From: an uncultured Actinomycetes bacterium
Lineage (GTDB): Bacteria > Actinomycetota > Acidimicrobiia > Acidimicrobiales > RAAP-2
Length of the DNA stretch: 59,419 nucleotides
NCBI GenBank assembly: GCA_903885505.1
Contig: CAISIU010000094.1
Location: 1 to 59,419 of the forward strand
Direction of reading: 5' to 3'
Part shown: piece by piece, positions 1-59,419 of the stretch
Position numbering within the stretch: position 1 is the stretch's first letter
Layout: each line of letters starts with the position of its first letter
Made by a program: the position numbers and the translations under genes
The notes under the pieces: model-generated
The model's database searches: none
What the model was told of the DNA's origin: nothing
What the model saw: the letters and a program-made list of their open reading frames with translations, nothing else

Positions 1-570
1 CTGCGCGGCGAGATGATTTCGTACGAAATCACCGTGGCCGTCAGCTGCGCACGTCGGCACAACGCCTCATGCGTCGCCAATGCCGTCGCCGCGGCGGCGG
101 CCGTCGGTGGTACGTCGGCGGCCAACAAGGTCACCGCCGCGGTCAACGCGGCCATGTCAACATCGGGCGTGAGTGGCTCCGCGTCGGGAACCGCTCAGGG
201 ACTCGCCGCCGTGCGCGCGGCCGAATCACAAATTGGTGTTCCCTACGTATGGGGTGGCGAGACCGCTCACCGGGGATTTGACTGTTCGGGCCTCACGCAA
301 TGGGCGTGGCGCCAAGCCGGATTCACCATTCCCCGCACCGCCGCATCCCAGTATTTCGCCATGCGTCATGTGCCCCTCAGTCAACTGCGACCCGGTGACT
401 TGCTGTTCTATTACAACCTCGACGGCGACCACCAGGTAGATCACGTCGTGATGTACGTCGGCTCCGGACCGTGGGGCACCTCGACCATCATTTCGGCCGC
501 CCACACCGGTACGAACATTGCTCTGTCGCCCATCTTCACCTACGGCCTCATTGGCGCGGCACGTCCATAG
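1..570 (+). CDS. NlpC/P60 family peptidoglycan hydrolase, 5' end outside window
   Basis: Likely a secreted endopeptidase that cuts cell-wall stem peptides. The reading frame is open from base 1, so the start and any signal peptide lie upstream; an internal ATG at 13 is probably not the start. After an Ala/Ser-rich linker, the last ~120 residues form an NlpC/P60 domain. It has the nucleophile Cys in FDCSG (codon near 283), the His of VDHVVMYVG and a third polar residue in the SAAHTG segment. RPGDLLFYY is the usual conserved strand. The gene ends 9 bases before the glycosyltransferase start. The family is clear from the motifs; the exact substrate is unknown. Confidence 0.85.
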   Translation: MRGEMISYEITVAVSCARRHNASCVANAVAAAAAVGGTSAANKVTAAVNAAMSTSGVSGSASGTAQGLAAVRAAESQIGVPYVWGGETAHRGFDCSGLTQWAWRQAGFTIPRTAASQYFAMRHVPLSQLRPGDLLFYYNLDGDHQVDHVVMYVGSGPWGTSTIISAAHTGTNIALSPIFTYGLIGAARP

Positions 571-579
571 TTAGTTCAC

Positions 580-1512
580 ATGGCTCTCACCACCTCCATC
601 ATCATTCCGGCCTTTAATGAAGCCAGTCGCATTGCGGCGGGCGTGGAGCGCCTGCTTCCCGTCATTGACGAAATCGGTCGCGACCGCGTGGAAGTGGTCT
701 TCGTGGACGACGGATCAACGGACGGCACCCCCGCGGCCGCGGCGGCGGCGTTGAGCGGCTTGCCCCACGTCGTCGCGATTAGCTACCCCGATAATCGAGG
801 AAAGGGTGCCGCTCTACGTATGGGCGTCCTGCACGCCACGGCACCCACCGTGGCGCTTATGGATGCTGACACGGCCATTTCTCCACGTCACCTCCCCGAG
901 GCCCTCGCCACGCTGCACTCGGCAGATTTCGTGGCGGGGTCGCGAGCGATCGATGGCGCGATTCGCTACGACTCGCCCCTTCGCACCGCGGCGGGTCGCA
1001 TTTTCAATCTCGCCGTGCGTCGCAGTATCGGCACGACTCTCGACGACACGCAATGTGGTTTCAAGGTGATGCGAAGCGGCGTCGCACGCCTCTGCGGCCT
1101 CCTCGGCACCATTGACCGCTTTGCCTTCGACGCCGAGTGGATCTTCTTGGCGACCGCGAGCGGACAACGCGTGACTTCCACGCCGGTGACCTGGGACGAT
1201 GTCCCCGGTTCCACCGTGCGCGTGCGTCATGACGCGCTGCGGATGTTGCGAGACATTCGCGGCATCGCCCAGCACCGCTACGACATTCAGGCGGTCAGCA
1301 TCCCTCGGGGCATTTCTTTGGACGAACTCGCCACGACGGCTCGTCGCGCGCGTTTAGGTGGATTATGCGTGGCGCGTGGCGATGAGGGCGACCTCATCAT
1401 CTTGCCGAATGATGGCGCACCGGGTGGCATTGGCATGGCCAAGGTGTTAGGTGGCGCCATTGGAGTGGTGCAATTGGCCGACCTGCGCGGCCGCACCCTC
1501 GAGGCTTCTTAG
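580..1512 (+). CDS. Family 2 glycosyltransferase, DPM1/polyprenyl-phosphate type
   Basis: A GT-A fold transferase that probably moves a sugar from a nucleotide donor to a polyprenyl phosphate or similar acceptor at the inner face of the membrane. It opens with TSIIIPAFNEASRI, followed by VVFVDDGSTDGT and the DxD-type metal site MDADTA near residue 97. DDTQCGFKVMR is typical of the dolichyl-phosphate mannose synthase-like branch. No C-terminal membrane helices are seen. The last ~70 residues are not recognised. Its stop shares four bases (TTAG) with the convergent acetyltransferase. Confidence 0.8.
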   Translation: MALTTSIIIPAFNEASRIAAGVERLLPVIDEIGRDRVEVVFVDDGSTDGTPAAAAAALSGLPHVVAISYPDNRGKGAALRMGVLHATAPTVALMDADTAISPRHLPEALATLHSADFVAGSRAIDGAIRYDSPLRTAAGRIFNLAVRRSIGTTLDDTQCGFKVMRSGVARLCGLLGTIDRFAFDAEWIFLATASGQRVTSTPVTWDDVPGSTVRVRHDALRMLRDIRGIAQHRYDIQAVSIPRGISLDELATTARRARLGGLCVARGDEGDLIILPNDGAPGGIGMAKVLGGAIGVVQLADLRGRTLEAS

Positions 1513-2132
1513 TCGCGCGGCAACAGCCAGTCAGCGACCAACTCCGGCGCCCGCACGGCCCACTCTTCAGCGGTAATCGCGAAATGCGAATGGTCTTCCC
1601 ACACGCCATCGATTTCGAGGTAGCGAAGTGCCACCCCTTCGTGACGAAGTCCAATTTTCTGAACAACGCGTAGTGAGGCCTGATTGCGGGGAATGATGTT
1701 GATTTCAATGCGGTGCAGCATCAGCGTCTCGAAGCAGTACTGCAGCAGCGCCACGACCGCTTCGGGGGTGTACCCGTGCCCGGCGGCGGCCTCGTCGATC
1801 CAGTAGCCAATGAAGGCGGACTGCATCGGTCCTCGCTGCACCGCCGATAGCGACACTTCTCCGATAAAGCGCGGTCCCAGGAAAATCCCAAAGGAGTAGC
1901 CCACGCCCATCTGGCGTTCGCGTTCGCGCACCGCACAGCGATTGGCGAAATTGCGACGGTCCTCGGGGGCGTAGGGAGCCCCCGCAGGTCGCGGTTCCCA
2001 CTTCACGAGCCAGTCACGACAGCGATGGCGAACTTCGTTCCACGACTCGTAGTCAGCCTCGGTCAAGGTGCGCAGGACGATGCGACGTCCATGCACCACC
2101 AGCGGTGCGGGTGCCGATGTACGCAAACTCAC
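1509..2132 (-). CDS. GNAT acetyltransferase, RimJ/RimL type
   Basis: A 207-residue acetyltransferase that uses acetyl-CoA, likely on an N-terminal or small-molecule amine. The family pattern is visible: VHGRRIVLRTLTEADYESW at the N-terminus, then IGEVSLSAV, IGYWIDEAAAGHGYTPEAV (the acetyl-CoA pyrophosphate-binding turn) and NQASLRVVQKIGLRHEGVA. The start is GTG. It lies 31 bases downstream of the ppx-like gene on the same strand and may be the last gene of the eno-ppx transcript. The substrate cannot be read from sequence. RimJ itself is one possibility, but many paralogues exist. Confidence 0.82.
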   Translation of the reverse strand: MSLRTSAPAPLVVHGRRIVLRTLTEADYESWNEVRHRCRDWLVKWEPRPAGAPYAPEDRRNFANRCAVRERERQMGVGYSFGIFLGPRFIGEVSLSAVQRGPMQSAFIGYWIDEAAAGHGYTPEAVVALLQYCFETLMLHRIEINIIPRNQASLRVVQKIGLRHEGVALRYLEIDGVWEDHSHFAITAEEWAVRAPELVADWLLPRD

Positions 2133-2163
2133 GGCGTCATCTTTCTCGACTCGTGTGCGAAGG

Positions 2164-3054
2164 TCAATTCGAGCGCAGCTCCCCGGCTACGCCGTCGAGA
2201 ATGTCGGCCTCGCCGGCCACAAGTTCCGCCACCTGCCATCGAGTACATATCTCTTCGAGGATGACGAGACCCGCCACCATGACCCTTTCGCGGCCCGCTC
2301 GCATACCGCGATGCGCCGCCCGTTGCTCGATACTCTCGTCCGCCAAAATCTGTCGCCAGGTGGTCGCCACGCGGGCGAGAAAACGAAAACCGGGATATCG
2401 AGGGTCGGGGTCATCCGCGTTCAATTCCAAGTGTGCCAAGGTCGCCATTGTCCCCGCTAGACCCACCGTCGTGGGTGACGGCAGCGCCCATCGAGCATCA
2501 CTATCGATGAGCGCGTCTAGCTGTGCGCGAACCTCGTGACGGCCACTGTCGAGATCGTGGCCCCATCGCTCCTCGAAACGAACGCACCCCATCGGCAGGG
2601 ACACGGTCAGCAAGTCATCGCCACTGAGACGGCAGAACTCCGTCGACCCACCACCAATGTCGAACACCAGGGTGTTATTGACGATGACCTCGGGCAAGGC
2701 GCCACGGGCTCCGAGAAAGCTGAGTCTCGCTTCTTCATCCCCCTCGATCACGTCGCAGGCAAAACCCAGGACGTCATGAAGGCGCGCCATGAACTCGTGG
2801 CCGTTGGCGGCTTGGCGAACGGCAGACGTGCCAACGAGTCGAGCGCGTTCGACATCAAGCTCACGAACGGTGCGAGCAAAGCCCGCCACCGCGTGTAGCA
2901 CCCGTTGCTGAGCGTCGTCGGCCAAACGGCCCGACGAATCCACGCGGTCGCCCAGGCGCGTAATGACATTGTCACGGCGAAGGACCGTTCCGTCGTGATC
3001 GAGAACGAGGAGTCGAGTGGAGTTGGTTCCGCAGTCAAGTGCGGCCACCCTCAC
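2164..3054 (-). CDS. ppx: Exopolyphosphatase / pppGpp phosphohydrolase (Ppx/GppA family)
   Basis: An ASKHA-fold phosphatase that removes terminal phosphates from polyphosphate or converts pppGpp to ppGpp. The P-loop-like start VRVAALDCGTNSTRLLVLD and the second phosphate motif VFDIGGGSTEF are both present. I chose the GTG at 3054, not the longer frame to 3165. It puts the ALDCGTNS motif at the very N-terminus and gives a GTGA overlap with the DUF501 gene; the 37 extra residues are Arg/Ser-rich and resemble no Ppx. The ~296 residues match short actinobacterial Ppx1/Ppx2 proteins without the C-terminal HD domain. The order eno-divIC-DUF501-ppx is conserved in Mycobacterium (Rv1023-Rv1026). Confidence 0.88.
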   Translation of the reverse strand: MRVAALDCGTNSTRLLVLDHDGTVLRRDNVITRLGDRVDSSGRLADDAQQRVLHAVAGFARTVRELDVERARLVGTSAVRQAANGHEFMARLHDVLGFACDVIEGDEEARLSFLGARGALPEVIVNNTLVFDIGGGSTEFCRLSGDDLLTVSLPMGCVRFEERWGHDLDSGRHEVRAQLDALIDSDARWALPSPTTVGLAGTMATLAHLELNADDPDPRYPGFRFLARVATTWRQILADESIEQRAAHRGMRAGRERVMVAGLVILEEICTRWQVAELVAGEADILDGVAGELRSN

Positions 3055-3536
3055 GGGCGAACCTCTTGCACGGCCAGCTCGGGGAGATCGATTTTGGTGG
3101 CGACGAGTGCACCCACCGGATCGTCGTGATGAACGAGGTAGTGGGCTAGGTGAGCGTGCAAACACTTGATGCCGACGCGCGTGCCGCCCACACCGCCGGT
3201 GGGCTGCACCGCGTCGAGGCGAACGGTGGCGGCGCGGCGGCGGTTCGAATACGCGTCATGGGCGCGAGCGATGTTCTCGAGGCCTAGTTCTTCCTCGTAC
3301 TGATGGACTCCACCTTCGCTCTCGAGCCGAGAGACATCGTCCTTGATGGCGGGGTCGAGCAGCCAATACAAAGTGGGCATGGGCGTGCCATCTTTAAGGT
3401 GAGGTTCATTCTCGATCACGACGGGACGACCATCGAGTCGGCGCACCACCACCGCACAACGTCCCGCGAGCGATCGGCCGAGAGCCGCCTCGATAACGGC
3501 GACATCATCGTCGGACGCGTCGAGAAAGGTGCTCAC
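3051..3536 (-). CDS. DUF501 family protein
   Basis: A conserved actinobacterial protein of unknown function, 161 residues, normally encoded between a DivIC-like gene and ppx as it is here. The N-terminus (DVAVIEAALGRSL), the central PTLYWLLDP and the Cys/His-containing segment VGIKCLHAHLAHYL are the recognisable DUF501 landmarks. It overlaps both neighbours by 4 bases, so translation is probably coupled. The start is GTG. The Cys-His-x-His cluster could bind a metal, but that is only a reading of the residues. Confidence 0.85.
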   Translation of the reverse strand: MSTFLDASDDDVAVIEAALGRSLAGRCAVVVRRLDGRPVVIENEPHLKDGTPMPTLYWLLDPAIKDDVSRLESEGGVHQYEEELGLENIARAHDAYSNRRRAATVRLDAVQPTGGVGGTRVGIKCLHAHLAHYLVHHDDPVGALVATKIDLPELAVQEVRP

Positions 3537-3981
3537 CGCCAGAATTGCAGCGTCTGGGACAGTCGCGCCCAGAAGCCGTGTGAGGTGCTTGATGCCGAGG
3601 AGTGCGAACCCTTCGGCAAGTAACCCGTGCCATTCGTGGGCGACGCAATGGGATCAAATCCCGGGTCGCCCGTCGTCTGGCTGACCGAGCCTTGCGCCGG
3701 CAAAATCTGCACCAAGCGCTGACCGGGCAGCACCAACTGGTAGTTCTCGCGAGCCAAAATCAAGGCCTGCTGACGTGACGACAATGCCGAGGCTTGCGAC
3801 AAGATGGCCTCACGCTGGGCATTGAGGTGGGCAATTTCCGCCTGCGTCTGGGCAATCTGCGGCGTGGTCGCCCAGACGTGGTTCACCACGATTTGATCGG
3901 CGAGCAATGCGGCGACCAGAAGGGCAAAGCCCGCCACGAGGGCACGCTGCCACAGCGTCTTGTCACTTACGGCGCTCGCCA

Positions 3982-3982
<1 letters not shown>
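3533..3982 (-). CDS. Septum formation initiator, FtsB/DivIC family
   Basis: A bitopic division protein of the FtsB-FtsL-FtsQ type that helps activate septal cell-wall synthesis. It has a short cytoplasmic N-terminus, one membrane helix at about residues 14-32, then a helical coiled-coil (about 40-85) that ends in ARENYQLVLPGQRLVQIL. This last segment matches the conserved DivIC tail (R-e-y-x-x-x-P-G-E). The final ~40 residues are low-complexity Ser/Gly. It overlaps the DUF501 gene by 4 bases and starts at the base where enolase ends, so it belongs to the enolase transcript. Confidence 0.87.
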
Positions 3983-5286
<1,304 letters not shown>

Positions 5287-5312
5287 TTAAAGCCTACCGC
5301 CCCATCGACGCG

Positions 5313-6647
5313 CTAGTCGGATAATCCTTCGCGCTGGCGAATCTCCGATCGGGCCCGCAATGCCAAGCGTCGGGCGGTGCCATCAAGATCAATACCGCTC
5401 GTGTGGGCGTAGGCCGCCACGGCCTCCACAAATCGGTTCCACGTCGCGTCGTCACTTACTGTGGCGTCATCCGCCTCCTGGGTGGGTCGCGAGAGATCGC
5501 GAAGGGCATCTTCGAGAGCGAGTCGCTGCTCTGACGGTGTGGGCGCATCGCCAAACACCACGCGGCGCTTTCGCGCCAACTTGGACCAGAGAGAAAATCC
5601 CGGCAGGCCCATCGCAATCCCGTCGGTCACCGACTCGCGCTGCTTCTCCACCTTCTTAATGTCTTCCCATTGTCGCGCCACGTCATCGGCGGTCTGCATC
5701 GAGACGTCGCCGAAAACGTGCGGGTGCCGTGAGACCAACTTGTCGTAGATGCGCGTCATGATGCTCGACATCGAAAAGGCGTCCACCTCCGAACCGAGTT
5801 CGGCGTGGAAAAGGATTTGGAACAGGAGATCGCCGAGCTCCTCTTCGAGGTGTTCGCCCCCCTCTCCCGACACGTCGTCGTAGTGCGAGAGGGCGTCAAT
5901 GACCTCGTAGGCCTCCTCGATGAGATGCCGTTCGAGTGACTGATGCGTTTGGTCTTGATCCCACGGACACTCACGTCGAAGTTGGTGCATGAGGTCGATG
6001 AGATCGGCCGCCCCGCGCTGCGACGCTGCGCTCACCCACAGGCTGGTGAGATGGTCGGCACTCTCGAGGTGACTGAGGCCGCTCACGTCGATAGTCGTGA
6101 TGGACTCGTCGTTACCGCCGGCATGCCAGCACACCGTGACCTGCGCGTCGGGTGGCAGAGCATCAGCGACCAGGGCGGCAATCTCGGGTGAATACACCTG
6201 CAAAATGAGCCACGGGCCGGGACCCTGCAGGGTGGGCATGTCGAGCGCATCAAGAATTTGCACCCTCTGCGTCATGGGGTCAACCCCGAGCGCACTGATA
6301 ACCACGTCAATCACTGACACGGCGGGGTGAATTTTCACGGGGGCACCACTCGCGAGCAACAGCTCCACGGTGTGCTCGGCCACCAGCGGACTTCCCGGCA
6401 CGCCGTAGGTCACGTCCGTGTTCGCGGCGTCGTGCCACGCGATGACGTCCGCGACGATGTCGCGGTACAGGCTCTCAAAATCCTCGGCGTCGTCGTACCA
6501 CTGGTCGTAGCTCTCGAGATGGGCAAAGTTCGCGGCGGCCGGATGCCGTCGCGTGCGCAGCCGAGCCGGCAGGCGCGTCAGGTGATCAAGGGCGTCGGGG
6601 GTGAGAAAACGGTCGTCATCGGGCCCAAGGCCCACGACGTGAATCAC
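5313..6647 (-). CDS. mazG: MazG nucleotide pyrophosphohydrolase fused to a tetrapyrrole-methylase-like domain (YabN type)
   Basis: Hydrolyses non-canonical or excess NTPs to NMP and pyrophosphate. The N-terminal ~200 residues form a tetrapyrrole (SAM-dependent) methylase-like domain (IHVVGLGPDDDRF, YGVPGSPLVAEHTV), as in Bacillus YabN. The C-terminal half is MazG: LMHQLRRECPWDQDQTHQSL, EEAYEVIDAL and EEELGDLLFQILFHAEL supply the paired Glu/Asp metal site, and HPHVFGD follows. It starts at GTG, one base after the foldase-like gene's stop. The order mfd-foldase-mazG-eno is conserved in Actinobacteria. The methylase half probably has no known substrate here. Confidence 0.93.
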   Translation of the reverse strand: MIHVVGLGPDDDRFLTPDALDHLTRLPARLRTRRHPAAANFAHLESYDQWYDDAEDFESLYRDIVADVIAWHDAANTDVTYGVPGSPLVAEHTVELLLASGAPVKIHPAVSVIDVVISALGVDPMTQRVQILDALDMPTLQGPGPWLILQVYSPEIAALVADALPPDAQVTVCWHAGGNDESITTIDVSGLSHLESADHLTSLWVSAASQRGAADLIDLMHQLRRECPWDQDQTHQSLERHLIEEAYEVIDALSHYDDVSGEGGEHLEEELGDLLFQILFHAELGSEVDAFSMSSIMTRIYDKLVSRHPHVFGDVSMQTADDVARQWEDIKKVEKQRESVTDGIAMGLPGFSLWSKLARKRRVVFGDAPTPSEQRLALEDALRDLSRPTQEADDATVSDDATWNRFVEAVAAYAHTSGIDLDGTARRLALRARSEIRQREGLSD

Positions 6648-6648
6648 G

Positions 6649-7710
6649 TCAGCCCTGTGCGGCGGCCGCGAGCGTGGCGGCTCCTGGTGCCAGCGACGCG
6701 TCCAGCGTGGCCGGACCGCCGTAGTTGATCGCCGATGCGCCCACCGTCAGACGTCCAAGGTGGGAATTCACGCGGCCGTTGCCGTCGCGCACCAAGGTGG
6801 CGCGGAAAGTGGCGCTGTTTCGATTGTTGAAATCAAAAATGTCGCGGTAAACAACCGTGGCCACGTCAGACAGCGACGCCGCATTACGACTGGTGACCAA
6901 GAAGAAGATGGAGTAGGTCATGCCGCCCTGCGCGTAGGGGTACGCCTTGGTGAACTGCCCCGTTGCCACGCTGGCCGTATCAGCCGCCACGGACGATGCC
7001 GGCGGGAAGCAGCCGTAGGCACCTCCGGTCGCCGCGGAGGCCGCCTGAGAATATTTCTTAATCAAGTCCACTGGCGCCAGTCCGGCAGCGCGATCGGCGT
7101 TGAAAGCGGACACCTGGGAGTCCGCGACGAGGGCTAACGACAAGCACACCGTCTCGTAATTGTGACGGTGCGCGTCGTAATAGGACGTCAGCCCGGTGGC
7201 GGTGGTTGACCAGGCACCCGCTTGGTGCGCGTTGAACTGCGTGGTGTACGCCTGCAGGTTTTCGAGCACCAGTCGCAGACGCGGTGAGAATTGCGCCATC
7301 GCCGTGGCGGGGTTCTCTGATGCGCAGGCCAGACCCGAGCGTGTGGCGTTATTCACAAGCATGGTGCCGAGTTGCTCGCCCGCGGCGGTGAGATCGGCGG
7401 CACTGGGCTGGAAGTTATATGTCCGAGCGACGTAGTCCTCGAGCGCGAGGCCCGCGACGCGACCTGCCGACCACGCGGCGGCGGCCGAGGTCGTCACCAG
7501 AGACGTCGTGTTGGCCCGAAGGATGGGGCCGTAGGTGCCGGCAATGAAGCAGCCCAGAATCTTGTTATGGGAAATCTCTAATTCCTCGGCGGAGAGGTCG
7601 CGAAGTGAGACCGTGTGGCCTGCGGCGGCGGCTCCGGTCGTCGGAATCGCGTATCCCACGTAGAGGGCGGCCAGAACGGCAATGACAAAGGTAGCTATGA
7701 GGCGTCGCAC
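6649..7710 (-). CDS. Exported SurA/PrsA-like protein with a degenerate parvulin domain
   Basis: Probably an exported folding factor. A GTG start leads into a signal peptide (RRLIATFVIAVLAALYVGYA). A helical N-terminal part (about 35-200) is followed by a segment resembling a parvulin domain (about 210-290): DLIKKYSQAASAATGGAYGCF aligns with the parvulin pattern 'lAkkyS-d-sa-GG-lG-f', and TYSIFFLVTSR with its last strand. Position supports this, because SurA-type proteins sit between mfd and mazG in many actinobacteria. The usual active-site His residues are not evident, so isomerase activity may be lost and a holdase role remain. Cys residues could form disulfides outside the cell. Confidence 0.6.
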   Translation of the reverse strand: MRRLIATFVIAVLAALYVGYAIPTTGAAAAGHTVSLRDLSAEELEISHNKILGCFIAGTYGPILRANTTSLVTTSAAAAWSAGRVAGLALEDYVARTYNFQPSAADLTAAGEQLGTMLVNNATRSGLACASENPATAMAQFSPRLRLVLENLQAYTTQFNAHQAGAWSTTATGLTSYYDAHRHNYETVCLSLALVADSQVSAFNADRAAGLAPVDLIKKYSQAASAATGGAYGCFPPASSVAADTASVATGQFTKAYPYAQGGMTYSIFFLVTSRNAASLSDVATVVYRDIFDFNNRNSATFRATLVRDGNGRVNSHLGRLTVGASAINYGGPATLDASLAPGAATLAAAAQG

Positions 7711-7720
7711 GAGCCTCAGC

Positions 7721-10700
7721 CTACTGAGGCTCTTCAGCCGGCAGCATCTCCTCGATCACCGTTCGCAGTTGGTCAATGGGCTCACCAGTCACCAATGACA
7801 CCCTCAAGGTGTGCTTGTCGGGGTCATACGCCTGCGAGCCGTAGAGGCGCTGAGCGCGCGTTTGCTTAGACAAGCTCAGGGAGACTGGCGAGAGCGTGGC
7901 CACCGGCGCGCTGCGCAGGCCCGGTCGCGGCGCCGTTACTTGCACGCTCATAATCCCTCGTTCACGACACAACAACTTGAGAGAGGTCATCTCGATCAAG
8001 CGACGGGCCGCCGCGGGAATCTCGCCATAGCGGTCTCGCCACTCATCGGCCATGTCCTCGAGGTCGTGCGTCGAGGCGGCCACGGACAGGCGACGGTAAA
8101 TCTCGAGACGGTCGTCTTCGTTGGTGACGTAGTCGCCCGGCAAGTGAGCATCACCGGGCACATCCAAGGTGATGGTGGTCGGCTCCACGTACCTCTCACC
8201 CTTGGCGCCCGCGACCGCTTCGGCCACCATCTGCACGTAGAGGTCGTAACCCACCGCCGCGACGTGGCCACTTTGGTCGTGACCGAGCAAACTGCCGGCA
8301 CCGCGAATTTCGAGGTCACGCATTGCGATCTTGAAGCCACTACCCAGAGCGGTGTTGTCACCAATCGTGCGGAGGCGTTCGTAAGCAGTTTCGGAGAGCG
8401 ATTTGGCCGCGGGGTGAAAGAGGTAGGCGTAGGCACGCTGACCACCACGGCCGACTCGTCCACGAAGCTGGTGCAGCTGGCCAAGGCCCAACATGTCCGC
8501 ACGGTCGACGATCATGGTGTTCACGCTCGGCATGTCAATGCCGGATTCGATGATGGTGGTGCAGACCAAGACGTCGTAGCGACGCTCCCAGAAGTCGACC
8601 ACGATTTTCTCGAGCGAGCCTTCGTCCATCTGTCCATGGGCCACCGCGAATCGAGCGTCGGGCACGAGCTGCGCCAATCGACGGGCGACCTCGTCGATGT
8701 CAGCGACTCGGTTGTGGATGAAGAAGGCTTGACCTTCACGCAGTAGTTCGCGTCGCAGGGCTTCGACGACCGCCGCCTCGTCGTACTCGCCCACGTGGGT
8801 CAAGATCGGCCGACGAGCCATGGGCGGCGTCGTCACCATGGACAAATCTCGAATACCGGTGAGCGCCATCTCCAAGGTGCGAGGAATGGGACTGGCCGTC
8901 AAGGTCAAGACGTCGACGTTGACGGTCAACTTCTTGATGGCGTCTTTATGCGAGACACCGAAGCGTTGCTCTTCGTCTACCACCAGAAGTCCCAGGGACT
9001 TGAACTGGATTTCCTCGCTCAGAAGACGGTGCGTGCCAACGACCACGTCAACGGAGCCGTCCGCCAAACCCCGCAGCACCTCTCTGGCACTCTTGTCGTC
9101 GACGAATCGGCTGAGCATCTCGACACGTACCGGGAATCCGGCGTAACGCTCGACCAAAGTCTGATAATGCTGACTCGCGAGCAGCGTGGTCGGCACGAGC
9201 AGGGCGGCCTGCTTGTTGTCCTGCACCGCCTTAAAGATGGCCCGCACGGCAACTTCCGTTTTGCCAAAACCAACGTCCGCGCAGACCAATCGGTCCATGG
9301 GGCGATCGCTTTCCATGTCGGCTTTCACGTCATTGATTGCCTGCAGCTGATCGGGTGTTTCGGCATACGGGAACAGAGATTCCATTTCCGCTTGCCAGGG
9401 GGTATCCGGGGAAAAGGCGTGGCCCGTCGCGTGGGTGCGTTCGCGATACAAAGCGACGAGGTCCGCGGCGACCATGGCGGCCGCGGCGCGGGCCTTGGTC
9501 TTGACCTTGGCCCAGTCCGAGCCACCCATCTTCGACAGGGCGGGTGATTCCCCACCGCTGTAGGGGGTGATGGCCTCGATTTGATCGGTAGGCAAGAAAA
9601 GGGCGTCGCCACCACGAAATTCGAGTTTTAAGTAATCGCGGGTAATGCCCGCCATGGTGCGCGTCGTCGTGCCGGCGAAACGTGCCACGCCGTGCACGCG
9701 GTGAACGACGAAGCTGCCAATGGCGAAGTCGTCAAAGAAGCCATCGGCGTGACGGGTGCGCGCCCGAGGAGCGCGGTGCACCGTGCGGCGACCCGTGAGG
9801 TCAAGTTCGCCGTACACAATGAGTGGCGGCTCGTCACTGGCAAAGCCTTGCGGCAAAGCGGCCACGGTGATGGCCACGGCGGCGCTGCCCACGGCGTCGG
9901 CTCCGCGTGCGACACGTACCCCTTCACCTTCGAGCAAGGTGGCCATGCGTTCGGCGGCCCCCTCGTTAGTCGCGGCGATGACGACTTTCTGCACTCCCCC
10001 GTCGCTACGCAGGCGTTCCGCGAAGCGAGTGGGGTCGCCTTGGAAAACTGGCGGGTCGCTGACATCCCAGGCGCCGTGCGCGGACGCATCGATGCGCAGG
10101 GTGATGCGCGACGAATCCACCGCGTCATCCCAGCTGAGGTGCGAGAGCGGGACGTCGCCGGTGTAGCCCCAGGTGGTCGCGATGGAACCGATGAGTTCGG
10201 TTTCTTCCTCGAGCAGTTCGGCTGCTCGCGATCGCACCGATGATTCATCCACCACCACGAGGGCCGCGTGCGCCGGCAACTCATCAAGGAAGCGGTGACG
10301 ACCGTCATCGCACCAGGCCCACCACCCCTCCATGCCGTCATGCAGTTGTCCGGCGGCAACCTGATCGAGGGCGACGCGGGCGTGATCCATGTCGGCGGCC
10401 AAGGCGCGCGTGCGAGCGGTCAACGCCTCGCTGGGTTGTGGTCGCCATTCGCGTGCCGCCACCACGCAAAACGAGGCGAGGTGCTGCGTCATACGCTGCT
10501 CGGCCACGTCGAAGTAACCGACACGCTCTACTTCGTCGCCAAAGAAGTCGATACGCACCGGCAGTTCGCTCTCCGGCGACCAGAGGTCCACGATGCCACC
10601 ACGTGCGGAGAATTCCCCACGGTGTTCCACGCGCGGCTCTCGGCGATATCCCGCATCCACGAGCCACTGCAAGAGTCCGTCGCGGTCGTCGTTACTCCCT

Positions 10701-11113
10701 CGCTCCACGACCCGAATGGCGTCGTCGCGCCAGGTGGCCACCGACTGGGTCATCGCGCGCGACGAGGTCACGATGACGCGGGGAGAGGTACCCGATCGCA
10801 GCTGCGCGCGAAGGGCGAGGCGACGAGCCATGACGTCGGCGTCGGGACTGACTCTCTCGAGAGGCAGGGTGTCCCAGGCGGGGAAACTGGTCACGTCGCT
10901 GTCATCTAGTTCAAGCCACGCCCGGAGAGCCAGCACCATGTCGTCGACGTCGCTATGGCGGGCGACCACCACCACCGTCAACTCGTGCTCCAGGGCCGTC
11001 GCGGCCACGGCGACGGGCCACCCACGACGGCTCGACGACAGGTCACCACCGACGCTGTGGGCGCGAATAACGGGAGACGCGGCCTCGACGAGGCGCCGTA
11101 GTCCGCTACTCAT
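7721..11113 (-). CDS. mfd: Transcription-repair coupling factor
   Basis: Translocase that removes RNA polymerase stalled at DNA damage and recruits UvrA. Its 1130 residues carry the full Mfd layout. A UvrB-like N-terminal module (about 1-330) contains [25 protein letters not shown]. A CarD-like RNA-polymerase-binding domain (about 470-560) contains [17 protein letters not shown]. The helicase core has Walker A [15 protein letters not shown], the DEEQ box [24 protein letters not shown] and the motif VI region [21 protein letters not shown] C-terminal domain follows. It overlaps pth by 4 bases (ATGA). Confidence 0.97.
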   Translation of the reverse strand: [1130 protein letters not shown]

Positions 11114-11724
11114 GACGCCGCATTAATCGTGGGCTGCGCCGTGGCGCATCCCACCGTGACGACACGTTCCAGCGCGTCAGCGCCGGACTCAATGTCGATG
11201 AGCAAATTCTCCCGTGCGGCACCGGTCAACTTCTTGAGCACCCAATCGGCACCTTGCTCCTTCGTGGGTGGTTTTCCCACGCCTAAGCGAAGGCGCCAGA
11301 AGTCCTGCGTCGACAGCACGCCGGCGATGGATCGCAGGCCATTGTGGCCCGCCAGACCGCCCGCGAACTTCAGTTGGCGACGACCAGGTTCGAGATCTAA
11401 TTCGTCGTGCACCACCACGATTTTTGAGGCATCGGTAATAGAAAAGCGATCACACAGCGGTGGCAGGGCCGCGCCCGACTCATTCATGTAGGTCGTGGGA
11501 ATCGCGAACGTGATGCGACCGAGTGCCGTCGTCACCGTGGCCGACTCGGCACGTTGACGCTTCTCGATGGAAAACGAACCATTCAGGCGGGACACCAGAA
11601 CGCGCACGGCGTCGGCACCAATGTTGTGACGGGTCCCCGAGTACGTAGAACCGGGATTGGCAAGACCGACGACGAGCAAATCGCTCGCCGCACCGCGACG
11701 TGCGCCGGGACGAGCCAGCGCCAC
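11110..11724 (-). CDS. pth: Peptidyl-tRNA hydrolase
   Basis: Recycles tRNA from peptidyl-tRNA released during aborted translation. Signature residues are visible: VVGLANPGSTYSGTRHNIGADAV holds the catalytic His in TRHNIG, PTTYMNESG holds the tRNA-binding Asn, and VVHDELDLEPG and GGLAGHNGLRSI follow. The length, 204 residues, is normal. The GTG start lies 5 bases after the rplY stop, so the two are co-transcribed, as is common for ctc-pth pairs. Confidence 0.96.
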   Translation of the reverse strand: MALARPGARRGAASDLLVVGLANPGSTYSGTRHNIGADAVRVLVSRLNGSFSIEKRQRAESATVTTALGRITFAIPTTYMNESGAALPPLCDRFSITDASKIVVVHDELDLEPGRRQLKFAGGLAGHNGLRSIAGVLSTQDFWRLRLGVGKPPTKEQGADWVLKKLTGAARENLLIDIESGADALERVVTVGCATAQPTINAAS

Positions 11725-11729
11725 GAGGC

Positions 11730-12311
11730 TTAAGCGTTACCGCTGGTCTTTGCGGCGCGGCCAGCGCGCGTACCGACGATGGTGGCCGTCGGGTCGCCCG
11801 CGGGCACCACGCCAGCCGGCAACGGCACGTCGCTGACGCGAATCGCACCACCGACCTTGAGGTCCGAGATGTCGACGGTCACGAAGGTCGGAATAGCGTC
11901 CGGAGTCGACTTGACCTGCATGGAGTAGGCCTTCTGGTCCACTTCCCAGTCGTGGTGACGGACGTCGACGGCGTCACCGACAACGTGAATCGGCACCTCA
12001 ACGACAACGCCCTTGTTCAGGTCAACGACCTGGAAGTCCACGTGCGCCACGGTGTTCTTGACCGGGTGCTTCTGGATCTGACGAGCCATGACGGTGAAGG
12101 TGCCCGACTCGGTGGTCAGTGACAAGACGGTGTTGAGGCCGTGCTCGCCACCCACCGCGGTACGAAAGTCCTTGGCGTTGACAGCCACCGAGAACGGGGC
12201 CGTTCCTTCGCCGTACACCACGCCGGGAATCTGACCTTCAGCGCGCAGACGACGGACAGGGCGAGAGCCGGTGGGGCGCTGCGTGGTCGCGTTCAACGTG
12301 ATCTGGGACAT
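11730..12311 (-). CDS. rplY: 50S ribosomal protein bL25, long Ctc form
   Basis: Binds 5S rRNA in the large subunit. At 193 residues it is the long, general-stress Ctc form: an L25 domain (ITLNATTQRPTGSRPVRRLRAEGQIPGVVYGEG, residues 4-36, broken here by ordinary variation) and the C-terminal TL5 domain (VDLNKGVVVEVPIHVVGDA onward). It ends in an Ala/Arg/Lys-rich tail. A good AAGGAGAA ribosome site precedes the ATG. Upstream, TTGTCA at about 12348-12353 could be a -35 element, but no convincing -10 follows. Confidence 0.94.
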   Translation of the reverse strand: MSQITLNATTQRPTGSRPVRRLRAEGQIPGVVYGEGTAPFSVAVNAKDFRTAVGGEHGLNTVLSLTTESGTFTVMARQIQKHPVKNTVAHVDFQVVDLNKGVVVEVPIHVVGDAVDVRHHDWEVDQKAYSMQVKSTPDAIPTFVTVDISDLKVGGAIRVSDVPLPAGVVPAGDPTATIVGTRAGRAAKTSGNA

Positions 12312-12386
12312 GACTTCTCCTTAAACCGCTGTGCACCACAGGGGCGCACGGATTGACAATCTTAGCCCGCCGTGGCGGGGGGCACA

Positions 12387-13361
12387 TCAGGCCAGGTTTT
12401 CGCCGTGAAAAATGTCCGAAACCGAAGAATCCTGGAAGACCGCGGATATGGCGTTCGCCACAATTTGAGCCACCGACAGGATTTCCAGCTTGTCGAAGCG
12501 CTTTTCCGGCGGCACCGGCAAGGTGTCGGTCACGATGACGCGGCTGATGGACTCGTGCTGGAGGCGCTCAACGGCCGGACCCGAGAAAACGGCGTGGGTC
12601 GCCATTACCCAAATGTCTCCGGCGCCATTGGCCTTGAGGAGTTCCACGGCGGCCACGATGGTGCCCGCGGTGTCAATCATGTCGTCAATCAGCACGCAGT
12701 GGCGGCCGGCGACGTCGCCCACCACGTCGCGACCCACCACCACGTTGGCGGTGCCCTTCGGGCGAGTCTTGTGGACGAGGGCGAGGTCGCTGCCCAGGTG
12801 CTGGGCGTAGCGCTCGGCCACCTTCACGCGGCCGGCATCGGGCGCCACCACGACGACATTGGGACCACCCGCGCGCGTGGAGAGGTAGTCAAGAAGAACT
12901 GGTGCGGCGGTGAGGTGGTCCACTGGCACGTCGAAGAAACCTTGAATCTGACCGGAGTGAAGGTCAACAGAGAGCAAGCGGTCCGCACCCGCCGTCTGGA
13001 ACATGTCAGCGACGAGCTTCGCGGTGATCGGTTCGCGACCCGTCGACTTTCGATCTTGACGGGCGTAGCCGTAGTTCGGAACAACGGCCGTGATGCGCTT
13101 GGCGGACGCGCGCTTGGCGGCGTCAATCATGATGAGCTGTTCCATGACCGCGTCATTGACGGGGGCGGCGTGCGTTTGCATGATGAACACGTCGGCGCCA
13201 CGGATGGACTCGTCAAAGCGACAGTGCACTTCCCCATTGGCAAATTCACGCAAATTGGCTTCGACGAGGTCCACACCGAGGTGAACAGCAACATCGCGGG
13301 CGAGCTGGGGATGGGTACGACCCGTCGCCAGTACTAATCGACGAATCGCAGGTGACTCCAC
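12387..13361 (-). CDS. prs: Ribose-phosphate pyrophosphokinase
   Basis: Makes PRPP from ribose 5-phosphate and ATP for nucleotide, His and Trp synthesis. Recognisable elements are ANGEVHCRFDESIRGADVFIMQ, the catalytic flexible loop around YARQDRKSTGREPITAKLVA, the metal/phosphate segment VDLHSGQIQGFFDVPVDHLTA, and the PRPP signature VLIDDMIDTAGTIVAAVELL. It is full length at 324 residues. The GTG start lies 26 bases after the glmU stop. A short GC-rich dyad (12366-12379) lies just past its stop. Confidence 0.96.
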   Translation of the reverse strand: MESPAIRRLVLATGRTHPQLARDVAVHLGVDLVEANLREFANGEVHCRFDESIRGADVFIMQTHAAPVNDAVMEQLIMIDAAKRASAKRITAVVPNYGYARQDRKSTGREPITAKLVADMFQTAGADRLLSVDLHSGQIQGFFDVPVDHLTAAPVLLDYLSTRAGGPNVVVVAPDAGRVKVAERYAQHLGSDLALVHKTRPKGTANVVVGRDVVGDVAGRHCVLIDDMIDTAGTIVAAVELLKANGAGDIWVMATHAVFSGPAVERLQHESISRVIVTDTLPVPPEKRFDKLEILSVAQIVANAISAVFQDSSVSDIFHGENLA

Positions 13362-13387
13362 GAGGCGATGCTACAACGCCGCCCGCA

Positions 13388-14461
13388 CTAGGCGAGAACT
13401 CGTGTGCCGTCGGCGAGGACGGTACCCACGTCGAGTCGCACGTAGGACCCCACGTGACAGTCCGCACCCAGCGTGGTGCCGAGGACGGTTGCCGACTCAA
13501 TCCGAGTTCGCGGTCCCACCACGCTGTTGTCCACGACGGCGCTCGGTCCAATGTCGGCTCCCGCGGCCACCGTGGTCCGCCCACGAAGAACCGTTCCCGG
13601 CCACAACGTGACGTCGGCCGCGAGCTGCACATCGCTATCGATATAGGTCGTGAGGGGATCCCACATGGTGACACCGGCGCGCAGCCACTGGGCATTAAGT
13701 CGCTGCCGCATGACCGCTTCTGCATTCGCTAACTGCTCGCGATCATTGACCCCGGCCGCCTCGGCCGCATCGGCGATTTCGCAGGCGGCGGTGACGTGGC
13801 CACCGCGATACAAGACGTCCACCAAATCGGTGAGGTAGTACTCGTGTTGGGAGTTTTGGCGACCGACGAGACGAAGAGCGGGGCCCAGCATGCTGTGGCG
13901 CACGACCATGATGCCGGTGTTGATTTCGTCAATGGCTTGCTCATCGGCCGACGCATCGCGTTGTTCCACGATTTTGGCCACTTTGCCGTCACGGCCACGC
14001 ACGATGCGACCGTAGCCACTGGGATTCGCCACACGGGCGGTCAGCACCGTCAGCGCCGCCGATCGAGCTCGATGCTGGGCGACGAGGGCCGCCACCGTGC
14101 TGCGCGTCAAGAGCGGCGTATCGCCAGGAACGATGATGACGTCACCATCGCGATCGGGCATGACCTCGTCAACGACGGAGAGGGCCGCCATGACGGCGTG
14201 GCCCGTTCCGAGTTGTTCACGCTGCTCGGCAAAGAAGAGTCGAGTGACCTCGCTGTCGCTTTCGCGCAACACCTTTTCGACCCAGAGGGCCTCATGGCCC
14301 ACCACCACGACGGTGGCGACCGACTCGGGTGAGGTGGTGGCCACCATGACGTGGTGCGCCATTGGTCGGCCGCAGATGAGGTGCAGCGGCTTCGGCCGTG
14401 GCGAACGCATCCGCGTGCCTTCGCCCGCGGCGAGGATGACGGTGCAGAGCGAGTTACTCAC
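13388..14461 (-). CDS. glmU: GlmU-type UDP-GlcNAc pyrophosphorylase, truncated acetyltransferase domain
   Basis: The N-terminal uridyltransferase (about 1-230) is intact: VILAAGEGTRMRSPRPKPLH with its catalytic Arg and Lys, GTGHAVMAAL, IIVPGDTPLLT, and NTGIMVV. It should form UDP-GlcNAc from GlcNAc-1-phosphate. The left-handed beta-helix starts normally (ADVTLWPGTVLRGRTTV) but the protein ends at residue 357 with VLADGTRVLA. That is where other GlmU proteins continue with the GNFVE segment and the acetyltransferase active site; the family is usually 450-490 residues. The stop is followed after 26 bases by prs, so no lost second half is nearby. Start is GTG. Confidence 0.9.
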   Translation of the reverse strand: MSNSLCTVILAAGEGTRMRSPRPKPLHLICGRPMAHHVMVATTSPESVATVVVVGHEALWVEKVLRESDSEVTRLFFAEQREQLGTGHAVMAALSVVDEVMPDRDGDVIIVPGDTPLLTRSTVAALVAQHRARSAALTVLTARVANPSGYGRIVRGRDGKVAKIVEQRDASADEQAIDEINTGIMVVRHSMLGPALRLVGRQNSQHEYYLTDLVDVLYRGGHVTAACEIADAAEAAGVNDREQLANAEAVMRQRLNAQWLRAGVTMWDPLTTYIDSDVQLAADVTLWPGTVLRGRTTVAAGADIGPSAVVDNSVVGPRTRIESATVLGTTLGADCHVGSYVRLDVGTVLADGTRVLA

Positions 14462-14501
14462 GGCACTTCTCTAGCAGTTCATCGCCCTCTACGATGCGCT
14501 C

Positions 14502-15392
14502 ATGGCGCGAGTGCACTACGACGAATTCTCCTTTTTCCACGAGAACGCCGCCGAGTGGGGCCTTCCCATTCATCCGCCCCCGGTGAGTCGACACGCCGTC
14601 GCGCTGGCCGATGGTCGCTCCCTGAGTTACCTGCGTTTCGACGCGGGTAGCCCGCAGGTGGTCTTTATTCATGGCGGCGCCCAAAACGCCCACACCTTCG
14701 ACACCGTGAATCTCGCCCTCGCCGCACCCTCTCTCGCCCTTGACCTTCCCGGTCACGGCCACAGCGACCCCAGCCCCTACGGATTATCCGCGGTGGTCTC
14801 GCACGCGGCCGACGTGGTCAACGCCCTGCGGCAACTCTGCGACCAGCCGGTCTTGTTGGTCGGTATGAGTCTCGGTGGATTGACGTCACTAGTGGTGGCG
14901 CGCGACCTTCCTGAGCTGGTGCGCGAACTGGTGCTCGTGGACATCACGCCGGGCGTCACCGCGGCCAAGGCCAAGCACATCACTGACTTCGTCAATGGTC
15001 CGCGGACCTTTGAGGACTTCGAGCAACTCGTCGAACTCACTATTCGATTCAATCCCACTCGCAGTGAAAGTTCCCTGCGCCGCGGCATTTTGCACAACGC
15101 GGTGCAGCGAGATGACAACACGTGGGTGTGGCGCCACCAGCAACATGCTCCCGCCACCTTGACCGCGCCCCCTACGGGCGACTTATGGGAAGTCCTTCAC
15201 GCGCTGTCGCAGCAAGTCACCTTGGTGCGAGGCATGGCCGCGGGATCGGTCGTCGACGACGAGGATGTCCGCCTCTTCCAGCAGCACTGCCCCCAGGGCA
15301 TCGTCGTCAACGTTGAGGGGGCGGGACATTCGGTGCAGGGCGACCAGCCGCTTGTGCTGGCCGCGCTCTGCGCCGAGCGTCTCTTGGGATAA
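14502..15392 (+). CDS. Alpha/beta hydrolase
   Basis: A 296-residue serine hydrolase of unknown substrate. The fold is clear: VFIHGGAQNAHTFDTV forms the oxyanion-hole strand, LDLPGHGHSDP follows, the nucleophile elbow is GMSLGG, VLVDITPG is strand 6, and the catalytic His lies in VEGAGHSVQGDQP near the C-terminus. An acid residue probably sits in the VRGMAAGSVVDDEDV segment. It is divergent from glmU, with only 40 bases between the starts. Such a broad family gives no safe pathway assignment. Confidence 0.85.
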   Translation: MARVHYDEFSFFHENAAEWGLPIHPPPVSRHAVALADGRSLSYLRFDAGSPQVVFIHGGAQNAHTFDTVNLALAAPSLALDLPGHGHSDPSPYGLSAVVSHAADVVNALRQLCDQPVLLVGMSLGGLTSLVVARDLPELVRELVLVDITPGVTAAKAKHITDFVNGPRTFEDFEQLVELTIRFNPTRSESSLRRGILHNAVQRDDNTWVWRHQQHAPATLTAPPTGDLWEVLHALSQQVTLVRGMAAGSVVDDEDVRLFQQHCPQGIVVNVEGAGHSVQGDQPLVLAALCAERLLG

Positions 15393-15394
15393 AG

Positions 15395-15467
15395 CTGGCG
15401 AGGAAGGACTCGAACCCTCAACCTCCGGGACCAAAACCCGTTGTTCTGCCAATTGAACTACTCGCCA
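15395..15467 (-). tRNA. tRNA-Gln (anticodon TTG)
   Basis: The minus strand folds into a cloverleaf: acceptor TGGCGAG (5') with CTCGCCA (3') and discriminator G, a D arm around GTTCAATTGGCAGAAC, anticodon loop TTTTGGT with TTG at positions 34-36, and T arm GAGGGTTCGAGTCCTTC. The U1 and G73 residues are usual for tRNA-Gln. CCA is not encoded. It lies between the hydrolase and the two-component operon and reads opposite to both. Confidence 0.93.
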
Positions 15468-15564
15468 CCGGGCAAGGTTCTTTGGAATTTCTTACAAAAG
15501 TCCGCAGTGCGCCTTACGCCGAGTCATAAGACTAAACGCAACGACCCAACCCTCGGGAGACACC

Positions 15565-16260
15565 ATGAATCAGAGCCCAAATGCCCGTGTGGCCATCGTC
15601 GATGACGACGCGGCCATCCGCAGCGCGCTCTCGCGGGCTCTGCGCATGGAGAACTACGACGTCGATAGTTACGACGACGGAACTTCGGCCCTTCGCGCCT
15701 TTCAAATCAGCGCCCCCGACGCCATCATCTTGGACCTGCAATTGCCCGACATCGATGGTGTGGAGATTTGCCAGCGCATTCGTAAGGCGGGCGACAGCAC
15801 CCCCATTTTGATGCTGACCGCTCGTGACGCCGTTAATGACCGTGTTGAGGGATTGGACGCGGGGGCGGACGACTATTTGGTGAAGCCCTTCGATCTCCCC
15901 GAACTTCTCGCCCGTCTGCGGGCGCTGCTTCGACGTCGTGCCCCGGCGGAATTAGACGGGGGCATCTTGCGCTTCGAGGACCTGACGGTCAACACCACGA
16001 CGCGTGAAGTCACTCGCGGCGATCGGCGCGTTGACCTCACGAAGATTGAATTTGAGTTGCTGGAGCTGCTCATCACGCACCCGCGTCAAGTTCTCACTCG
16101 CGATCAAATCTTGGATCTCGTTTGGGGCTACAACTTTGACTCCGGCACCAACTCTCTCGCGGTCTACGTCGGCTACTTGCGGCGCAAGCTGGAAGAAGGC
16201 GGCGAGTCACGTTTGGTGCAGACCATTCGCGGTGTGGGTTACGCACTGCGTGAATCATGA
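15565..16260 (+). CDS. OmpR-family response regulator
   Basis: A DNA-binding regulator, 231 residues, first gene of a seven-gene coupled operon. The receiver domain (about 8-120) has acidic pocket VDDD, phospho-acceptor Asp57 (IILDLQLPD), Thr in MLTARD and Lys107 (LVKPFD). A winged-helix domain (about 138-230) ends in SGTNSLAVYVGYLRRKLEEGG and IRGVGYALRES, typical of the OmpR/PhoB class and close to MprA/PrrA of mycobacteria. It overlaps the kinase gene by 4 bases. GGGAG lies about 9 bases before the start. It probably controls its own operon, though no operator was identified. Confidence 0.93.
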   Translation: MNQSPNARVAIVDDDAAIRSALSRALRMENYDVDSYDDGTSALRAFQISAPDAIILDLQLPDIDGVEICQRIRKAGDSTPILMLTARDAVNDRVEGLDAGADDYLVKPFDLPELLARLRALLRRRAPAELDGGILRFEDLTVNTTTREVTRGDRRVDLTKIEFELLELLITHPRQVLTRDQILDLVWGYNFDSGTNSLAVYVGYLRRKLEEGGESRLVQTIRGVGYALRES

Positions 16261-17606
16261 GCTTTCGCCATCGAGTGATGGCGGCCGTCACCATCACGGT
16301 GGCTGTCGGTATTGCCGCCGTGTGCTCCGTGGCCTACGCCGAGACCCGCGCATCCGTACTCAGCTCCGTTGACCAATCACTGCTGCACAGCGCACGAGCA
16401 AATAGCGGCGCGAGCGACCACGAGAACTTCGTGGCCGGCACGTCCTTTCAACTGGTACTCGCGAATGGCCAGGTATACCCGCCGTCCAGCTTCGCCCTAC
16501 CCGCCATCGTGATGGCGGTCGCCCACCAGCACACTCCGCGGGCCTTTGCCACCGTCGCGGCGAAGGGCTCCATTTTTCGCATCTTGGCCGTCGCCCTCCC
16601 CATCGGCAGCGAAATTCGTTGCGCGCAGGACGAGTGCGTCACCACCACTGACGCCGCTCAACTTTTCACCGTCGAGATCACGGGGCAAATCGCCGAACTC
16701 AAGCACCTCAAACTTCGCTTGGGGGCCATTGCGCTGATTGCCATCGTGATGGCCGGCGTGCTGGCGCTGTTGGTATCGCGCTCCGCACTTCGCCCCCTGA
16801 CTCGCGTCACCGATGACATTGAGGCAGTGGCCACGTCCGGTGACGTGTCGTATCGACTGTCAGAACATGGCAATGACGAATTGGGACGACTGCGCCGCAC
16901 CTTCAACTCACTTCTGACCTCCGTCGACGACAGTCAGCAACTACAGCGCCAACTCGTACTGGACGCGAGCCACGAACTTCGCACCCCCCTGACCAGCCTG
17001 CGCACCAACGCGCAAATGCTCCCCTACCTCTCACGCATGTCGGCTGAAGAAGTCGCGCAGCTCAGCGCAGACATGACGGCCCAAGTAAACGAACTCGCCA
17101 CCTTGATTACCGACCTCGGCGAACTCGCTCGCGGCGAACGCTCCGAAGGTGACATCGAGGAGATTGCGGTCGAGGACGTGGTCGGCGATGTCGTCACGAC
17201 GGCACGCACCCACGCTCGGACCAAGCACATCACGATCGAGCTCGACGCCAGCGCGGTCACTGTCCATGCGCGAGCTGACCGACTAACTCGCGCCGTGAGC
17301 AATTTGTTGTCGAACGCCATCAAGTTCACTCCGGAGGGTGGCACCATCCGTGTGCGCCTGGGCGCCCAGCAGCTGGTCATTGAAGACTCAGGACCGGGCA
17401 TTGCGGCCGGCGAGCGCGATCGAGTGTTTGACCGCTTCTGGCGCTCGCCATCGGCGCGGTCGCTGCCGGGCTCGGGGCTGGGACTTGCCATTGTTGACCA
17501 GGTAGTTCGCGAAATTCATGGGAGAATCACCGTGGGTGAATCACCGGAACTGGGCGGCGCGGCATTCACCTTGATATTCCCCACAACAGGAGACCATGAC
17601 TCATGA
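16257..17606 (+). CDS. Membrane sensor histidine kinase
   Basis: Partner of the preceding regulator. Two membrane helices (about 8-28 and 155-175) enclose an extracytoplasmic sensor of ~125 residues. HAMP (about 176-230) and HisKA follow, with the phosphorylated His239 in DASHELRTPLTSL. The catalytic ATPase domain has the N box SNLLSNAIKFTPEGG, G1 EDSGPGI and G2 GSGLGLAIV. The sensor contains two cysteines five residues apart (Cys122, Cys127), which could form a redox-sensitive disulfide; this is speculation from position. The layout resembles MprB. It overlaps the next gene by ATGA. Confidence 0.92.
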   Translation: MSFRHRVMAAVTITVAVGIAAVCSVAYAETRASVLSSVDQSLLHSARANSGASDHENFVAGTSFQLVLANGQVYPPSSFALPAIVMAVAHQHTPRAFATVAAKGSIFRILAVALPIGSEIRCAQDECVTTTDAAQLFTVEITGQIAELKHLKLRLGAIALIAIVMAGVLALLVSRSALRPLTRVTDDIEAVATSGDVSYRLSEHGNDELGRLRRTFNSLLTSVDDSQQLQRQLVLDASHELRTPLTSLRTNAQMLPYLSRMSAEEVAQLSADMTAQVNELATLITDLGELARGERSEGDIEEIAVEDVVGDVVTTARTHARTKHITIELDASAVTVHARADRLTRAVSNLLSNAIKFTPEGGTIRVRLGAQQLVIEDSGPGIAAGERDRVFDRFWRSPSARSLPGSGLGLAIVDQVVREIHGRITVGESPELGGAAFTLIFPTTGDHDS

Positions 17607-17932
17607 AGAACCGACGCACTGCCTCCGATCGAGACCGGCAATTTGACCGCGTTCGCCACACCGCCCAGGGCATTTTGGTGCTCGCCGGCGTCGCCACGGG
17701 CACCGGTGTCGGGCTCATCGCGCACGGCGCGCGGGCCGCGACCACCTCGAGCACGCCACGAGCGACGACCACGACCACGACGACGACTCGATCCACCACG
17801 ACCACGTCCACGCCCACCACGACTCCTGGTCACATCACGACGACCACCCTCTACATCCCACCGACGACCGTGCCGGTAACCACCACGACTGTGTGTTATT
17901 CCACGCCGTCGGGAAATGTCCGCTGCCATTAA
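17603..17932 (+). CDS. Small Thr-rich exported or membrane-anchored protein
   Basis: A 109-residue protein with no recognised domain. A basic, Arg-rich N-terminus (1-22) leads to one hydrophobic segment (about 23-42), followed by a Thr-rich stretch in which 29 of residues 47-96 are Thr. It ends with a short Cys-bounded segment (Cys98, Cys108) and a final His. The tail should lie outside the cell and might be O-glycosylated or disulfide-closed. It overlaps the kinase by ATGA and the ApbE gene by TAATG, so it is an integral member of the redox operon. S/T-rich linkers of this kind often precede FMN-binding domains, but none follows here. Confidence 0.75.
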   Translation: MKNRRTASDRDRQFDRVRHTAQGILVLAGVATGTGVGLIAHGARAATTSSTPRATTTTTTTTRSTTTTSTPTTTPGHITTTTLYIPPTTVPVTTTTVCYSTPSGNVRCH

Positions 17933-18828
17933 TGGAGCTGGACGTCTGGAACCTCAGTGCCTCGCTACAGGTCAGTGACCGACGAATTGAAAATGACGCC
18001 GAGAGTATCTTTCGCGATATCACTCACCGCGTCTCTCGAGCAGCGAATCGCTTTGATGAGACCAGCGAGATCAGTCGGCTGAATACGGCGCGCTCGATTG
18101 ATGCCTCTGACGATTTCATCGCCCTGTGGCGAGCGGCCGATCACGCCGCCACGCTGACTGACGGCGCGTGCAATCCCGCCGTACTGCCGGCACTACTGGC
18201 CTGGGGCTACGACCGCGACTTCAACGAGATCGACCACCTCGACCTCGCCCTGGTGCCCGAGGTCGGTCCCGCGCGCTGGGAGGGCGTTCACGTGGACGAG
18301 CGTCGCCATCGTGTCGAACTCGACGACGGTGTGCTTCTCGATTTCGGCTCGTCCGCCAAAGCGTGGACTTGTGACCTCATTGCCGACACCATCGCCCCCC
18401 TCTGCGGTGTGGCCGTCGAAATCGGTGGGGATGTAGCGGTGCGCGGCACCAGCCCCGACGGAGGCGTCTGGGCGATTGGCCTCTCCGATTCACTACTCCT
18501 CGCACCGGGCGGCCCCCGCATTGGTCTGGCACACGGTGGCGTAGCCACGAGCTCACGAAAGATTCGCCAGTGGCGCGTGAACGGCCAGCGAGTGAATCAC
18601 GTCATCGACCCCACGACGGGCCTGCCCGTCGCCGGTGATCTCGAAACCGTCACCGTGACGGCGGCGACATGCCTCGAGGCCAATGCCTTTTCCACCGCGG
18701 CCCTCGTCTGGGGTCGCCGCGACGCGCTGTCGCGTATCTCGCAGCACGGCTGGTCCGCCCGGGCCGTGTGCGAGGACGGTTCGATTATCACGGCTGGTCC
18801 CTGGCCGAGCGAGGAGACAGCCGCATGA
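17932..18828 (+). CDS. FAD:protein FMN transferase, ApbE family
   Basis: Attaches FMN from FAD through a phosphoester to Thr/Ser of target redox proteins. The ATG at 17932 was chosen because it overlaps the previous stop as TAATG; the longer frame from 17893 adds 13 residues inside that gene. Family landmarks are DGACNPAVLPALLAWGY, DFGSSAKAWTCDLI (FAD-binding region), VEIGGDVAVRG, and NHVIDPTTGLPV with the metal-binding segment TAATCLEANAFSTAAL. The 298 residues show no signal peptide or lipobox, unlike many periplasmic ApbE proteins, so it may act in the cytoplasm. It overlaps the next gene by ATGA. Confidence 0.9.
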   Translation: MELDVWNLSASLQVSDRRIENDAESIFRDITHRVSRAANRFDETSEISRLNTARSIDASDDFIALWRAADHAATLTDGACNPAVLPALLAWGYDRDFNEIDHLDLALVPEVGPARWEGVHVDERRHRVELDDGVLLDFGSSAKAWTCDLIADTIAPLCGVAVEIGGDVAVRGTSPDGGVWAIGLSDSLLLAPGGPRIGLAHGGVATSSRKIRQWRVNGQRVNHVIDPTTGLPVAGDLETVTVTAATCLEANAFSTAALVWGRRDALSRISQHGWSARAVCEDGSIITAGPWPSEETAA

Positions 18829-19424
18829 TCGGCTTTACGACCCCCTACCTCTGGTATTCGTCACGCGCTACCGGCGCGGTGTCACTGTGCCTGCTCACCC
18901 TGGTCATGGTGCTGGGGCCGCTGGTCTCGACCCGCGTGGGTGGGCGACGCATCGGACGATTTGCCATCAACGAACTTCACCGGTCACTGTCCATGGTGGC
19001 CATGTTGTTCGTCGCCATTCACGTCACCGCGACCGTCATTGACACTTACGTCCCCATCGGCATTCTGTCCGCCTTCGTGCCCTTCACGTCGCCGTATCGC
19101 CGACTGCCGGTGGCCATCGGCACGGTGGCGATTGACCTGATGATCGCCGTGTGGCTAACGAGCTACTTCAAAGAAAAGCTTCGGCCCGACCTCTGGCGAG
19201 CCATTCACTGGCTGAGCTACGGGTCTTTCGTCGCCGCCCTCGCGCACGGCTACCTCACGGGTACTGACGCGCACACCCGCTGGTACCTGATCTTGACGGT
19301 GGGCTGTGGCGCGGCGAGCATGGCCGCCATCGTGTGGCGCATCACCGCTCGCCCGGAGCGTGCGGGCGGACGCACCGCCCTGTCGCCGCTCGACGCCCCG
19401 GCGCCCGGACGGAGGAAGTCATGA
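18825..19424 (+). CDS. Ferric-reductase-like bis-haem membrane protein
   Basis: A 199-residue integral membrane protein that probably passes electrons across the membrane through two b-type haems. I used the ATG at 18825 (ATGA overlap with apbE); a longer frame from 18669 runs inside apbE and is unlikely. The N-terminal WYSSRATGAVSL is typical of ferric-reductase-like transmembrane proteins. About five helices are visible. Histidines 52 and 66 lie on one helix and 128 and 141 on another, the 13-residue spacing expected for stacked bis-His haems. No cytosolic FAD/NAD domain is fused; the next gene may supply that function. Confidence 0.85.
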   Translation: MIGFTTPYLWYSSRATGAVSLCLLTLVMVLGPLVSTRVGGRRIGRFAINELHRSLSMVAMLFVAIHVTATVIDTYVPIGILSAFVPFTSPYRRLPVAIGTVAIDLMIAVWLTSYFKEKLRPDLWRAIHWLSYGSFVAALAHGYLTGTDAHTRWYLILTVGCGAASMAAIVWRITARPERAGGRTALSPLDAPAPGRRKS

Positions 19425-20677
19425 GTTTGCACCGCGTGCTGACCGGCGCCCCGCGCTCGGCGCCCGCCACCTACGCCGAGCACGTGGCCCAATTTGGCGA
19501 ATTGCCTCGCACGGCCGACATCACGAAGGAGCTGCTCGCGAGTGGCCTCACGGGTCACGGCGGAGCGGCCTTCCCCACGGGCAAAAAGGTGGAGCTCCTC
19601 AAGAATCAGCGCCACGGCGTGCAGTTCGTGGTGGTCAACGCCATGGAAGGCGAACCGGCGTCGATGAAAGATCGAGTTCTGCTCTCCACGAATCCCCACC
19701 TGGTAATCGATGGCGCGGTCGCGCTGGCGAACACCCTGGATGCCGATCAGGTCATCATTTGCGTTCCTCGCGACCGGCCACAGTTGGCCGCCATCGTGCA
19801 GCGTGCCATTGAGGAACGACCCTCACGGGCCCGCCGCGACGCGCGCATCGAACTGCAAACCCCTCCCGGCCGATACGTCGCCGGCGAAGAGTCCGCTCTC
19901 GTTCACTGGTTGAACGACAAAGAGACCTTGCCGCAGTATCGACCAACGAGGCCCGCCATTTTGACCATCGGCCGGTCAGCCACCTTGGTAGACAACGCCG
20001 AGACCTGCGCCCACGTGGCCCTTATTGCGCGATACGGCGCGCCATGGTTTCGCCAGGTGGGCACGGCGAATCGCCCCGGCACCGCCGTGGTGACGGTCTC
20101 GGGTGCCGTGAAGCCGGCAGTGACCGAAGTCCCCTACGGCACGCCCATCATCGACATCGCGAGGGAGTGCGGCGTCACGAATCCTCCACAGGCATTCCTC
20201 TTGGCCGGCTTCGGCGGAGTGTGGATTGACGGTGCCGAGGCCCATCGTGGTTTCGATGACGACAGCCTGCGCCCGATCAAGGCCACCACCGGCGCGGGCA
20301 TTGTGGTGGCGTTACCGCTGAACGCCTGTGGTATTCGCGAAACGGCACGCATCGTGCGCTGGATGGCTGGTGAGTCGGCCCGTCAGTGCGGGCCCTGCGC
20401 CTTTGGACTCCCGGCCCTCGCTGACGACCTCGAACTCCTCGCCAGCGGACGTCGCGCCGAGCAGACGCTCAGTCGCCTGCAGTCGCGTGCCAGCGTGATT
20501 GAAGGCCGCGGGGCGTGTCGACACCCCGATGGCGTCGTGCGTCTCGTGCGCTCCGCCTTGGAGGTCTTTGCTGCCGACGTGGTGCGTCACGCCAATGGCA
20601 ATCCCTGTGTGCACGCCCAGTCCACGGTCGTGCACGTCCCTGCCACCCAACGCGAGGAGGAACTCGAATGGCAATGA
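19421..20677 (+). CDS. NuoF-like NADH/FMN/Fe-S oxidoreductase subunit
   Basis: Likely takes electrons from NAD(P)H on FMN and passes them through an Fe-S centre to the ferredoxin or the haem protein. ATG 19421 overlaps the previous stop (ATGA) and gives 418 residues. SGLTGHGGAAFPTGKK is the FMN/NADH glycine-rich site, and YVAGEESALVHWL and SLBB-like VTVSGAVKPAVTEVPYG follow. The Fe-S domain has Cys323, Cys326 and, 40 residues later, Cys366, but Ala320 stands where complex I NuoF has its first cluster Cys. I recall related actinobacterial proteins with the same change, but this was not checked. Confidence 0.87.
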   Translation: MSLHRVLTGAPRSAPATYAEHVAQFGELPRTADITKELLASGLTGHGGAAFPTGKKVELLKNQRHGVQFVVVNAMEGEPASMKDRVLLSTNPHLVIDGAVALANTLDADQVIICVPRDRPQLAAIVQRAIEERPSRARRDARIELQTPPGRYVAGEESALVHWLNDKETLPQYRPTRPAILTIGRSATLVDNAETCAHVALIARYGAPWFRQVGTANRPGTAVVTVSGAVKPAVTEVPYGTPIIDIARECGVTNPPQAFLLAGFGGVWIDGAEAHRGFDDDSLRPIKATTGAGIVVALPLNACGIRETARIVRWMAGESARQCGPCAFGLPALADDLELLASGRRAEQTLSRLQSRASVIEGRGACRHPDGVVRLVRSALEVFAADVVRHANGNPCVHAQSTVVHVPATQREEELEWQ

Positions 20678-20907
20678 GGAAACGAGGCGCCAGTTTTCGA
20701 CTCGTGGTCGATCCCGTTCGCTGCGATGGCTATGGCCACTGCCACGAATTAGCCCCCGAGTTGGTCACCCTCGACGAATGGGGCTACCCCATCATCACGG
20801 CCAATGCCTTTCCCGGTAATGACCGAGAGCTCATGCGCTCCGCGCAGCTCGCGGTGCGAGGTTGCCCCCGGATGGCCCTGGTCATCGAGAAAATCAGCGC
20901 GCAATAA
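20668..20907 (+). CDS. Ferredoxin, [3Fe-4S] type
   Basis: A 79-residue electron carrier. Ligands are Cys19-x5-Cys25 and Cys66-Pro, the three-Cys pattern of the 3Fe-4S ferredoxins that serve actinobacterial P450s; the usual second Cys of a 4Fe-4S site is replaced (GYGHC). ATG 20668 is favoured by a GAGGAGG site 7 bases upstream; ATG 20674 with an ATGA overlap is the alternative. It is the last gene of the redox operon, so its natural partner is probably the NuoF-like protein. Its 3' end overlaps the convergent glyoxalase-like gene by 14 bases. Confidence 0.9.
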   Translation: MAMRKRGASFRLVVDPVRCDGYGHCHELAPELVTLDEWGYPIITANAFPGNDRELMRSAQLAVRGCPRMALVIEKISAQ

Positions 20908-21250
20908 GTTCGAGTCGATTCCCGACCGGATCAAGCACGTAACAGCGGCGCACCTCGGCGAGTCGGGTATCGACGGTCACGTCGTAGCCATCACGCGTGA
21001 GGAGTGTGATGACCTCGTCGTAGTTGTCCAGCCGAAAGGCCAGGTGGCTCTTCAGGTGGGGGCGAAAGGCCTCCTCGACGCCGAAGTGAAGTGCCAGCGC
21101 GCCGACCTGCAACCAGCAGCCCCCAGTAGGGCGCAGGGCATCAGGCTTCTCTAGTTCCTGGGCGCCGAAGAAAGTCTCGTAGAAGTCCACGATGGCCGCC
21201 TCGTGTCGCGGCGGAATGGATAACTGCACGTGGTCAAGTTCAATAGTCAC
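20894..21250 (-). CDS. VOC superfamily (glyoxalase/dioxygenase-like) protein
   Basis: A 118-residue metal-binding protein of the vicinal oxygen chelate fold. It shows two beta-alpha-beta-beta-beta units: IELDHVQLSIPP with a candidate metal His, AALHFGVEE, SHLAFRLDNYDEVITLL with a second His, and YVLDPVGNRLELI with the terminal Glu. The substrate is unknown. The start is GTG. It is divergent from the bS22 gene and converges on the ferredoxin gene. Confidence 0.82.
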   Translation of the reverse strand: MTIELDHVQLSIPPRHEAAIVDFYETFFGAQELEKPDALRPTGGCWLQVGALALHFGVEEAFRPHLKSHLAFRLDNYDEVITLLTRDGYDVTVDTRLAEVRRCYVLDPVGNRLELIAR

Positions 21251-21269
21251 CCTCCCATTGTGCTGGAGA

Positions 21270-21300
21270 TTGGCATTGGGGGTGCCCCAGCGAGTAACGT
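21270..21300 (+). promoter_or_regulatory. Candidate promoter for the bS22 gene, possibly leaderless
   Basis: TTGGCA (21270-21275) and TAACGT (21295-21300) resemble -35 and -10 boxes with a 19-base gap. A start site about 7 bases past the -10 would fall next to the ATG at 21310. No Shine-Dalgarno sequence precedes that ATG, which fits a leaderless transcript. The match is weak. Confidence 0.3.
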
Positions 21301-21309
21301 GGTCAAACC

Positions 21310-21411
21310 ATGGGTTCTCTGATCAAAAAGCGCCGTAAGCGCATGCGCAAGAAGAAGCACAAGAAGATGCTGAAGCGCACTCGCTTCCAGCGTCGCGCCG
21401 CCGGCAAGTAA
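21310..21411 (+). CDS. Small ribosomal protein bS22 (AURKAIP1/COX24 domain)
   Basis: A 33-residue, extremely basic protein. It begins MGSLIKKRRKRMRKKKHKK and continues with repeated Lys/Arg to the C-terminal GK. It is nearly identical in pattern to the mycobacterial protein seen near the decoding centre of the 30S subunit and related to mitochondrial mS38 (AURKAIP1). It is an actinobacterial marker gene too short for most ORF cut-offs. It is monocistronic, flanked by a divergent VOC gene and the convergent ispE, 15 bases away. Confidence 0.92.
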   Translation: MGSLIKKRRKRMRKKKHKKMLKRTRFQRRAAGK

Positions 21412-21426
21412 GCCAGCCGACTTCTT

Positions 21427-22155
21427 TTATACCGTTTCCGTCTCGTAGACGGTCACGTCCCCGACCGGGGTGCTCACCGTTGCCGTGAGTCCCGCGTGTC
21501 CTTCGTAAAAACACGTCGCTCCCGATCCGCACAGTTCCAGGTCGCGACCGAACTCCGCTCGCCACCAAGCTCGTAGTTGCTGAAGGCGTGGTTCGACCGA
21601 TTCAGCCGCCACTCGCAGGTGATTTCGACCGTTGCCCGCTTCACCCAGCTCATCAAATCGCCGATAAACCGCGGCGGTCGACAGGGAAAACGGGGGCACC
21701 ACGATGCTGACGGGTTCGCGCACCACCTCTAGCGGCTCGAGAATCTCTCCCACTCCCGTCACGAGGGCCCGGCCACCCATCACGCAAAAAGGCACGTCGG
21801 CGCCCAGACTGGCCGCGAGAGCGGGGTCAGTGATCCCCGCCCAGCGCAAAATCGCCGCGGCGTCGGCCGAGCCGCCACCGAGTCCGCCGCCGTGCGGAAT
21901 ATTTTTGGTCAGGCGGACCCGCGCGCGTCGGCCCGTCACCGCCAGGGCGCGAAGAACGAGGTTGTCCGTGGTGCTGAGGCCGTCGGCGAAGGGGCCGTCG
22001 ATCACTAGCGAGGTGTCGTCCGCGGGCTCAATGTCGAGGTCGTCCGCCAGCGCCAAAGTGCGCATTTCACTTCGCAGCAAGTGGTAGCCGTCGGCTCGTC
22101 GCCCGGTCATTTCTAAGAACCAGGTCAACTTGGCCGGGGCGCGACGAAGGCTCAT
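21427..22155 (-). CDS. ispE: 4-diphosphocytidyl-2-C-methyl-D-erythritol kinase
   Basis: The ATP-dependent kinase of the non-mevalonate isoprenoid pathway. GHMP-family motifs are present: APAKLTWFLEMTGRRADGYH at the N-terminus, the ATP loop PHGGGLGGGSADAAAILRW, and the C-terminal LCGSGATCF. At 242 residues it is about 40 shorter than typical IspE, mainly in the middle and C-terminus, but every motif survives. It overlaps rsmA by 4 bases, the usual rsmA-ispE pairing. Confidence 0.93.
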   Translation of the reverse strand: MSLRRAPAKLTWFLEMTGRRADGYHLLRSEMRTLALADDLDIEPADDTSLVIDGPFADGLSTTDNLVLRALAVTGRRARVRLTKNIPHGGGLGGGSADAAAILRWAGITDPALAASLGADVPFCVMGGRALVTGVGEILEPLEVVREPVSIVVPPFSLSTAAVYRRFDELGEAGNGRNHLRVAAESVEPRLQQLRAWWRAEFGRDLELCGSGATCFYEGHAGLTATVSTPVGDVTVYETETV

Positions 22156-22967
22156 CGCGACTCCACCAAACGGGCGAAATCCTCCAATGACAAGGTCTCG
22201 GGGCGAGCGGTGGGATCAACCTGCGCGCGAACAAACACCTCGTCGGTCGCCCAGGCCTTCAAGGTGTGACGCAGCATCTTGCGACGCTGCGCGAACGCCG
22301 TGCGCACCGCATCAAACAGCGCCGCTTCACTGACTCGGTCGGGGCTAATGAGCACGTCCTCGCGGCGAGTCACTTCGAGCAGTCCCGATTCCACCTTGGG
22401 GCGGGGCAGAAAGACGCTGGCGGGAACTTTGCCGACGACCTTGGCGGTGGCGAAATAGGCGGTACGCAGCGAGACGGCCCCGAAGGCCTCGTCATTTGGC
22501 TGCGCGGCAAATCGCTCCGCCACCTCGAGCTGCACCATGACCAAGAGCCTCGTGACCTGCGGCACCGTTTCGAGCAGATGCAAAATCAGCGGTGTCGCCA
22601 CGTTGTAGGGAAGGTTGGCGACCACCACGGCGGAGCGACCCTGGAGAATTTCCTGATAATCAGCGTGCAACGCATCGGCGTGATGGACCACGACGCCGAC
22701 GGGCTCCACGACGCGACGAAGCGGCGCCAGGAGATGACGGTCGACTTCGATGGCCTCGACCGTGGCACCCGTTTCGGCCAGGGCCAGCGTGAGCGAACCC
22801 AGCCCGGGCCCGATCTCGAGCACGAGGTCGCCCTCGTGCACGCGAGCGAGGCGAGCGATTTTGCGAACCGTATTGGGGTCAACGACGAAGTTTTGACCGA
22901 GAGCCCGCGAGGGCGAGAGGCCGAATTCTTCAAGTAGTGCCGCGATGGCGGGGCGAGAGTGCGTCAC
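22152..22967 (-). CDS. rsmA: 16S rRNA (adenine1518-N6/adenine1519-N6)-dimethyltransferase
   Basis: Dimethylates two adjacent adenines in helix 45 of 16S rRNA. The SAM site is LEIGPGLGSLTLALAETG; the N-terminal ALGQNFVVDP and the catalytic NLPYNVATPLILHLL (the NLPY motif) are intact. I chose GTG 22967, which gives a GTGA overlap with the DPBB gene and puts the N-terminus a normal distance before LGQNF. The longer frame to 23084 adds 39 unrelated residues. About 271 residues is the normal size. Confidence 0.95.
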   Translation of the reverse strand: MTHSRPAIAALLEEFGLSPSRALGQNFVVDPNTVRKIARLARVHEGDLVLEIGPGLGSLTLALAETGATVEAIEVDRHLLAPLRRVVEPVGVVVHHADALHADYQEILQGRSAVVVANLPYNVATPLILHLLETVPQVTRLLVMVQLEVAERFAAQPNDEAFGAVSLRTAYFATAKVVGKVPASVFLPRPKVESGLLEVTRREDVLISPDRVSEAALFDAVRTAFAQRRKMLRHTLKAWATDEVFVRAQVDPTARPETLSLEDFARLVESR

Positions 22968-23551
22968 CAGTACACGGCAATGGGCACGACGCCCTTGCCC
23001 AAGGGAGCGAGCTGGGAGAACTGAGTTTCCGACAGATCCACAATGTGGCTGCTGCCGGGCGCTTCGGTATCCGTCACGATGCAACTAATGGTCCGACCGT
23101 TACGGCGGTCTCGGATGTACAGGCGCACGCCGTGGGGCACAAAAGCCGCCGCACATTGACCCGGAATGTAGTTGTACCAGGTGGCGAAGCCCGTTTTGAC
23201 ATGCGTGGTGTGCACCGCTCGATGAACTGGAGGCACCACGTGGTGCACAATCGGCGGCGCCACGTGGTGGACCACGGGGGGCGCCACGTGGTGGACGGGC
23301 GGGGCGACATGGTGGACCACCGGGGGTGCGACGTGGTGCACGGGCGGGGCGGGGTGGTGGACGACGGGTGCCGGGGGTGCCACGGTTGTGGTGGTCTCGG
23401 CAATGGTGGTGGACGTGGAGGAAACGGTCGCGGCGAGCAGCTGCTGACCGGAGAGCGAAACGGGACGTGACGCGCTAGGTCCGCTGACGGCGCCGAGACC
23501 CGCGAGGGGCAACACGACGGCCGCAACGAGCACGACAGCCCGCCGCACCAT
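22964..23551 (-). CDS. Secreted DPBB (RlpA/3D-like) protein with a His-His/Pro repeat linker
   Basis: Probably a cell-wall protein. A signal peptide (about 1-25) and a Ser/Thr-rich segment lead to residues 62-110, where six His-His pairs recur in alternating 7- and 8-residue units of the type VHHVAPP/VVHHVAPP. Residues 118-195 look like a double-psi beta-barrel: GFATWYN, CAAAFVPHGV, IVTDTEAPG and IVDLSETQFSQLAPLGKGVVPIAV. RlpA and 3D domains of this fold include lytic transglycosylases, but the catalytic residues are not certain here. It sits between tatD and rsmA, the place of YabE in Bacillus and RpfB in mycobacteria. The His pairs could bind metal. Confidence 0.72.
   Translation of the reverse strand: MVRRAVVLVAAVVLPLAGLGAVSGPSASRPVSLSGQQLLAATVSSTSTTIAETTTTVAPPAPVVHHPAPPVHHVAPPVVHHVAPPVHHVAPPVVHHVAPPIVHHVVPPVHRAVHTTHVKTGFATWYNYIPGQCAAAFVPHGVRLYIRDRRNGRTISCIVTDTEAPGSSHIVDLSETQFSQLAPLGKGVVPIAVYW
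23222..23368 (-). repeat. In-frame tandem repeat coding for His-His/Pro units
   Basis: About 147 bases of near-exact direct repeats, seen on the plus strand as recurring CACGTGGTGGAC and CACGTGGTGCAC blocks. Two sub-units of 21 and 24 bases alternate, so the larger period is 45 bases. All copies stay in frame in the DPBB gene. Copy number may vary between strains by slippage. Confidence 0.8.
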
Positions 23552-23680
23552 GAGACGCTTCTGAGTCCTCAGATTTCCACCCTTCGCCGGGGACGATGTT
23601 CCGTCTACCTGCAGATACCTACGCTAGGCGGGGTGGGCCGGGGGTCACCCGAACTTTATTACAACACTTATATAACCTGA
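23552..23680 (-). promoter_or_regulatory. AT-rich leader upstream of the DPBB-rsmA-ispE operon
   Basis: This 129-base gap is the likely promoter region for the DPBB-rsmA-ispE transcript. Its distal part (about 23640-23680) is unusually AT-rich for the window and includes TTATATAAG on the minus strand, a plausible -10-like element. A c-di-AMP (ydaO) riboswitch often precedes rpf genes in Actinobacteria, but I could not match its conserved blocks here. Confidence 0.3.
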
Positions 23681-24511
23681 TCAGAGGTTAAAAAGACGTG
23701 CGCTGTTCGCGGAGGTGGCGGCGGCGAATTCTTGGTCGTCTTCGCCACGCAAGTCCGCGATAAATCGGCCCACGATGGACACCCAGGCCGGTTCGTTGGG
23801 CTTGCCGCGATGGGGCACCGGGGCCAAGAAGGGGCTATCGGTCTCGACGTGGATGCGATCAAGCGGTACGAGGCGAGCGGCGTCACGCAAGGACTGCGCA
23901 TTTTTGAAGGTCACGACCCCCGCGATGGAGATATCGCAGCCAAATTCCAAACAGGCCTCGGCTTCCGCGGGGCCGCCCGTGAAGCAGTGAATCACGGTGC
24001 GCGGAGGGACCCCTTCAGTGCGAAAGACGTCAAAAAGGTCATCCCAGGCGTCGCGAGCGTGGATCACGAGGGCTTTGTCGTATTGCGTCGCGAGGGCAAT
24101 TTGCTCGGCAAAAACTCGGCGCTGAACGTCGCGGGGACTGTGCTCGTAGTAGTAATCGAGGCCGCACTCCCCCACCCCGGAGATCAGGGGGGCCGATTCG
24201 GCCAGTAATTGCGCCAATTCCTCCGTGCCCGCGGTGGCCTCATGGGGATGGATGCCGACCGCACAGGCCAGCTGAACCGGTCCGGACTGGTCGCGAACGA
24301 GTTCGACCGCCTCGCGACTGGTCCCCATGTCCGTGCCAATGACAACGATTCGTGAAACGCCGGCGTCATAGGCGCGCTCGAGCGCAGATTCGATATTGAG
24401 GGTGTGGCGCCCCACGCCCGATTCCCACTCACGAGCATCGGGAGTCTCCCCGCCCGCCGACTGGCGAGAGACGTAGCGCTCCTGCAGGTGCGAGTGGGCG
24501 TCCGTCCACAT
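23681..24511 (-). CDS. tatD: TatD family metal-dependent DNase/hydrolase
   Basis: A TIM-barrel, two-metal hydrolase with 3'-5' exonuclease activity in characterised members. Metal ligands are visible: DAHSHLQ at the N-terminus, GECGLDYYYE, VIHARDAWDD, IHCFTGGP and ETDSPFLAPVPHRGKPNEP. A ~20-residue insert (about 12-33) separates the first motif from the rest, longer than usual. The ATG overlaps the metG stop by one base (TGATG). The metG-tatD order matches metS-yabD of Bacillus. Confidence 0.94.
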   Translation of the reverse strand: MWTDAHSHLQERYVSRQSAGGETPDAREWESGVGRHTLNIESALERAYDAGVSRIVVIGTDMGTSREAVELVRDQSGPVQLACAVGIHPHEATAGTEELAQLLAESAPLISGVGECGLDYYYEHSPRDVQRRVFAEQIALATQYDKALVIHARDAWDDLFDVFRTEGVPPRTVIHCFTGGPAEAEACLEFGCDISIAGVVTFKNAQSLRDAARLVPLDRIHVETDSPFLAPVPHRGKPNEPAWVSIVGRFIADLRGEDDQEFAAATSANSARLFNL

Positions 24512-26040
24512 CAGGCGGTGGCCAATCGCGGAAAGAGAGGGTCACCCTTCACCACGGCCCGACCCGAGGGGAATTGTCCCCACGCGGTGGCGGTGGCGAG
24601 GGGCACGGAGGTCGGCGTGCCATCTAGGGCCAGTCGACGCCAGATTTCGTCGGCCGTCGCGGGCATGGCCGGTGACACGAGAACGGTCACGATGCGCAGG
24701 GCTTCGAGGGCGGAGCCCAAGACGGCCTCCACCTCGGCTCCCGGCTCCATCTTCCACGGTGCATTGTCTTCGAGGAAACCATTGGTGTCGCCGATGAGCT
24801 TCCACGTGGCCTCGAGCGCCAAGTGGGGCTGGAAGTTCTCCCACGCGGCCGCGGCCGCGTCCACGGCCACCGCGGCGCGCTCCGCCAAGACCGAGTCCAT
24901 GGGCACCGCGGGGCTGAGGCCGCCACACTTGGAGCCCACCACCGTGGCGACCCGGGCGGCCAAATTACCGAGGTTGTTGGCAAGGTCGGTGTTATAACGC
25001 TGCACCAGCGCTTCGAGGGAGAAGTCGCCGTCGGTTCCGAGCGGCGTTTCGCGCAGGAGGTAATAACGAACGGGGTCAACCCCGTATTCAGCCACCAGCG
25101 CCTGGGGCTGGATGTCCGTCAGGCGCACCTGGCCCTGCTGAGCCATGGTCTTGGACAGCTTTTGGCCCCCGACGAGAAGCCAGCCGTGGACCTGAACGTG
25201 CGCGGGAGGCTCGATACCGGCCGCCATGCACATGGCCGGCCACCAGACGCAGTGGAAACGAATGATTTCCTTGCCGATCAGGTGGTTGACCGAGGGCCAC
25301 CACGAGTCGGCGCGGGCGTCGTCCGTGCCGTAGCCAATGGCGGTGAGGTAATTGATAAGTGCGTCGTACCAGACGTAAAAGACGTGATCGCTATCCCAAG
25401 GAACGGGCACTCCCCAGGAGATCGAGGTGCGGGTGATGGAAATATCGCGAAGTCCACCCTTGATGAAACCGAGGGCTTCATTTCGCTTAGTGCTCGGCGT
25501 CACGTTGCCCGGCGTGGCGTCGTACCACTCCAGTAGGCGATCTTGGAAAGCAGAGAGCTGGAAGAACCAGTTCTCTTCTTCCATTTCCGTGAGCGGCTTG
25601 CCATGAATAGGGCAGGTGCCCTCAGGCGCGCTCTCAGCGGTGAAATAGTCCTCACAGCTCACGCAGTACTGGCCGACGTAGGTGTCCTTGTAGATGTATC
25701 CGTTGTCGTAAATCTTGGTGAGAAAGGACTGCACCGCCACCGCGTGGCGAGGCTCCGTGGTGCGAATGAAGTCGTCGAAGTTGATATTGAGAGCGGTCCA
25801 GGCCTCGCGAAATCGTGCACTGGTGCGATCGGTCCACTCCTGGGGGCTCACCCCATTCGCCGCCGCCGCGTCCGCCACTTTTTGACCGTGTTCGTCAGTA
25901 CCCGTCAAAAAGAAGGTCTCATCACCACGCAGGCGATGAAAGCGTGCCAAGGCATCCGCATTGACCGTGCAATAGGCGTGGCCGGCGTGCGGCGCATCGT
26001 TGACGTAATAAATGGGAGTGGTGATATAGAAGCGCGACAC
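24511..26040 (-). CDS. metG: Methionine-tRNA ligase
   Basis: Charges tRNA-Met. The class I motifs are a HIGH-like HAGH (YVNDAPHAGHAYCTVNAD) and a KMSKS-like KLSKT. A Cys-containing zinc knuckle (CVSCEDYFTAESAPEGTCPIHG) lies near residue 130, followed by the tRNA-anticodon helical domain. At 509 residues there is no C-terminal tRNA-binding EMAP domain, as in the shorter bacterial form. The start is GTG with no evident Shine-Dalgarno, 24 bases after rsmI on the same strand. Confidence 0.96.
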   Translation of the reverse strand: MSRFYITTPIYYVNDAPHAGHAYCTVNADALARFHRLRGDETFFLTGTDEHGQKVADAAAANGVSPQEWTDRTSARFREAWTALNINFDDFIRTTEPRHAVAVQSFLTKIYDNGYIYKDTYVGQYCVSCEDYFTAESAPEGTCPIHGKPLTEMEEENWFFQLSAFQDRLLEWYDATPGNVTPSTKRNEALGFIKGGLRDISITRTSISWGVPVPWDSDHVFYVWYDALINYLTAIGYGTDDARADSWWPSVNHLIGKEIIRFHCVWWPAMCMAAGIEPPAHVQVHGWLLVGGQKLSKTMAQQGQVRLTDIQPQALVAEYGVDPVRYYLLRETPLGTDGDFSLEALVQRYNTDLANNLGNLAARVATVVGSKCGGLSPAVPMDSVLAERAAVAVDAAAAAWENFQPHLALEATWKLIGDTNGFLEDNAPWKMEPGAEVEAVLGSALEALRIVTVLVSPAMPATADEIWRRLALDGTPTSVPLATATAWGQFPSGRAVVKGDPLFPRLATA

Positions 26041-26064
26041 GGGTAAAGCGTAGTTAGAAGATGC

Positions 26065-26904
26065 TCACTCGTCGCGCGCGAGCTCAAGGGCGAGCTGATA
26101 CACCTCGCGGTGTGCACGACCCGTGAGATCCGACACCCGTCGCGCCACATCACGAACGGACTGACCGGCGGACAGGAGACCGGAAATCTCCTCGCGCAGG
26201 AGCTCGTCGCTCACGTGTTCGACGACCTCGTGGCCTCCCAGGACGAGCACGATCTCGCCCTTGATATCCCGGTCGGCGAAGGCGTCGTGCACCTTGATGG
26301 CCGACCCACGCACCACTTCTTCGTGCAACTTGGTGAGCTCGCGACATACCGCAATCGGCCAGGTGGGGTCGATGGCGACAATCGCGCTCAGGGTATCAAG
26401 CACGCGCTGTGGAGATTCGTAACAAACAATGGTGCGTGGCTCTCGATGCCAGAGGGCCAATTGGGTTCGCTTTTCTTGTGCCGCACGGGCAACGAAACCT
26501 TCCATAACGAAGCGTTCCATGGGCAGGCCACTCACCGTGAGTGCCGCAATCACCGCAGACGGCCCGGGCACCGTGGTCACGACGAGTCCAGCGTCGGCCA
26601 CCGCCGCCACCACGCGCTGGCCAGGGTCAGAGACTCCCGGCGTTCCCGCATCGGTGATGAGCGCCACGCGGCGACCATCAAATACCCAGCGCACCACCTC
26701 GATCGCCATTTCGGCCTCGTTGTGTTCGTGCAAGGCCTTTAACCGTCCGCCCGCGGGAATCTGGGCGGCCGCGAGTAGGCCGGCGGAGTGGCGAGTGTCC
26801 TCACAACAAATGACGTCGCAGTCACGCAGGACCTCGACGGCGCGTGGCGCGAGGTCGCCCAAGTTTCCAATCGGCGTTGCCACCAAGATGAGTTCGCCGG
26901 ACAT
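26065..26904 (-). CDS. rsmI: 16S rRNA (cytidine1402-2'-O)-methyltransferase
   Basis: Methylates the ribose of C1402 in the decoding region. It is a tetrapyrrole-methylase fold protein: ILVATPIGNLGDLAPRAVEVL at the N-terminus, CEDTRHSAGLL, ITDAGTPGVSDPG, VPGPSAVIAALTVSGLP and the C-terminal ELTKLHEEVVRG. The ATG at 26904 is chosen because it overlaps the GDPD stop (TGATG) and removes eight Arg-rich residues. Placement next to metG/tatD/rsmA is a common bacterial arrangement of 16S-modification genes. Confidence 0.95.
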   Translation of the reverse strand: MSGELILVATPIGNLGDLAPRAVEVLRDCDVICCEDTRHSAGLLAAAQIPAGGRLKALHEHNEAEMAIEVVRWVFDGRRVALITDAGTPGVSDPGQRVVAAVADAGLVVTTVPGPSAVIAALTVSGLPMERFVMEGFVARAAQEKRTQLALWHREPRTIVCYESPQRVLDTLSAIVAIDPTWPIAVCRELTKLHEEVVRGSAIKVHDAFADRDIKGEIVLVLGGHEVVEHVSDELLREEISGLLSAGQSVRDVARRVSDLTGRAHREVYQLALELARDE

Positions 26905-27770
26905 CAGGCGTCGAGACGTCCGTCCCACGCGACGCCTCGTTCGCGCAGCACGTTGACGAGTTCACTCGGTCGGTCGCTGATCAGGCCGTCAACGTCGAGG
27001 TCGAGCAGCCGATTCATTTCGTCACGATCATTAATGGTCCACACGTGCACGGCAATCCCGTTCTCGTGCGCGGTGCTGACAAAAAGTTCGTCCACCACCG
27101 TGATGCCCTCCCAGTCGGCGGGCACCTGCAGCGCTACCGGAATGAAATTCTCGGGACAACGCCCCTCACGCGACGCGAAGTAAAACTCGGCGGTCTCACT
27201 CGTGGCACCACTGGTCAGGAACTCAGGGGCGTAGACGCGAAACGCGTTAATGGCCGCGTCGTTGAACGACGCGACAATGACCGATTCCTGTCGTTCGAGA
27301 CGTCGTAGTTCGTCCGCGAGCAACTCTTCGTAGGGCTCGACCTCCGGACTCGTGCGCTTGATATCCATGTTCAAAGGAACCGACGGAAAAGCCGTCGCCA
27401 CTTCCGCCAAGGTGGCAATACCAAAGCGACGATCCGACGCGGCGCGGCCACGGTAGAAGTAGGCATCATCGGGCTGGCCCGGATTCACATCTGAGCCCGG
27501 CGTGAACCAGTACGAAAAGTCCATCTCGCGAAGCTCCGCGAGAGTGAAGTCGCAAATTTGGCCCTGACGGTTCGTGGTGCGATCCACCGTCTCATCGTGA
27601 CACACGACAATCTGACGATCCTTCGTGGCGTGAACGTCAAGTTCAATGGCCGTCGCGCCGGCGGCCAGACATTGCTCGATGGCGAACAAGGTCGACGAGG
27701 GCGCTTCGTGGGCGCCACCTTGGTGGGCGAACGCCACCACGCGGCGCTCGCGCCAGGCGCTGGCGGTCAT
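26904..27770 (-). CDS. Glycerophosphodiester phosphodiesterase family protein
   Basis: Probably hydrolyses glycerophosphodiesters to glycerol-3-phosphate and an alcohol. TIM-barrel motifs are VVAFAHQGG, TAIELDVHATKDRQIVVCHDETVDRTTN and, near the end, HVWTINDRDEMNRLLDLDVDGLISDRP. The usual HRG reads HQG and the usual ENT reads EAPSST, a variant I recall from actinobacterial paralogues but did not check. No signal peptide is seen, so it is probably cytoplasmic. ATG 27770 overlaps the DUF3817 gene by ATGA; the longer frame to 27860 was rejected. Confidence 0.88.
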   Translation of the reverse strand: MTASAWRERRVVAFAHQGGAHEAPSSTLFAIEQCLAAGATAIELDVHATKDRQIVVCHDETVDRTTNRQGQICDFTLAELREMDFSYWFTPGSDVNPGQPDDAYFYRGRAASDRRFGIATLAEVATAFPSVPLNMDIKRTSPEVEPYEELLADELRRLERQESVIVASFNDAAINAFRVYAPEFLTSGATSETAEFYFASREGRCPENFIPVALQVPADWEGITVVDELFVSTAHENGIAVHVWTINDRDEMNRLLDLDVDGLISDRPSELVNVLRERGVAWDGRLDA

Positions 27771-28093
27771 CGGGCGTACTTCTTCGTGATGTAGCCCTTC
27801 ATCCAGAAGGCCAAGCCGGGGATAAAGCCACACAGCAGCATCGCCACGAGGTCGTACCACTTCACGCGAGACGCGATGGCGAAGTTAAAGGCCACGATGA
27901 GATAAATCGGGTACAAAATCACCCCGTGCCCCATTCCAATAATCACGCGAGGAATCTTGAGGTCGTTCCACAGCGAGAGCGACACCCAGTGCAGGTCGAC
28001 CAGACCCTTCACCGCGAGCAACGCGATGAGGAGAATCAAGGTCACCCCGGTCAAGGTGGACATGAATTGGTATCGGCGCTGGGCGGCGGTCAT
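27767..28093 (-). CDS. DUF3817 membrane protein
   Basis: A small integral membrane protein, about 108 residues with three hydrophobic segments (around 15-35, 50-70 and 75-95). The central PRVIIGMGHGVILYPIYLI with its conserved Gly-His pair marks the DUF3817 family, widespread in Actinobacteria and of unknown function. The ATG at 28093 gives a TGATG junction with the upstream gene; a GTG at 28105 would add four residues. It is in the same transcript as the GDPD gene. Confidence 0.8.
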   Translation of the reverse strand: MTAAQRRYQFMSTLTGVTLILLIALLAVKGLVDLHWVSLSLWNDLKIPRVIIGMGHGVILYPIYLIVAFNFAIASRVKWYDLVAMLLCGFIPGLAFWMKGYITKKYAR

Positions 28094-28467
28094 CAGTGTC
28101 CCCACAATTTCTTCTTCGGTTGGTTCGCCAAACGAGCGAGCTCGTCGTTGTAGGCCTTGAGCTCAGGGTCCTCATCGGCCGCGGCGGCGGCACGAGCCGC
28201 GGCGGCCTCGGCGCGCATTTTGGCTTCGTACTCTCGCCGCGCCTGCTCTTGGGCTTCGGAGATCTTCTCGAGATGAAGCAGCGACCACCACCCAAAGAAA
28301 CCGAGAATGGCAAAGACCGGCCATTCAATCGAATAGAGGTAACTCAACGAGTTGCCCGACGCCGCGCGACCAAACTGCCACCACGCCGCGGCGGTGCAGC
28401 CCGACAGCCACGTCACTAACAGCGCGTGCAGCATGAGAGCTCGCGGCGAAAAGAAACGTGACTTCAC
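28093..28467 (-). CDS. Conserved small membrane protein with a helical tail
   Basis: A 124-residue protein I do not recognise by function. Two membrane helices (about 9-30 and 45-65) are followed by a charged, Ala/Glu/Arg-rich helix (about 68-100) that could form a coiled coil in the cytoplasm, and then the basic end NQPKKKLWGH. It starts with GTG and overlaps the DUF3817 gene, a pairing I recall from other actinobacteria. It may be a membrane-associated scaffold. Confidence 0.65.
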   Translation of the reverse strand: MKSRFFSPRALMLHALLVTWLSGCTAAAWWQFGRAASGNSLSYLYSIEWPVFAILGFFGWWSLLHLEKISEAQEQARREYEAKMRAEAAAARAAAAADEDPELKAYNDELARLANQPKKKLWGH

Positions 28468-28502
28468 GCTGTCACGATACTGAGTGGACCCCCGTGCGTG
28501 GC

Positions 28503-29948
28503 TCAGGCCACCGTGAGGCTGACGGGCAGTGACGCCGGCGAATTACCGGCGGCATTTTGCGCCACCACCATGACGCTGAGCGTGCTGCCTGACGTGAGTC
28601 CGGTAAAGGTGCAGGACGTGGACGTGCTTTGGCAGGTGGCGCCATTACTGGCCGCCACGAGGTAGTTCGTAATCGCCGATCCACCGATCCAACTGGGGGC
28701 GACCCAGCTCACGGTCACTGTGCCCGCCGCGGGCGACGTGGCGGTCACATTGGTCGGGGCACCGGCCGGCCCAATGGGTGTGATGGTGAGCGGCGCTGAC
28801 GGTAGCGAGGTTCCCATGACGTTGGTGGCGGTCACCGTGAAGGTCTGTGCCAGGCCTGGGCGAAGTGAGTTGATGACGCACCAGGTCTGAGAACCGGGCA
28901 CGGTGCAACCTTGACCTTGACCGTTCGACACGCTGTACGAACTGATCGCGAGGCCCACATTGGCGTAGGGATTCGTCCACGTGAGGACCACCGCTCCTAC
29001 CCCGGCCGCGCTATAACCAAAACTCGGCGCGGACGGCGCGGAGCCCACCTGCGACCACACGGGCGCAGACCACGCACCACTACCGACGGCATTTTGGGAG
29101 TAGATCTGAATCTGCTGGATAGAGCCGATGGGCAACATCCACACGGTGCACGACAGCCCCGGTGAGTCGCAGGCCGGCTTGCCGTTCAGGGCCACCACGG
29201 TATTAGTGACCGGCCAGCCGCCGTTGTCGGCGGGCAACGACCAGTTCACGGTCAAGTTGCCGTTGGCCGTGCCCCACGACACGAAACTGGGCACGCCGGG
29301 GACGGTCACGGTCGACACGTACACGCTGGTCGGGTACGACGGCCACGACTTACCGAGGGCGTTGAGCGCCACCACCGAGACGGTGTAGTTCGTGTTGTTC
29401 GTGAGGCCCGTCAAGGTGCAGGTCGTCGTGGTGGTCTGACAACTGTCACCGGCATTGTCGGTAACGAGGTAGCTCGTCACCGGCAGGCCGCTGTAATACG
29501 GCGACGGCGTCCAGGAGACCACGGACTGAGCGTTACCCGGTCGAGCCAAGACGTTGTAGGGGCTGCCCGGAATGCCGACGGCCGTGGCGGTAACGGAGGT
29601 GGAGCACGGGGAGGTACCCGCCGTGGTCACCGCACTCACGCAGAAGCTGTAGTCCTGGCCAGGGTGAAGGTTCGGCACCACCAGCCACTGCGTCGTGATT
29701 CCGGTCCATTCTTGGCCGGCGCCATCGACGGTGTAGCTAACCACCGTGCTGCCCGCGGGCGCCGCGGCGGGCGACCAAAGCACCAGCAAGGTGCCGGTGT
29801 AATACGTGCCATTGAGCGAGGACGACACCGTCACCGTGGCGGGTGGGGTGACAGAGACAGCCGCGTCAGCCACCGCGACGGGGCTGGCGATCAGCGTGGA
29901 CATCATGGCGACGGACAACGCTGCGATTCGATTCTTTAACGACTTCAT
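28503..29948 (-). CDS. Secreted protein of five fibronectin type III modules
   Basis: A signal peptide (KSLKNRIAALSVAMMSTLIA) is followed by about five FN3-like modules of ~90 residues, each opening with a Pro-rich strand (such as PGSPYNVLA, VPSFVSW, APTNVTA) and ending with the T-V-x-A-x-N-x-x-G pattern. Modules 2, 3 and 5 carry Cys-x6-Cys, module 4 Cys-x8-Cys and module 1 Cys-x11-Cys, suggesting one disulfide per module. There is no enzyme domain, LPXTG or membrane anchor. It may be an adhesin or matrix protein. ATG 29948 begins the basic region; GTG 29963 is possible. Confidence 0.8.
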   Translation of the reverse strand: MKSLKNRIAALSVAMMSTLIASPVAVADAAVSVTPPATVTVSSSLNGTYYTGTLLVLWSPAAAPAGSTVVSYTVDGAGQEWTGITTQWLVVPNLHPGQDYSFCVSAVTTAGTSPCSTSVTATAVGIPGSPYNVLARPGNAQSVVSWTPSPYYSGLPVTSYLVTDNAGDSCQTTTTTCTLTGLTNNTNYTVSVVALNALGKSWPSYPTSVYVSTVTVPGVPSFVSWGTANGNLTVNWSLPADNGGWPVTNTVVALNGKPACDSPGLSCTVWMLPIGSIQQIQIYSQNAVGSGAWSAPVWSQVGSAPSAPSFGYSAAGVGAVVLTWTNPYANVGLAISSYSVSNGQGQGCTVPGSQTWCVINSLRPGLAQTFTVTATNVMGTSLPSAPLTITPIGPAGAPTNVTATSPAAGTVTVSWVAPSWIGGSAITNYLVAASNGATCQSTSTSCTFTGLTSGSTLSVMVVAQNAAGNSPASLPVSLTVA

Positions 29949-30049
29949 TTTCAATCCCGACACTGTTTGACGATGTTGAGGACCGAGTTTGCTGTCGCCC
30001 CGCTAGACAGTGGTATTCAGGAAATCACGTTGTAACGAAAGTGTCATAG

Positions 30050-30874
30050 ATGCCGATGCCAGAAAAATTTTCGTGGTCGCACCTCGGATCCACCCAATTT
30101 GGCGTCTGGCCACTGCTGCTCTTCGCCCTCAGCAGCGCGGCGTACGTCTACGCGGCCCGTCGCTACGAGGGGTGGAGTCGCGCCCGAACCGCGAACTGGT
30201 TCGCGGCGGTCGCCATCGCCCTCGTCGCTACGCAATCAGTGATCGGCGTCTACGACATGAACCTGTTTGCCGACCACATGATTCAGCACTTGCTCCTCAT
30301 CATGGTCGCCGGTCCCCTCTTTGCCGCCGCGGCCCCACTCGACCTCATTCGTCACTCGTCGCCCCGCCTTGATCGTTGGTGCGAAAGCACTCTCGGCGCA
30401 ATATTTCTCAGCCCCGTCTTCGCCTTTGGCCTCTACGCCGTCTTTATTCCCTTGACGCACCTCACGGGCTTGTTCAACGCCATGTTGGAGCACATGTGGC
30501 TCCACCACCTCGAGCAGTTCCTGTTCTTGGTCTTCGGCTACCTGTTCTTTCGCCACGTTCTCGGCAACGAAAAGGGCACCACACTGCACCCGGGTCTCGG
30601 TCTCGTCTACGTCATGGCCGCGGTGCCGGTCGACACCGTGTCGGGCCTCAGCCTGGTGATGACCAAGGCCAATCCCTTCCCCGCCTATAACGTCATGCAC
30701 CCCATGTGGGCGTCCTCGATTATTTCGGACATCCACCTCGGTGGGGCCATCATGTGGATTGGTGGCGACTTTCTGATGCTGGCCTGGCTGGCGCCCATTG
30801 TGGTGCGATGGCTGAAGTTTGAAGCCCGCAACACCAAAATCATCGACGCGGAGTTAGACCGCCTCGGGCTTTAG
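30050..30874 (+). CDS. CtaG-like cytochrome c oxidase assembly membrane protein
   Basis: A polytopic membrane protein of 274 residues with about seven helices, of the caa3-type CtaG family (PF09678) needed in Bacillus for active oxidase. Family landmarks are MNLFADHMIQHLLLIMVAGPLF, MLEHMWLHHLEQFLFLVFGYLFF and DIHLGGAIMWIGGDFLML, whose His residues may bind copper. It is an orphan copy, as no oxidase subunit genes are nearby. Its end shares a TTAG quartet with the convergent kinase gene. Related actinobacterial copies are fused to CopD; this one is not. Confidence 0.88.
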   Translation: MPMPEKFSWSHLGSTQFGVWPLLLFALSSAAYVYAARRYEGWSRARTANWFAAVAIALVATQSVIGVYDMNLFADHMIQHLLLIMVAGPLFAAAAPLDLIRHSSPRLDRWCESTLGAIFLSPVFAFGLYAVFIPLTHLTGLFNAMLEHMWLHHLEQFLFLVFGYLFFRHVLGNEKGTTLHPGLGLVYVMAAVPVDTVSGLSLVMTKANPFPAYNVMHPMWASSIISDIHLGGAIMWIGGDFLMLAWLAPIVVRWLKFEARNTKIIDAELDRLGL

Positions 30875-31914
30875 AGCAAGCCGGCGTCTTCGCAGAGCGC
30901 GCGCAAATCAGTTTCCGGTCGCGGGCCGAAGTGGGTGATGATCTCGCCGGCACACACCGCACCGAGACGCGTGGCCTCGACCGGGTCGGCACCTTCGGAC
31001 AATCCGTACAGGAAGCCGGCGGCAAACACGTCGCCGGCACCGTTTTGGTCCAGCACGAGGTGGTCGGGCACGTTGGGAGCATCCACGTGGTGGCGCTCAC
31101 CCATGGTGGCGACCATGGCGCCTTCGGGCCCGTAGGTCACCACCGTCAAAATGCCGAGCTCTTCCACGGCCGACAATGCCGCTTCGAGAGTGGCGACCTG
31201 AAAGAGGCTGGTGATTTCGCCGAGGTTGGCAATCAAGATGTCGACATCTTCGCTCACGAGGGCGAGGAAGTCGTCGCGGTGACGCTCCACGCAAAATGAG
31301 TCCGACAAGGTCAGGGCGACCAGACCGTCGTGATCGTGCGCGGTGCGAATGACCTTGCGAAAGGCTTCCTTGGCCGGCGGCAAGTCAAAAAGGTAGCCCT
31401 CGAGGAAGGTGATGTCGGCACGCGAGAAGAGGTCGTCGCCGACATCGTCGGGCTGCAACTGATTGGCCGCGCCGAGGTAGGTCGCCATGGTTCGCTGGGC
31501 ATCGTCGGTGACAAAAACGTGACAACGACCCGTTCCAATGATGGACGCGTCCGCGTAGGCGAGGTCAACTTCGGCGCCGAGCGACTTGAGGTCGTGCGCG
31601 AAGACTTCACCGAAATTGTCGTTCGAGACCTTGCCCGCGAATCCGGCCGTTCCTCCGAGCGCGGCGACCCCGGCAATGGTGTTAGCGGCGGAGCCACCTG
31701 AGGTTTCCCGCGCCGGGCCCATGTGGGAGTAAATCTCGCGAGCGCGCTCCAAGTCCACCAAGTTCATGGCACCCTTCACGAGGCCGAGGCGCTCGTGAAT
31801 TCCGTCGTGGTCTTCGGTCGTGATGTCGAGCAGGGCGTTGCCCACTCCGGCCACCGCGAGGCGCTCGGGCTGGGGCTTTGCGCCCAAAGAAACGGGTGTT
31901 GGCTCGAAACTCAC
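30871..31914 (-). CDS. PfkB family carbohydrate/adenosine kinase
   Basis: Phosphorylates a sugar or nucleoside using ATP. The signature DQNGAGDVFAAGFLYG carries the catalytic Asp and anion hole; GGSAANTIAGVAALGG near residue 54 is the N-terminal PfkB pattern and TGRCHVFVTDDAQRTMATYLGAA the substrate lid region. The length of 347 and the N-terminal GNALLDI favour the adenosine-kinase-like branch. Adenosine, ribose or another nucleoside could be the substrate. The start is GTG; the divergent aminopeptidase begins 39 bases away. Confidence 0.85.
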   Translation of the reverse strand: MSFEPTPVSLGAKPQPERLAVAGVGNALLDITTEDHDGIHERLGLVKGAMNLVDLERAREIYSHMGPARETSGGSAANTIAGVAALGGTAGFAGKVSNDNFGEVFAHDLKSLGAEVDLAYADASIIGTGRCHVFVTDDAQRTMATYLGAANQLQPDDVGDDLFSRADITFLEGYLFDLPPAKEAFRKVIRTAHDHDGLVALTLSDSFCVERHRDDFLALVSEDVDILIANLGEITSLFQVATLEAALSAVEELGILTVVTYGPEGAMVATMGERHHVDAPNVPDHLVLDQNGAGDVFAAGFLYGLSEGADPVEATRLGAVCAGEIITHFGPRPETDLRALCEDAGLL

Positions 31915-31953
31915 GCGAGAACCCTAGACCAAGTCGACCTAAGGTAGTCACTT

Positions 31954-34446
31954 ATGACGAACCCTTACCGTTTGCCCGACACCGTGAGCCCCGAGCGCTA
32001 CATCTTGCGCTTCGTGCCGGACCTCGAATCGGCCACTTTCACAGGTGAAGCGACCATCGAGCTCGACGTGCGCGCCGCCACCTCCACTCTCACCTTCAAC
32101 GCCCTCGAACTCGGTCTAGGCGAGGTCACCGTGACGGACGCCCTCGGTGCCCAGAGTGCGACCGCCGTCTTAAATGACGAGTTGCAGACCGCCACCGTCT
32201 CGCTGGCTCGTGAACTCGCCACCGGCCCCGCCACGATGTCCGTCTCGTTCTCGGGCATTTTGAACGACAAGCTCGCCGGGTTCTACCGCTCGACCTTCGT
32301 CGACAACGAGGGCGTCACCCAAACCATCGCAACCACGCAGCTGCAGGCCACTGATGCCCGTCGCGCTTTCCCGTGCTGGGACGAGCCCATCTTTAAGGCC
32401 GTCTTTGAGATCACCCTGGTGGTCCCCGAGCACCTCGCCGCCTACTCCAACTCTCCCGTCGTCAGCGAGACCTCGAACGGCGATGGCACCCGCACGGTGG
32501 TCTACGGACCCACGATGAAGATGTCGACCTACATCGTCGCTTTCGTGGTGGGCCCTTTTGAGGCCACCGCCGCTGTCGATGTCGATGGGGTCCCGCTGCG
32601 CGTGGTCTACCCCGCTGGCAAGGGTCACTTGGCGAACTTCGCGCTGGAGGCCGGCGCCTTCGCCCTTCGCTGGTTCACGACGTACTTCGACATCCCCTAT
32701 CCGGGCGACAAGGTCGACATGATTGCGGTGCCGGACTTCGCCTTCGGCGCCATGGAAAACCTCGGCTGCATCACCTATCGAGAGACCGCTCTGTTGGTGG
32801 ATCCCGAGACGGCCAGCCACGTCGAAATCGCTCGCGTCGCCGAGGTCGTGGCGCACGAACTCGCGCACATGTGGTTCGGCGACCTCGTCACCATGCAGTG
32901 GTGGGAAGGCATTTGGTTAAACGAAGCCTTCGCCACCTTCATGGCGACCGCGTGCATCGACGCTTTCCGCCCCGAGTGGAAGACCTGGGACGACTTTGGG
33001 ATTTCGCGCGACGCCTCGCTGCAAGTCGACGGCTTGCACTCGACTCGTCCCATCGAGTTCGAGGTCATTCACCCCGCCGAAGCCCAGGGCATGCTCGACC
33101 TCCTCACCTACGAAAAGGGTGGCTCAGTGCTGCGCATGTTGGAGCAGTTCCTCGGTGACGAGGTGTACCGCGACGGCATTCGCCTCTACCTCAAGAAGCA
33201 CGCCTACGCCAACACAGTGACGAACGACCTCTGGTCGGCCTTCGAGCAGTCGTCCGGCCAGCCCGTGGGCGAGATCATGAACACTTGGATTCTCCAAGGT
33301 GGCCACCCGCTGATCACTATCGAGAACGGCACCATTTCGCAGTCGCCCTTCGCGTATGGCGAATCCACCGGCGAGAGCGCCATTGGGTCGAATTGGCTCG
33401 TGCCCCTGTCATTGCGCAGCGTCACGGGTGGCGACACACAGAAACTATTGCTGCGCGGCGACTCCGTCGCTTCGCCCCTGTCTGGCCCCGTGCTGGTCAA
33501 TGCCGGTGGTTCGGGTGTGTATCGCTCGCGCTACGGCACGGCGGAGTTGGCGGCCCTGGTCCCCTACCTCAACGAGCTCACCGAGCTCGAGCGCGCCACC
33601 GTGGTCGCCGATGCGTGGGCCGCACTGTTTGCGGGCAAGTCGAGTTTCACGGACTTCGTCGCGGTGGCCAAGGGTCTCGGCAACCTCGACGAGCCGGCGA
33701 CCTGGAGCCCCGTCATCAACGCCCTCGAGTGGGCCATGCGGGCCGCCAAGCCCGGTCAGCGCCCGGCGCTCTCGCAAATCGTGCGCGAGATCTTGCGTCC
33801 GCAATTTGACCGACTCGGCTACGACCCACTCGAGAGCGACAGCGAACTCACCGCACAGGTGCGCGCCGCCGTCATCTCGACCTTGGGCGTGATTGGCCAG
33901 GACCCCGACGTACGTGCCGCCGCCCTGGAGCGTTTCGCGGCCGGTGAACTCAACGGCGACACCGCCCGCGCGACCTTGCGCGTGGTGGCCGACCAGAACG
34001 AGCACGGGACCTACGAGAAGTACCTCGAGTCGTACCGCAGCGCCACCAGCCCGCAGGGTCAAGTGCGCTACCTCTACGCCTTGGCCGACTTCCCGGACCC
34101 GCACATCATCATGGACGCTTTCGAGAAGTGCTTTACCGAATTCCGCTCGCAAGACGCGGTGTACTTCATTTCCACTTTGCTCGCGAATTCGCAGGCCGGT
34201 GGTCAGGTATGGCGCGCGTTGAGCGCGCGTTGGGACGAGGCGCTGTCTCGTTTCCCGTCCAACGCCCATTCACGCATGGTGGGTGGCATCACCACCTTCA
34301 TTACCGACGCGGAGCTCATCGACGAGGTAAACAGTTTCATTGCCGAGCACCCCATCGCGGGTGGTCAGCGAACGGTCACGCAGTTCCTTGAGCGCCTGCG
34401 TATCGGACAGAAGTTTGCTCAGAACCTTCAAAGTGAACTGGAGTAA
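31954..34446 (+). CDS. pepN: M1 family zinc aminopeptidase (PepN-like)
   Basis: Removes N-terminal residues from peptides. The substrate-binding GAMENLGC loop is near residue 268. The zinc site is HELAHMWFGD followed, after WWEGIWLNEAFA, by the third ligand Glu. Downstream comes the ERAP1-like helical C-terminal domain (about 520-820). The length, 830, suits the actinobacterial PepN group. No signal peptide is seen, so it is cytoplasmic and likely works in protein turnover. It ends 3 bases before the GDT1 gene, suggesting co-transcription. Confidence 0.95.
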   Translation: MTNPYRLPDTVSPERYILRFVPDLESATFTGEATIELDVRAATSTLTFNALELGLGEVTVTDALGAQSATAVLNDELQTATVSLARELATGPATMSVSFSGILNDKLAGFYRSTFVDNEGVTQTIATTQLQATDARRAFPCWDEPIFKAVFEITLVVPEHLAAYSNSPVVSETSNGDGTRTVVYGPTMKMSTYIVAFVVGPFEATAAVDVDGVPLRVVYPAGKGHLANFALEAGAFALRWFTTYFDIPYPGDKVDMIAVPDFAFGAMENLGCITYRETALLVDPETASHVEIARVAEVVAHELAHMWFGDLVTMQWWEGIWLNEAFATFMATACIDAFRPEWKTWDDFGISRDASLQVDGLHSTRPIEFEVIHPAEAQGMLDLLTYEKGGSVLRMLEQFLGDEVYRDGIRLYLKKHAYANTVTNDLWSAFEQSSGQPVGEIMNTWILQGGHPLITIENGTISQSPFAYGESTGESAIGSNWLVPLSLRSVTGGDTQKLLLRGDSVASPLSGPVLVNAGGSGVYRSRYGTAELAALVPYLNELTELERATVVADAWAALFAGKSSFTDFVAVAKGLGNLDEPATWSPVINALEWAMRAAKPGQRPALSQIVREILRPQFDRLGYDPLESDSELTAQVRAAVISTLGVIGQDPDVRAAALERFAAGELNGDTARATLRVVADQNEHGTYEKYLESYRSATSPQGQVRYLYALADFPDPHIIMDAFEKCFTEFRSQDAVYFISTLLANSQAGGQVWRALSARWDEALSRFPSNAHSRMVGGITTFITDAELIDEVNSFIAEHPIAGGQRTVTQFLERLRIGQKFAQNLQSELE

Positions 34447-34449
34447 GAG

Positions 34450-35037
34450 ATGTTTCTGACCGCCTTGTGGATCTTCGGCTTGATGTTTGTTCTGGAGCTT
34501 CCGGACAAGACGATGTTTGCCACGGTCATCATGGCCAGCCGGGCGCGCGCTCGCAACGTCGTCATTGGTGCCACCACTGCCTTCACCGTTCACATGGGCA
34601 TTGCCGTGGGCGCCGGCGGGCTGCTGAAGCTGCTGCACCCCACTCCCAAGGGCATCATCATGGCAATCTTGTTCCTCGGTGGCGCGGCCTACCTGCTCTT
34701 TGTTCCCGAGAAGGAAGAAGAGGAAGAGGGAACGCGCGAAGGTCAAGAAGAAGATGCCGGTACCACCTGGCGCGAAATCGCCGGTGCGTTCAGCGTCATC
34801 TTCATCGGTGAGTTCGGCGACTTGACGCAGATCCAAGCCGCCAACCTGGCGGCCAAGCACAACTGGGCCCTGGTCTTTATTCCCTCGACCCTGGCCCTCG
34901 CCCTCATCGCGGTCATCGGGGCATACGGCGGCAAGTGGATTACGAGCCGTTTGCCCTTGGTCTGGATCCGACGTGGCGGCGGACTGATCTTCGCGGGCCT
35001 CGGCATTTACACCATCATCGATCTGCTCACCGCATGA
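34450..35037 (+). CDS. GDT1/TMEM165 family (UPF0016) divalent cation transporter
   Basis: A six-helix membrane protein of 195 residues in two pseudo-symmetric halves, likely exporting Mn2+ and/or Ca2+. The two family motifs are visible: ELPDKT near residue 16 (Pro replaces the usual Gly) and EFGDLTQ near 119. A strongly acidic loop rich in Glu (about 80-100) separates the halves and may gather cations. It starts 3 bases after pepN and overlaps the methyltransferase by ATGA. Mn2+ export is known for bacterial homologues; the cation here is inferred. Confidence 0.87.
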   Translation: MFLTALWIFGLMFVLELPDKTMFATVIMASRARARNVVIGATTAFTVHMGIAVGAGGLLKLLHPTPKGIIMAILFLGGAAYLLFVPEKEEEEEGTREGQEEDAGTTWREIAGAFSVIFIGEFGDLTQIQAANLAAKHNWALVFIPSTLALALIAVIGAYGGKWITSRLPLVWIRRGGGLIFAGLGIYTIIDLLTA

Positions 35038-35666
35038 GCACTCGGGCGCAGCAGCTTCGTGCGCTCGCTCGCAAGGTGAAGGGCTTTATGCCCGATGACG
35101 AAGGTGAGGCCCTCACCGAGATTGGCCGAGAGGCTGGCGCCACCTTCCCCGGTGGCGCGTGGCTCGAAGTCGGCGCGTGGTGCGGGAAGTCCGCGGTCTA
35201 TCTCGGCCTCGCCGCCGAGGAAACGGGCTGCGTTCTCTACTCCTTGGACCACCATCACGGATCTGAGGAAAACCAAGTGGGCTGGGAGCACTTTGATCCC
35301 GAACTCATCGACCCCGTCGACGGTCGCCTCAACACCCTCCCCCACTGGCAACGCACCATTGCCACCGCTCGTCTCGAAGAGACGGTGGTGGGTCTCGTGG
35401 GCTCCTCGGTAACCATCGCGTCGCACTTCGCGACACCCCTCGATCTCCTCTTTATCGATGGCGGACACGGCCACGACGTTGCGTGGGCGGACTACTTCGC
35501 GTGGACGCCCGCCGTGCGCGATGGTGGCTGGCTGCTCATTCACGACGTTTTTCCGGACCCCGCCGACGGTGGCCGCCCGCCGTATGAGATTTACCTCGAA
35601 GCGCTGGCGAACGGGTTTAGCGACGTCGCCGCCGTGGGTTCACTGCGCGCGCTGCGACGCGACTAG
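35034..35666 (+). CDS. Class I SAM-dependent methyltransferase (Methyltransf_24 type)
   Basis: A 210-residue Rossmann-fold methyltransferase. GAWLEVGAWCGKSAVYLGLAAEE is the SAM-binding motif I (Gly-x-Gly variant), LYSLDHHHGSEENQ is motif II, and LLFIDGGHGHDVAWADYFAW is the metal/acceptor region of the family. ATG 35034 overlaps the GDT1 stop; a longer frame from 34935 runs inside that gene. The acceptor is unknown. It shares a CTAG stop with the convergent alpha/alpha-barrel gene, and its family is common beside glycan genes. Confidence 0.83.
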   Translation: MSTRAQQLRALARKVKGFMPDDEGEALTEIGREAGATFPGGAWLEVGAWCGKSAVYLGLAAEETGCVLYSLDHHHGSEENQVGWEHFDPELIDPVDGRLNTLPHWQRTIATARLEETVVGLVGSSVTIASHFATPLDLLFIDGGHGHDVAWADYFAWTPAVRDGGWLLIHDVFPDPADGGRPPYEIYLEALANGFSDVAAVGSLRALRRD

Positions 35667-36733
35667 CGATCGAGCGGACAGGACTGACCGATGGCCGGGT
35701 GACGCGCCTGGTCAAAGCGATGAGAAAAAGTGTCGTGTCCCGCCGTGGACGTTGTTAAGGCGTCCCAGGCCAAGATGATGGCGGCCGCGGTATACGACGA
35801 GGTCTCGGCGGCCGGAAAGGTCACTTCGTCGGGATAGGCAATTCCCGTCCAGTAGGCACCGTCGTCGCGGCGGTGGCGACGCGTGGCCGCCAAGATGTCG
35901 AGGGCTCGGTCTTCCCAGCCCACCGCCACGAGGGCCAACGCGCACTCAGCGGTTTCCGCGGCCGTGACCCAGTCGTTCGTCGACACGCAGCGAACGCCGC
36001 GAAAATCGAGCACGTGACGATCAAAGCCATCGCTCAGACGTTGGCGTGCGGCCGAGATGGGCAGCACACCGGCCAGCACGGGGTAATACCAGTCCATGGC
36101 AAATTGATTCTTCGGGGCGAATGCGCCCGGGTGATGCGCGAGGGCGTGGCCCAAGCGGTCAGCGACCTCGTTCCATTTACCCGACGGCTCGCCGAGAGCG
36201 TCCGCCAACATCACGCCGCAGCGAAGCGAGTGATAAATCGAACTGCTACCCGTGAGTAGGGCGTAGCGCTCCGGGTGGCCCGCGGAGTCAAGTGACCAGC
36301 GAATCGTGCCGTCGTCCATCTGCCAGCTCGACACGAAGTTCAAGGCCTTCGCGACCACGGGGAACATCTCGCGCGCAAACACGAGGTCACCGGTGACGGC
36401 CACGTAGTGCCATATGCCCGCGGCCACGTAGGCGCAGACGTTGGTGTCAATACGGGCATCTTTCACGGTTTCGCCGAGGTAGTAGTTAAACCAGCTGCCG
36501 TCGCCGAGTTGACGCGCGGCCAACCAGCGATAGGCCGCGTGGGCTTCCTCCACGTGACCGGCCACCACCAAGGCCATAGCGGCTTCCACGTGATTCCACG
36601 GGTCACAGTGACCACCAGGGAACCACGGGATCTGCCCCGAGGGCAATTGCAGCGACACGAGGTGGCGCGCCGTGGCGCGCACTTCGTCGCCGGTGATCAC
36701 ACCGGGCAGGTCGGCTGCCGTCTTCACACTCAC
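35663..36733 (-). CDS. Alpha/alpha-barrel protein ('prenyltransferase'-like)
   Basis: A 356-residue protein with repeated helical hairpins of the terpenoid-cyclase/glycosidase (alpha/alpha)6 toroid, for example GQIPWFPGGHCDPWNHVEAAMALV, LGDGSWFNYYLGE and DGAYWTGIAYPDEVTFPAAET, each with Gly-x-W or Gly-x-Y turns. Databases often call such proteins prenyltransferase or squalene cyclase, but the DxDD motif is absent and a carbohydrate-active role suits the context better. It starts at GTG and overlaps the methyltransferase by GTGA; with the GT4 upstream, all three are one operon. Confidence 0.7.
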   Translation of the reverse strand: MSVKTAADLPGVITGDEVRATARHLVSLQLPSGQIPWFPGGHCDPWNHVEAAMALVVAGHVEEAHAAYRWLAARQLGDGSWFNYYLGETVKDARIDTNVCAYVAAGIWHYVAVTGDLVFAREMFPVVAKALNFVSSWQMDDGTIRWSLDSAGHPERYALLTGSSSIYHSLRCGVMLADALGEPSGKWNEVADRLGHALAHHPGAFAPKNQFAMDWYYPVLAGVLPISAARQRLSDGFDRHVLDFRGVRCVSTNDWVTAAETAECALALVAVGWEDRALDILAATRRHRRDDGAYWTGIAYPDEVTFPAAETSSYTAAAIILAWDALTTSTAGHDTFSHRFDQARHPAIGQSCPLDR

Positions 36734-37443
36734 GCCGGCTTCACCGAATAGACGATCATCGACTTACCCATCAGCGGGGAGAGAATCTTCTCCGCGGTGC
36801 GCGTCAGCCAGGGGCCCTTCACGATGTCCCACACCAAGAGACGGTGGTAGGCCTTCACGGCCCAGTGCGTGTCATTCGTGGTGCCCACGGCACACTTCAG
36901 CCACCAATACGGGCTGTGCAGTCCGTGCGCGTAGGCGTGACCGGTGACCTTTACGCCCGCGTCGATGAGTCGAGATTCGACGACCGAACGGCGATAGATC
37001 CGCACGTGGCCACCCTTGACCATGTGGTATTCATCCGACAAGGCCCAGTTGATGAGCTCGGGAAAGAAACGAGGGATGGTCACGGCCATGGTGCCCCCGG
37101 GGCGAAGCACGCGCACCAGTTCGGCCATCGCGGCCGAGTCTTCGGGGATGTGCTCGAGCACTTCGGAGCAAATCACGTGGTCAAAGTGGTTGTCGGGGAA
37201 GGGCAGATGCAGGGCGTCGCCTTGAATGACGGCAACTTTGGCGTCACGCGACAACTCCCCCGCTTCGATCATGAGCGCGAAGGTGCCGAGCACGCCTTCC
37301 ACTTCCTCGCGACCCGCGTCCAAGGTGACCACCTGGGCACCGCGACGAGCGGCTTCGTAGGCGTGGCGGCCGAAGCCGCAGCCCACGTCCAAAATCTTCT
37401 CGCCGGACTTGAGGCCCAGAACGTCGTAATCAGCAGTCAGCAT
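36730..37443 (-). CDS. SAM-dependent methyltransferase (UbiE/Methyltransf_11 type)
   Basis: A 237-residue class I methyltransferase. LDVGCGFGRHAYEAARRGAQ is motif I, VTLDAGREEVEGV motif II, and VIQGDALHLPFPDNHFDHVICSEVLEHI carries the acidic post-I residues. It lies between the GT4 and barrel genes, with a TAATG overlap at its start and GTGA at its end. A sugar hydroxyl, as in mycobacterial methylated polysaccharides, is a reasonable acceptor but is inferred only from the neighbours. Confidence 0.85.
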   Translation of the reverse strand: MLTADYDVLGLKSGEKILDVGCGFGRHAYEAARRGAQVVTLDAGREEVEGVLGTFALMIEAGELSRDAKVAVIQGDALHLPFPDNHFDHVICSEVLEHIPEDSAAMAELVRVLRPGGTMAVTIPRFFPELINWALSDEYHMVKGGHVRIYRRSVVESRLIDAGVKVTGHAYAHGLHSPYWWLKCAVGTTNDTHWAVKAYHRLLVWDIVKGPWLTRTAEKILSPLMGKSMIVYSVKPA

Positions 37444-38813
37444 TAGTCAAACTCCACAGATTCAGGAAGGGGTTGTCCACTCAAGATGGCGTCGTAACAC
37501 GCGGCGGTGCCGCGAGCGGTGACCTGCCAGGTGAAACGTTCGATTACCCGTTGGCGACCATTGGCGCCGAGGCGGGCCGCGAGTTCGCGGTCATCGAGCA
37601 AGGTGCGGATGGCGCCGACGAGGGCGTCGGGGTCATTCGGGGTAACCAGCAGACCGGTCTCGCCACTGGTGCCGACCACCTCGGGAATCGCGCCACCCGT
37701 GGTGCCGACTACTGGCACCCCACAACTCATGGCCTCAATCGCGGGCAGCGAGAACCCTTCGTAAAGGGAAGGCACGATGGCGACTTCGGCTTCGCCGTAG
37801 AGGCGAGCGAGTTCTTCGTCACTCACGCCCGAGACCGTGCGCACGATGTCGGTCAGTCCGAGTCGTTCCATGGTGGTGGCCACGCGACCCCCCGGTCGTG
37901 GCTTACCAATAACAACGAGTTCAATGTCGCGCTCGGTGCGCAGCTTCGCCACCGCTTCGAGCAGCGGCACGAGTCCCTTCATGGGAACGTCCGAGCTGCT
38001 GGTGACCATGAGGCGACCGGGGACCGCGGTGACGCCCGCGTACGGACGGAAAACGTCGGCGTCCACGCCGACGGGGACCACCGTCATGCGCTCGAGGGGC
38101 ACCTTCATCTGCGCGTTGATATCCACCTTGGAGTTGTGCGACACCGTGAGCAGCGCCGGCATGTTCTTCGCGACGCGCACCTGCATGCGCAAAAAGCCAA
38201 ACCAGCGGCGCGTGGTGAATCGCTTCCACGGTGTCTCGGCGTGGTCGAGAGCGATAGAACGGTCCACGGTGATGGGGTGGTGCAAGGTCTCGAGCAAAGG
38301 CCAGCCGTCTTTCACCAATCCGGCAATCCCGGTGCCGAGGCACTGATTGTCGTGAATGATGTCGAAGTCGGCACGACGCGTGCGCATGATCTTGCGAATG
38401 CGCTTCGAAAAAGCCAATGGCTCGCCGAAACCGGCGGCCATCATGATCAGAAATTCGGTCCAATCGGCCCAGGTTTTAAATTCCCGCAGGGCGGGCACGC
38501 GAAACGGATCGGGGTCGCGGTAGAGGTCGAGGCCCGGGACGGGGGTGAAACCGACACCCTCGTCGAGCTCGGGCCACGGCTGACCAGCAAAAACTTCGAC
38601 CTGGTGCCCGAGGGCCACCAATTCGCGGGTGAGGTGACGGGTGTAGACGCCCTGGCCGCCACAGGTGGGGTTACCGCGGTACACGAAAAAAGCCACTCGG
38701 TGCTTGCCGGGCTGCGCCGGACGGGCCGGTACGGGCGCCGGAATCGTGATGTGGCGTGACCGTTCCCACGAGGCGCGGGTATCGGTCCATGACTGTTTCA
38801 GGCTCTTGCCCAC
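37443..38813 (-). CDS. Family 4 glycosyltransferase (GT-B)
   Basis: A retaining glycosyltransferase of 456 residues. The N-terminal acceptor domain has AFFVYRGNPTCGGQGVYTRHL; the C-terminal donor domain (about 250-450) has VPVGVDADVF, the E-x7-E motif in VPSLYEGFSLPAIEAMSCGVPVV, and GLLVTPNDPDAL. The first ~35 residues are basic and Pro-rich. It starts at GTG 38813 with an AGGGAG site 6 bases upstream and leads the three-gene cluster. Rv3032, which builds methylglucose polysaccharide in M. tuberculosis, is a distant reminder, not a proven orthologue. Confidence 0.88.
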   Translation of the reverse strand: MGKSLKQSWTDTRASWERSRHITIPAPVPARPAQPGKHRVAFFVYRGNPTCGGQGVYTRHLTRELVALGHQVEVFAGQPWPELDEGVGFTPVPGLDLYRDPDPFRVPALREFKTWADWTEFLIMMAAGFGEPLAFSKRIRKIMRTRRADFDIIHDNQCLGTGIAGLVKDGWPLLETLHHPITVDRSIALDHAETPWKRFTTRRWFGFLRMQVRVAKNMPALLTVSHNSKVDINAQMKVPLERMTVVPVGVDADVFRPYAGVTAVPGRLMVTSSSDVPMKGLVPLLEAVAKLRTERDIELVVIGKPRPGGRVATTMERLGLTDIVRTVSGVSDEELARLYGEAEVAIVPSLYEGFSLPAIEAMSCGVPVVGTTGGAIPEVVGTSGETGLLVTPNDPDALVGAIRTLLDDRELAARLGANGRQRVIERFTWQVTARGTAACYDAILSGQPLPESVEFD

Positions 38814-38912
38814 GTAACTCCCTTACTGCGGGGTAACCATTATCCCCCATCGAGCCACCTCGGTGCCACGGGCCTGATTTAGGGGGTCAAAAGGCTCGCT
38901 AATCTTGCCCCC

Positions 38913-40142
38913 ATGGACCTTTCCTACCCCGTTGAATCAGAAGCATTCCGCGCCGAAGTGCGCGCCTGGCTAGAGGCGAACCTGCCCGAGGGATGGGGCC
39001 AACCTGGCTTTTCCATGACCCCCGAGGAGCGTCACGCCTTTAACACCAACTGGCCCGAGACGCTCTTCGCGGGCGGCTGGATCTGCGCCGGCTGGCCGAA
39101 GGAATACGGCGGCAAGGGCCTCAGTCTCATCGAGCAGGTCGTCGCGAACGAAGAGTTCGCCCGTCTCGAGGCGCCGCTGCGCGCTGACTTCTTCGGCGAC
39201 ACCCTCGTCGGCCCGACCATCTTGCAGTGGGGCACCGAGGAGCAGAAGAAGGAATTTATCCCCGGCATCTTGCAGGGCAAGATTGCTTGGTGCCAGGGCT
39301 TCTCCGAGCCGAACTCCGGTTCCGACCTCGCGAGTCTCGGCACCACTGCTGTTCTCGACGGTGACGAGTGGGTCATCAACGGCCAGAAGGTGTGGACGAC
39401 GCAGGCTCAGCACGCCGACTACGTCTTCCTGCTCTGCCGCACCGACCCCACCGCACCGCAGCACTCGGGCATCAGCTACCTCTTGGTGCCCATGCACCAG
39501 CCGGGCGTGGAAGTTCGCCCCATCATTCAGGTGGACGGCACCGCCGAGTTCAACGAAGTGTTCTTCACTGACGCTCGTTGCTCAAAGGACAACGTCGTCG
39601 GTGGCGTGAACAACGGCTGGAAGGTCGCCATGACCACCCTCGGTTTCGAGCGTGGCTCCTCCTCCACCACCGGTTACCGTCGCTTCCTCAAGGAATGGGA
39701 CGCCATTGTTCGCGCTGCGAAGCGCAAGGGCGCCAACGAGAACCCCTTGGTCCGCGACCGCCTGGTTCAGTCCTGGGAGAAGATCAAGATCATGCAGATC
39801 AACGGTTGGCGTTCGCTGACCGACGGCCTCAATGGCACGCACCACACCGCCTTGCTCGGTGCGACCAACAAGATGTTCTGGTCCGAGACCCACCGCGACA
39901 CCATGGAACTCGCGATGGACGTGCTCGGCATGGACGCCCAGATTCTCACTGGCTCGGGCGAAGCCGAGGGCACCGTTCCGGGCAGCCGTCGTGGTCGCGA
40001 TGACTACCCGGTCTCTGACCTGCAGGCCTCGTTCTTCTTCAGCCGCTCCGAGACCATCTGGGGCGGCACTGCGGAAATCCAGCGCAACATCATTGGTGAG
40101 CGCGCCCTTGGACTTCCGAAGGAACCCAAGCCCGCGAAGTAG
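38913..40142 (+). CDS. Acyl-CoA dehydrogenase
   Basis: A flavoprotein that introduces a double bond into an acyl-CoA thioester. The three-domain ACAD layout is complete in 409 residues: an N-terminal helical domain with GWPKEYGGKGLS, the middle beta domain with WCQGFSEPNSGSDLASLGT and QKVWTTQAQHADY, and the C-terminal helices ending WGGTAEIQRNIIGERALGLP. The long acyl-binding helix and extended loop (about 320-370) resemble FadE proteins for bulky side chains, including sterol side-chain enzymes, but the substrate is not certain. It is monocistronic and ends in a strong terminator. Confidence 0.92.
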   Translation: MDLSYPVESEAFRAEVRAWLEANLPEGWGQPGFSMTPEERHAFNTNWPETLFAGGWICAGWPKEYGGKGLSLIEQVVANEEFARLEAPLRADFFGDTLVGPTILQWGTEEQKKEFIPGILQGKIAWCQGFSEPNSGSDLASLGTTAVLDGDEWVINGQKVWTTQAQHADYVFLLCRTDPTAPQHSGISYLLVPMHQPGVEVRPIIQVDGTAEFNEVFFTDARCSKDNVVGGVNNGWKVAMTTLGFERGSSSTTGYRRFLKEWDAIVRAAKRKGANENPLVRDRLVQSWEKIKIMQINGWRSLTDGLNGTHHTALLGATNKMFWSETHRDTMELAMDVLGMDAQILTGSGEAEGTVPGSRRGRDDYPVSDLQASFFFSRSETIWGGTAEIQRNIIGERALGLPKEPKPAK

Positions 40143-40156
40143 TTCACCCGAACGCG

Positions 40157-40193
40157 AAAAACCCCCGTGCGTCGGCACGGGGGTTTTTCTTTT
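40157..40193. terminator. Strong bidirectional intrinsic terminator
   Basis: Stem CCCCCGTGC with GCACGGGGG around the 4-base loop GTCG, flanked by five A on the left and five T (then CTTTT) on the right. It can end both the acyl-CoA dehydrogenase transcript and the convergent MFS gene, whose stop is at 40215. Confidence 0.93.
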
Positions 40194-40214
40194 CGCAACT
40201 GTCCGACGGGATGC

Positions 40215-41456
40215 TCAATTCGAAGTCGACACTCGTGGGGCTGTTGACCGTGACCACACCACGAGGAACGCCCCCACCACCAAGCTCGAGATTGATCCCA
40301 CGAGGAGCCCGACTCGAGGATTCGTGGCGGCAACGATGGCGCCGACAATGGGGGCGCCAATAGGGGTGGTCCCGAGGAAAGCAATCCCGTGCAAGCTCAT
40401 CACGCGGCCGCGATACTCCTCTCGCGAGTTGAGTTGCAACGTGGCATTACAGGTGGAGACGAACGCGATCGAGCTGCCACCCGTCACCACGAGAGCCAGC
40501 GCGGCGACCGTCATGTTGGGGGCGAGCGCCACCACCGTCATGGAAATTCCAAAGGTGAGCCCCAAGCCCGCCAAGAGCTTCACCGTGGGCCGAGAACGTC
40601 GTGCGACGTAGAGACCGCCGATTACGGCACCCAGTCCCATGGCCCCGAGGAGGTAGCCATACGCCGACGCGTGCTCATCGTGAAAGGTCACCTGAACGAG
40701 GAGGGGCAGCGTGGTGGTGAAGTTAAAGGCGAAGGTGCCCACCATGACCACCGAGAGCAGCACCGTGCGAATGAGCGGGGTCCCCCACGCGTAGCGAAGA
40801 CCACTGCGCAACTGGCCCTTACCGGGTCGTTCACGACGAATGGGCGTCAATTCGCTGTCGCGCATCGCCACCAACGCGGTAATCACGGCCAAGTAGCTGA
40901 CCGAGTTTGCGATGAAACAGCCAGCGGTGCCGGTGAGGGCGATGAAGAGCGTGGCGATGGCGGGACCAATTAATCGACCCGCATTCATGATGACGCTGTT
41001 GAGGCTCACCGCATTGGCGATCAGGTTGCGACCCACCATTTCCTGCACGAAGGCCTGTCGAGCGGGCACGTCGAAGAGGTTGGAAATGCCGTTCAATACC
41101 GCGATGACGAACACCAGGGGAAGAGAGACCGCATGTAGAAGGACGCAGATCCCGAGTAGCAGCGCCAGGATGCCGGACGATCCCTGGGTGAAATACAAGA
41201 TGATGCGCTTGTTGTAACGGTCGGCCAGCACGCCCCCGTAGGAACCGAAGAGCAGCATCGGGAGATATTGCAGCGCAATCGACACGCCCAGCAAGAAGGC
41301 ATTGTGATGCGTGATCTGCAGTATCAGCCAGCCCTGCGCAACTGACTGCATCCAGGTGCCCGACACGCTGATGATTTGTCCGATGAAGTACAGGCGAAAG
41401 TTCCGCACGACGAGGGCGGCGAACGTTTGGCCCGCGAGTCGGCTCGCCGCACTCAT
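40215..41456 (-). CDS. MFS efflux transporter (MFS_3/EntS-like)
   Basis: A 12-helix transporter of 413 residues, probably exporting a drug or metabolite. SLFD-type features include NLFDVPARQAFVQEMVG and the loop ADRYNKRIILYFTQG between helices 2 and 3 (motif A). NAVSLNSVIMNAGRLIGPAIA is typical of the MFS_3 branch that includes the enterobactin exporter EntS. It overlaps the MarR gene by 4 bases, so the two form a regulator-pump pair. The substrate is unknown. Confidence 0.88.
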   Translation of the reverse strand: MSAASRLAGQTFAALVVRNFRLYFIGQIISVSGTWMQSVAQGWLILQITHHNAFLLGVSIALQYLPMLLFGSYGGVLADRYNKRIILYFTQGSSGILALLLGICVLLHAVSLPLVFVIAVLNGISNLFDVPARQAFVQEMVGRNLIANAVSLNSVIMNAGRLIGPAIATLFIALTGTAGCFIANSVSYLAVITALVAMRDSELTPIRRERPGKGQLRSGLRYAWGTPLIRTVLLSVVMVGTFAFNFTTTLPLLVQVTFHDEHASAYGYLLGAMGLGAVIGGLYVARRSRPTVKLLAGLGLTFGISMTVVALAPNMTVAALALVVTGGSSIAFVSTCNATLQLNSREEYRGRVMSLHGIAFLGTTPIGAPIVGAIVAATNPRVGLLVGSISSLVVGAFLVVWSRSTAPRVSTSN

Positions 41457-41884
41457 GCGTCACCCACGAGGTGCTCAAGAAGAACGGCGAGTGCAGGGAG
41501 GAGCTCGCGCTCTGACTCTGGCAGCTGGGCGAGACGCGTCGCGAGGTACTCGGTCTTGCGAGCGCGAATCTGGGTGACTTCGCGGCGACCGAGGGCCGTC
41601 AGGCTGACGCGCTGACAACGTCGATCGTTCTCGTCGGTGATGCGCTGCACGAGGCCCATCTCTTCAAGTGCGGCAACCAATCTCGTTACCGTCGGCGGCT
41701 GCACTTGTTCACGAGCAGCGAGGTCTCCCAGCGTGGCGTTGACCAGAATGTCGACCGAGGCGAGAAGTGACGCCTGTGCGGGAGACACGCCACCTAGCGA
41801 GTTCTGACGAAGGCGCCGATTGAGACGCGTCACCGATCGGCGAAGGTCACTCGCAATCTCGGTAGTGTCCACAGCCTTTTTCAT
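41453..41884 (-). CDS. MarR family transcriptional regulator
   Basis: A 143-residue winged-helix dimer-forming repressor. The helix-turn-helix lies around LGDLAAREQVQPPTVTRLVAALEEMGLV and the wing around DRRCQRVSLTALGRREV; terminal helices form the dimer. It is the first gene of the MarR-MFS operon and probably represses it until an inhibitory compound binds. The 63-base region upstream contains tandem TAAC units and ACTA/TAGT half-sites (about 41892-41914) that could be its operator. Confidence 0.9.
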   Translation of the reverse strand: MKKAVDTTEIASDLRRSVTRLNRRLRQNSLGGVSPAQASLLASVDILVNATLGDLAAREQVQPPTVTRLVAALEEMGLVQRITDENDRRCQRVSLTALGRREVTQIRARKTEYLATRLAQLPESERELLPALAVLLEHLVGDA

Positions 41885-41891
41885 TACTTAC

Positions 41892-41914
41892 CCTAACTAA
41901 CTAATTTCAGACTA
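41892..41914. promoter_or_regulatory. Weak ACTA/TAGT dyad upstream of the MarR gene
   Basis: Just upstream of the MarR start the plus strand reads tandem CTAA units and, 10 bases on, ACTAGT. The arms ACTAA and TTAGT/TAGT form an imperfect inverted repeat in an AT-rich patch. Autoregulatory MarR sites usually lie here. The match is poor, so this is only a candidate. Confidence 0.25.
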
Positions 41915-41947
41915 GTCGGTTTCCTCGATGGAGGTATCGGGAATTTC

Positions 41948-42280
41948 CTACAGGTTGCGGTAACGCGGCACGTAGCCGCCGGTGCCGAGGCCGGCGGAGA
42001 CTTCGGGGTCCACCGAGTCATCGAGGCCACCGATGACTTCGGTCACCCAGGTCAAGCGATCCTTCAAGATGCGCTCCACTCCCCCTTGCAAGGTGTCCGA
42101 GGAGATGGCACAGCTGGTGCAGGCACCGGCCAATTGCACCTCGACGACACCCGTCTCCACGTCCGCGGAGCGAAGCAGAAGGTCGCCACCGTCAGCCTGC
42201 ACTGAGGGACGCAACAGGTCCAGCAGTTTGGTGAGGGCGTTCAGGCGCTCGGCGCGTTCGGTGTCGGTCAAAGTGCTCAC
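41948..42280 (-). CDS. NifU-like Fe-S cluster scaffold/carrier protein
   Basis: A 110-residue protein with the NifU C-terminal (Nfu) domain, which holds or carries a 4Fe-4S cluster between two subunits. The signature is LRPSVQADGGDLLLRSADVE followed by the ligand pair in GACTSCAISSDTLQGGVE. The C-terminus (about 85-110) is a short extra tail ending in PRYRNL. The start is GTG. It is divergent from the P450 gene, whose electron supply would need Fe-S proteins, though that link is only positional. Confidence 0.92.
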   Translation of the reverse strand: MSTLTDTERAERLNALTKLLDLLRPSVQADGGDLLLRSADVETGVVEVQLAGACTSCAISSDTLQGGVERILKDRLTWVTEVIGGLDDSVDPEVSAGLGTGGYVPRYRNL

Positions 42281-42318
42281 GGAAACAGTATGCCGGTTTT
42301 TCGTCGATTTATGACAAG

Positions 42319-42330
42319 TCTCATGTGAGA
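42319..42330. promoter_or_regulatory. Perfect palindrome TCTCATGTGAGA between the NifU-like and P450 genes
   Basis: A perfect 12-base dyad in the 97-base divergent gap, 38 bases from the NifU-like start and 47 from the P450 start. It could be an operator for a dimeric regulator of either gene. Direct motif comparison gave no match to KstR-type sterol sites that I know. Confidence 0.35.
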
Positions 42331-42377
42331 AAGTCGATATTCCCTAAGAAATACCGGTGTGCCGATACCCTTGGCAC

Positions 42378-43640
42378 ATGACCTCGCCCGACTTTCCGCT
42401 GAGTTCCATCGACCTGTCCGACATGGACTTTTGGCGTCGGCCCTGGTCCGAGCGTTACGACGCCTTCGCGACCTTGCGTCGTGAATCACCCATCACCAAG
42501 TTCGCCGACCCCGAGGTCGTCGGCACCTCGATGGAGTTCCCGCCATCGGACGGGTACTGGGCCCTAACCACGCACGCTGACGTGGCTCACGCGTCACGTC
42601 ACCCCGACATTTTCCTCTCGGGGCCCGGCGCGGTGTCCACCATGGACCTTCCCGAAGAGATGGTCGAGTACTTCTCCGGCATGATCTCGACAGACAACCC
42701 CAAGCACGCGCGACTTCGTCGCATCGTGTCCAACGCCTTCAATCCCCGAAATGTGCGGGCCGTCGAAGACACCATTGAGCGCGTGGCCGCCGAGACGGTG
42801 ACGCGCGCCGAGGAAGCCGGCACCGGCGACTTCGTGACCGATATTGCGGCGCCCTTCCCCCTGCAAATCATCTGCGACATGATGGGCGTGCCGGCTAGCG
42901 AATACGCCACCGTGCTCGCCTGTTCCAACGTCATCTTGTCGATGGGCGACCCGGACATCATTCCCGTCGGCACTGACCCCGTCGTGGCCTTCCTGGAGGC
43001 GGGCGCCACCTTGACCGCCATCATGGAGGATCTCGGTAAATACCGCGTCGAAAACCCTATTGATGACATCACCAGCGCGCTCGTCAACGCGGAAATTGAA
43101 AGCGAAAAGCTGACGAGCCAAGAGCTCGCATCCTTTTTCGTCTTGCTCGTCACGGCGGGGAACGAAACCACCCGTACCGCGATCGCCCACGGCCTGCACG
43201 CGCTGACTCAATACCCCGAGCAACAGCAGCGGTGGATCAACGACCTCGACGGCCTGACCTCAACGGCGGTGGACGAGATTGTCCGCTGGGCCTCGCCGGT
43301 CACGTGGATGCGTCGCACCTTGTCGCAGGACTACACCTTGTCGGGTGTGGACCTCGCGGCGGGCGACAAGGTCCTGCTGTTTTACAACAGCGCCAACCGA
43401 GACGAGTCCGCCTTCGTGAATCCGAAGGTGTTTGACCTCGGGCGTACCCCAAACGATCACTACGGCTTCGGCGCACCCGGTCCCCACTTCTGCCTCGGGG
43501 CGCACCTCGCACGACGCGAAATCTCGGTGATGTTCCGCGAACTACTCACGCGCCACCCCGAGGTCGTCTCGGTGGGTGAGCCGGCGCAGCTCGAGTCGTC
43601 GTTCGTGAACGGAATTAAGCGCTTGGGCTATCGCTGGTAG
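42378..43640 (+). CDS. Cytochrome P450, CYP125/CYP142-like
   Basis: A haem monooxygenase of 420 residues. The I-helix oxygen-activation motif is AGNETTRTAIAHGL, the ERR/ExxR region is DEIVRWASPVTWMRRTL, and the haem Cys lies in FGAPGPHFCLGAHLARREI. The N-terminal pattern (SPITKFADPEV, STMDLPEEMVEYFSGMISTDNPKHARLR) recalls the CYP125/142/124 group that oxidises sterol or branched-lipid side chains in actinobacteria. The ATG at 42378 removes a 7-residue extension. The ferredoxin at 20.7 kb is a possible redox partner. Confidence 0.9.
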   Translation: MTSPDFPLSSIDLSDMDFWRRPWSERYDAFATLRRESPITKFADPEVVGTSMEFPPSDGYWALTTHADVAHASRHPDIFLSGPGAVSTMDLPEEMVEYFSGMISTDNPKHARLRRIVSNAFNPRNVRAVEDTIERVAAETVTRAEEAGTGDFVTDIAAPFPLQIICDMMGVPASEYATVLACSNVILSMGDPDIIPVGTDPVVAFLEAGATLTAIMEDLGKYRVENPIDDITSALVNAEIESEKLTSQELASFFVLLVTAGNETTRTAIAHGLHALTQYPEQQQRWINDLDGLTSTAVDEIVRWASPVTWMRRTLSQDYTLSGVDLAAGDKVLLFYNSANRDESAFVNPKVFDLGRTPNDHYGFGAPGPHFCLGAHLARREISVMFRELLTRHPEVVSVGEPAQLESSFVNGIKRLGYRW

Positions 43641-43971
43641 CGAGCTCGTCATAGAGCGCCAGCGCCCGCGGACCCCACACGGTGCCCGGACCACCGTTCA
43701 TCAAAATCGCCACCCCACAGGTCTCGGCGATTTCTTGGCGAGTCGCACCCGCACGTTTCGCACCACGCACGTGGGCCAAGACGCAGCCGTCACACTCGCG
43801 AGTGATGGCAATGCCCAGCGCAATCAATTCCTTGTGCTTGACCGCGAGGTCACCCTCGGCCATGGCCGCGCGGCTGAGATCGGCAAATCCGCGTAGGACC
43901 TCGGGAATGAGTCCGCGAAGCTCGCGGGCCGCGGGCTTTAGTTCGTCGTCAATGTCGTGCACGTGGGCCAT
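43615..43971 (-). CDS. AhpD-like carboxymuconolactone decarboxylase family protein
   Basis: A 118-residue helical protein. The redox-active CxxC lies in ITRECDGCVLAHVRGAKRAGAT, with the following conserved His, as in AhpD-type alkylhydroperoxidases. It may act as a peroxidase or decarboxylase-like enzyme on small substrates. Its 3' end overlaps the convergent P450 gene by 26 bases, an unusually long overlap for the window. GNAT and acetyl-CoA synthetase genes lie just upstream on the same strand. Confidence 0.88.
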   Translation of the reverse strand: MAHVHDIDDELKPAARELRGLIPEVLRGFADLSRAAMAEGDLAVKHKELIALGIAITRECDGCVLAHVRGAKRAGATRQEIAETCGVAILMNGGPGTVWGPRALALYDELATSDSPSA

Positions 43972-43980
43972 GCCCGCACG

Positions 43981-44427
43981 CTAGCCCTCCAGCAGCTTCT
44001 TAAATCCGGCATGCCCTTGGATGTATCCCTCGCGAAGGTAAAAGCGGTGGGCGTCGAGTCGTGCCACATTGCTGGTCAATTGCACCCGGTACGCCCCGAC
44101 CGAGCGGGCCAATTCCTCGGCGGCGGCGAGCAGGGTTTTGCCGATGCCCTGACTGCGTCGATCGTCGCGTACGTGGAAACTCTCGAGCTCGACGCAGACT
44201 CCCCCGCGATGCTGAAAGTGCGTCAGCACCATGACCTGCACCACGCCGACGACCTCGTCGCCCTGACGGGCAACCAACACGTCACCACCGGCGGCACGAG
44301 TGACCTGCACCGCGTGCCAGTACGTCTCGTCGTCAAGGGGGTTCTCCGCCTCGGGGGTAAAGCTCCCCGCCTTCACCAGTGCGGCCGCCGTGGCGATCTC
44401 GTGACGCTGAATGGGTCCCGTCGACAT
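43981..44427 (-). CDS. GNAT family acetyltransferase
   Basis: A 148-residue acetyltransferase. The core GNAT pattern is visible: VVGVVQVMVLTHFQHRGGVCVELESFHVRDDRRSQGIGKTLL contains the Q/R-x-x-G-x-G/A acetyl-CoA loop (DRRSQGIGKTLL), and ARLDAHRFYLREGYIQ is the C-terminal strand. ATG 44427 forms a TGATG overlap with the acs-like stop; GTG 44430 is possible too. Being translationally coupled to acetyl-CoA synthetase, it could be an AcuA/Pat-like regulator that acetylates that enzyme, or an unrelated N-acetyltransferase. Confidence 0.82.
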   Translation of the reverse strand: MSTGPIQRHEIATAAALVKAGSFTPEAENPLDDETYWHAVQVTRAAGGDVLVARQGDEVVGVVQVMVLTHFQHRGGVCVELESFHVRDDRRSQGIGKTLLAAAEELARSVGAYRVQLTSNVARLDAHRFYLREGYIQGHAGFKKLLEG

Positions 44428-46388
44428 CACTCGTCGTCCGATTGGTGCGCATTCATGAGATCGCCAATCATGTTGACCACGTTCGGGTCCGTCAAGGTCG
44501 TCACGTCACCCAAGGCTCGGTGCTCCGCCACGTCACGCAGGAGGCGACGCATGATTTTTCCGGAGCGAGTCTTCGGGAGATCGGGCGTGAAGACAATCTG
44601 GCGTGGCTTCGCGATGGGCGAAATGGTGCGCGCAATGTGCTCGCGCAGCTGCGTGATGAGCTCGTCGTCTGATTGCTCCGCAAATTCCTGCTTCAGCGTC
44701 ACGAAGGCCACAATGGCTTGACCCGTCGTCTCATCACTCGCACCCACCACCGCGGCTTCGGCCACCGAGTGGTGGCCCACCAGGGCGTGCTCCACTTCCG
44801 TGGTCGAGATACGGTGGCCTGAGATGTTCATGACGTCGTCGACTCGACCGAGTAGCCAGATGTCGCCGTCCTCGTCGCGCTTGGCCCCGTCACCGGCAAA
44901 GTAGGCGTTCTCGAATCGCGACCAGTAGGTCTCGGCGAAACGCTCAGGGTCACCCCAAATGCCACGCGTCATCGCCGGCCAGGGCTGGGTGATCACGAGG
45001 AAGCCACCCTGGCCATTGCCGACGCTGTGGCCGTCGTGGTCGACGACGTCCACGGAGATGCCGGGGAAAGCGCGCATGGCGGCGCCCGGCTTAGCCGCGG
45101 CAATACCCGGCAACGGCGTCATCATCATGCCGCCCGTTTCCGTTTGCCACCAGGTGTCGATGACCGGACAGCGAGAGCCGCCAATGGTTTCGTAGAACCA
45201 GATCCACGCCTCGGGGTTGATGGGTTCGCCCACCGATCCAAGAAGGCGCAGCGAACTGAGGTCGTGCGCCGCGGGGAACTCCTTGCCCCACTTCATGAAG
45301 GTACGAATAGCCGTCGGCGCGGTGTAGAGGATGGTCACCTTGTACTCCTCCACGATGCGCCACCACCGGTCGCGGCCGCCCGCGTCGGGCGTGCCTTCGT
45401 ACATGACCTGCGTCGCGCCGTTGGCGAGCGGGCCGTACACGATGTAACTGTGACCCGTTACCCAGCCGATGTCGGCGCTGGTCCAGCACACGTCGGTCTC
45501 GGGCTTGAGGTCGTGCGCGTACCAATGCGTCGTCGCAACCTGGGTGAGATACCCACCCGTGCTGTGCATGATGCCCTTAGGTCGAGCCGTCGTGCCTGAG
45601 GTGTACATGATGTAGAGCGGCTGCTCCGCCGGGAAACTTTCTGGTTGGTGTTCGGTCGACTGACGCTCGACGAGGTCGTGCCACCAGTGGTCTCGACCCT
45701 CAACGAATGCCACGTCTTGGCCCGTGCGACGCACCACCAGCACGCCGGTCACCCCGGGGCAGTCGGCGAGCGCCTCATCAACCGTGGGCTTCAGGGCTGC
45801 CGCCGCGCCACGGCGATACCCACCGTCCGCGGTGATCACGACACGGCAATCCGCGTCTCGAATGCGGTCCGACAGGGCATCGGCCGCGAAGCCGCCGAAG
45901 ACCACCGAGTGCGCGGCGCCAATGCGGGCGCAGGCGAGCATGGCGACGACCGCTTCGGGAATCATGGGCATGTAAATCGCGACGCGGTCACCGCGGCGCA
46001 CGCCCATGTCGGTGAGCGCGTGGGCGGCCTGCGACACCATGGCGAGCAGGTCGCGATAGGTAATCGTGCGCGTGTCATCCTCAGGCTCCCCCACCCAGTG
46101 AAAGGCCACTCGGTCCCCGAGACCATTGGCTACGTGACGGTCCACACAGTTCACACTGGCGTTGAGGCGCCCATCGGCGAACCACGTCGCAAAGGGGCGG
46201 TTCCAGCTCAGAGTCTCCGTGGGCTCCACGTCCCAGGTCAATCGACGGGCTTGCTGGCGCCACCAGGCGACCGGATCGGCAGCGGCCTCGTCATAGATCG
46301 AGGGCTGAGCGTTCGCCGCGGCGGCGAAGGCGGCCGGTGGGGCAAAACGGCGAGTTTCGTGAAGCAGAGCTTCGAGATCCGATGACAT
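44427..46388 (-). CDS. acsA: Acetyl-CoA synthetase
   Basis: Forms acetyl-CoA from acetate, CoA and ATP through acetyl-AMP. The 653-residue enzyme shows the N-terminal Acs domain (WWRQQARRLTWDVEPTETL), the P-loop-like YTSGTTARPKGIMHS, the substrate core DTWWQTETGG, the hinge SGHRISTTEVEHALVGH and the regulatory Lys motif PKTRSGKIMRRLLRD, a known site of acetylation. A strong AAGGAGG site precedes the ATG. It is coupled to the GNAT gene downstream (TGATG). Confidence 0.95.
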   Translation of the reverse strand: MSSDLEALLHETRRFAPPAAFAAAANAQPSIYDEAAADPVAWWRQQARRLTWDVEPTETLSWNRPFATWFADGRLNASVNCVDRHVANGLGDRVAFHWVGEPEDDTRTITYRDLLAMVSQAAHALTDMGVRRGDRVAIYMPMIPEAVVAMLACARIGAAHSVVFGGFAADALSDRIRDADCRVVITADGGYRRGAAAALKPTVDEALADCPGVTGVLVVRRTGQDVAFVEGRDHWWHDLVERQSTEHQPESFPAEQPLYIMYTSGTTARPKGIMHSTGGYLTQVATTHWYAHDLKPETDVCWTSADIGWVTGHSYIVYGPLANGATQVMYEGTPDAGGRDRWWRIVEEYKVTILYTAPTAIRTFMKWGKEFPAAHDLSSLRLLGSVGEPINPEAWIWFYETIGGSRCPVIDTWWQTETGGMMMTPLPGIAAAKPGAAMRAFPGISVDVVDHDGHSVGNGQGGFLVITQPWPAMTRGIWGDPERFAETYWSRFENAYFAGDGAKRDEDGDIWLLGRVDDVMNISGHRISTTEVEHALVGHHSVAEAAVVGASDETTGQAIVAFVTLKQEFAEQSDDELITQLREHIARTISPIAKPRQIVFTPDLPKTRSGKIMRRLLRDVAEHRALGDVTTLTDPNVVNMIGDLMNAHQSDDE

Positions 46389-46416
46389 AGGTCCTCCTTG
46401 ACCACTGCCCCCAAAT

Positions 46417-48045
46417 CTAGAACGGGCTGGCGGGCTTATTCGGTTGGTAGGTCAGCGGGGTGGCGTAGGTATTAATGGAATAGTTCGGGAACCACGAGGT
46501 GCGCCAGCCGTAGGCCTGCAAGGTGCCGAGGGTGTAATTGCTCATCGGGATGCCGTCGACGAACTTGCCCTTCACCGCGTAGGGGTTCCACACTCCCAAG
46601 GTGTACCCGATGTACCAGACCCGGGGGTGGTGAAAGCGAAGCGTTTTGAGCTGGGTGTCGTAACCGGTCCAGTTGATCGGGAAAATCACTCGCGGATCGT
46701 CGGAGACCACACGGAAACCTTGCGGCCACTGCTTCGCATCGCCGATGACGACGTGAAACGGTGTCAATCCTTCATCAGCCCAGGTGTACGTCACGAACGC
46801 GGGCACCACGATGACATCGCCCGGCTTCCACTGCTTCAGAATCATCGCGTAGAGGTTCCGGACGTCAATCTTGGGGTACAGGGCCGGGCTACGCCAAAAG
46901 ATGTCCACGCCGGCCAGCACAGCCACGAGAGCGACTACCGCCGAGACGCGGCGCCACGACCACCCTCGGGCCACCACCACGCGGCGCACACTGTCGTCGA
47001 GAACCAAGACGAGAACCACTAGTAGGGCGGGGTAAAAGACGATGTCGGTGCGTCCATCGCCGAAGGGGAAGGCGTCGAGCACGGCGGCCAGAAAGCTCAC
47101 CGGAACCACCCACGCCACGGGGGCCACGGCCCGTCGTAGTGCGAGATCGAGATGGCGCACGCGCCACACCACGAGAGCCGTGATGATGAGGGTCACGATG
47201 GCCACGCCCCATACGGCGGGGTAGTTCACCCCCGCGGCGAAACGAGAACTGAAGCCGTAGTTGATGAAAGCGTGGGTGAATCCCGCGAAAATCTGAATGA
47301 CATTGTGCACGAAACGATGTAGCGAGTCGTAGCCGAACATGTAGCCGCGATTGACCCAGTTATCGCCCAACGAGGGGGGACGGTTCACGACGTAGGGAGC
47401 GGCGACGGCTCCCAGCAGCACCGCAGTAATGATCCCGCCCGAAAGAACGCGCAATCTCGAAGAGGTGTCACGACGAACCTGCCAGGCCATAACCAACCAC
47501 AAGGCGGCCACCGTCGAGAAAAGCGCGAAGCTAACGGCGAAGCTCGCGACGCCGGCGAGCGAGAAAATCGCTAAGGAGCGAATGTGCCGGTCACGGCGGG
47601 CACGGTCGGCAAGAAAGTACAGGCCAATGGCGAGCAACATCTCCGCGGTGTACGGCTTCACGCGGGTGCTGTAGGTGGTGATCATGGGGCTCACCGCCAA
47701 GAGGCTGGTGCCAATGGCCGCGGCCCACCGAGAGGCACCGAAACGCCGAAGCAGAGGAAAAACGAGCACACTGCCAAGCGCGCCACACACATACGGCGGG
47801 AACTGGCTCCACGAGGTCGAATGAGGATTCAACAGAATCCACCAGCGCTCGACCATCGTCCATAGTGGTGTGGACACCGACATTTGCAGCGCGGTTCCGG
47901 CACCGACGTGCGACGGTAAGGCCGCCCACGCGTCGTCGAAGAACAAGCTGTGCGACGTAAATCCGTTCGCTCGCCGAATAAGAGCCGCCACCATGGTGGC
48001 GGCAATCAACAGGTACGGACCAACGCGATGCCAACGAGCAGTCAT
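46417..48045 (-). CDS. GT-C membrane glycosyltransferase (PMT/ArnT-like)
   Basis: An integral membrane enzyme of about 542 residues with some ten helices, likely using a polyprenyl-phosphate sugar on the outer face. The first external loop has SLFFDDAWAALPSHVG, where the paired Asp are the usual GT-C catalytic site, and YSTRVKPYTAEMLLAIGLYFLA is typical of the glycosyltransferase 39/83 families. A soluble C-terminal domain (about 390-540) follows the helices. I used ATG 48045; GTG 48057 would add four residues. The acceptor (protein or lipid) is unknown. It is encoded next to an amidase, without obvious pathway sense. Confidence 0.8.
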   Translation of the reverse strand: MTARWHRVGPYLLIAATMVAALIRRANGFTSHSLFFDDAWAALPSHVGAGTALQMSVSTPLWTMVERWWILLNPHSTSWSQFPPYVCGALGSVLVFPLLRRFGASRWAAAIGTSLLAVSPMITTYSTRVKPYTAEMLLAIGLYFLADRARRDRHIRSLAIFSLAGVASFAVSFALFSTVAALWLVMAWQVRRDTSSRLRVLSGGIITAVLLGAVAAPYVVNRPPSLGDNWVNRGYMFGYDSLHRFVHNVIQIFAGFTHAFINYGFSSRFAAGVNYPAVWGVAIVTLIITALVVWRVRHLDLALRRAVAPVAWVVPVSFLAAVLDAFPFGDGRTDIVFYPALLVVLVLVLDDSVRRVVVARGWSWRRVSAVVALVAVLAGVDIFWRSPALYPKIDVRNLYAMILKQWKPGDVIVVPAFVTYTWADEGLTPFHVVIGDAKQWPQGFRVVSDDPRVIFPINWTGYDTQLKTLRFHHPRVWYIGYTLGVWNPYAVKGKFVDGIPMSNYTLGTLQAYGWRTSWFPNYSINTYATPLTYQPNKPASPF

Positions 48046-48066
48046 CGAGGTTCGCACGCAACCAAT

Positions 48067-49464
48067 CTACCGAGGGTCGATTGGCGTAATGATGCCCCAC
48101 GCGTTTTGAATGACCTCCGCGGCGTTCAGCGCCAAGTCCTCGCGGAAACGTCGAGTAATCACCTGGACGCCGGTCGGCAAGCCATTGATGACTCCGGTGG
48201 GCACGCACGCCGCCGGCAAACCAAAGAGGTTGGCGGGCAGAACGAAGCGGAAAGTCTCAATCACCTTGAGCGCCGACTCTGGAGATTCAATATCAAAACC
48301 GTGCGTAAAGGGACGGTGAGTCCACACCGGACCCACGATGTACGGGTGCTCGAGCATGAAGGCGTTCCAGAGCGTGAATGCGTCTTCGAACGCCGCAAAG
48401 GCCCGCTGCACACTCTCGTGTGTGGGAGCTGGAAAGAGGCCGCCCGTCAGTTCGAGGAAGCGTCGGCCACCGTCACCCATCAACGCTTGGCTTTCTTCCC
48501 CGTAGATGGAGCCACCCGCGGTAATCAGTTCGCTCCAGGTCATCATGGCCTCAAAGAAAGCGGGAATCTCTAGTTCTTCCACCTCGTAGCCGGCATCAGA
48601 CAGCGCCGCGCCCGCACGGCGCACGCCCTCGGCAACCTCCGGATCAGTCGTTCCGTACGCCGGCTCCGCCACGAGAGCGACGCGCCGAGAGACCGCGGGA
48701 CCATCGAGCGGCAGATCAACCGCGAGAGGGTCGCGAGGGTGCGAGCCCATGGCGATCTGCAATCCCGCACGGACGTCTCGAATATCGCGAGCCATGACGC
48801 CCTGCTGCAGCAGCAGCTGCTGGTGCATGAGTCGCATCAGGGTGGATGTTTCATTTCCTTCAGGAATTCGGCTGATGCCGGGCTTGATGGACGCGATGCC
48901 ATTGCAGTACGCCGGGTTACGCACCGATCCACCGATGTCATTTCCGAGACCAATGGGGCTTTGACCACTCGCGATGGCGGAACCTTCGCCACCGGAGGAT
49001 CCACCCGCCGTGCGAGTCGCATCCCAGGGGTTGCGCGTCAGTCCGTGCAGCGACGAGTCGGTGTGAATGCGCAGACCAAAGTCCGGCATGTTGGTACGAG
49101 CGAGCACCACGGCGCCACTGGCACGCATTTTCTCGACGGCGGGAGCGTCACTCGTGGCGATACGGTCCGCGAAAGCCGCCACACCTTCGGTGGTCGCATA
49201 ACCCGTCACGTCGATGTTGGTCTTCACCGTGAAGGGCACTCCGTGAAGAGAACTGCGTGCTCCCGAGTTTTTGAGGTCTTGGTCAGCCCGAGCGGCTTCC
49301 GCCAATACCTCGTCAGGACGAACTTCCACGATGGCATTCAGCGAGCCATTCACCTGCTCGATACGGCCCAAGTGACTTTCCGCCACGGCCACGGCCGTCG
49401 TGTCGCCACGCGCAATTGCCTGGCCCAGCTCAACGGCGCTTAAGCGCCACCATTCATTCGACAT
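48067..49464 (-). CDS. Amidase signature family enzyme
   Basis: A hydrolase of 465 residues acting on amides. The Ser-cisSer-Lys triad is visible: the Lys in PFTVKTNIDV, the cis-Ser and nucleophile in AGGSSGGEGSAIASGQSPIGLGNDIGGSVRNP, and conserved GIASIKPG. It has no GatB/GatC neighbours and a shorter C-terminal domain than GatA, so it is a catabolic amidase rather than Glu-tRNA amidotransferase. A GGGGG-type ribosome site precedes the ATG. The substrate cannot be read. Confidence 0.9.
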   Translation of the reverse strand: MSNEWWRLSAVELGQAIARGDTTAVAVAESHLGRIEQVNGSLNAIVEVRPDEVLAEAARADQDLKNSGARSSLHGVPFTVKTNIDVTGYATTEGVAAFADRIATSDAPAVEKMRASGAVVLARTNMPDFGLRIHTDSSLHGLTRNPWDATRTAGGSSGGEGSAIASGQSPIGLGNDIGGSVRNPAYCNGIASIKPGISRIPEGNETSTLMRLMHQQLLLQQGVMARDIRDVRAGLQIAMGSHPRDPLAVDLPLDGPAVSRRVALVAEPAYGTTDPEVAEGVRRAGAALSDAGYEVEELEIPAFFEAMMTWSELITAGGSIYGEESQALMGDGGRRFLELTGGLFPAPTHESVQRAFAAFEDAFTLWNAFMLEHPYIVGPVWTHRPFTHGFDIESPESALKVIETFRFVLPANLFGLPAACVPTGVINGLPTGVQVITRRFREDLALNAAEVIQNAWGIITPIDPR

Positions 49465-49515
49465 GGTCCCCCTTTGGACGAAATGAGGCTACCGCCTCCA
49501 CCTCGCCCGGGCGGA

Positions 49516-50361
49516 TCAACCGAAGCGACCGCGGATGTAGTCGAGGGTGCGCGAGTCGTCGGGGTCGTTGAAGATCTTGGAGGTCGGTCCGACCTCAATC
49601 TGCACGCCCGCACGGTCCTCGGCCATCAGCAAGAAAGCGGTTTGGTCGGAGACTCGAGCCGCCTGCTGCATGTTGTGGGTCACGATGACGATGGTCACAC
49701 GGTTCTTGATTTGACCAATGAGCTCTTCGATGGACGCCGTCGAGATGGGGTCAAGCGCAGAAGTTGGCTCGTCCATGAGGAGAACTTCGGGCTCGACCGC
49801 CAGGGCGCGAGCGATGCACAGACGCTGCTGCTGACCACCAGACAAGGTGGAGCCGTGCGCCTTCAAGCGGTCCTTCACTTCGTCCCAGATGGCGGCAGCG
49901 GTCAGGGCCTGCTCGCACGCGTCGTCCAAGATCGACTTCTTCTTGACGCCGTTAAAGCGCAAACCCGACACGACGTTGTCGTACAGCGACATGGTCGGGA
50001 AAGGGTTCGGACGCTGGAAAACCATGCCGATGCGGCTGCGAAGGACGGTGGTCGGAATCGTCCCGCCGTACACGTCAATATCACCTAACTTCACGTCACC
50101 GGTGACAACGGCACCCTTAGTGAGGTCGTGGAGGCGGTTGAGCGCCCGCAGCAGCGTCGTCTTACCCGAGCCCGAGGGCCCGATGAGAGCGGTGACCGCG
50201 TTCTGGGGGACATCAAAGCTCACGTCGCGCACCGCGGTACGGCCATTGAAGGCCACCGATACGTTGCGCAAAGACATGGCGACCGGCGCGTTCGCGAACG
50301 ATGCGCTCTCGGCAACCTGTGCCATCGAAATGTCATTCACCGTTGCGTCTTGATTGCTCAT
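49516..50361 (-). CDS. pstB: Phosphate ABC transporter, ATP-binding subunit
   Basis: ATPase of the high-affinity phosphate importer. Walker A is [17 protein letters not shown], the signature [15 protein letters not shown], Walker [17 protein letters not shown], and the switch His follows in [14 protein letters not shown] ~30-residue N-terminal extension before the ABC core is slightly longer than usual, so a later ATG could be the true start. It overlaps pstA by 4 bases. No phoU follows; the convergent side ends 51 bases before the amidase start. Confidence 0.97.
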
Positions 50362-51278
50362 CGGCGCTCCTTTTGTTTGCTATTCGCCCAGATTCGAGCG
50401 GTGAGGCTGAGGAAGAAAACCACGATCACGATAAACAGGGCGATTCCCCATGCCTGAGCGCGCTGCGCGGGGTAACTCGAACTGGCATCTTGGTAAATCA
50501 TGAAGGGCAGGGCCTCGCCGAAGTCCCCCGCCTTCCAAGTGAAGGCCTGCGATCCACCAATAACGAGAAGCACGGGAGCCGTCTCGCCGATAGCGCGAGA
50601 AATGGCCAAGATCGCACCACTCACGATGCCCGTGATAGCCGCAGGGAGAACGATGCGTAGCGAAGTGGTCGACTTCTTGGCGCCGAGAGCCAAGCCGGCC
50701 TCGCGGAGGGTAGCGGGGACGTTTCGAACGGCGATTTCGGTCGATGCCGCCAGCACTGGCAACATCATTGTTCCGATGGCGAAGGAACCCGCCATGATGC
50801 AGAATCCCATTCCGAGCTGTACGACGACAAGTCCAAAAGCAAACAAACCCATGAGGATTGATGGGGCACCCACCATCGTGGCGACGACAAGACGAAGAGT
50901 GGCGGCAAAACGTGAGTCAGACTCCGCGGTGTAGACACCAATGCCAATTCCAATCGGCAGTGCACCTAACAACGCGTATCCCAGAATGACCGCAGATCCC
51001 GCGATGGCATTCGACACCCCACCGACAGCATCGGGCGTAACCAGGGTCGGCTGCGCCGGTAGCTGGGAGTAGAAGGCCCAGCTGGACACGGACGACCATC
51101 CGTGACTAAAGAGGTTGATAATGACGTCACCCAGCGGCAGTGCGGCGAGGCCGATCGCCACCCAGCACAAAGCAATCATCAAACGAGACACGAACTGGCG
51201 ACGCTTTATCGTTGCCGATGCACGCTCCCGGAGGTGCTCGCGGATGTGATGCGAGTTGTCGATGTGAAGGGTCGTCAT
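50358..51278 (-). CDS. pstA: Phosphate ABC transporter, permease PstA
   Basis: One of the two membrane subunits of the Pst importer, 306 residues with six helices. The EAA loop is visible in [40 protein letters not shown], in which E-x-A-x-x-L-G-A-x-x contacts the ATPase. A ~45-residue basic cytoplasmic N-terminus precedes the first helix. It follows pstC by 12 bases and overlaps pstB by 4. Confidence 0.95.
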
Positions 51279-51290
51279 GCCGGTCTTCTC

Positions 51291-52283
51291 CTAAAGGGTC
51301 GCCGCGCGGCGTTGACGGGCGACGAGACGATTCGAGATGAGTGACATCGACAAACTCACGACCATGAGAATCACTCCCAAAGCGAAGAGGGCGGGAACTT
51401 GATTAGAGCCCTGGGCTTCGCCCCACTGCGTCGCAATCCAGCCCGCAAGTGTGGCGCCCGGCTTCAGCAACTGGTAGTTCGTTGACAGAGCGCTACCGAG
51501 AACCATGGACATCGCCACCGTCTCGCCAATCGCGCGACCGAGGGCCAAGGTCCCCGCGCCGAACAAACCGATTCGAGCGGTAGGAATGACCGTCTTCCAC
51601 AGTGTTTGCCACTGCGTGGCTCCTAAGGAGAGACTGGCTTCAATGAGTTCCTTGGAGACGGAGTTAATCACTTCACGGCCGATGGCCACGTAGGAGGGCA
51701 GAATCATGGCGCCTAGCACTAAGCCGGCGAGCAAGTAGCACTGGCCACCGGCAGTAGTGCCAAAGAGCCAGTCAAAACCGGGAATACCCGCCAACCACGG
51801 ACCGACCGTGTACTGGAACCAAGGCGTGAGGATGATGAGTCCCCAGACGCCGTAGACGACGCTCGGAACCGCGGCGAGAAGTTCGATAAGAGTTGCGGCG
51901 ATAGTGCGCAGGCGAGACGGGAGAAGGAAGGTGATCGCGAGGGCGGTGCCCGTGCCGACGATCACGGCGATCAAGATGGCAATTCCCGAGGTAATGAGGG
52001 TACCGATAATCATCGACAAACTGCCGAATTGCGACGGCACCGTCGGGTCGAAGCTGGAATTCCACATGGCGTTCGAAAAGAAGCCGAAGCCCTGTTCGCG
52101 GAAGGCCGGCACCGCACGCCAAATGACGGTACCAACGAAGTACGCGGCAATCAACGCGAAGAGCGCCGACGCCGTCAACAGCACGTATTCATACGCCCCA
52201 CGCGACGACGTGGAGGGGCGCTTGCGCCCCTCCACGTTCGTCACGGGAGATGGAGACGAGACAGTCGAGGTATTCAGTGACAT
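51291..52283 (-). CDS. pstC: Phosphate ABC transporter, permease PstC
   Basis: The second membrane subunit, 330 residues with six main helices and a large external loop (WNSSFDPTVPSQFGSLSMIIG) between the first two, as in PstC. The EAA motif is VINSVSKELIEASLSLGATQWQT. The N-terminal ~30 residues are Ser/Pro-rich and cytoplasmic. It follows pstS by 27 bases and belongs to the same operon. Confidence 0.95.
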   Translation of the reverse strand: MSLNTSTVSSPSPVTNVEGRKRPSTSSRGAYEYVLLTASALFALIAAYFVGTVIWRAVPAFREQGFGFFSNAMWNSSFDPTVPSQFGSLSMIIGTLITSGIAILIAVIVGTGTALAITFLLPSRLRTIAATLIELLAAVPSVVYGVWGLIILTPWFQYTVGPWLAGIPGFDWLFGTTAGGQCYLLAGLVLGAMILPSYVAIGREVINSVSKELIEASLSLGATQWQTLWKTVIPTARIGLFGAGTLALGRAIGETVAMSMVLGSALSTNYQLLKPGATLAGWIATQWGEAQGSNQVPALFALGVILMVVSLSMSLISNRLVARQRRAATL

Positions 52284-52310
52284 ATCTCTATCTCCAATAA
52301 TTCCGTTTAA

Positions 52311-53480
52311 CTACTTCTTCTGGCTGAGGAGGACCTTGCCAGTGGCGTCCTTGACTTTGGCGAGGGCCTTGTGGTCAGAGACCTGGATGGCCTTCGGCAG
52401 GGCAACGAAACCGTTAGCCGCAGCCTTGAGCTGTCCACCCTGGACGAAGTAGTCGAGGAACTTCACGGCCAACTCACCCTTAGCGGCGTCAGTCTGAACG
52501 TTCTTGATGATCGCCCAGGTGTAGGTCGCAAACGGCCACACGTTCTTGCCAGGCAAGTAGGTGATCGAGAAGTTGTCGGTCGTGATGGTCTTCAGCGACG
52601 CAGCGGCAGCGTTAGCAATGTTGGTCAACGTCGGCGCCATGAACTTGCCGTCGGTGCCCTGGAGCTGAGCAGCCTGGAGGTGGTTACCCGGAACGAGGAG
52701 GTACGAGTACTCCACGTAACCGATGGCACCTTCGGTGCTGTTGATCTGCGAAGCCATAGAAGCGTTGTTCGAAGCAGCCGCAACGGTACCGGTCGTGCCG
52801 GCGCCCCAGAGCTTGCCAGTGCCTTCCATGACGGCGCTCGAAGCACCAGTCGGGGTCTTACCCTGAGTGGCCTTAGCGAGGTAGTCGGTGAAGGCGTAGG
52901 TGGTGCCTGAGGAAGCCGAACGGTACTCGACGGTGATGGTCGTGTTGGGAAGGGTCACGCCAGGGTTCGTCGCGGCGATAGCAGCGTCGTTCCACTTGGT
53001 GATCTTGCCGTTGTAGATCAACGCAATCGTCGCAGCGGTCAGCTTGAGGCCATCCTTGCCGGGGAGGTTGTACGCAACAACCGCACCACCAAGGGCCAGC
53101 GGAATCTGGGTGTAGTCAGCCGGGTTCACGCCAGTGGGCAAGGTGCCCGCAGCGAGGTTCATGGGCTGGTCCGAGAAACCAATCTGGTAGGTACCACCGG
53201 TCACGCCCGAGCGGCCGTCACCCGAGCCAGCGGCCGAGTTGCTGCCGAAGGTGGCGTTGGGGTTGTTGTACGCACCAGCGTTGGCCTTGTTGGCCATGAA
53301 GGTCACGAAGGGGGCGCTGAACGACGAGCCACCGAACGCGATGCTCGCGGTCGGGGTAACGAGGTCGATGTCACCCTTCTTGCCGTCACCCTGGGCGGCA
53401 CCGGCGATGCCGGCAATAAGCGTGGAGGCAGACATTGCGGCGATGGCCACAACGCTGGCACCCTTGAAGGTCTTCTTCAT
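52311..53480 (-). CDS. pstS: Phosphate-binding protein PstS
   Basis: Extracellular phosphate receptor. A signal peptide (MKKTFKGASVVAIAAMSAST, cleavage near AGAAQG) precedes the periplasmic-binding fold; FGGSSFSAPFVTFM, GSGDGRSGVTGGTYQIGFSDQP and SASSGTTYAFTDYL are the phosphate-contacting loops seen in PstS. The 389-residue protein contains no cysteine at all, so it cannot be a lipoprotein as PstS usually is in monoderm actinobacteria. A strong AGGAGG site lies at 53491-53496. It leads the pstSCAB operon. Confidence 0.95.
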   Translation of the reverse strand: MKKTFKGASVVAIAAMSASTLIAGIAGAAQGDGKKGDIDLVTPTASIAFGGSSFSAPFVTFMANKANAGAYNNPNATFGSNSAAGSGDGRSGVTGGTYQIGFSDQPMNLAAGTLPTGVNPADYTQIPLALGGAVVAYNLPGKDGLKLTAATIALIYNGKITKWNDAAIAATNPGVTLPNTTITVEYRSASSGTTYAFTDYLAKATQGKTPTGASSAVMEGTGKLWGAGTTGTVAAASNNASMASQINSTEGAIGYVEYSYLLVPGNHLQAAQLQGTDGKFMAPTLTNIANAAAASLKTITTDNFSITYLPGKNVWPFATYTWAIIKNVQTDAAKGELAVKFLDYFVQGGQLKAAANGFVALPKAIQVSDHKALAKVKDATGKVLLSQKK

Positions 53481-53591
53481 TAAAACTTTCCTCCTAAAGA
53501 AAGTATGCAGTTGATGGACTACTCGAGCTCTCAGCGGAGGATCACCCCCGGCCGTCGGCCCTTGTCTTCCGGAGAGGAACCTAAGGGGGCT

Positions 53592-53616
53592 GGGTTAACC
53601 GAATGTGACGGTGACC
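53592..53616 (-). promoter_or_regulatory. Candidate PHO-box-like repeats upstream of pstS
   Basis: On the minus strand GGTCACC, GTCACA and GGTTAACC follow each other with a 6- and a 10-base step, resembling the GTTCACC-type direct repeats bound by PhoP or RegX3 in actinobacteria. They lie about 110-135 bases before the pstS start, farther than usual. A CATACT -10-like box lies at 53502-53507 without a good -35. Phosphate control of pst is expected from the family; this site is only suggestive. Confidence 0.35.
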
Positions 53617-53619
53617 TCG

Positions 53620-53639
53620 CCGGAGTATGAAATCTCCGG
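53620..53639. promoter_or_regulatory. Inverted repeat CCGGAG-N8-CTCCGG in the pstS/yaaA gap
   Basis: A perfect 6-base dyad with an 8-base spacer, next to the PHO-like repeats and 38 bases before the yaaA ATG. A further TTCCGGAGAGG lies at about 53567-53577. It could be an operator for the divergent yaaA gene or pstS. Function is unknown. Confidence 0.35.
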
Positions 53640-53676
53640 AAACTGTCGACATCGGCGTAACCGGTAGTTTTCTGGC

Positions 53677-54363
53677 ATGTTCATACTTCTCCCGCCCAGT
53701 GAAGGCAAAGCCCCGGGCGGCACAGGAAAGTGGACCGCGGGCAGCGGGAAATATGGACGATTGTTGCGTGCCGCGCGCGTGCAAGTGGCTAACGACCTCC
53801 CCGTGGCAACTGCGGCTCAGCTCAAGATTCCTCAGACATTGGTGGCGGTATCGCACAGCGCCAACGCTCGCCTCGCGACGGGTGCGCCCATTCTTCCCGC
53901 ATCACGCCGTTATACGGGCGTCGTCTTTAAAGGTTTGGATTCAACGGGGTTAAGCAGCGCGGAAAACGACACCGCGAATGAGCGCATCGTCATGGTGTCG
54001 GGACTGCTGGGGTTAGTCGGCTTCAACGATCCCACTCCTGATTACCGAGCACCCATTGATGCGCGTACCCCCAGCCTCGGAAACCTCGCCTCGTGGTGGC
54101 GGCCCACACTCACTAGAGCCCTCTATCAACTGGACGGCGACATTGTCGACCTGTTGCCCCAGTCGCATCGTCACGCGGTGGTGTTGCCACCCGGTCGTGG
54201 CTGGACGGTTGACCTCGTACACGGCACCGTTCGAGGAGGGCACGACGCCAAGTACGCCAAGGGCCGATTTGCCCGCTGGCTACTCACCAACGACATTCGC
54301 TCGTGGAAGAAGTGGCGAGACGACGGGTGGCGAGTCGACGTCACTCCCCCGTCGGCTACTTAA
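53677..54363 (+). CDS. yaaA: YaaA (UPF0246/DUF328) peroxide-stress protein
   Basis: A 228-residue protein of the YaaA family, which in E. coli lowers free iron during peroxide stress and binds DNA. Landmarks are LLPPSEGKAPGG at the N-terminus, VVFKGLDSTGLS, MVSGLLGLVGFNDPTPDYR and the C-terminal basic GHDAKYAKGRFARWLL. The gene is divergent from pstS and shares a TTAA stop with the convergent ABC exporter. The reaction is not known. Confidence 0.87.
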   Translation: MFILLPPSEGKAPGGTGKWTAGSGKYGRLLRAARVQVANDLPVATAAQLKIPQTLVAVSHSANARLATGAPILPASRRYTGVVFKGLDSTGLSSAENDTANERIVMVSGLLGLVGFNDPTPDYRAPIDARTPSLGNLASWWRPTLTRALYQLDGDIVDLLPQSHRHAVVLPPGRGWTVDLVHGTVRGGHDAKYAKGRFARWLLTNDIRSWKKWRDDGWRVDVTPPSAT

Positions 54364-56252
54364 GACTCCTGGCCCGCGAACTGCGTTTCGTACAGGTCGC
54401 GGTACAGCCCGCCCTCGGCGTGAAGCTGCTCGTGCGTGCCGCGCTGCACGATGCGTCCCGCCTCAATCACCAAAATCTGATCGGCGTTTCGGATGGTGGA
54501 CAAGCGGTGTGCGATGACCAGTGACGTGCGGTCGCTCATCGTGGCGTCAAGGGCACGCTGCACCGCCGCTTCACTCTCGGCATCGAGGTGGGCGGTGGCC
54601 TCATCGAGGACGACAAGCTTGGGCGACTTCAGTAGCAAGCGCGCAAGTGCGATGCGCTGCTTCTCTCCGCCCGAGAGGCGATAACCACGCTCCCCCACCA
54701 CGGTGTCGAGGCCTTGAGGCAAGGCCGTCACCATGTCAAGAATCTGCGCCGCCTCGAGCGCCGCAAAAATCTCCTCATCGGTGGCGTCGGGACGCGCGAA
54801 GCGCAAGTTGGACCCCAATGTTTCGTGATAGAGGTGGACGTCTTGCGTCACGACACCGACAGTGTCGCGAAGGGACGCGAAACTCAGATCACGAACGTCG
54901 ACACCGTTCAGCTTCACCGATCCGCCAATGACGTCGTAGAGACGTGAGACGAGAAGCGACATCGTGGTCTTGCCGGCGCCACTCGGGCCGACGAGCGCCG
55001 TCATTGTGCCCGGCAGAACCTCGAAACTGACATCGTGAAGCACGGGGGTGCGGGCGATGCGCTCCAGTCGTGCGACCGCCTCGAGCGAGGCCAGTGAGAC
55101 GTCTTCGGCACCGGGATAGGTGAAGTCCACGTGGTCGAAGGTCAAAGTGACGGGACCGGCAGGAACGTCGATGGGTGACTCGGTTTCCGTGATCATGGGT
55201 TCCAGGTCCAAGATTTCGAACAGACGCTCGAAGCTGACCATGGCGGACATGTAGTCAATGTTGAGGTTCGATAGCTGCGTCAACGGCGCGTAGAGGCGCG
55301 TGAGATATGCGGTGATGGCGACGACCGTGCCGACGGCCAACACACCGTGGAGGGCCGCGACGCCGCCAAAGCCGTAGGCGAAGGCCGTGGCGAGCGAGGC
55401 GGTTAGCGAGAGGGCGACGAAGTAGAAGCGCGAGAAAGTCGCCTGCGTAATGCCGATGTCTCGCACTTGGGAGGCTCGGCTTTCGAAATAGTGCACTTCA
55501 TCTTCTGGACGCCCAAAGAGCTTGGACAGCATGGCTCCCGAGACATTGAAACGCTCGGTCATGACCATGTTCATTTCGGCGTTCAATTCCATGCCGCGCT
55601 TAAACATCGCGCCGAGGCGGGCGCCGACCTTGCGTGCCGGCAAAATAAAGATGGGTAGCAATACCAGCGACACCAGCGTGATTTGCCAGCTCAGCGCGAA
55701 CATGGCACCGAGAACAAGTGCCACCAAGACGATGTTTCCCACCACGTTGGAGAACAAGTCGGTGAAGGCCTGTTGCGCGCCCACCACGTCGCCATTCAGG
55801 CGGCTGATGAGGGCCCCCGTTTGCGTGCGCGAAAAGAAGGCAATCGGCATTTGCTGGATGTGGCGATATACCCGAGAGCGCAATTCAAAGATCAAGCCTT
55901 CACCGATGATGGACGACATGCGACGCTGGAAGAGCGACAACCCGGCGTCAGCAATCGCGAGCCCGGCCGTCAGCGCCGAGAGACCAATGATGAGTCCCTC
56001 TCGATGATGAGCGATGCCCTGGTCGATGATGTCACGCAAGATCAGCGGTGAAATCGCCGCGACAACCGCGTCGAGCACCACCGCAATGAGAAAAACGATG
56101 AGACGGCCGCGATACTTGGCGGCGAATCCCAACATCCGTCGAAGAGTGCCCTTCTTGACTCTGTGCTCCAAAATGGCGCGATCTTTTTGCAGTCCTCGAA
56201 GGGCCAACATGCCGCCGGCACGTCCACCCGCGCCTCCACCGTGCATCGACAT
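54360..56252 (-). CDS. ABC exporter, fused permease and ATPase (MsbA-like)
   Basis: A half-transporter of 630 residues that works as a homodimer to export a lipid, peptide or drug. Six helices occupy about residues 50-350. The nucleotide-binding domain has Walker A VGPSGAGKTTMSLLVSRL, signature YRLSGGEKQRIALARLLL, Walker B LVVLDEATAHLDAESE and a switch His. Residues 1-25 are Gly/Met-rich. A strong AGGAGG site precedes the ATG. It is monocistronic or leads nothing on this strand; the substrate is unknown. Confidence 0.93.
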   Translation of the reverse strand: MSMHGGGAGGRAGGMLALRGLQKDRAILEHRVKKGTLRRMLGFAAKYRGRLIVFLIAVVLDAVVAAISPLILRDIIDQGIAHHREGLIIGLSALTAGLAIADAGLSLFQRRMSSIIGEGLIFELRSRVYRHIQQMPIAFFSRTQTGALISRLNGDVVGAQQAFTDLFSNVVGNIVLVALVLGAMFALSWQITLVSLVLLPIFILPARKVGARLGAMFKRGMELNAEMNMVMTERFNVSGAMLSKLFGRPEDEVHYFESRASQVRDIGITQATFSRFYFVALSLTASLATAFAYGFGGVAALHGVLAVGTVVAITAYLTRLYAPLTQLSNLNIDYMSAMVSFERLFEILDLEPMITETESPIDVPAGPVTLTFDHVDFTYPGAEDVSLASLEAVARLERIARTPVLHDVSFEVLPGTMTALVGPSGAGKTTMSLLVSRLYDVIGGSVKLNGVDVRDLSFASLRDTVGVVTQDVHLYHETLGSNLRFARPDATDEEIFAALEAAQILDMVTALPQGLDTVVGERGYRLSGGEKQRIALARLLLKSPKLVVLDEATAHLDAESEAAVQRALDATMSDRTSLVIAHRLSTIRNADQILVIEAGRIVQRGTHEQLHAEGGLYRDLYETQFAGQES

Positions 56253-56342
56253 GTCAACCTCCTCGTTGGTGGCGAATCATTGGGCCCATCAGGTCAATTA
56301 ATTCGTCAACCTCGCCGTGGTCGAGACTAGGCGCGATGGAAT

Positions 56343-56364
56343 GTCGAGAGCCCGTTTTCTCGAC
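56343..56364. terminator. Hairpin after the acyltransferase gene, no U-tract
   Basis: Stem GTCGAGA with TCTCGAC and an 8-base loop, starting 6 bases past the acyltransferase stop. No U-tract follows on either strand, so it may be a weak or factor-dependent terminator. Confidence 0.35.
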
Positions 56365-56369
56365 GCCTC

Positions 56370-58403
56370 TTACGCGCCACCCGGGTTTGCGACGGGTCGC
56401 ACCGTGGTTCCCGTCAGGTTGAGGGCGTCAGCGAGGGCAGGGCCGAGATATCTCGAGTACTCGGGCGTGAGGTGCGCTCCGTCATAAAAGGGGACGAGGC
56501 CATTGATCAAGCTTGGGCAACGCGCCGCCTGACAAAACCAGCCGAAGGTGTTCAGGAACTGCGAATGACTGGCTCTCGCCACACGAGCTGATTGGTGATT
56601 AAGCGCGATAACGAGTGGACGCAAGGTCTTGAGACAGGTTCCCTGCGTCGCTCCGCGCGTGAGGAGACAATCGGCGGGTGAACCAATCCACGGGGTATCA
56701 GACAACAAGATGACGCGTGGCGCGAATCGATGAAGGTCGTTGAGGACGTGAAATTGCCCCTCCTTCCACCAGGTCGTATTCGCGTAGGTGCCCATCACAA
56801 CGACGTCAGGGTGGAGACGAGCCAACTGAGCTAATGCCCAGTGGTACCACAGTGTGCATTGATTGTTCGCGGGCAACTGGTCGCGGTAGTTCACGTACCA
56901 GTCATAGCCACAGGCTTCCTTGACCACGGGGAAGAATTTCCAATGGGCGCGAGCCGCCGCCACCTTTAGAGCGGGCGTCCACATCACCGAGTGCGAGTCG
57001 CCAAAGAGCACCACCGTGTGCCGCGAGTTCGCGTCGCCCATCTGGCAGATCTTTGACGTCAACGCTTGGTACGCGCTGCACTTACCGAGTCGCACCCAGT
57101 CATCAGACGCCGTCAACAATGAGGGACTCGTCGAGTGCGGCACGGGCGCGTTCGCCTCTCCCGCCTTCACCGCCGCGGCCACGGCCGCCACAGGAGAGAT
57201 GGCCGAGGGAGGCCCCTCGCTGGAGGAATACGACAGTGTGGGGGTCACTATCTGAGCGACCACGATGACGGCCCCGACAGTGAGAGGCCACCACACAAAA
57301 CCACGTGAGGGGCGACGAGAGGTCCATGCCGAATGGCGAATGGGATTCTCAATCAGGTGATACGACAGCGCCGAGATCGCGACCACGGCAATCAACACCA
57401 CCACTCGCCACGGAGTAGTGAAACGCACGCCCATCGCGTCACCCACAAGGATGAGGGCGGGGAAATGCCAGAGATAGAGCGAGAAGGAGATGTCGCCGAG
57501 ATAGCGAAGGGGCTGTCGACTGAGAAGTTGGTTCGCACCACGTCGCGGCGACCCGACACCTCCCACGATCACTGCGGCCGCTGACAGAACCGGGAGCAGA
57601 GCGGCACGGCCAGGAAAGGGCGTGCTGGAGGTGAAGTGAAGGCACGACACGAGAATGCCGATGAGACCGAGGTAGGTCAACGCCGCCCGCAACACCTCGG
57701 GCAAGCGATTCCACATCGCGGGTCCGATGAGGGCAATCGAGACGCCCACGCCGAGCTCCCATGCTCGATCGGCTGTGCCGAAGTAGGCCGCGGTGGGATT
57801 GGTGTGGGTGTGGTGGATCGACCACCCTAAAGACATCAGAGTTCCACTGACCGCCACGGCCACCGTGCAGAATCGTTGATGCAGCTTGAACCGACGGGCA
57901 GTACTCATGGCGATGAGTAAAAAAACGGGCCACAGCACGTAGAACTGCTCTTCCACCGCTAGCGACCAATAGTGCTGGAGGGGGCTGGTGGTGGCGACAC
58001 TTTGAGTGAAGTAATTCACCCCCACATGCGCGAAGTGAACGTTGACAAAAAACGCCACCGCCCACCATGCATCTTGCTCAACCCCGTGGGTCTGTAGCAG
58101 GGGAAGCCAATGGGAGCTGGCCCACAGTGTCGCAATGAGGACAAGGGCCGACGCCGGCAAAATGCGAACGGCGCGACGGGCGTAAAAGGCAACCAAGCTA
58201 ATCGCGTGGCGCGAGCGACCGCTCGACATCAGCACCGACGTGATGATGAATCCCGAGATGACAAAAAACACGTCAACGCCGACGTAGCCGCCAGAAAAAT
58301 TCAAAAGTCGCGCGTGATCGAGAATGACGGCACCCACGGCGATGGCACGAAGTCCCTGGATGTCGGCTCTAAACGTTCGACCAGTGGTCGAACCGTTAGT
58401 CAT
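56370..58403 (-). CDS. OafA-like acyltransferase-3 fused to an SGNH domain
   Basis: A large membrane O-acyltransferase that likely acetylates cell-surface sugars. The N-terminal ~370 residues form the acyltransferase-3 domain with about ten helices: RADIQGLRAIAVGAVILDHA contains the catalytic His of the family, and GYVGVDVFFVISGFIITSVL, SLAVEEQFYVLWPVFLL and DISFSLYLWHFPALIL follow. The C-terminal ~250 residues are an external SGNH domain with the nucleophile in FGDSHSVMW and the Asp-His in YDGAHLTPEYSRYL. I used ATG 58403; GTG starts up to 58508 are open and the N-terminus is uncertain. Confidence 0.85.
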   Translation of the reverse strand: MTNGSTTGRTFRADIQGLRAIAVGAVILDHARLLNFSGGYVGVDVFFVISGFIITSVLMSSGRSRHAISLVAFYARRAVRILPASALVLIATLWASSHWLPLLQTHGVEQDAWWAVAFFVNVHFAHVGVNYFTQSVATTSPLQHYWSLAVEEQFYVLWPVFLLIAMSTARRFKLHQRFCTVAVAVSGTLMSLGWSIHHTHTNPTAAYFGTADRAWELGVGVSIALIGPAMWNRLPEVLRAALTYLGLIGILVSCLHFTSSTPFPGRAALLPVLSAAAVIVGGVGSPRRGANQLLSRQPLRYLGDISFSLYLWHFPALILVGDAMGVRFTTPWRVVVLIAVVAISALSYHLIENPIRHSAWTSRRPSRGFVWWPLTVGAVIVVAQIVTPTLSYSSSEGPPSAISPVAAVAAAVKAGEANAPVPHSTSPSLLTASDDWVRLGKCSAYQALTSKICQMGDANSRHTVVLFGDSHSVMWTPALKVAAARAHWKFFPVVKEACGYDWYVNYRDQLPANNQCTLWYHWALAQLARLHPDVVVMGTYANTTWWKEGQFHVLNDLHRFAPRVILLSDTPWIGSPADCLLTRGATQGTCLKTLRPLVIALNHQSARVARASHSQFLNTFGWFCQAARCPSLINGLVPFYDGAHLTPEYSRYLGPALADALNLTGTTVRPVANPGGA

Positions 58404-58562
58404 CGAGGAAGAAGGGTCGGCAGTCGTCACGCGCTGACGAGCATAGAAAGAAACGGTCGCATGTCGAGGCGAACGATGTTCGACGTTCCCTCTATTTTGT
58501 GCGCCCACTACCTACACTGAAAGAGACGCGTGTCGTCACTTCAATGAATCAAAGGAGATTCA

Positions 58563-59264
58563 ATGTTTAGAAAGATTTCGGCCGAATTCATCGGTACCGC
58601 CATTTTGGTGTTCATCGCGTGCGGTGTCGCCGTGTTGACGCTGGGTAGTTGGCACTCCGGCTTCGGTGTCGGAGCGGGCATTATCGCCACCTCGCTGGCC
58701 TTCGGTCTGGTGCTGGCGGGTCTCGCCTACGGCCTCGGCCCCATCTCCGGCTGCCACGTGAACCCTGCAGTCACCTTGGGCGCCCTGCTGGCGGGACGTA
58801 TCAGCCTCAATGATGCCCTCGGTTACTGGGTCGCCCAGTTCGCGGGTGGCATCGCCGGCGCCGGCCTCCTCGACGCCATCTTTCGCTCCAGCCCTGACTG
58901 GACGAAGACCATCGGCCTCGGTGCGGACGGCTTCGGCAGTTCGTCGATGATCCACATTTCCGCCACGGGTGCCTTCCTCACCGAAGTAATCCTCACGGCA
59001 ATTTTCGTCTTCGTCATTTTGGTCGTCACCGGCAAGAATGGCCCCACCGCCGTCCCGGGCCTCATCATTGGCTTGACCCTCACGGTGGTTCACCTCTTTG
59101 GTATTGCCGTCACGGGTACGTCGGTGAACCCGGCTCGCTCGTTCGGACCGGCGCTTCTGCTCGGTGGCCTGCCGCTTCACCAAGTGTGGCTCTTCATCGT
59201 GGCCCCGCTTGTCGGTGGCGCTCTGGCAGCGTTGACCCACCGACTGTTGAAGGCGGACGCGTAG
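58563..59264 (+). CDS. aqpZ: Aquaporin/MIP channel
   Basis: A six-helix water or glycerol channel of 233 residues. The two pore motifs are HVNPAVTLGALLAG and SVNPARSFGPALL; the first half has AEFIGTAILVFIACGVAVL and the second TEVILTAIFVFVILVVTG. The Arg after the second NPA is the selectivity-filter Arg. The combination looks like AqpZ rather than GlpF because the extra GlpF loop is missing. An AAAGGAG site precedes the ATG, and a terminator follows. Confidence 0.92.
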   Translation: MFRKISAEFIGTAILVFIACGVAVLTLGSWHSGFGVGAGIIATSLAFGLVLAGLAYGLGPISGCHVNPAVTLGALLAGRISLNDALGYWVAQFAGGIAGAGLLDAIFRSSPDWTKTIGLGADGFGSSSMIHISATGAFLTEVILTAIFVFVILVVTGKNGPTAVPGLIIGLTLTVVHLFGIAVTGTSVNPARSFGPALLLGGLPLHQVWLFIVAPLVGGALAALTHRLLKADA

Positions 59265-59280
59265 TCGTCACCTCCGAACA

Positions 59281-59315
59281 AAAAACCCGGCTCGAGTTTC
59301 TCGAGCCGGGTTTTT
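59281..59315 (+). terminator. Strong intrinsic terminator after the aquaporin gene
   Basis: A perfect 16-base inverted repeat, with core CCCGGCTCGAG and CTCGAGCCGGG, encloses a three-base TTT loop and carries five A on the left and at least six T on the right. It also fits the convergent tRNA-Arg transcript. Confidence 0.95.
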
Positions 59316-59331
59316 TGTTGTCACACATATC

Positions 59332-59406
59332 TGGTGCCCCCGGCAGGATTCGAACCTGCGCTCACGGTTTAGGAAACCGATGCTCTATCCCCTGAGCTAC
59401 GGGGGC
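59332..59406 (-). tRNA. tRNA-Arg (anticodon CCT)
   Basis: The minus strand gives acceptor GCCCCCG with CGGGGGC, discriminator A, and an encoded CCA (bases 59332-59334). The D arm is TAGCTCAGGGGATAGAGC, the anticodon loop TTCCTAA with CCT at 34-36, and the T arm GCAGGTTCGAATCCTGC. It reads AGG codons, which are rare in GC-rich genomes. Confidence 0.95.
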
Positions 59407-59419
59407 GAATGTGTGGCTC

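Follow-up and report, generated by a model that had tools for sequence, protein, structure and literature searches.

RpfB of actinobacteria and YabE/SpsB of firmicutes occupy the same slot between tatD and ksgA, an arrangement described as non-orthologous domain displacement (Ravagnani 2005, PMC1084345). In Mycobacterium tuberculosis, rpfB, ksgA and ispE form one operon in which the rpfB and ksgA reading frames overlap and rpfB has an unusual TTG start; Rpf enzymes, being potentially lethal, are described as tightly regulated (Schwenk 2018, PMC6009663). In 2005 and again in 2018, the RpfB/YabE–KsgA cluster was proposed to connect the maturation of ribosomes with remodelling of the cell wall. 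Conserved non-canonical start codons with a known regulatory role are few; examples are those of infC (ATT/ATC), where the codon is a signature of IF3 autoregulation, and of Streptomyces sigR, whose GTC start is repressed by IF3 (PMC5472188). Loss of KsgA raises initiation at non-AUG codons (PMC7897474).

The window, that is, the whole stretch of 59,419 nucleotides analysed here, belongs to a 1.66-Mb MAG that is 94.6% complete. The gene studied, called X, lies in the order rsmI–metG–tatD–X–rsmA–ispE, with rsmI, metG and tatD upstream and rsmA (ksgA) and ispE downstream. An earlier sequence-only reading had placed X at 22964–23551. The frame, on the minus strand and 195 amino acids long when counted from ATG, is real, but its probable start is a CTG seven codons upstream. 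The features are:

21427..22155, minus strand: ispE (NCBIfam/Pfam)
22152..22967, minus strand: rsmA (ksgA), TIGR00755; starts at a GTG that shares bases with the X stop (GTGA)
22964..23572, minus strand: X, whole coding sequence with the probable CTG start and the TGA stop, 202 amino acids; CTG invariant, and preceded by a Shine–Dalgarno, in 49/49 distinct genus loci
22967..23203, minus strand: double-psi beta-barrel of RlpA/expansin type (Pfam, alignment, AF2 model, Foldseek); two Cys, VTD and VDLSETQF are conserved in it
23201..23374, minus strand: His-His/Pro linker, six HH pairs with a 15-residue period; relatives carry other linkers or PASTA
23483..23572, minus strand: predicted signal peptide, from sequence features (basic n-region, hydrophobic core)
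23570..23572, minus strand: probable CTG start codon, in register at every genus locus; no Shine–Dalgarno precedes the ATG seven codons further on
23577..23584, minus strand: Shine–Dalgarno AAGGGTGG, 4 nt ahead of the CTG, duplex energy -7.5 kcal/mol
23621..23626, minus strand: -10-like TAGCGT of a promoter-like element, conserved in genus upstream alignments; in the window, GTGACC lies about 16 nt upstream
23681..24511, minus strand: tatD (Pfam/NCBIfam)
24511..26040, minus strand: metG (Pfam/NCBIfam)

X was present in 36/36 same-genus species sampled. In the loci read it sits in the tatD–X–rsmA slot, which in related bacteria holds RpfB, a protein that breaks dormancy; the full order from rsmI to ispE is present wherever the contig reaches. 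The proposal that X fills the RpfB/YabE slot was borne out by the tatD–X–ksgA–ispE order and by the finding of bridging proteins. One of these (L103, from another class, found in the phylum search) has three DUF348 domains, one G5 and a DPBB_1 match above cut-off (E 1.4e-17), and lies ahead of rsmA–ispE. DUF348–G5–DPBB proteins are a third version of YabE/RpfB. Such bridging proteins elsewhere, and PASTA repeats in most relatives of X, point to the cell wall. X itself looks like a secreted cell-wall-type protein of the RpfB/YabE slot in an Acidimicrobiia-type actinobacterium. It shares with RpfB and YabE/SpsB the slot, the secreted cell-wall type and the domain displacement, but differs in lacking the DUF348 and G5 arms (Pfam) and any Rpf or 3D/Sps catalytic domain, and in having an RlpA-type barrel and a CTG start. 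The DUF348–G5–RlpA-type DPBB arrangement was seen in the same slot at L103, L104, L112, L120 and other loci of the phylum, Pfam-checked for L103 alone.

The wall domain of the slot turns over within one order. Among 100 upstream regions of the order, 25 held Rpf, 21 DPBB and four a degenerate DPBB; 38 held nothing and 12 were unclear. Rpf calls were made by motif, and Pfam matches fall in the slot for three genomes (G048, G052 and G041). On the TatD tree, in which many forks are weakly supported, Rpf and DPBB changed places at least three times. Most of the sequences come from MAGs of this one order, and copies from relatives do not count as independent. The earlier suggestion to look for an Rpf gene elsewhere had a divided outcome: no Rpf domain was found in the window genome (94.6% complete), but 13/24 same-genus relatives carry one Rpf-domain gene.

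The start of X is probably the CTG at 23572–23570 and not the ATG at 23551. An in-frame CTG with a Shine–Dalgarno (SD) sequence was found at the same place in 49/49 distinct genus copies, with a mean duplex energy of -9.7 kcal/mol. CTG makes up only 33% of the Leu codons in X, and the second codon varies while the CTG stays invariant. In 13/49 of the genes, the stretch from the in-frame stop upstream to the core of the signal peptide contains no ATG, GTG or TTG, and 30/49 lack any canonical start backed by an SD; in L014 the CTG comes immediately after an in-frame TAA. A first control, in which the best SD among four codons was chosen, over-called CTG in neighbouring genes and was replaced by counting genes with no canonical start available. 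On that measure, 0/134 copies of six neighbouring genes lacked one. Gene callers will misplace the start of X.

Starts across the order were called by SD energy together with signal-peptide position, the choice by best SD alone being noisy. Outside the genus, CTG was called in 18/20 determinable DPBB-type slot genes (17 without the weak call at L128). Rpf-type slot genes gave nine CTG and nine canonical starts, with five unclear. The calls span 18 families including that of the window (about 17 others), and 13 genes of the order outside the genus have the CTG and no canonical codon. In other classes of the phylum, starts are mostly ATG, GTG or TTG. The CTG start thus appears to belong to the order and to have been kept through domain replacement; since it is found in both DPBB-type and Rpf-type slot proteins, it appears to predate the swap between them. 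If true, the start codon outlived replacement of the domain behind it. In the literature covered, which takes in few subscription papers, no earlier description was found of a CTG start being conserved in this operon.

Upstream alignments of relatives contain a promoter-like TTGCC-N17-TAGCGT (window 23621–23648, minus strand) about 50 nt upstream of the CTG. Because this element is conserved, X and rsmA probably have a transcript of their own. No Rfam element or riboswitch was found upstream of X, and RNAalifold gave no consensus pairs on 49 aligned leaders. At the other end of the gene, the X stop overlaps a GTG as GTGA in 49/49 genus loci; in two of them, L046 and L047, rsmA is not entered from this GTG and starts elsewhere. 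The SD of rsmA itself is weak in the genus (mean -2.4) and usually lacking. Across the order, a count of NTGA overlaps mostly detects the second codon of rsmA, and stop-to-start distances were used instead. Several CTG genes outside the genus end 38–103 nt before rsmA (e.g. L158, L180, L209 and L213).

The infC gene of the window genome (L224, C48:4053-4553, minus strand) has no SD-backed canonical start near the conserved N-terminus, while ATT/ATC codons there have an SD. It appears to start at ATT/ATC, matching the signature of IF3 autoregulation.

The explanation we prefer, and to which we give an even chance, is that X is a wall protein of the slot with a spacer linker, a CTG start limited by initiation stringency (IF3/KsgA) and a coupled rsmA. 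X would be exported, and its RlpA/expansin-type barrel would act on or bind the cell wall. Translation would begin at the CTG behind the strong SD, and output would be limited by the tolerance of the ribosome for a non-canonical start. Starts of this kind are normally suppressed by IF3 and by KsgA-type methylation. Because rsmA begins inside the X stop with little or no SD of its own, KsgA output in the genus should follow translation of X through coupling, and a feedback loop involving KsgA may operate there. The stringency limit on X and the possible feedback are suggested by this overlap and weak SD, by the infC signature and by the published work on KsgA, IF3 and the mycobacterial operon. 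Several points count against the explanation: canonical starts are found in about half of the Rpf-type slot genes whose start could be determined, rsmA starts elsewhere in L046 and L047, the leaders showed neither a conserved structure nor an Rfam family, the barrels of the genus lack the catalytic-type His, and the start calls across the order depend on an SD-energy rule. Given the gaps of 38–103 nt before rsmA outside the genus, the CTG cannot always act through coupling. The wider proposal that an order-wide CUG-started leader gene senses initiation stringency, so that KsgA-unmethylated or IF3-poor ribosomes would yield wall protein and, through coupling, more KsgA, is tentative and rather unlikely to hold.

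Those same distant genes, in which the CTG persists, fit a simpler account: the CTG merely keeps a potentially autolytic wall protein low, and any effect on rsmA is incidental, with neither sensing nor feedback. This strong rival falls short of an even chance, yet is a serious possibility. It agrees with the tight regulation of the potentially lethal Rpf enzymes and with the TTG start of M. tuberculosis rpfB (PMC6009663). Nevertheless, a weak SD or an ordinary promoter would suffice for low dosage, whereas the genus has kept a very strong SD (-9.7) with the CTG, the combination found in IF3-controlled sigR (PMC5472188).

The preferred explanation, stringency-limited initiation at the CTG, can also be set beside the described systems. 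X resembles infC and sigR (PMC5472188) in combining a conserved non-canonical start with a strong SD; it differs in codon and gene, the response to IF3 is here a matter of inference, and the CTG is kept across many families and through domain replacement. The M. tuberculosis operon (Schwenk 2018, PMC6009663) likewise pairs a co-regulated cell-wall protein and ksgA, overlapping frames and an unusual start. There, control is by a transcriptional RNA switch and the start is TTG; here, the start is CTG and no leader structure was detected. What is new is the CTG start ahead of ksgA, which apparently spans the order and suggests an unusual translational control. If this is true, a CTG that is conserved in many families, survives domain replacement and lies next to ksgA would connect the maturation of ribosomes with remodelling of the cell wall in a way open to direct testing.

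The C-terminal barrel noted by the sequence-only reading was recovered by three methods. DPBB_1 is the sole relevant Pfam family in X (E 2.1e-5), its 25.1 bits falling below the gathering cut-off of 28.8, which a few relatives such as L033 and L048 reach. The best NCBIfam match is a papain-inhibitor family, far under its cut-off. An AF2 model of the barrel has a pLDDT of 93 and a pTM of 0.81, and its best Foldseek match in the PDB is the RlpA-like PA4485 (TMq 0.84), followed by expansins, a fungal loosenin and a Streptomyces papain inhibitor. No second DPBB_1 match was found elsewhere in the window genome. In an alignment of 16 sequences, 27/79 barrel columns are invariant; invariant in the genus are two Cys, the VTD-type Asp and VDLSETQF. 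Typical barrels in other families of the order read CAHRTLPxGT...DRGPY...IIDL; CAH and [DE]RGP each occur in 14 of the 20 DPBB sequences of the order listed, one of which is a wrong-frame extraction. The genus of the window has lost both the CAHRTLP His (conserved elsewhere as AAH or CAH) and RGP, neither of which occurs in the genus members aligned.

It is doubtful that X is an active lytic transglycosylase replacing RpfB or YabE enzymatically. The RlpA-like fold, the presence of Rpf in the slot of relatives and the two invariant Asp positions (VTD and VDLS) speak for such an activity; the Pfam score under the cut-off, the missing His and RGP, and the high rank of homologues of this fold among expansins, loosenin and protease inhibitors speak against it. 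With the His and RGP gone from the genus, binding or loosening of the wall is no less likely than transglycosylase activity. X shares the double-psi barrel with RlpA, a septal lytic transglycosylase with DPBB_1, but lacks the His/RGP motif and a SPOR domain and scores under the Pfam cut-off. With bacterial expansin EXLX1, loosenin and the Streptomyces papain inhibitor SPI it shares the fold and the VTD and DLS positions. It differs from EXLX1 in having no second domain (CBM63), the protein ending with the barrel at W202, and from all three in its gene context, with no indication of cellulose binding or protease inhibition. As to the proposed "minimal cell-wall enzyme", X has the appearance of a secreted cell-wall-type barrel protein, but the enzyme part is uncertain, the CAHRTLP His and RGP being lost.

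Two variants of the slot barrel were seen elsewhere. In one family (f7; L136, L149, L151 and L154) the barrel is degenerate, the usual motif positions are lost and the starts look like ATG. In four loci from small genomes of 1.3–1.5 Mb (L119, L121–L123), the DPBB is fused to an N-terminus resembling a coiled coil.

The linker of X has six HH pairs with a 15-residue period, as had been noticed from the letters. The pairs are spaced 7, 8, 7, 8 and 8 residues apart, and TRF detected a 45-bp (15-codon) period in the DNA, with 3.0 copies and 80% matches; six or more pairs arose in 112/20,000 shuffles of the linker's own composition. Seven pairs were counted in the close relatives L032/L066 and 0–4 elsewhere; only the lineage of the window is rich in HH pairs. 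Elsewhere in the genus, the region before the barrel mostly consists of PASTA repeats followed by a Thr/Pro-rich linker; other linkers are Lys/Pro (L039), Ala/Arg (L022 and L068) or short. Pfam found PASTA in 10/16 sequences (best E 2.3e-25), and L045, L048 and L050 show two or three significant PASTA stretches; by eye there are one to four. The other PASTA matches in the window genome are in two ORFs only, both Ser/Thr kinases. On the rsmA+ispE tree, the PASTA-less lineages lie near the sister-genus outgroup L083, itself without PASTA, with moderate support there. For this reason PASTA was probably gained inside the genus, the window lineage having retained the linker-only form.

The linker was thus found to change while the barrel is kept in 36/36 same-genus species, the pattern that the earlier reading had named as speaking against its view of the linker. 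A conserved metal- or pH-sensing His repeat is not supported, neither repeat number nor His spacing being conserved across homologues. As a conserved metal site the repeat was rejected, given its replacement by PASTA with T/P, K/P or A/R linkers. That it nevertheless responds to metal or pH as a working part of a minimal wall enzyme is very unlikely: the regular spacing of six pairs in the window and their retention in L032 and L066 are in its favor, but other species of the genus substitute different linkers, the His spacing is not conserved, and a DNA-level tandem repeat of 45 bp is compatible with slippage. Within the preferred explanation, the His-His/Pro stretch would be a stiff, fast-changing spacer.

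Equally improbable is that the CTG belongs to a conserved RNA or protein-binding site, with translation from an ATG, GTG or TTG further downstream: some loci, the window included, do have a canonical codon a few residues on, but the 13 of 49 genes in the genus and 13 more elsewhere in the order with none upstream of the signal-peptide core, the fixed CTG beside a variable second codon, the SD spacing that fits the CTG and the lack of a consensus leader structure all argue against it.

Elsewhere in the window, translations of the plus strand at 17603–20907 give a Thr-rich secreted-looking protein, an ApbE-like protein, a ferric-reductase-like membrane protein, a NuoF/RnfC-like protein and a ferredoxin, a run of genes that looks like a flavin-linked electron-transfer cluster.
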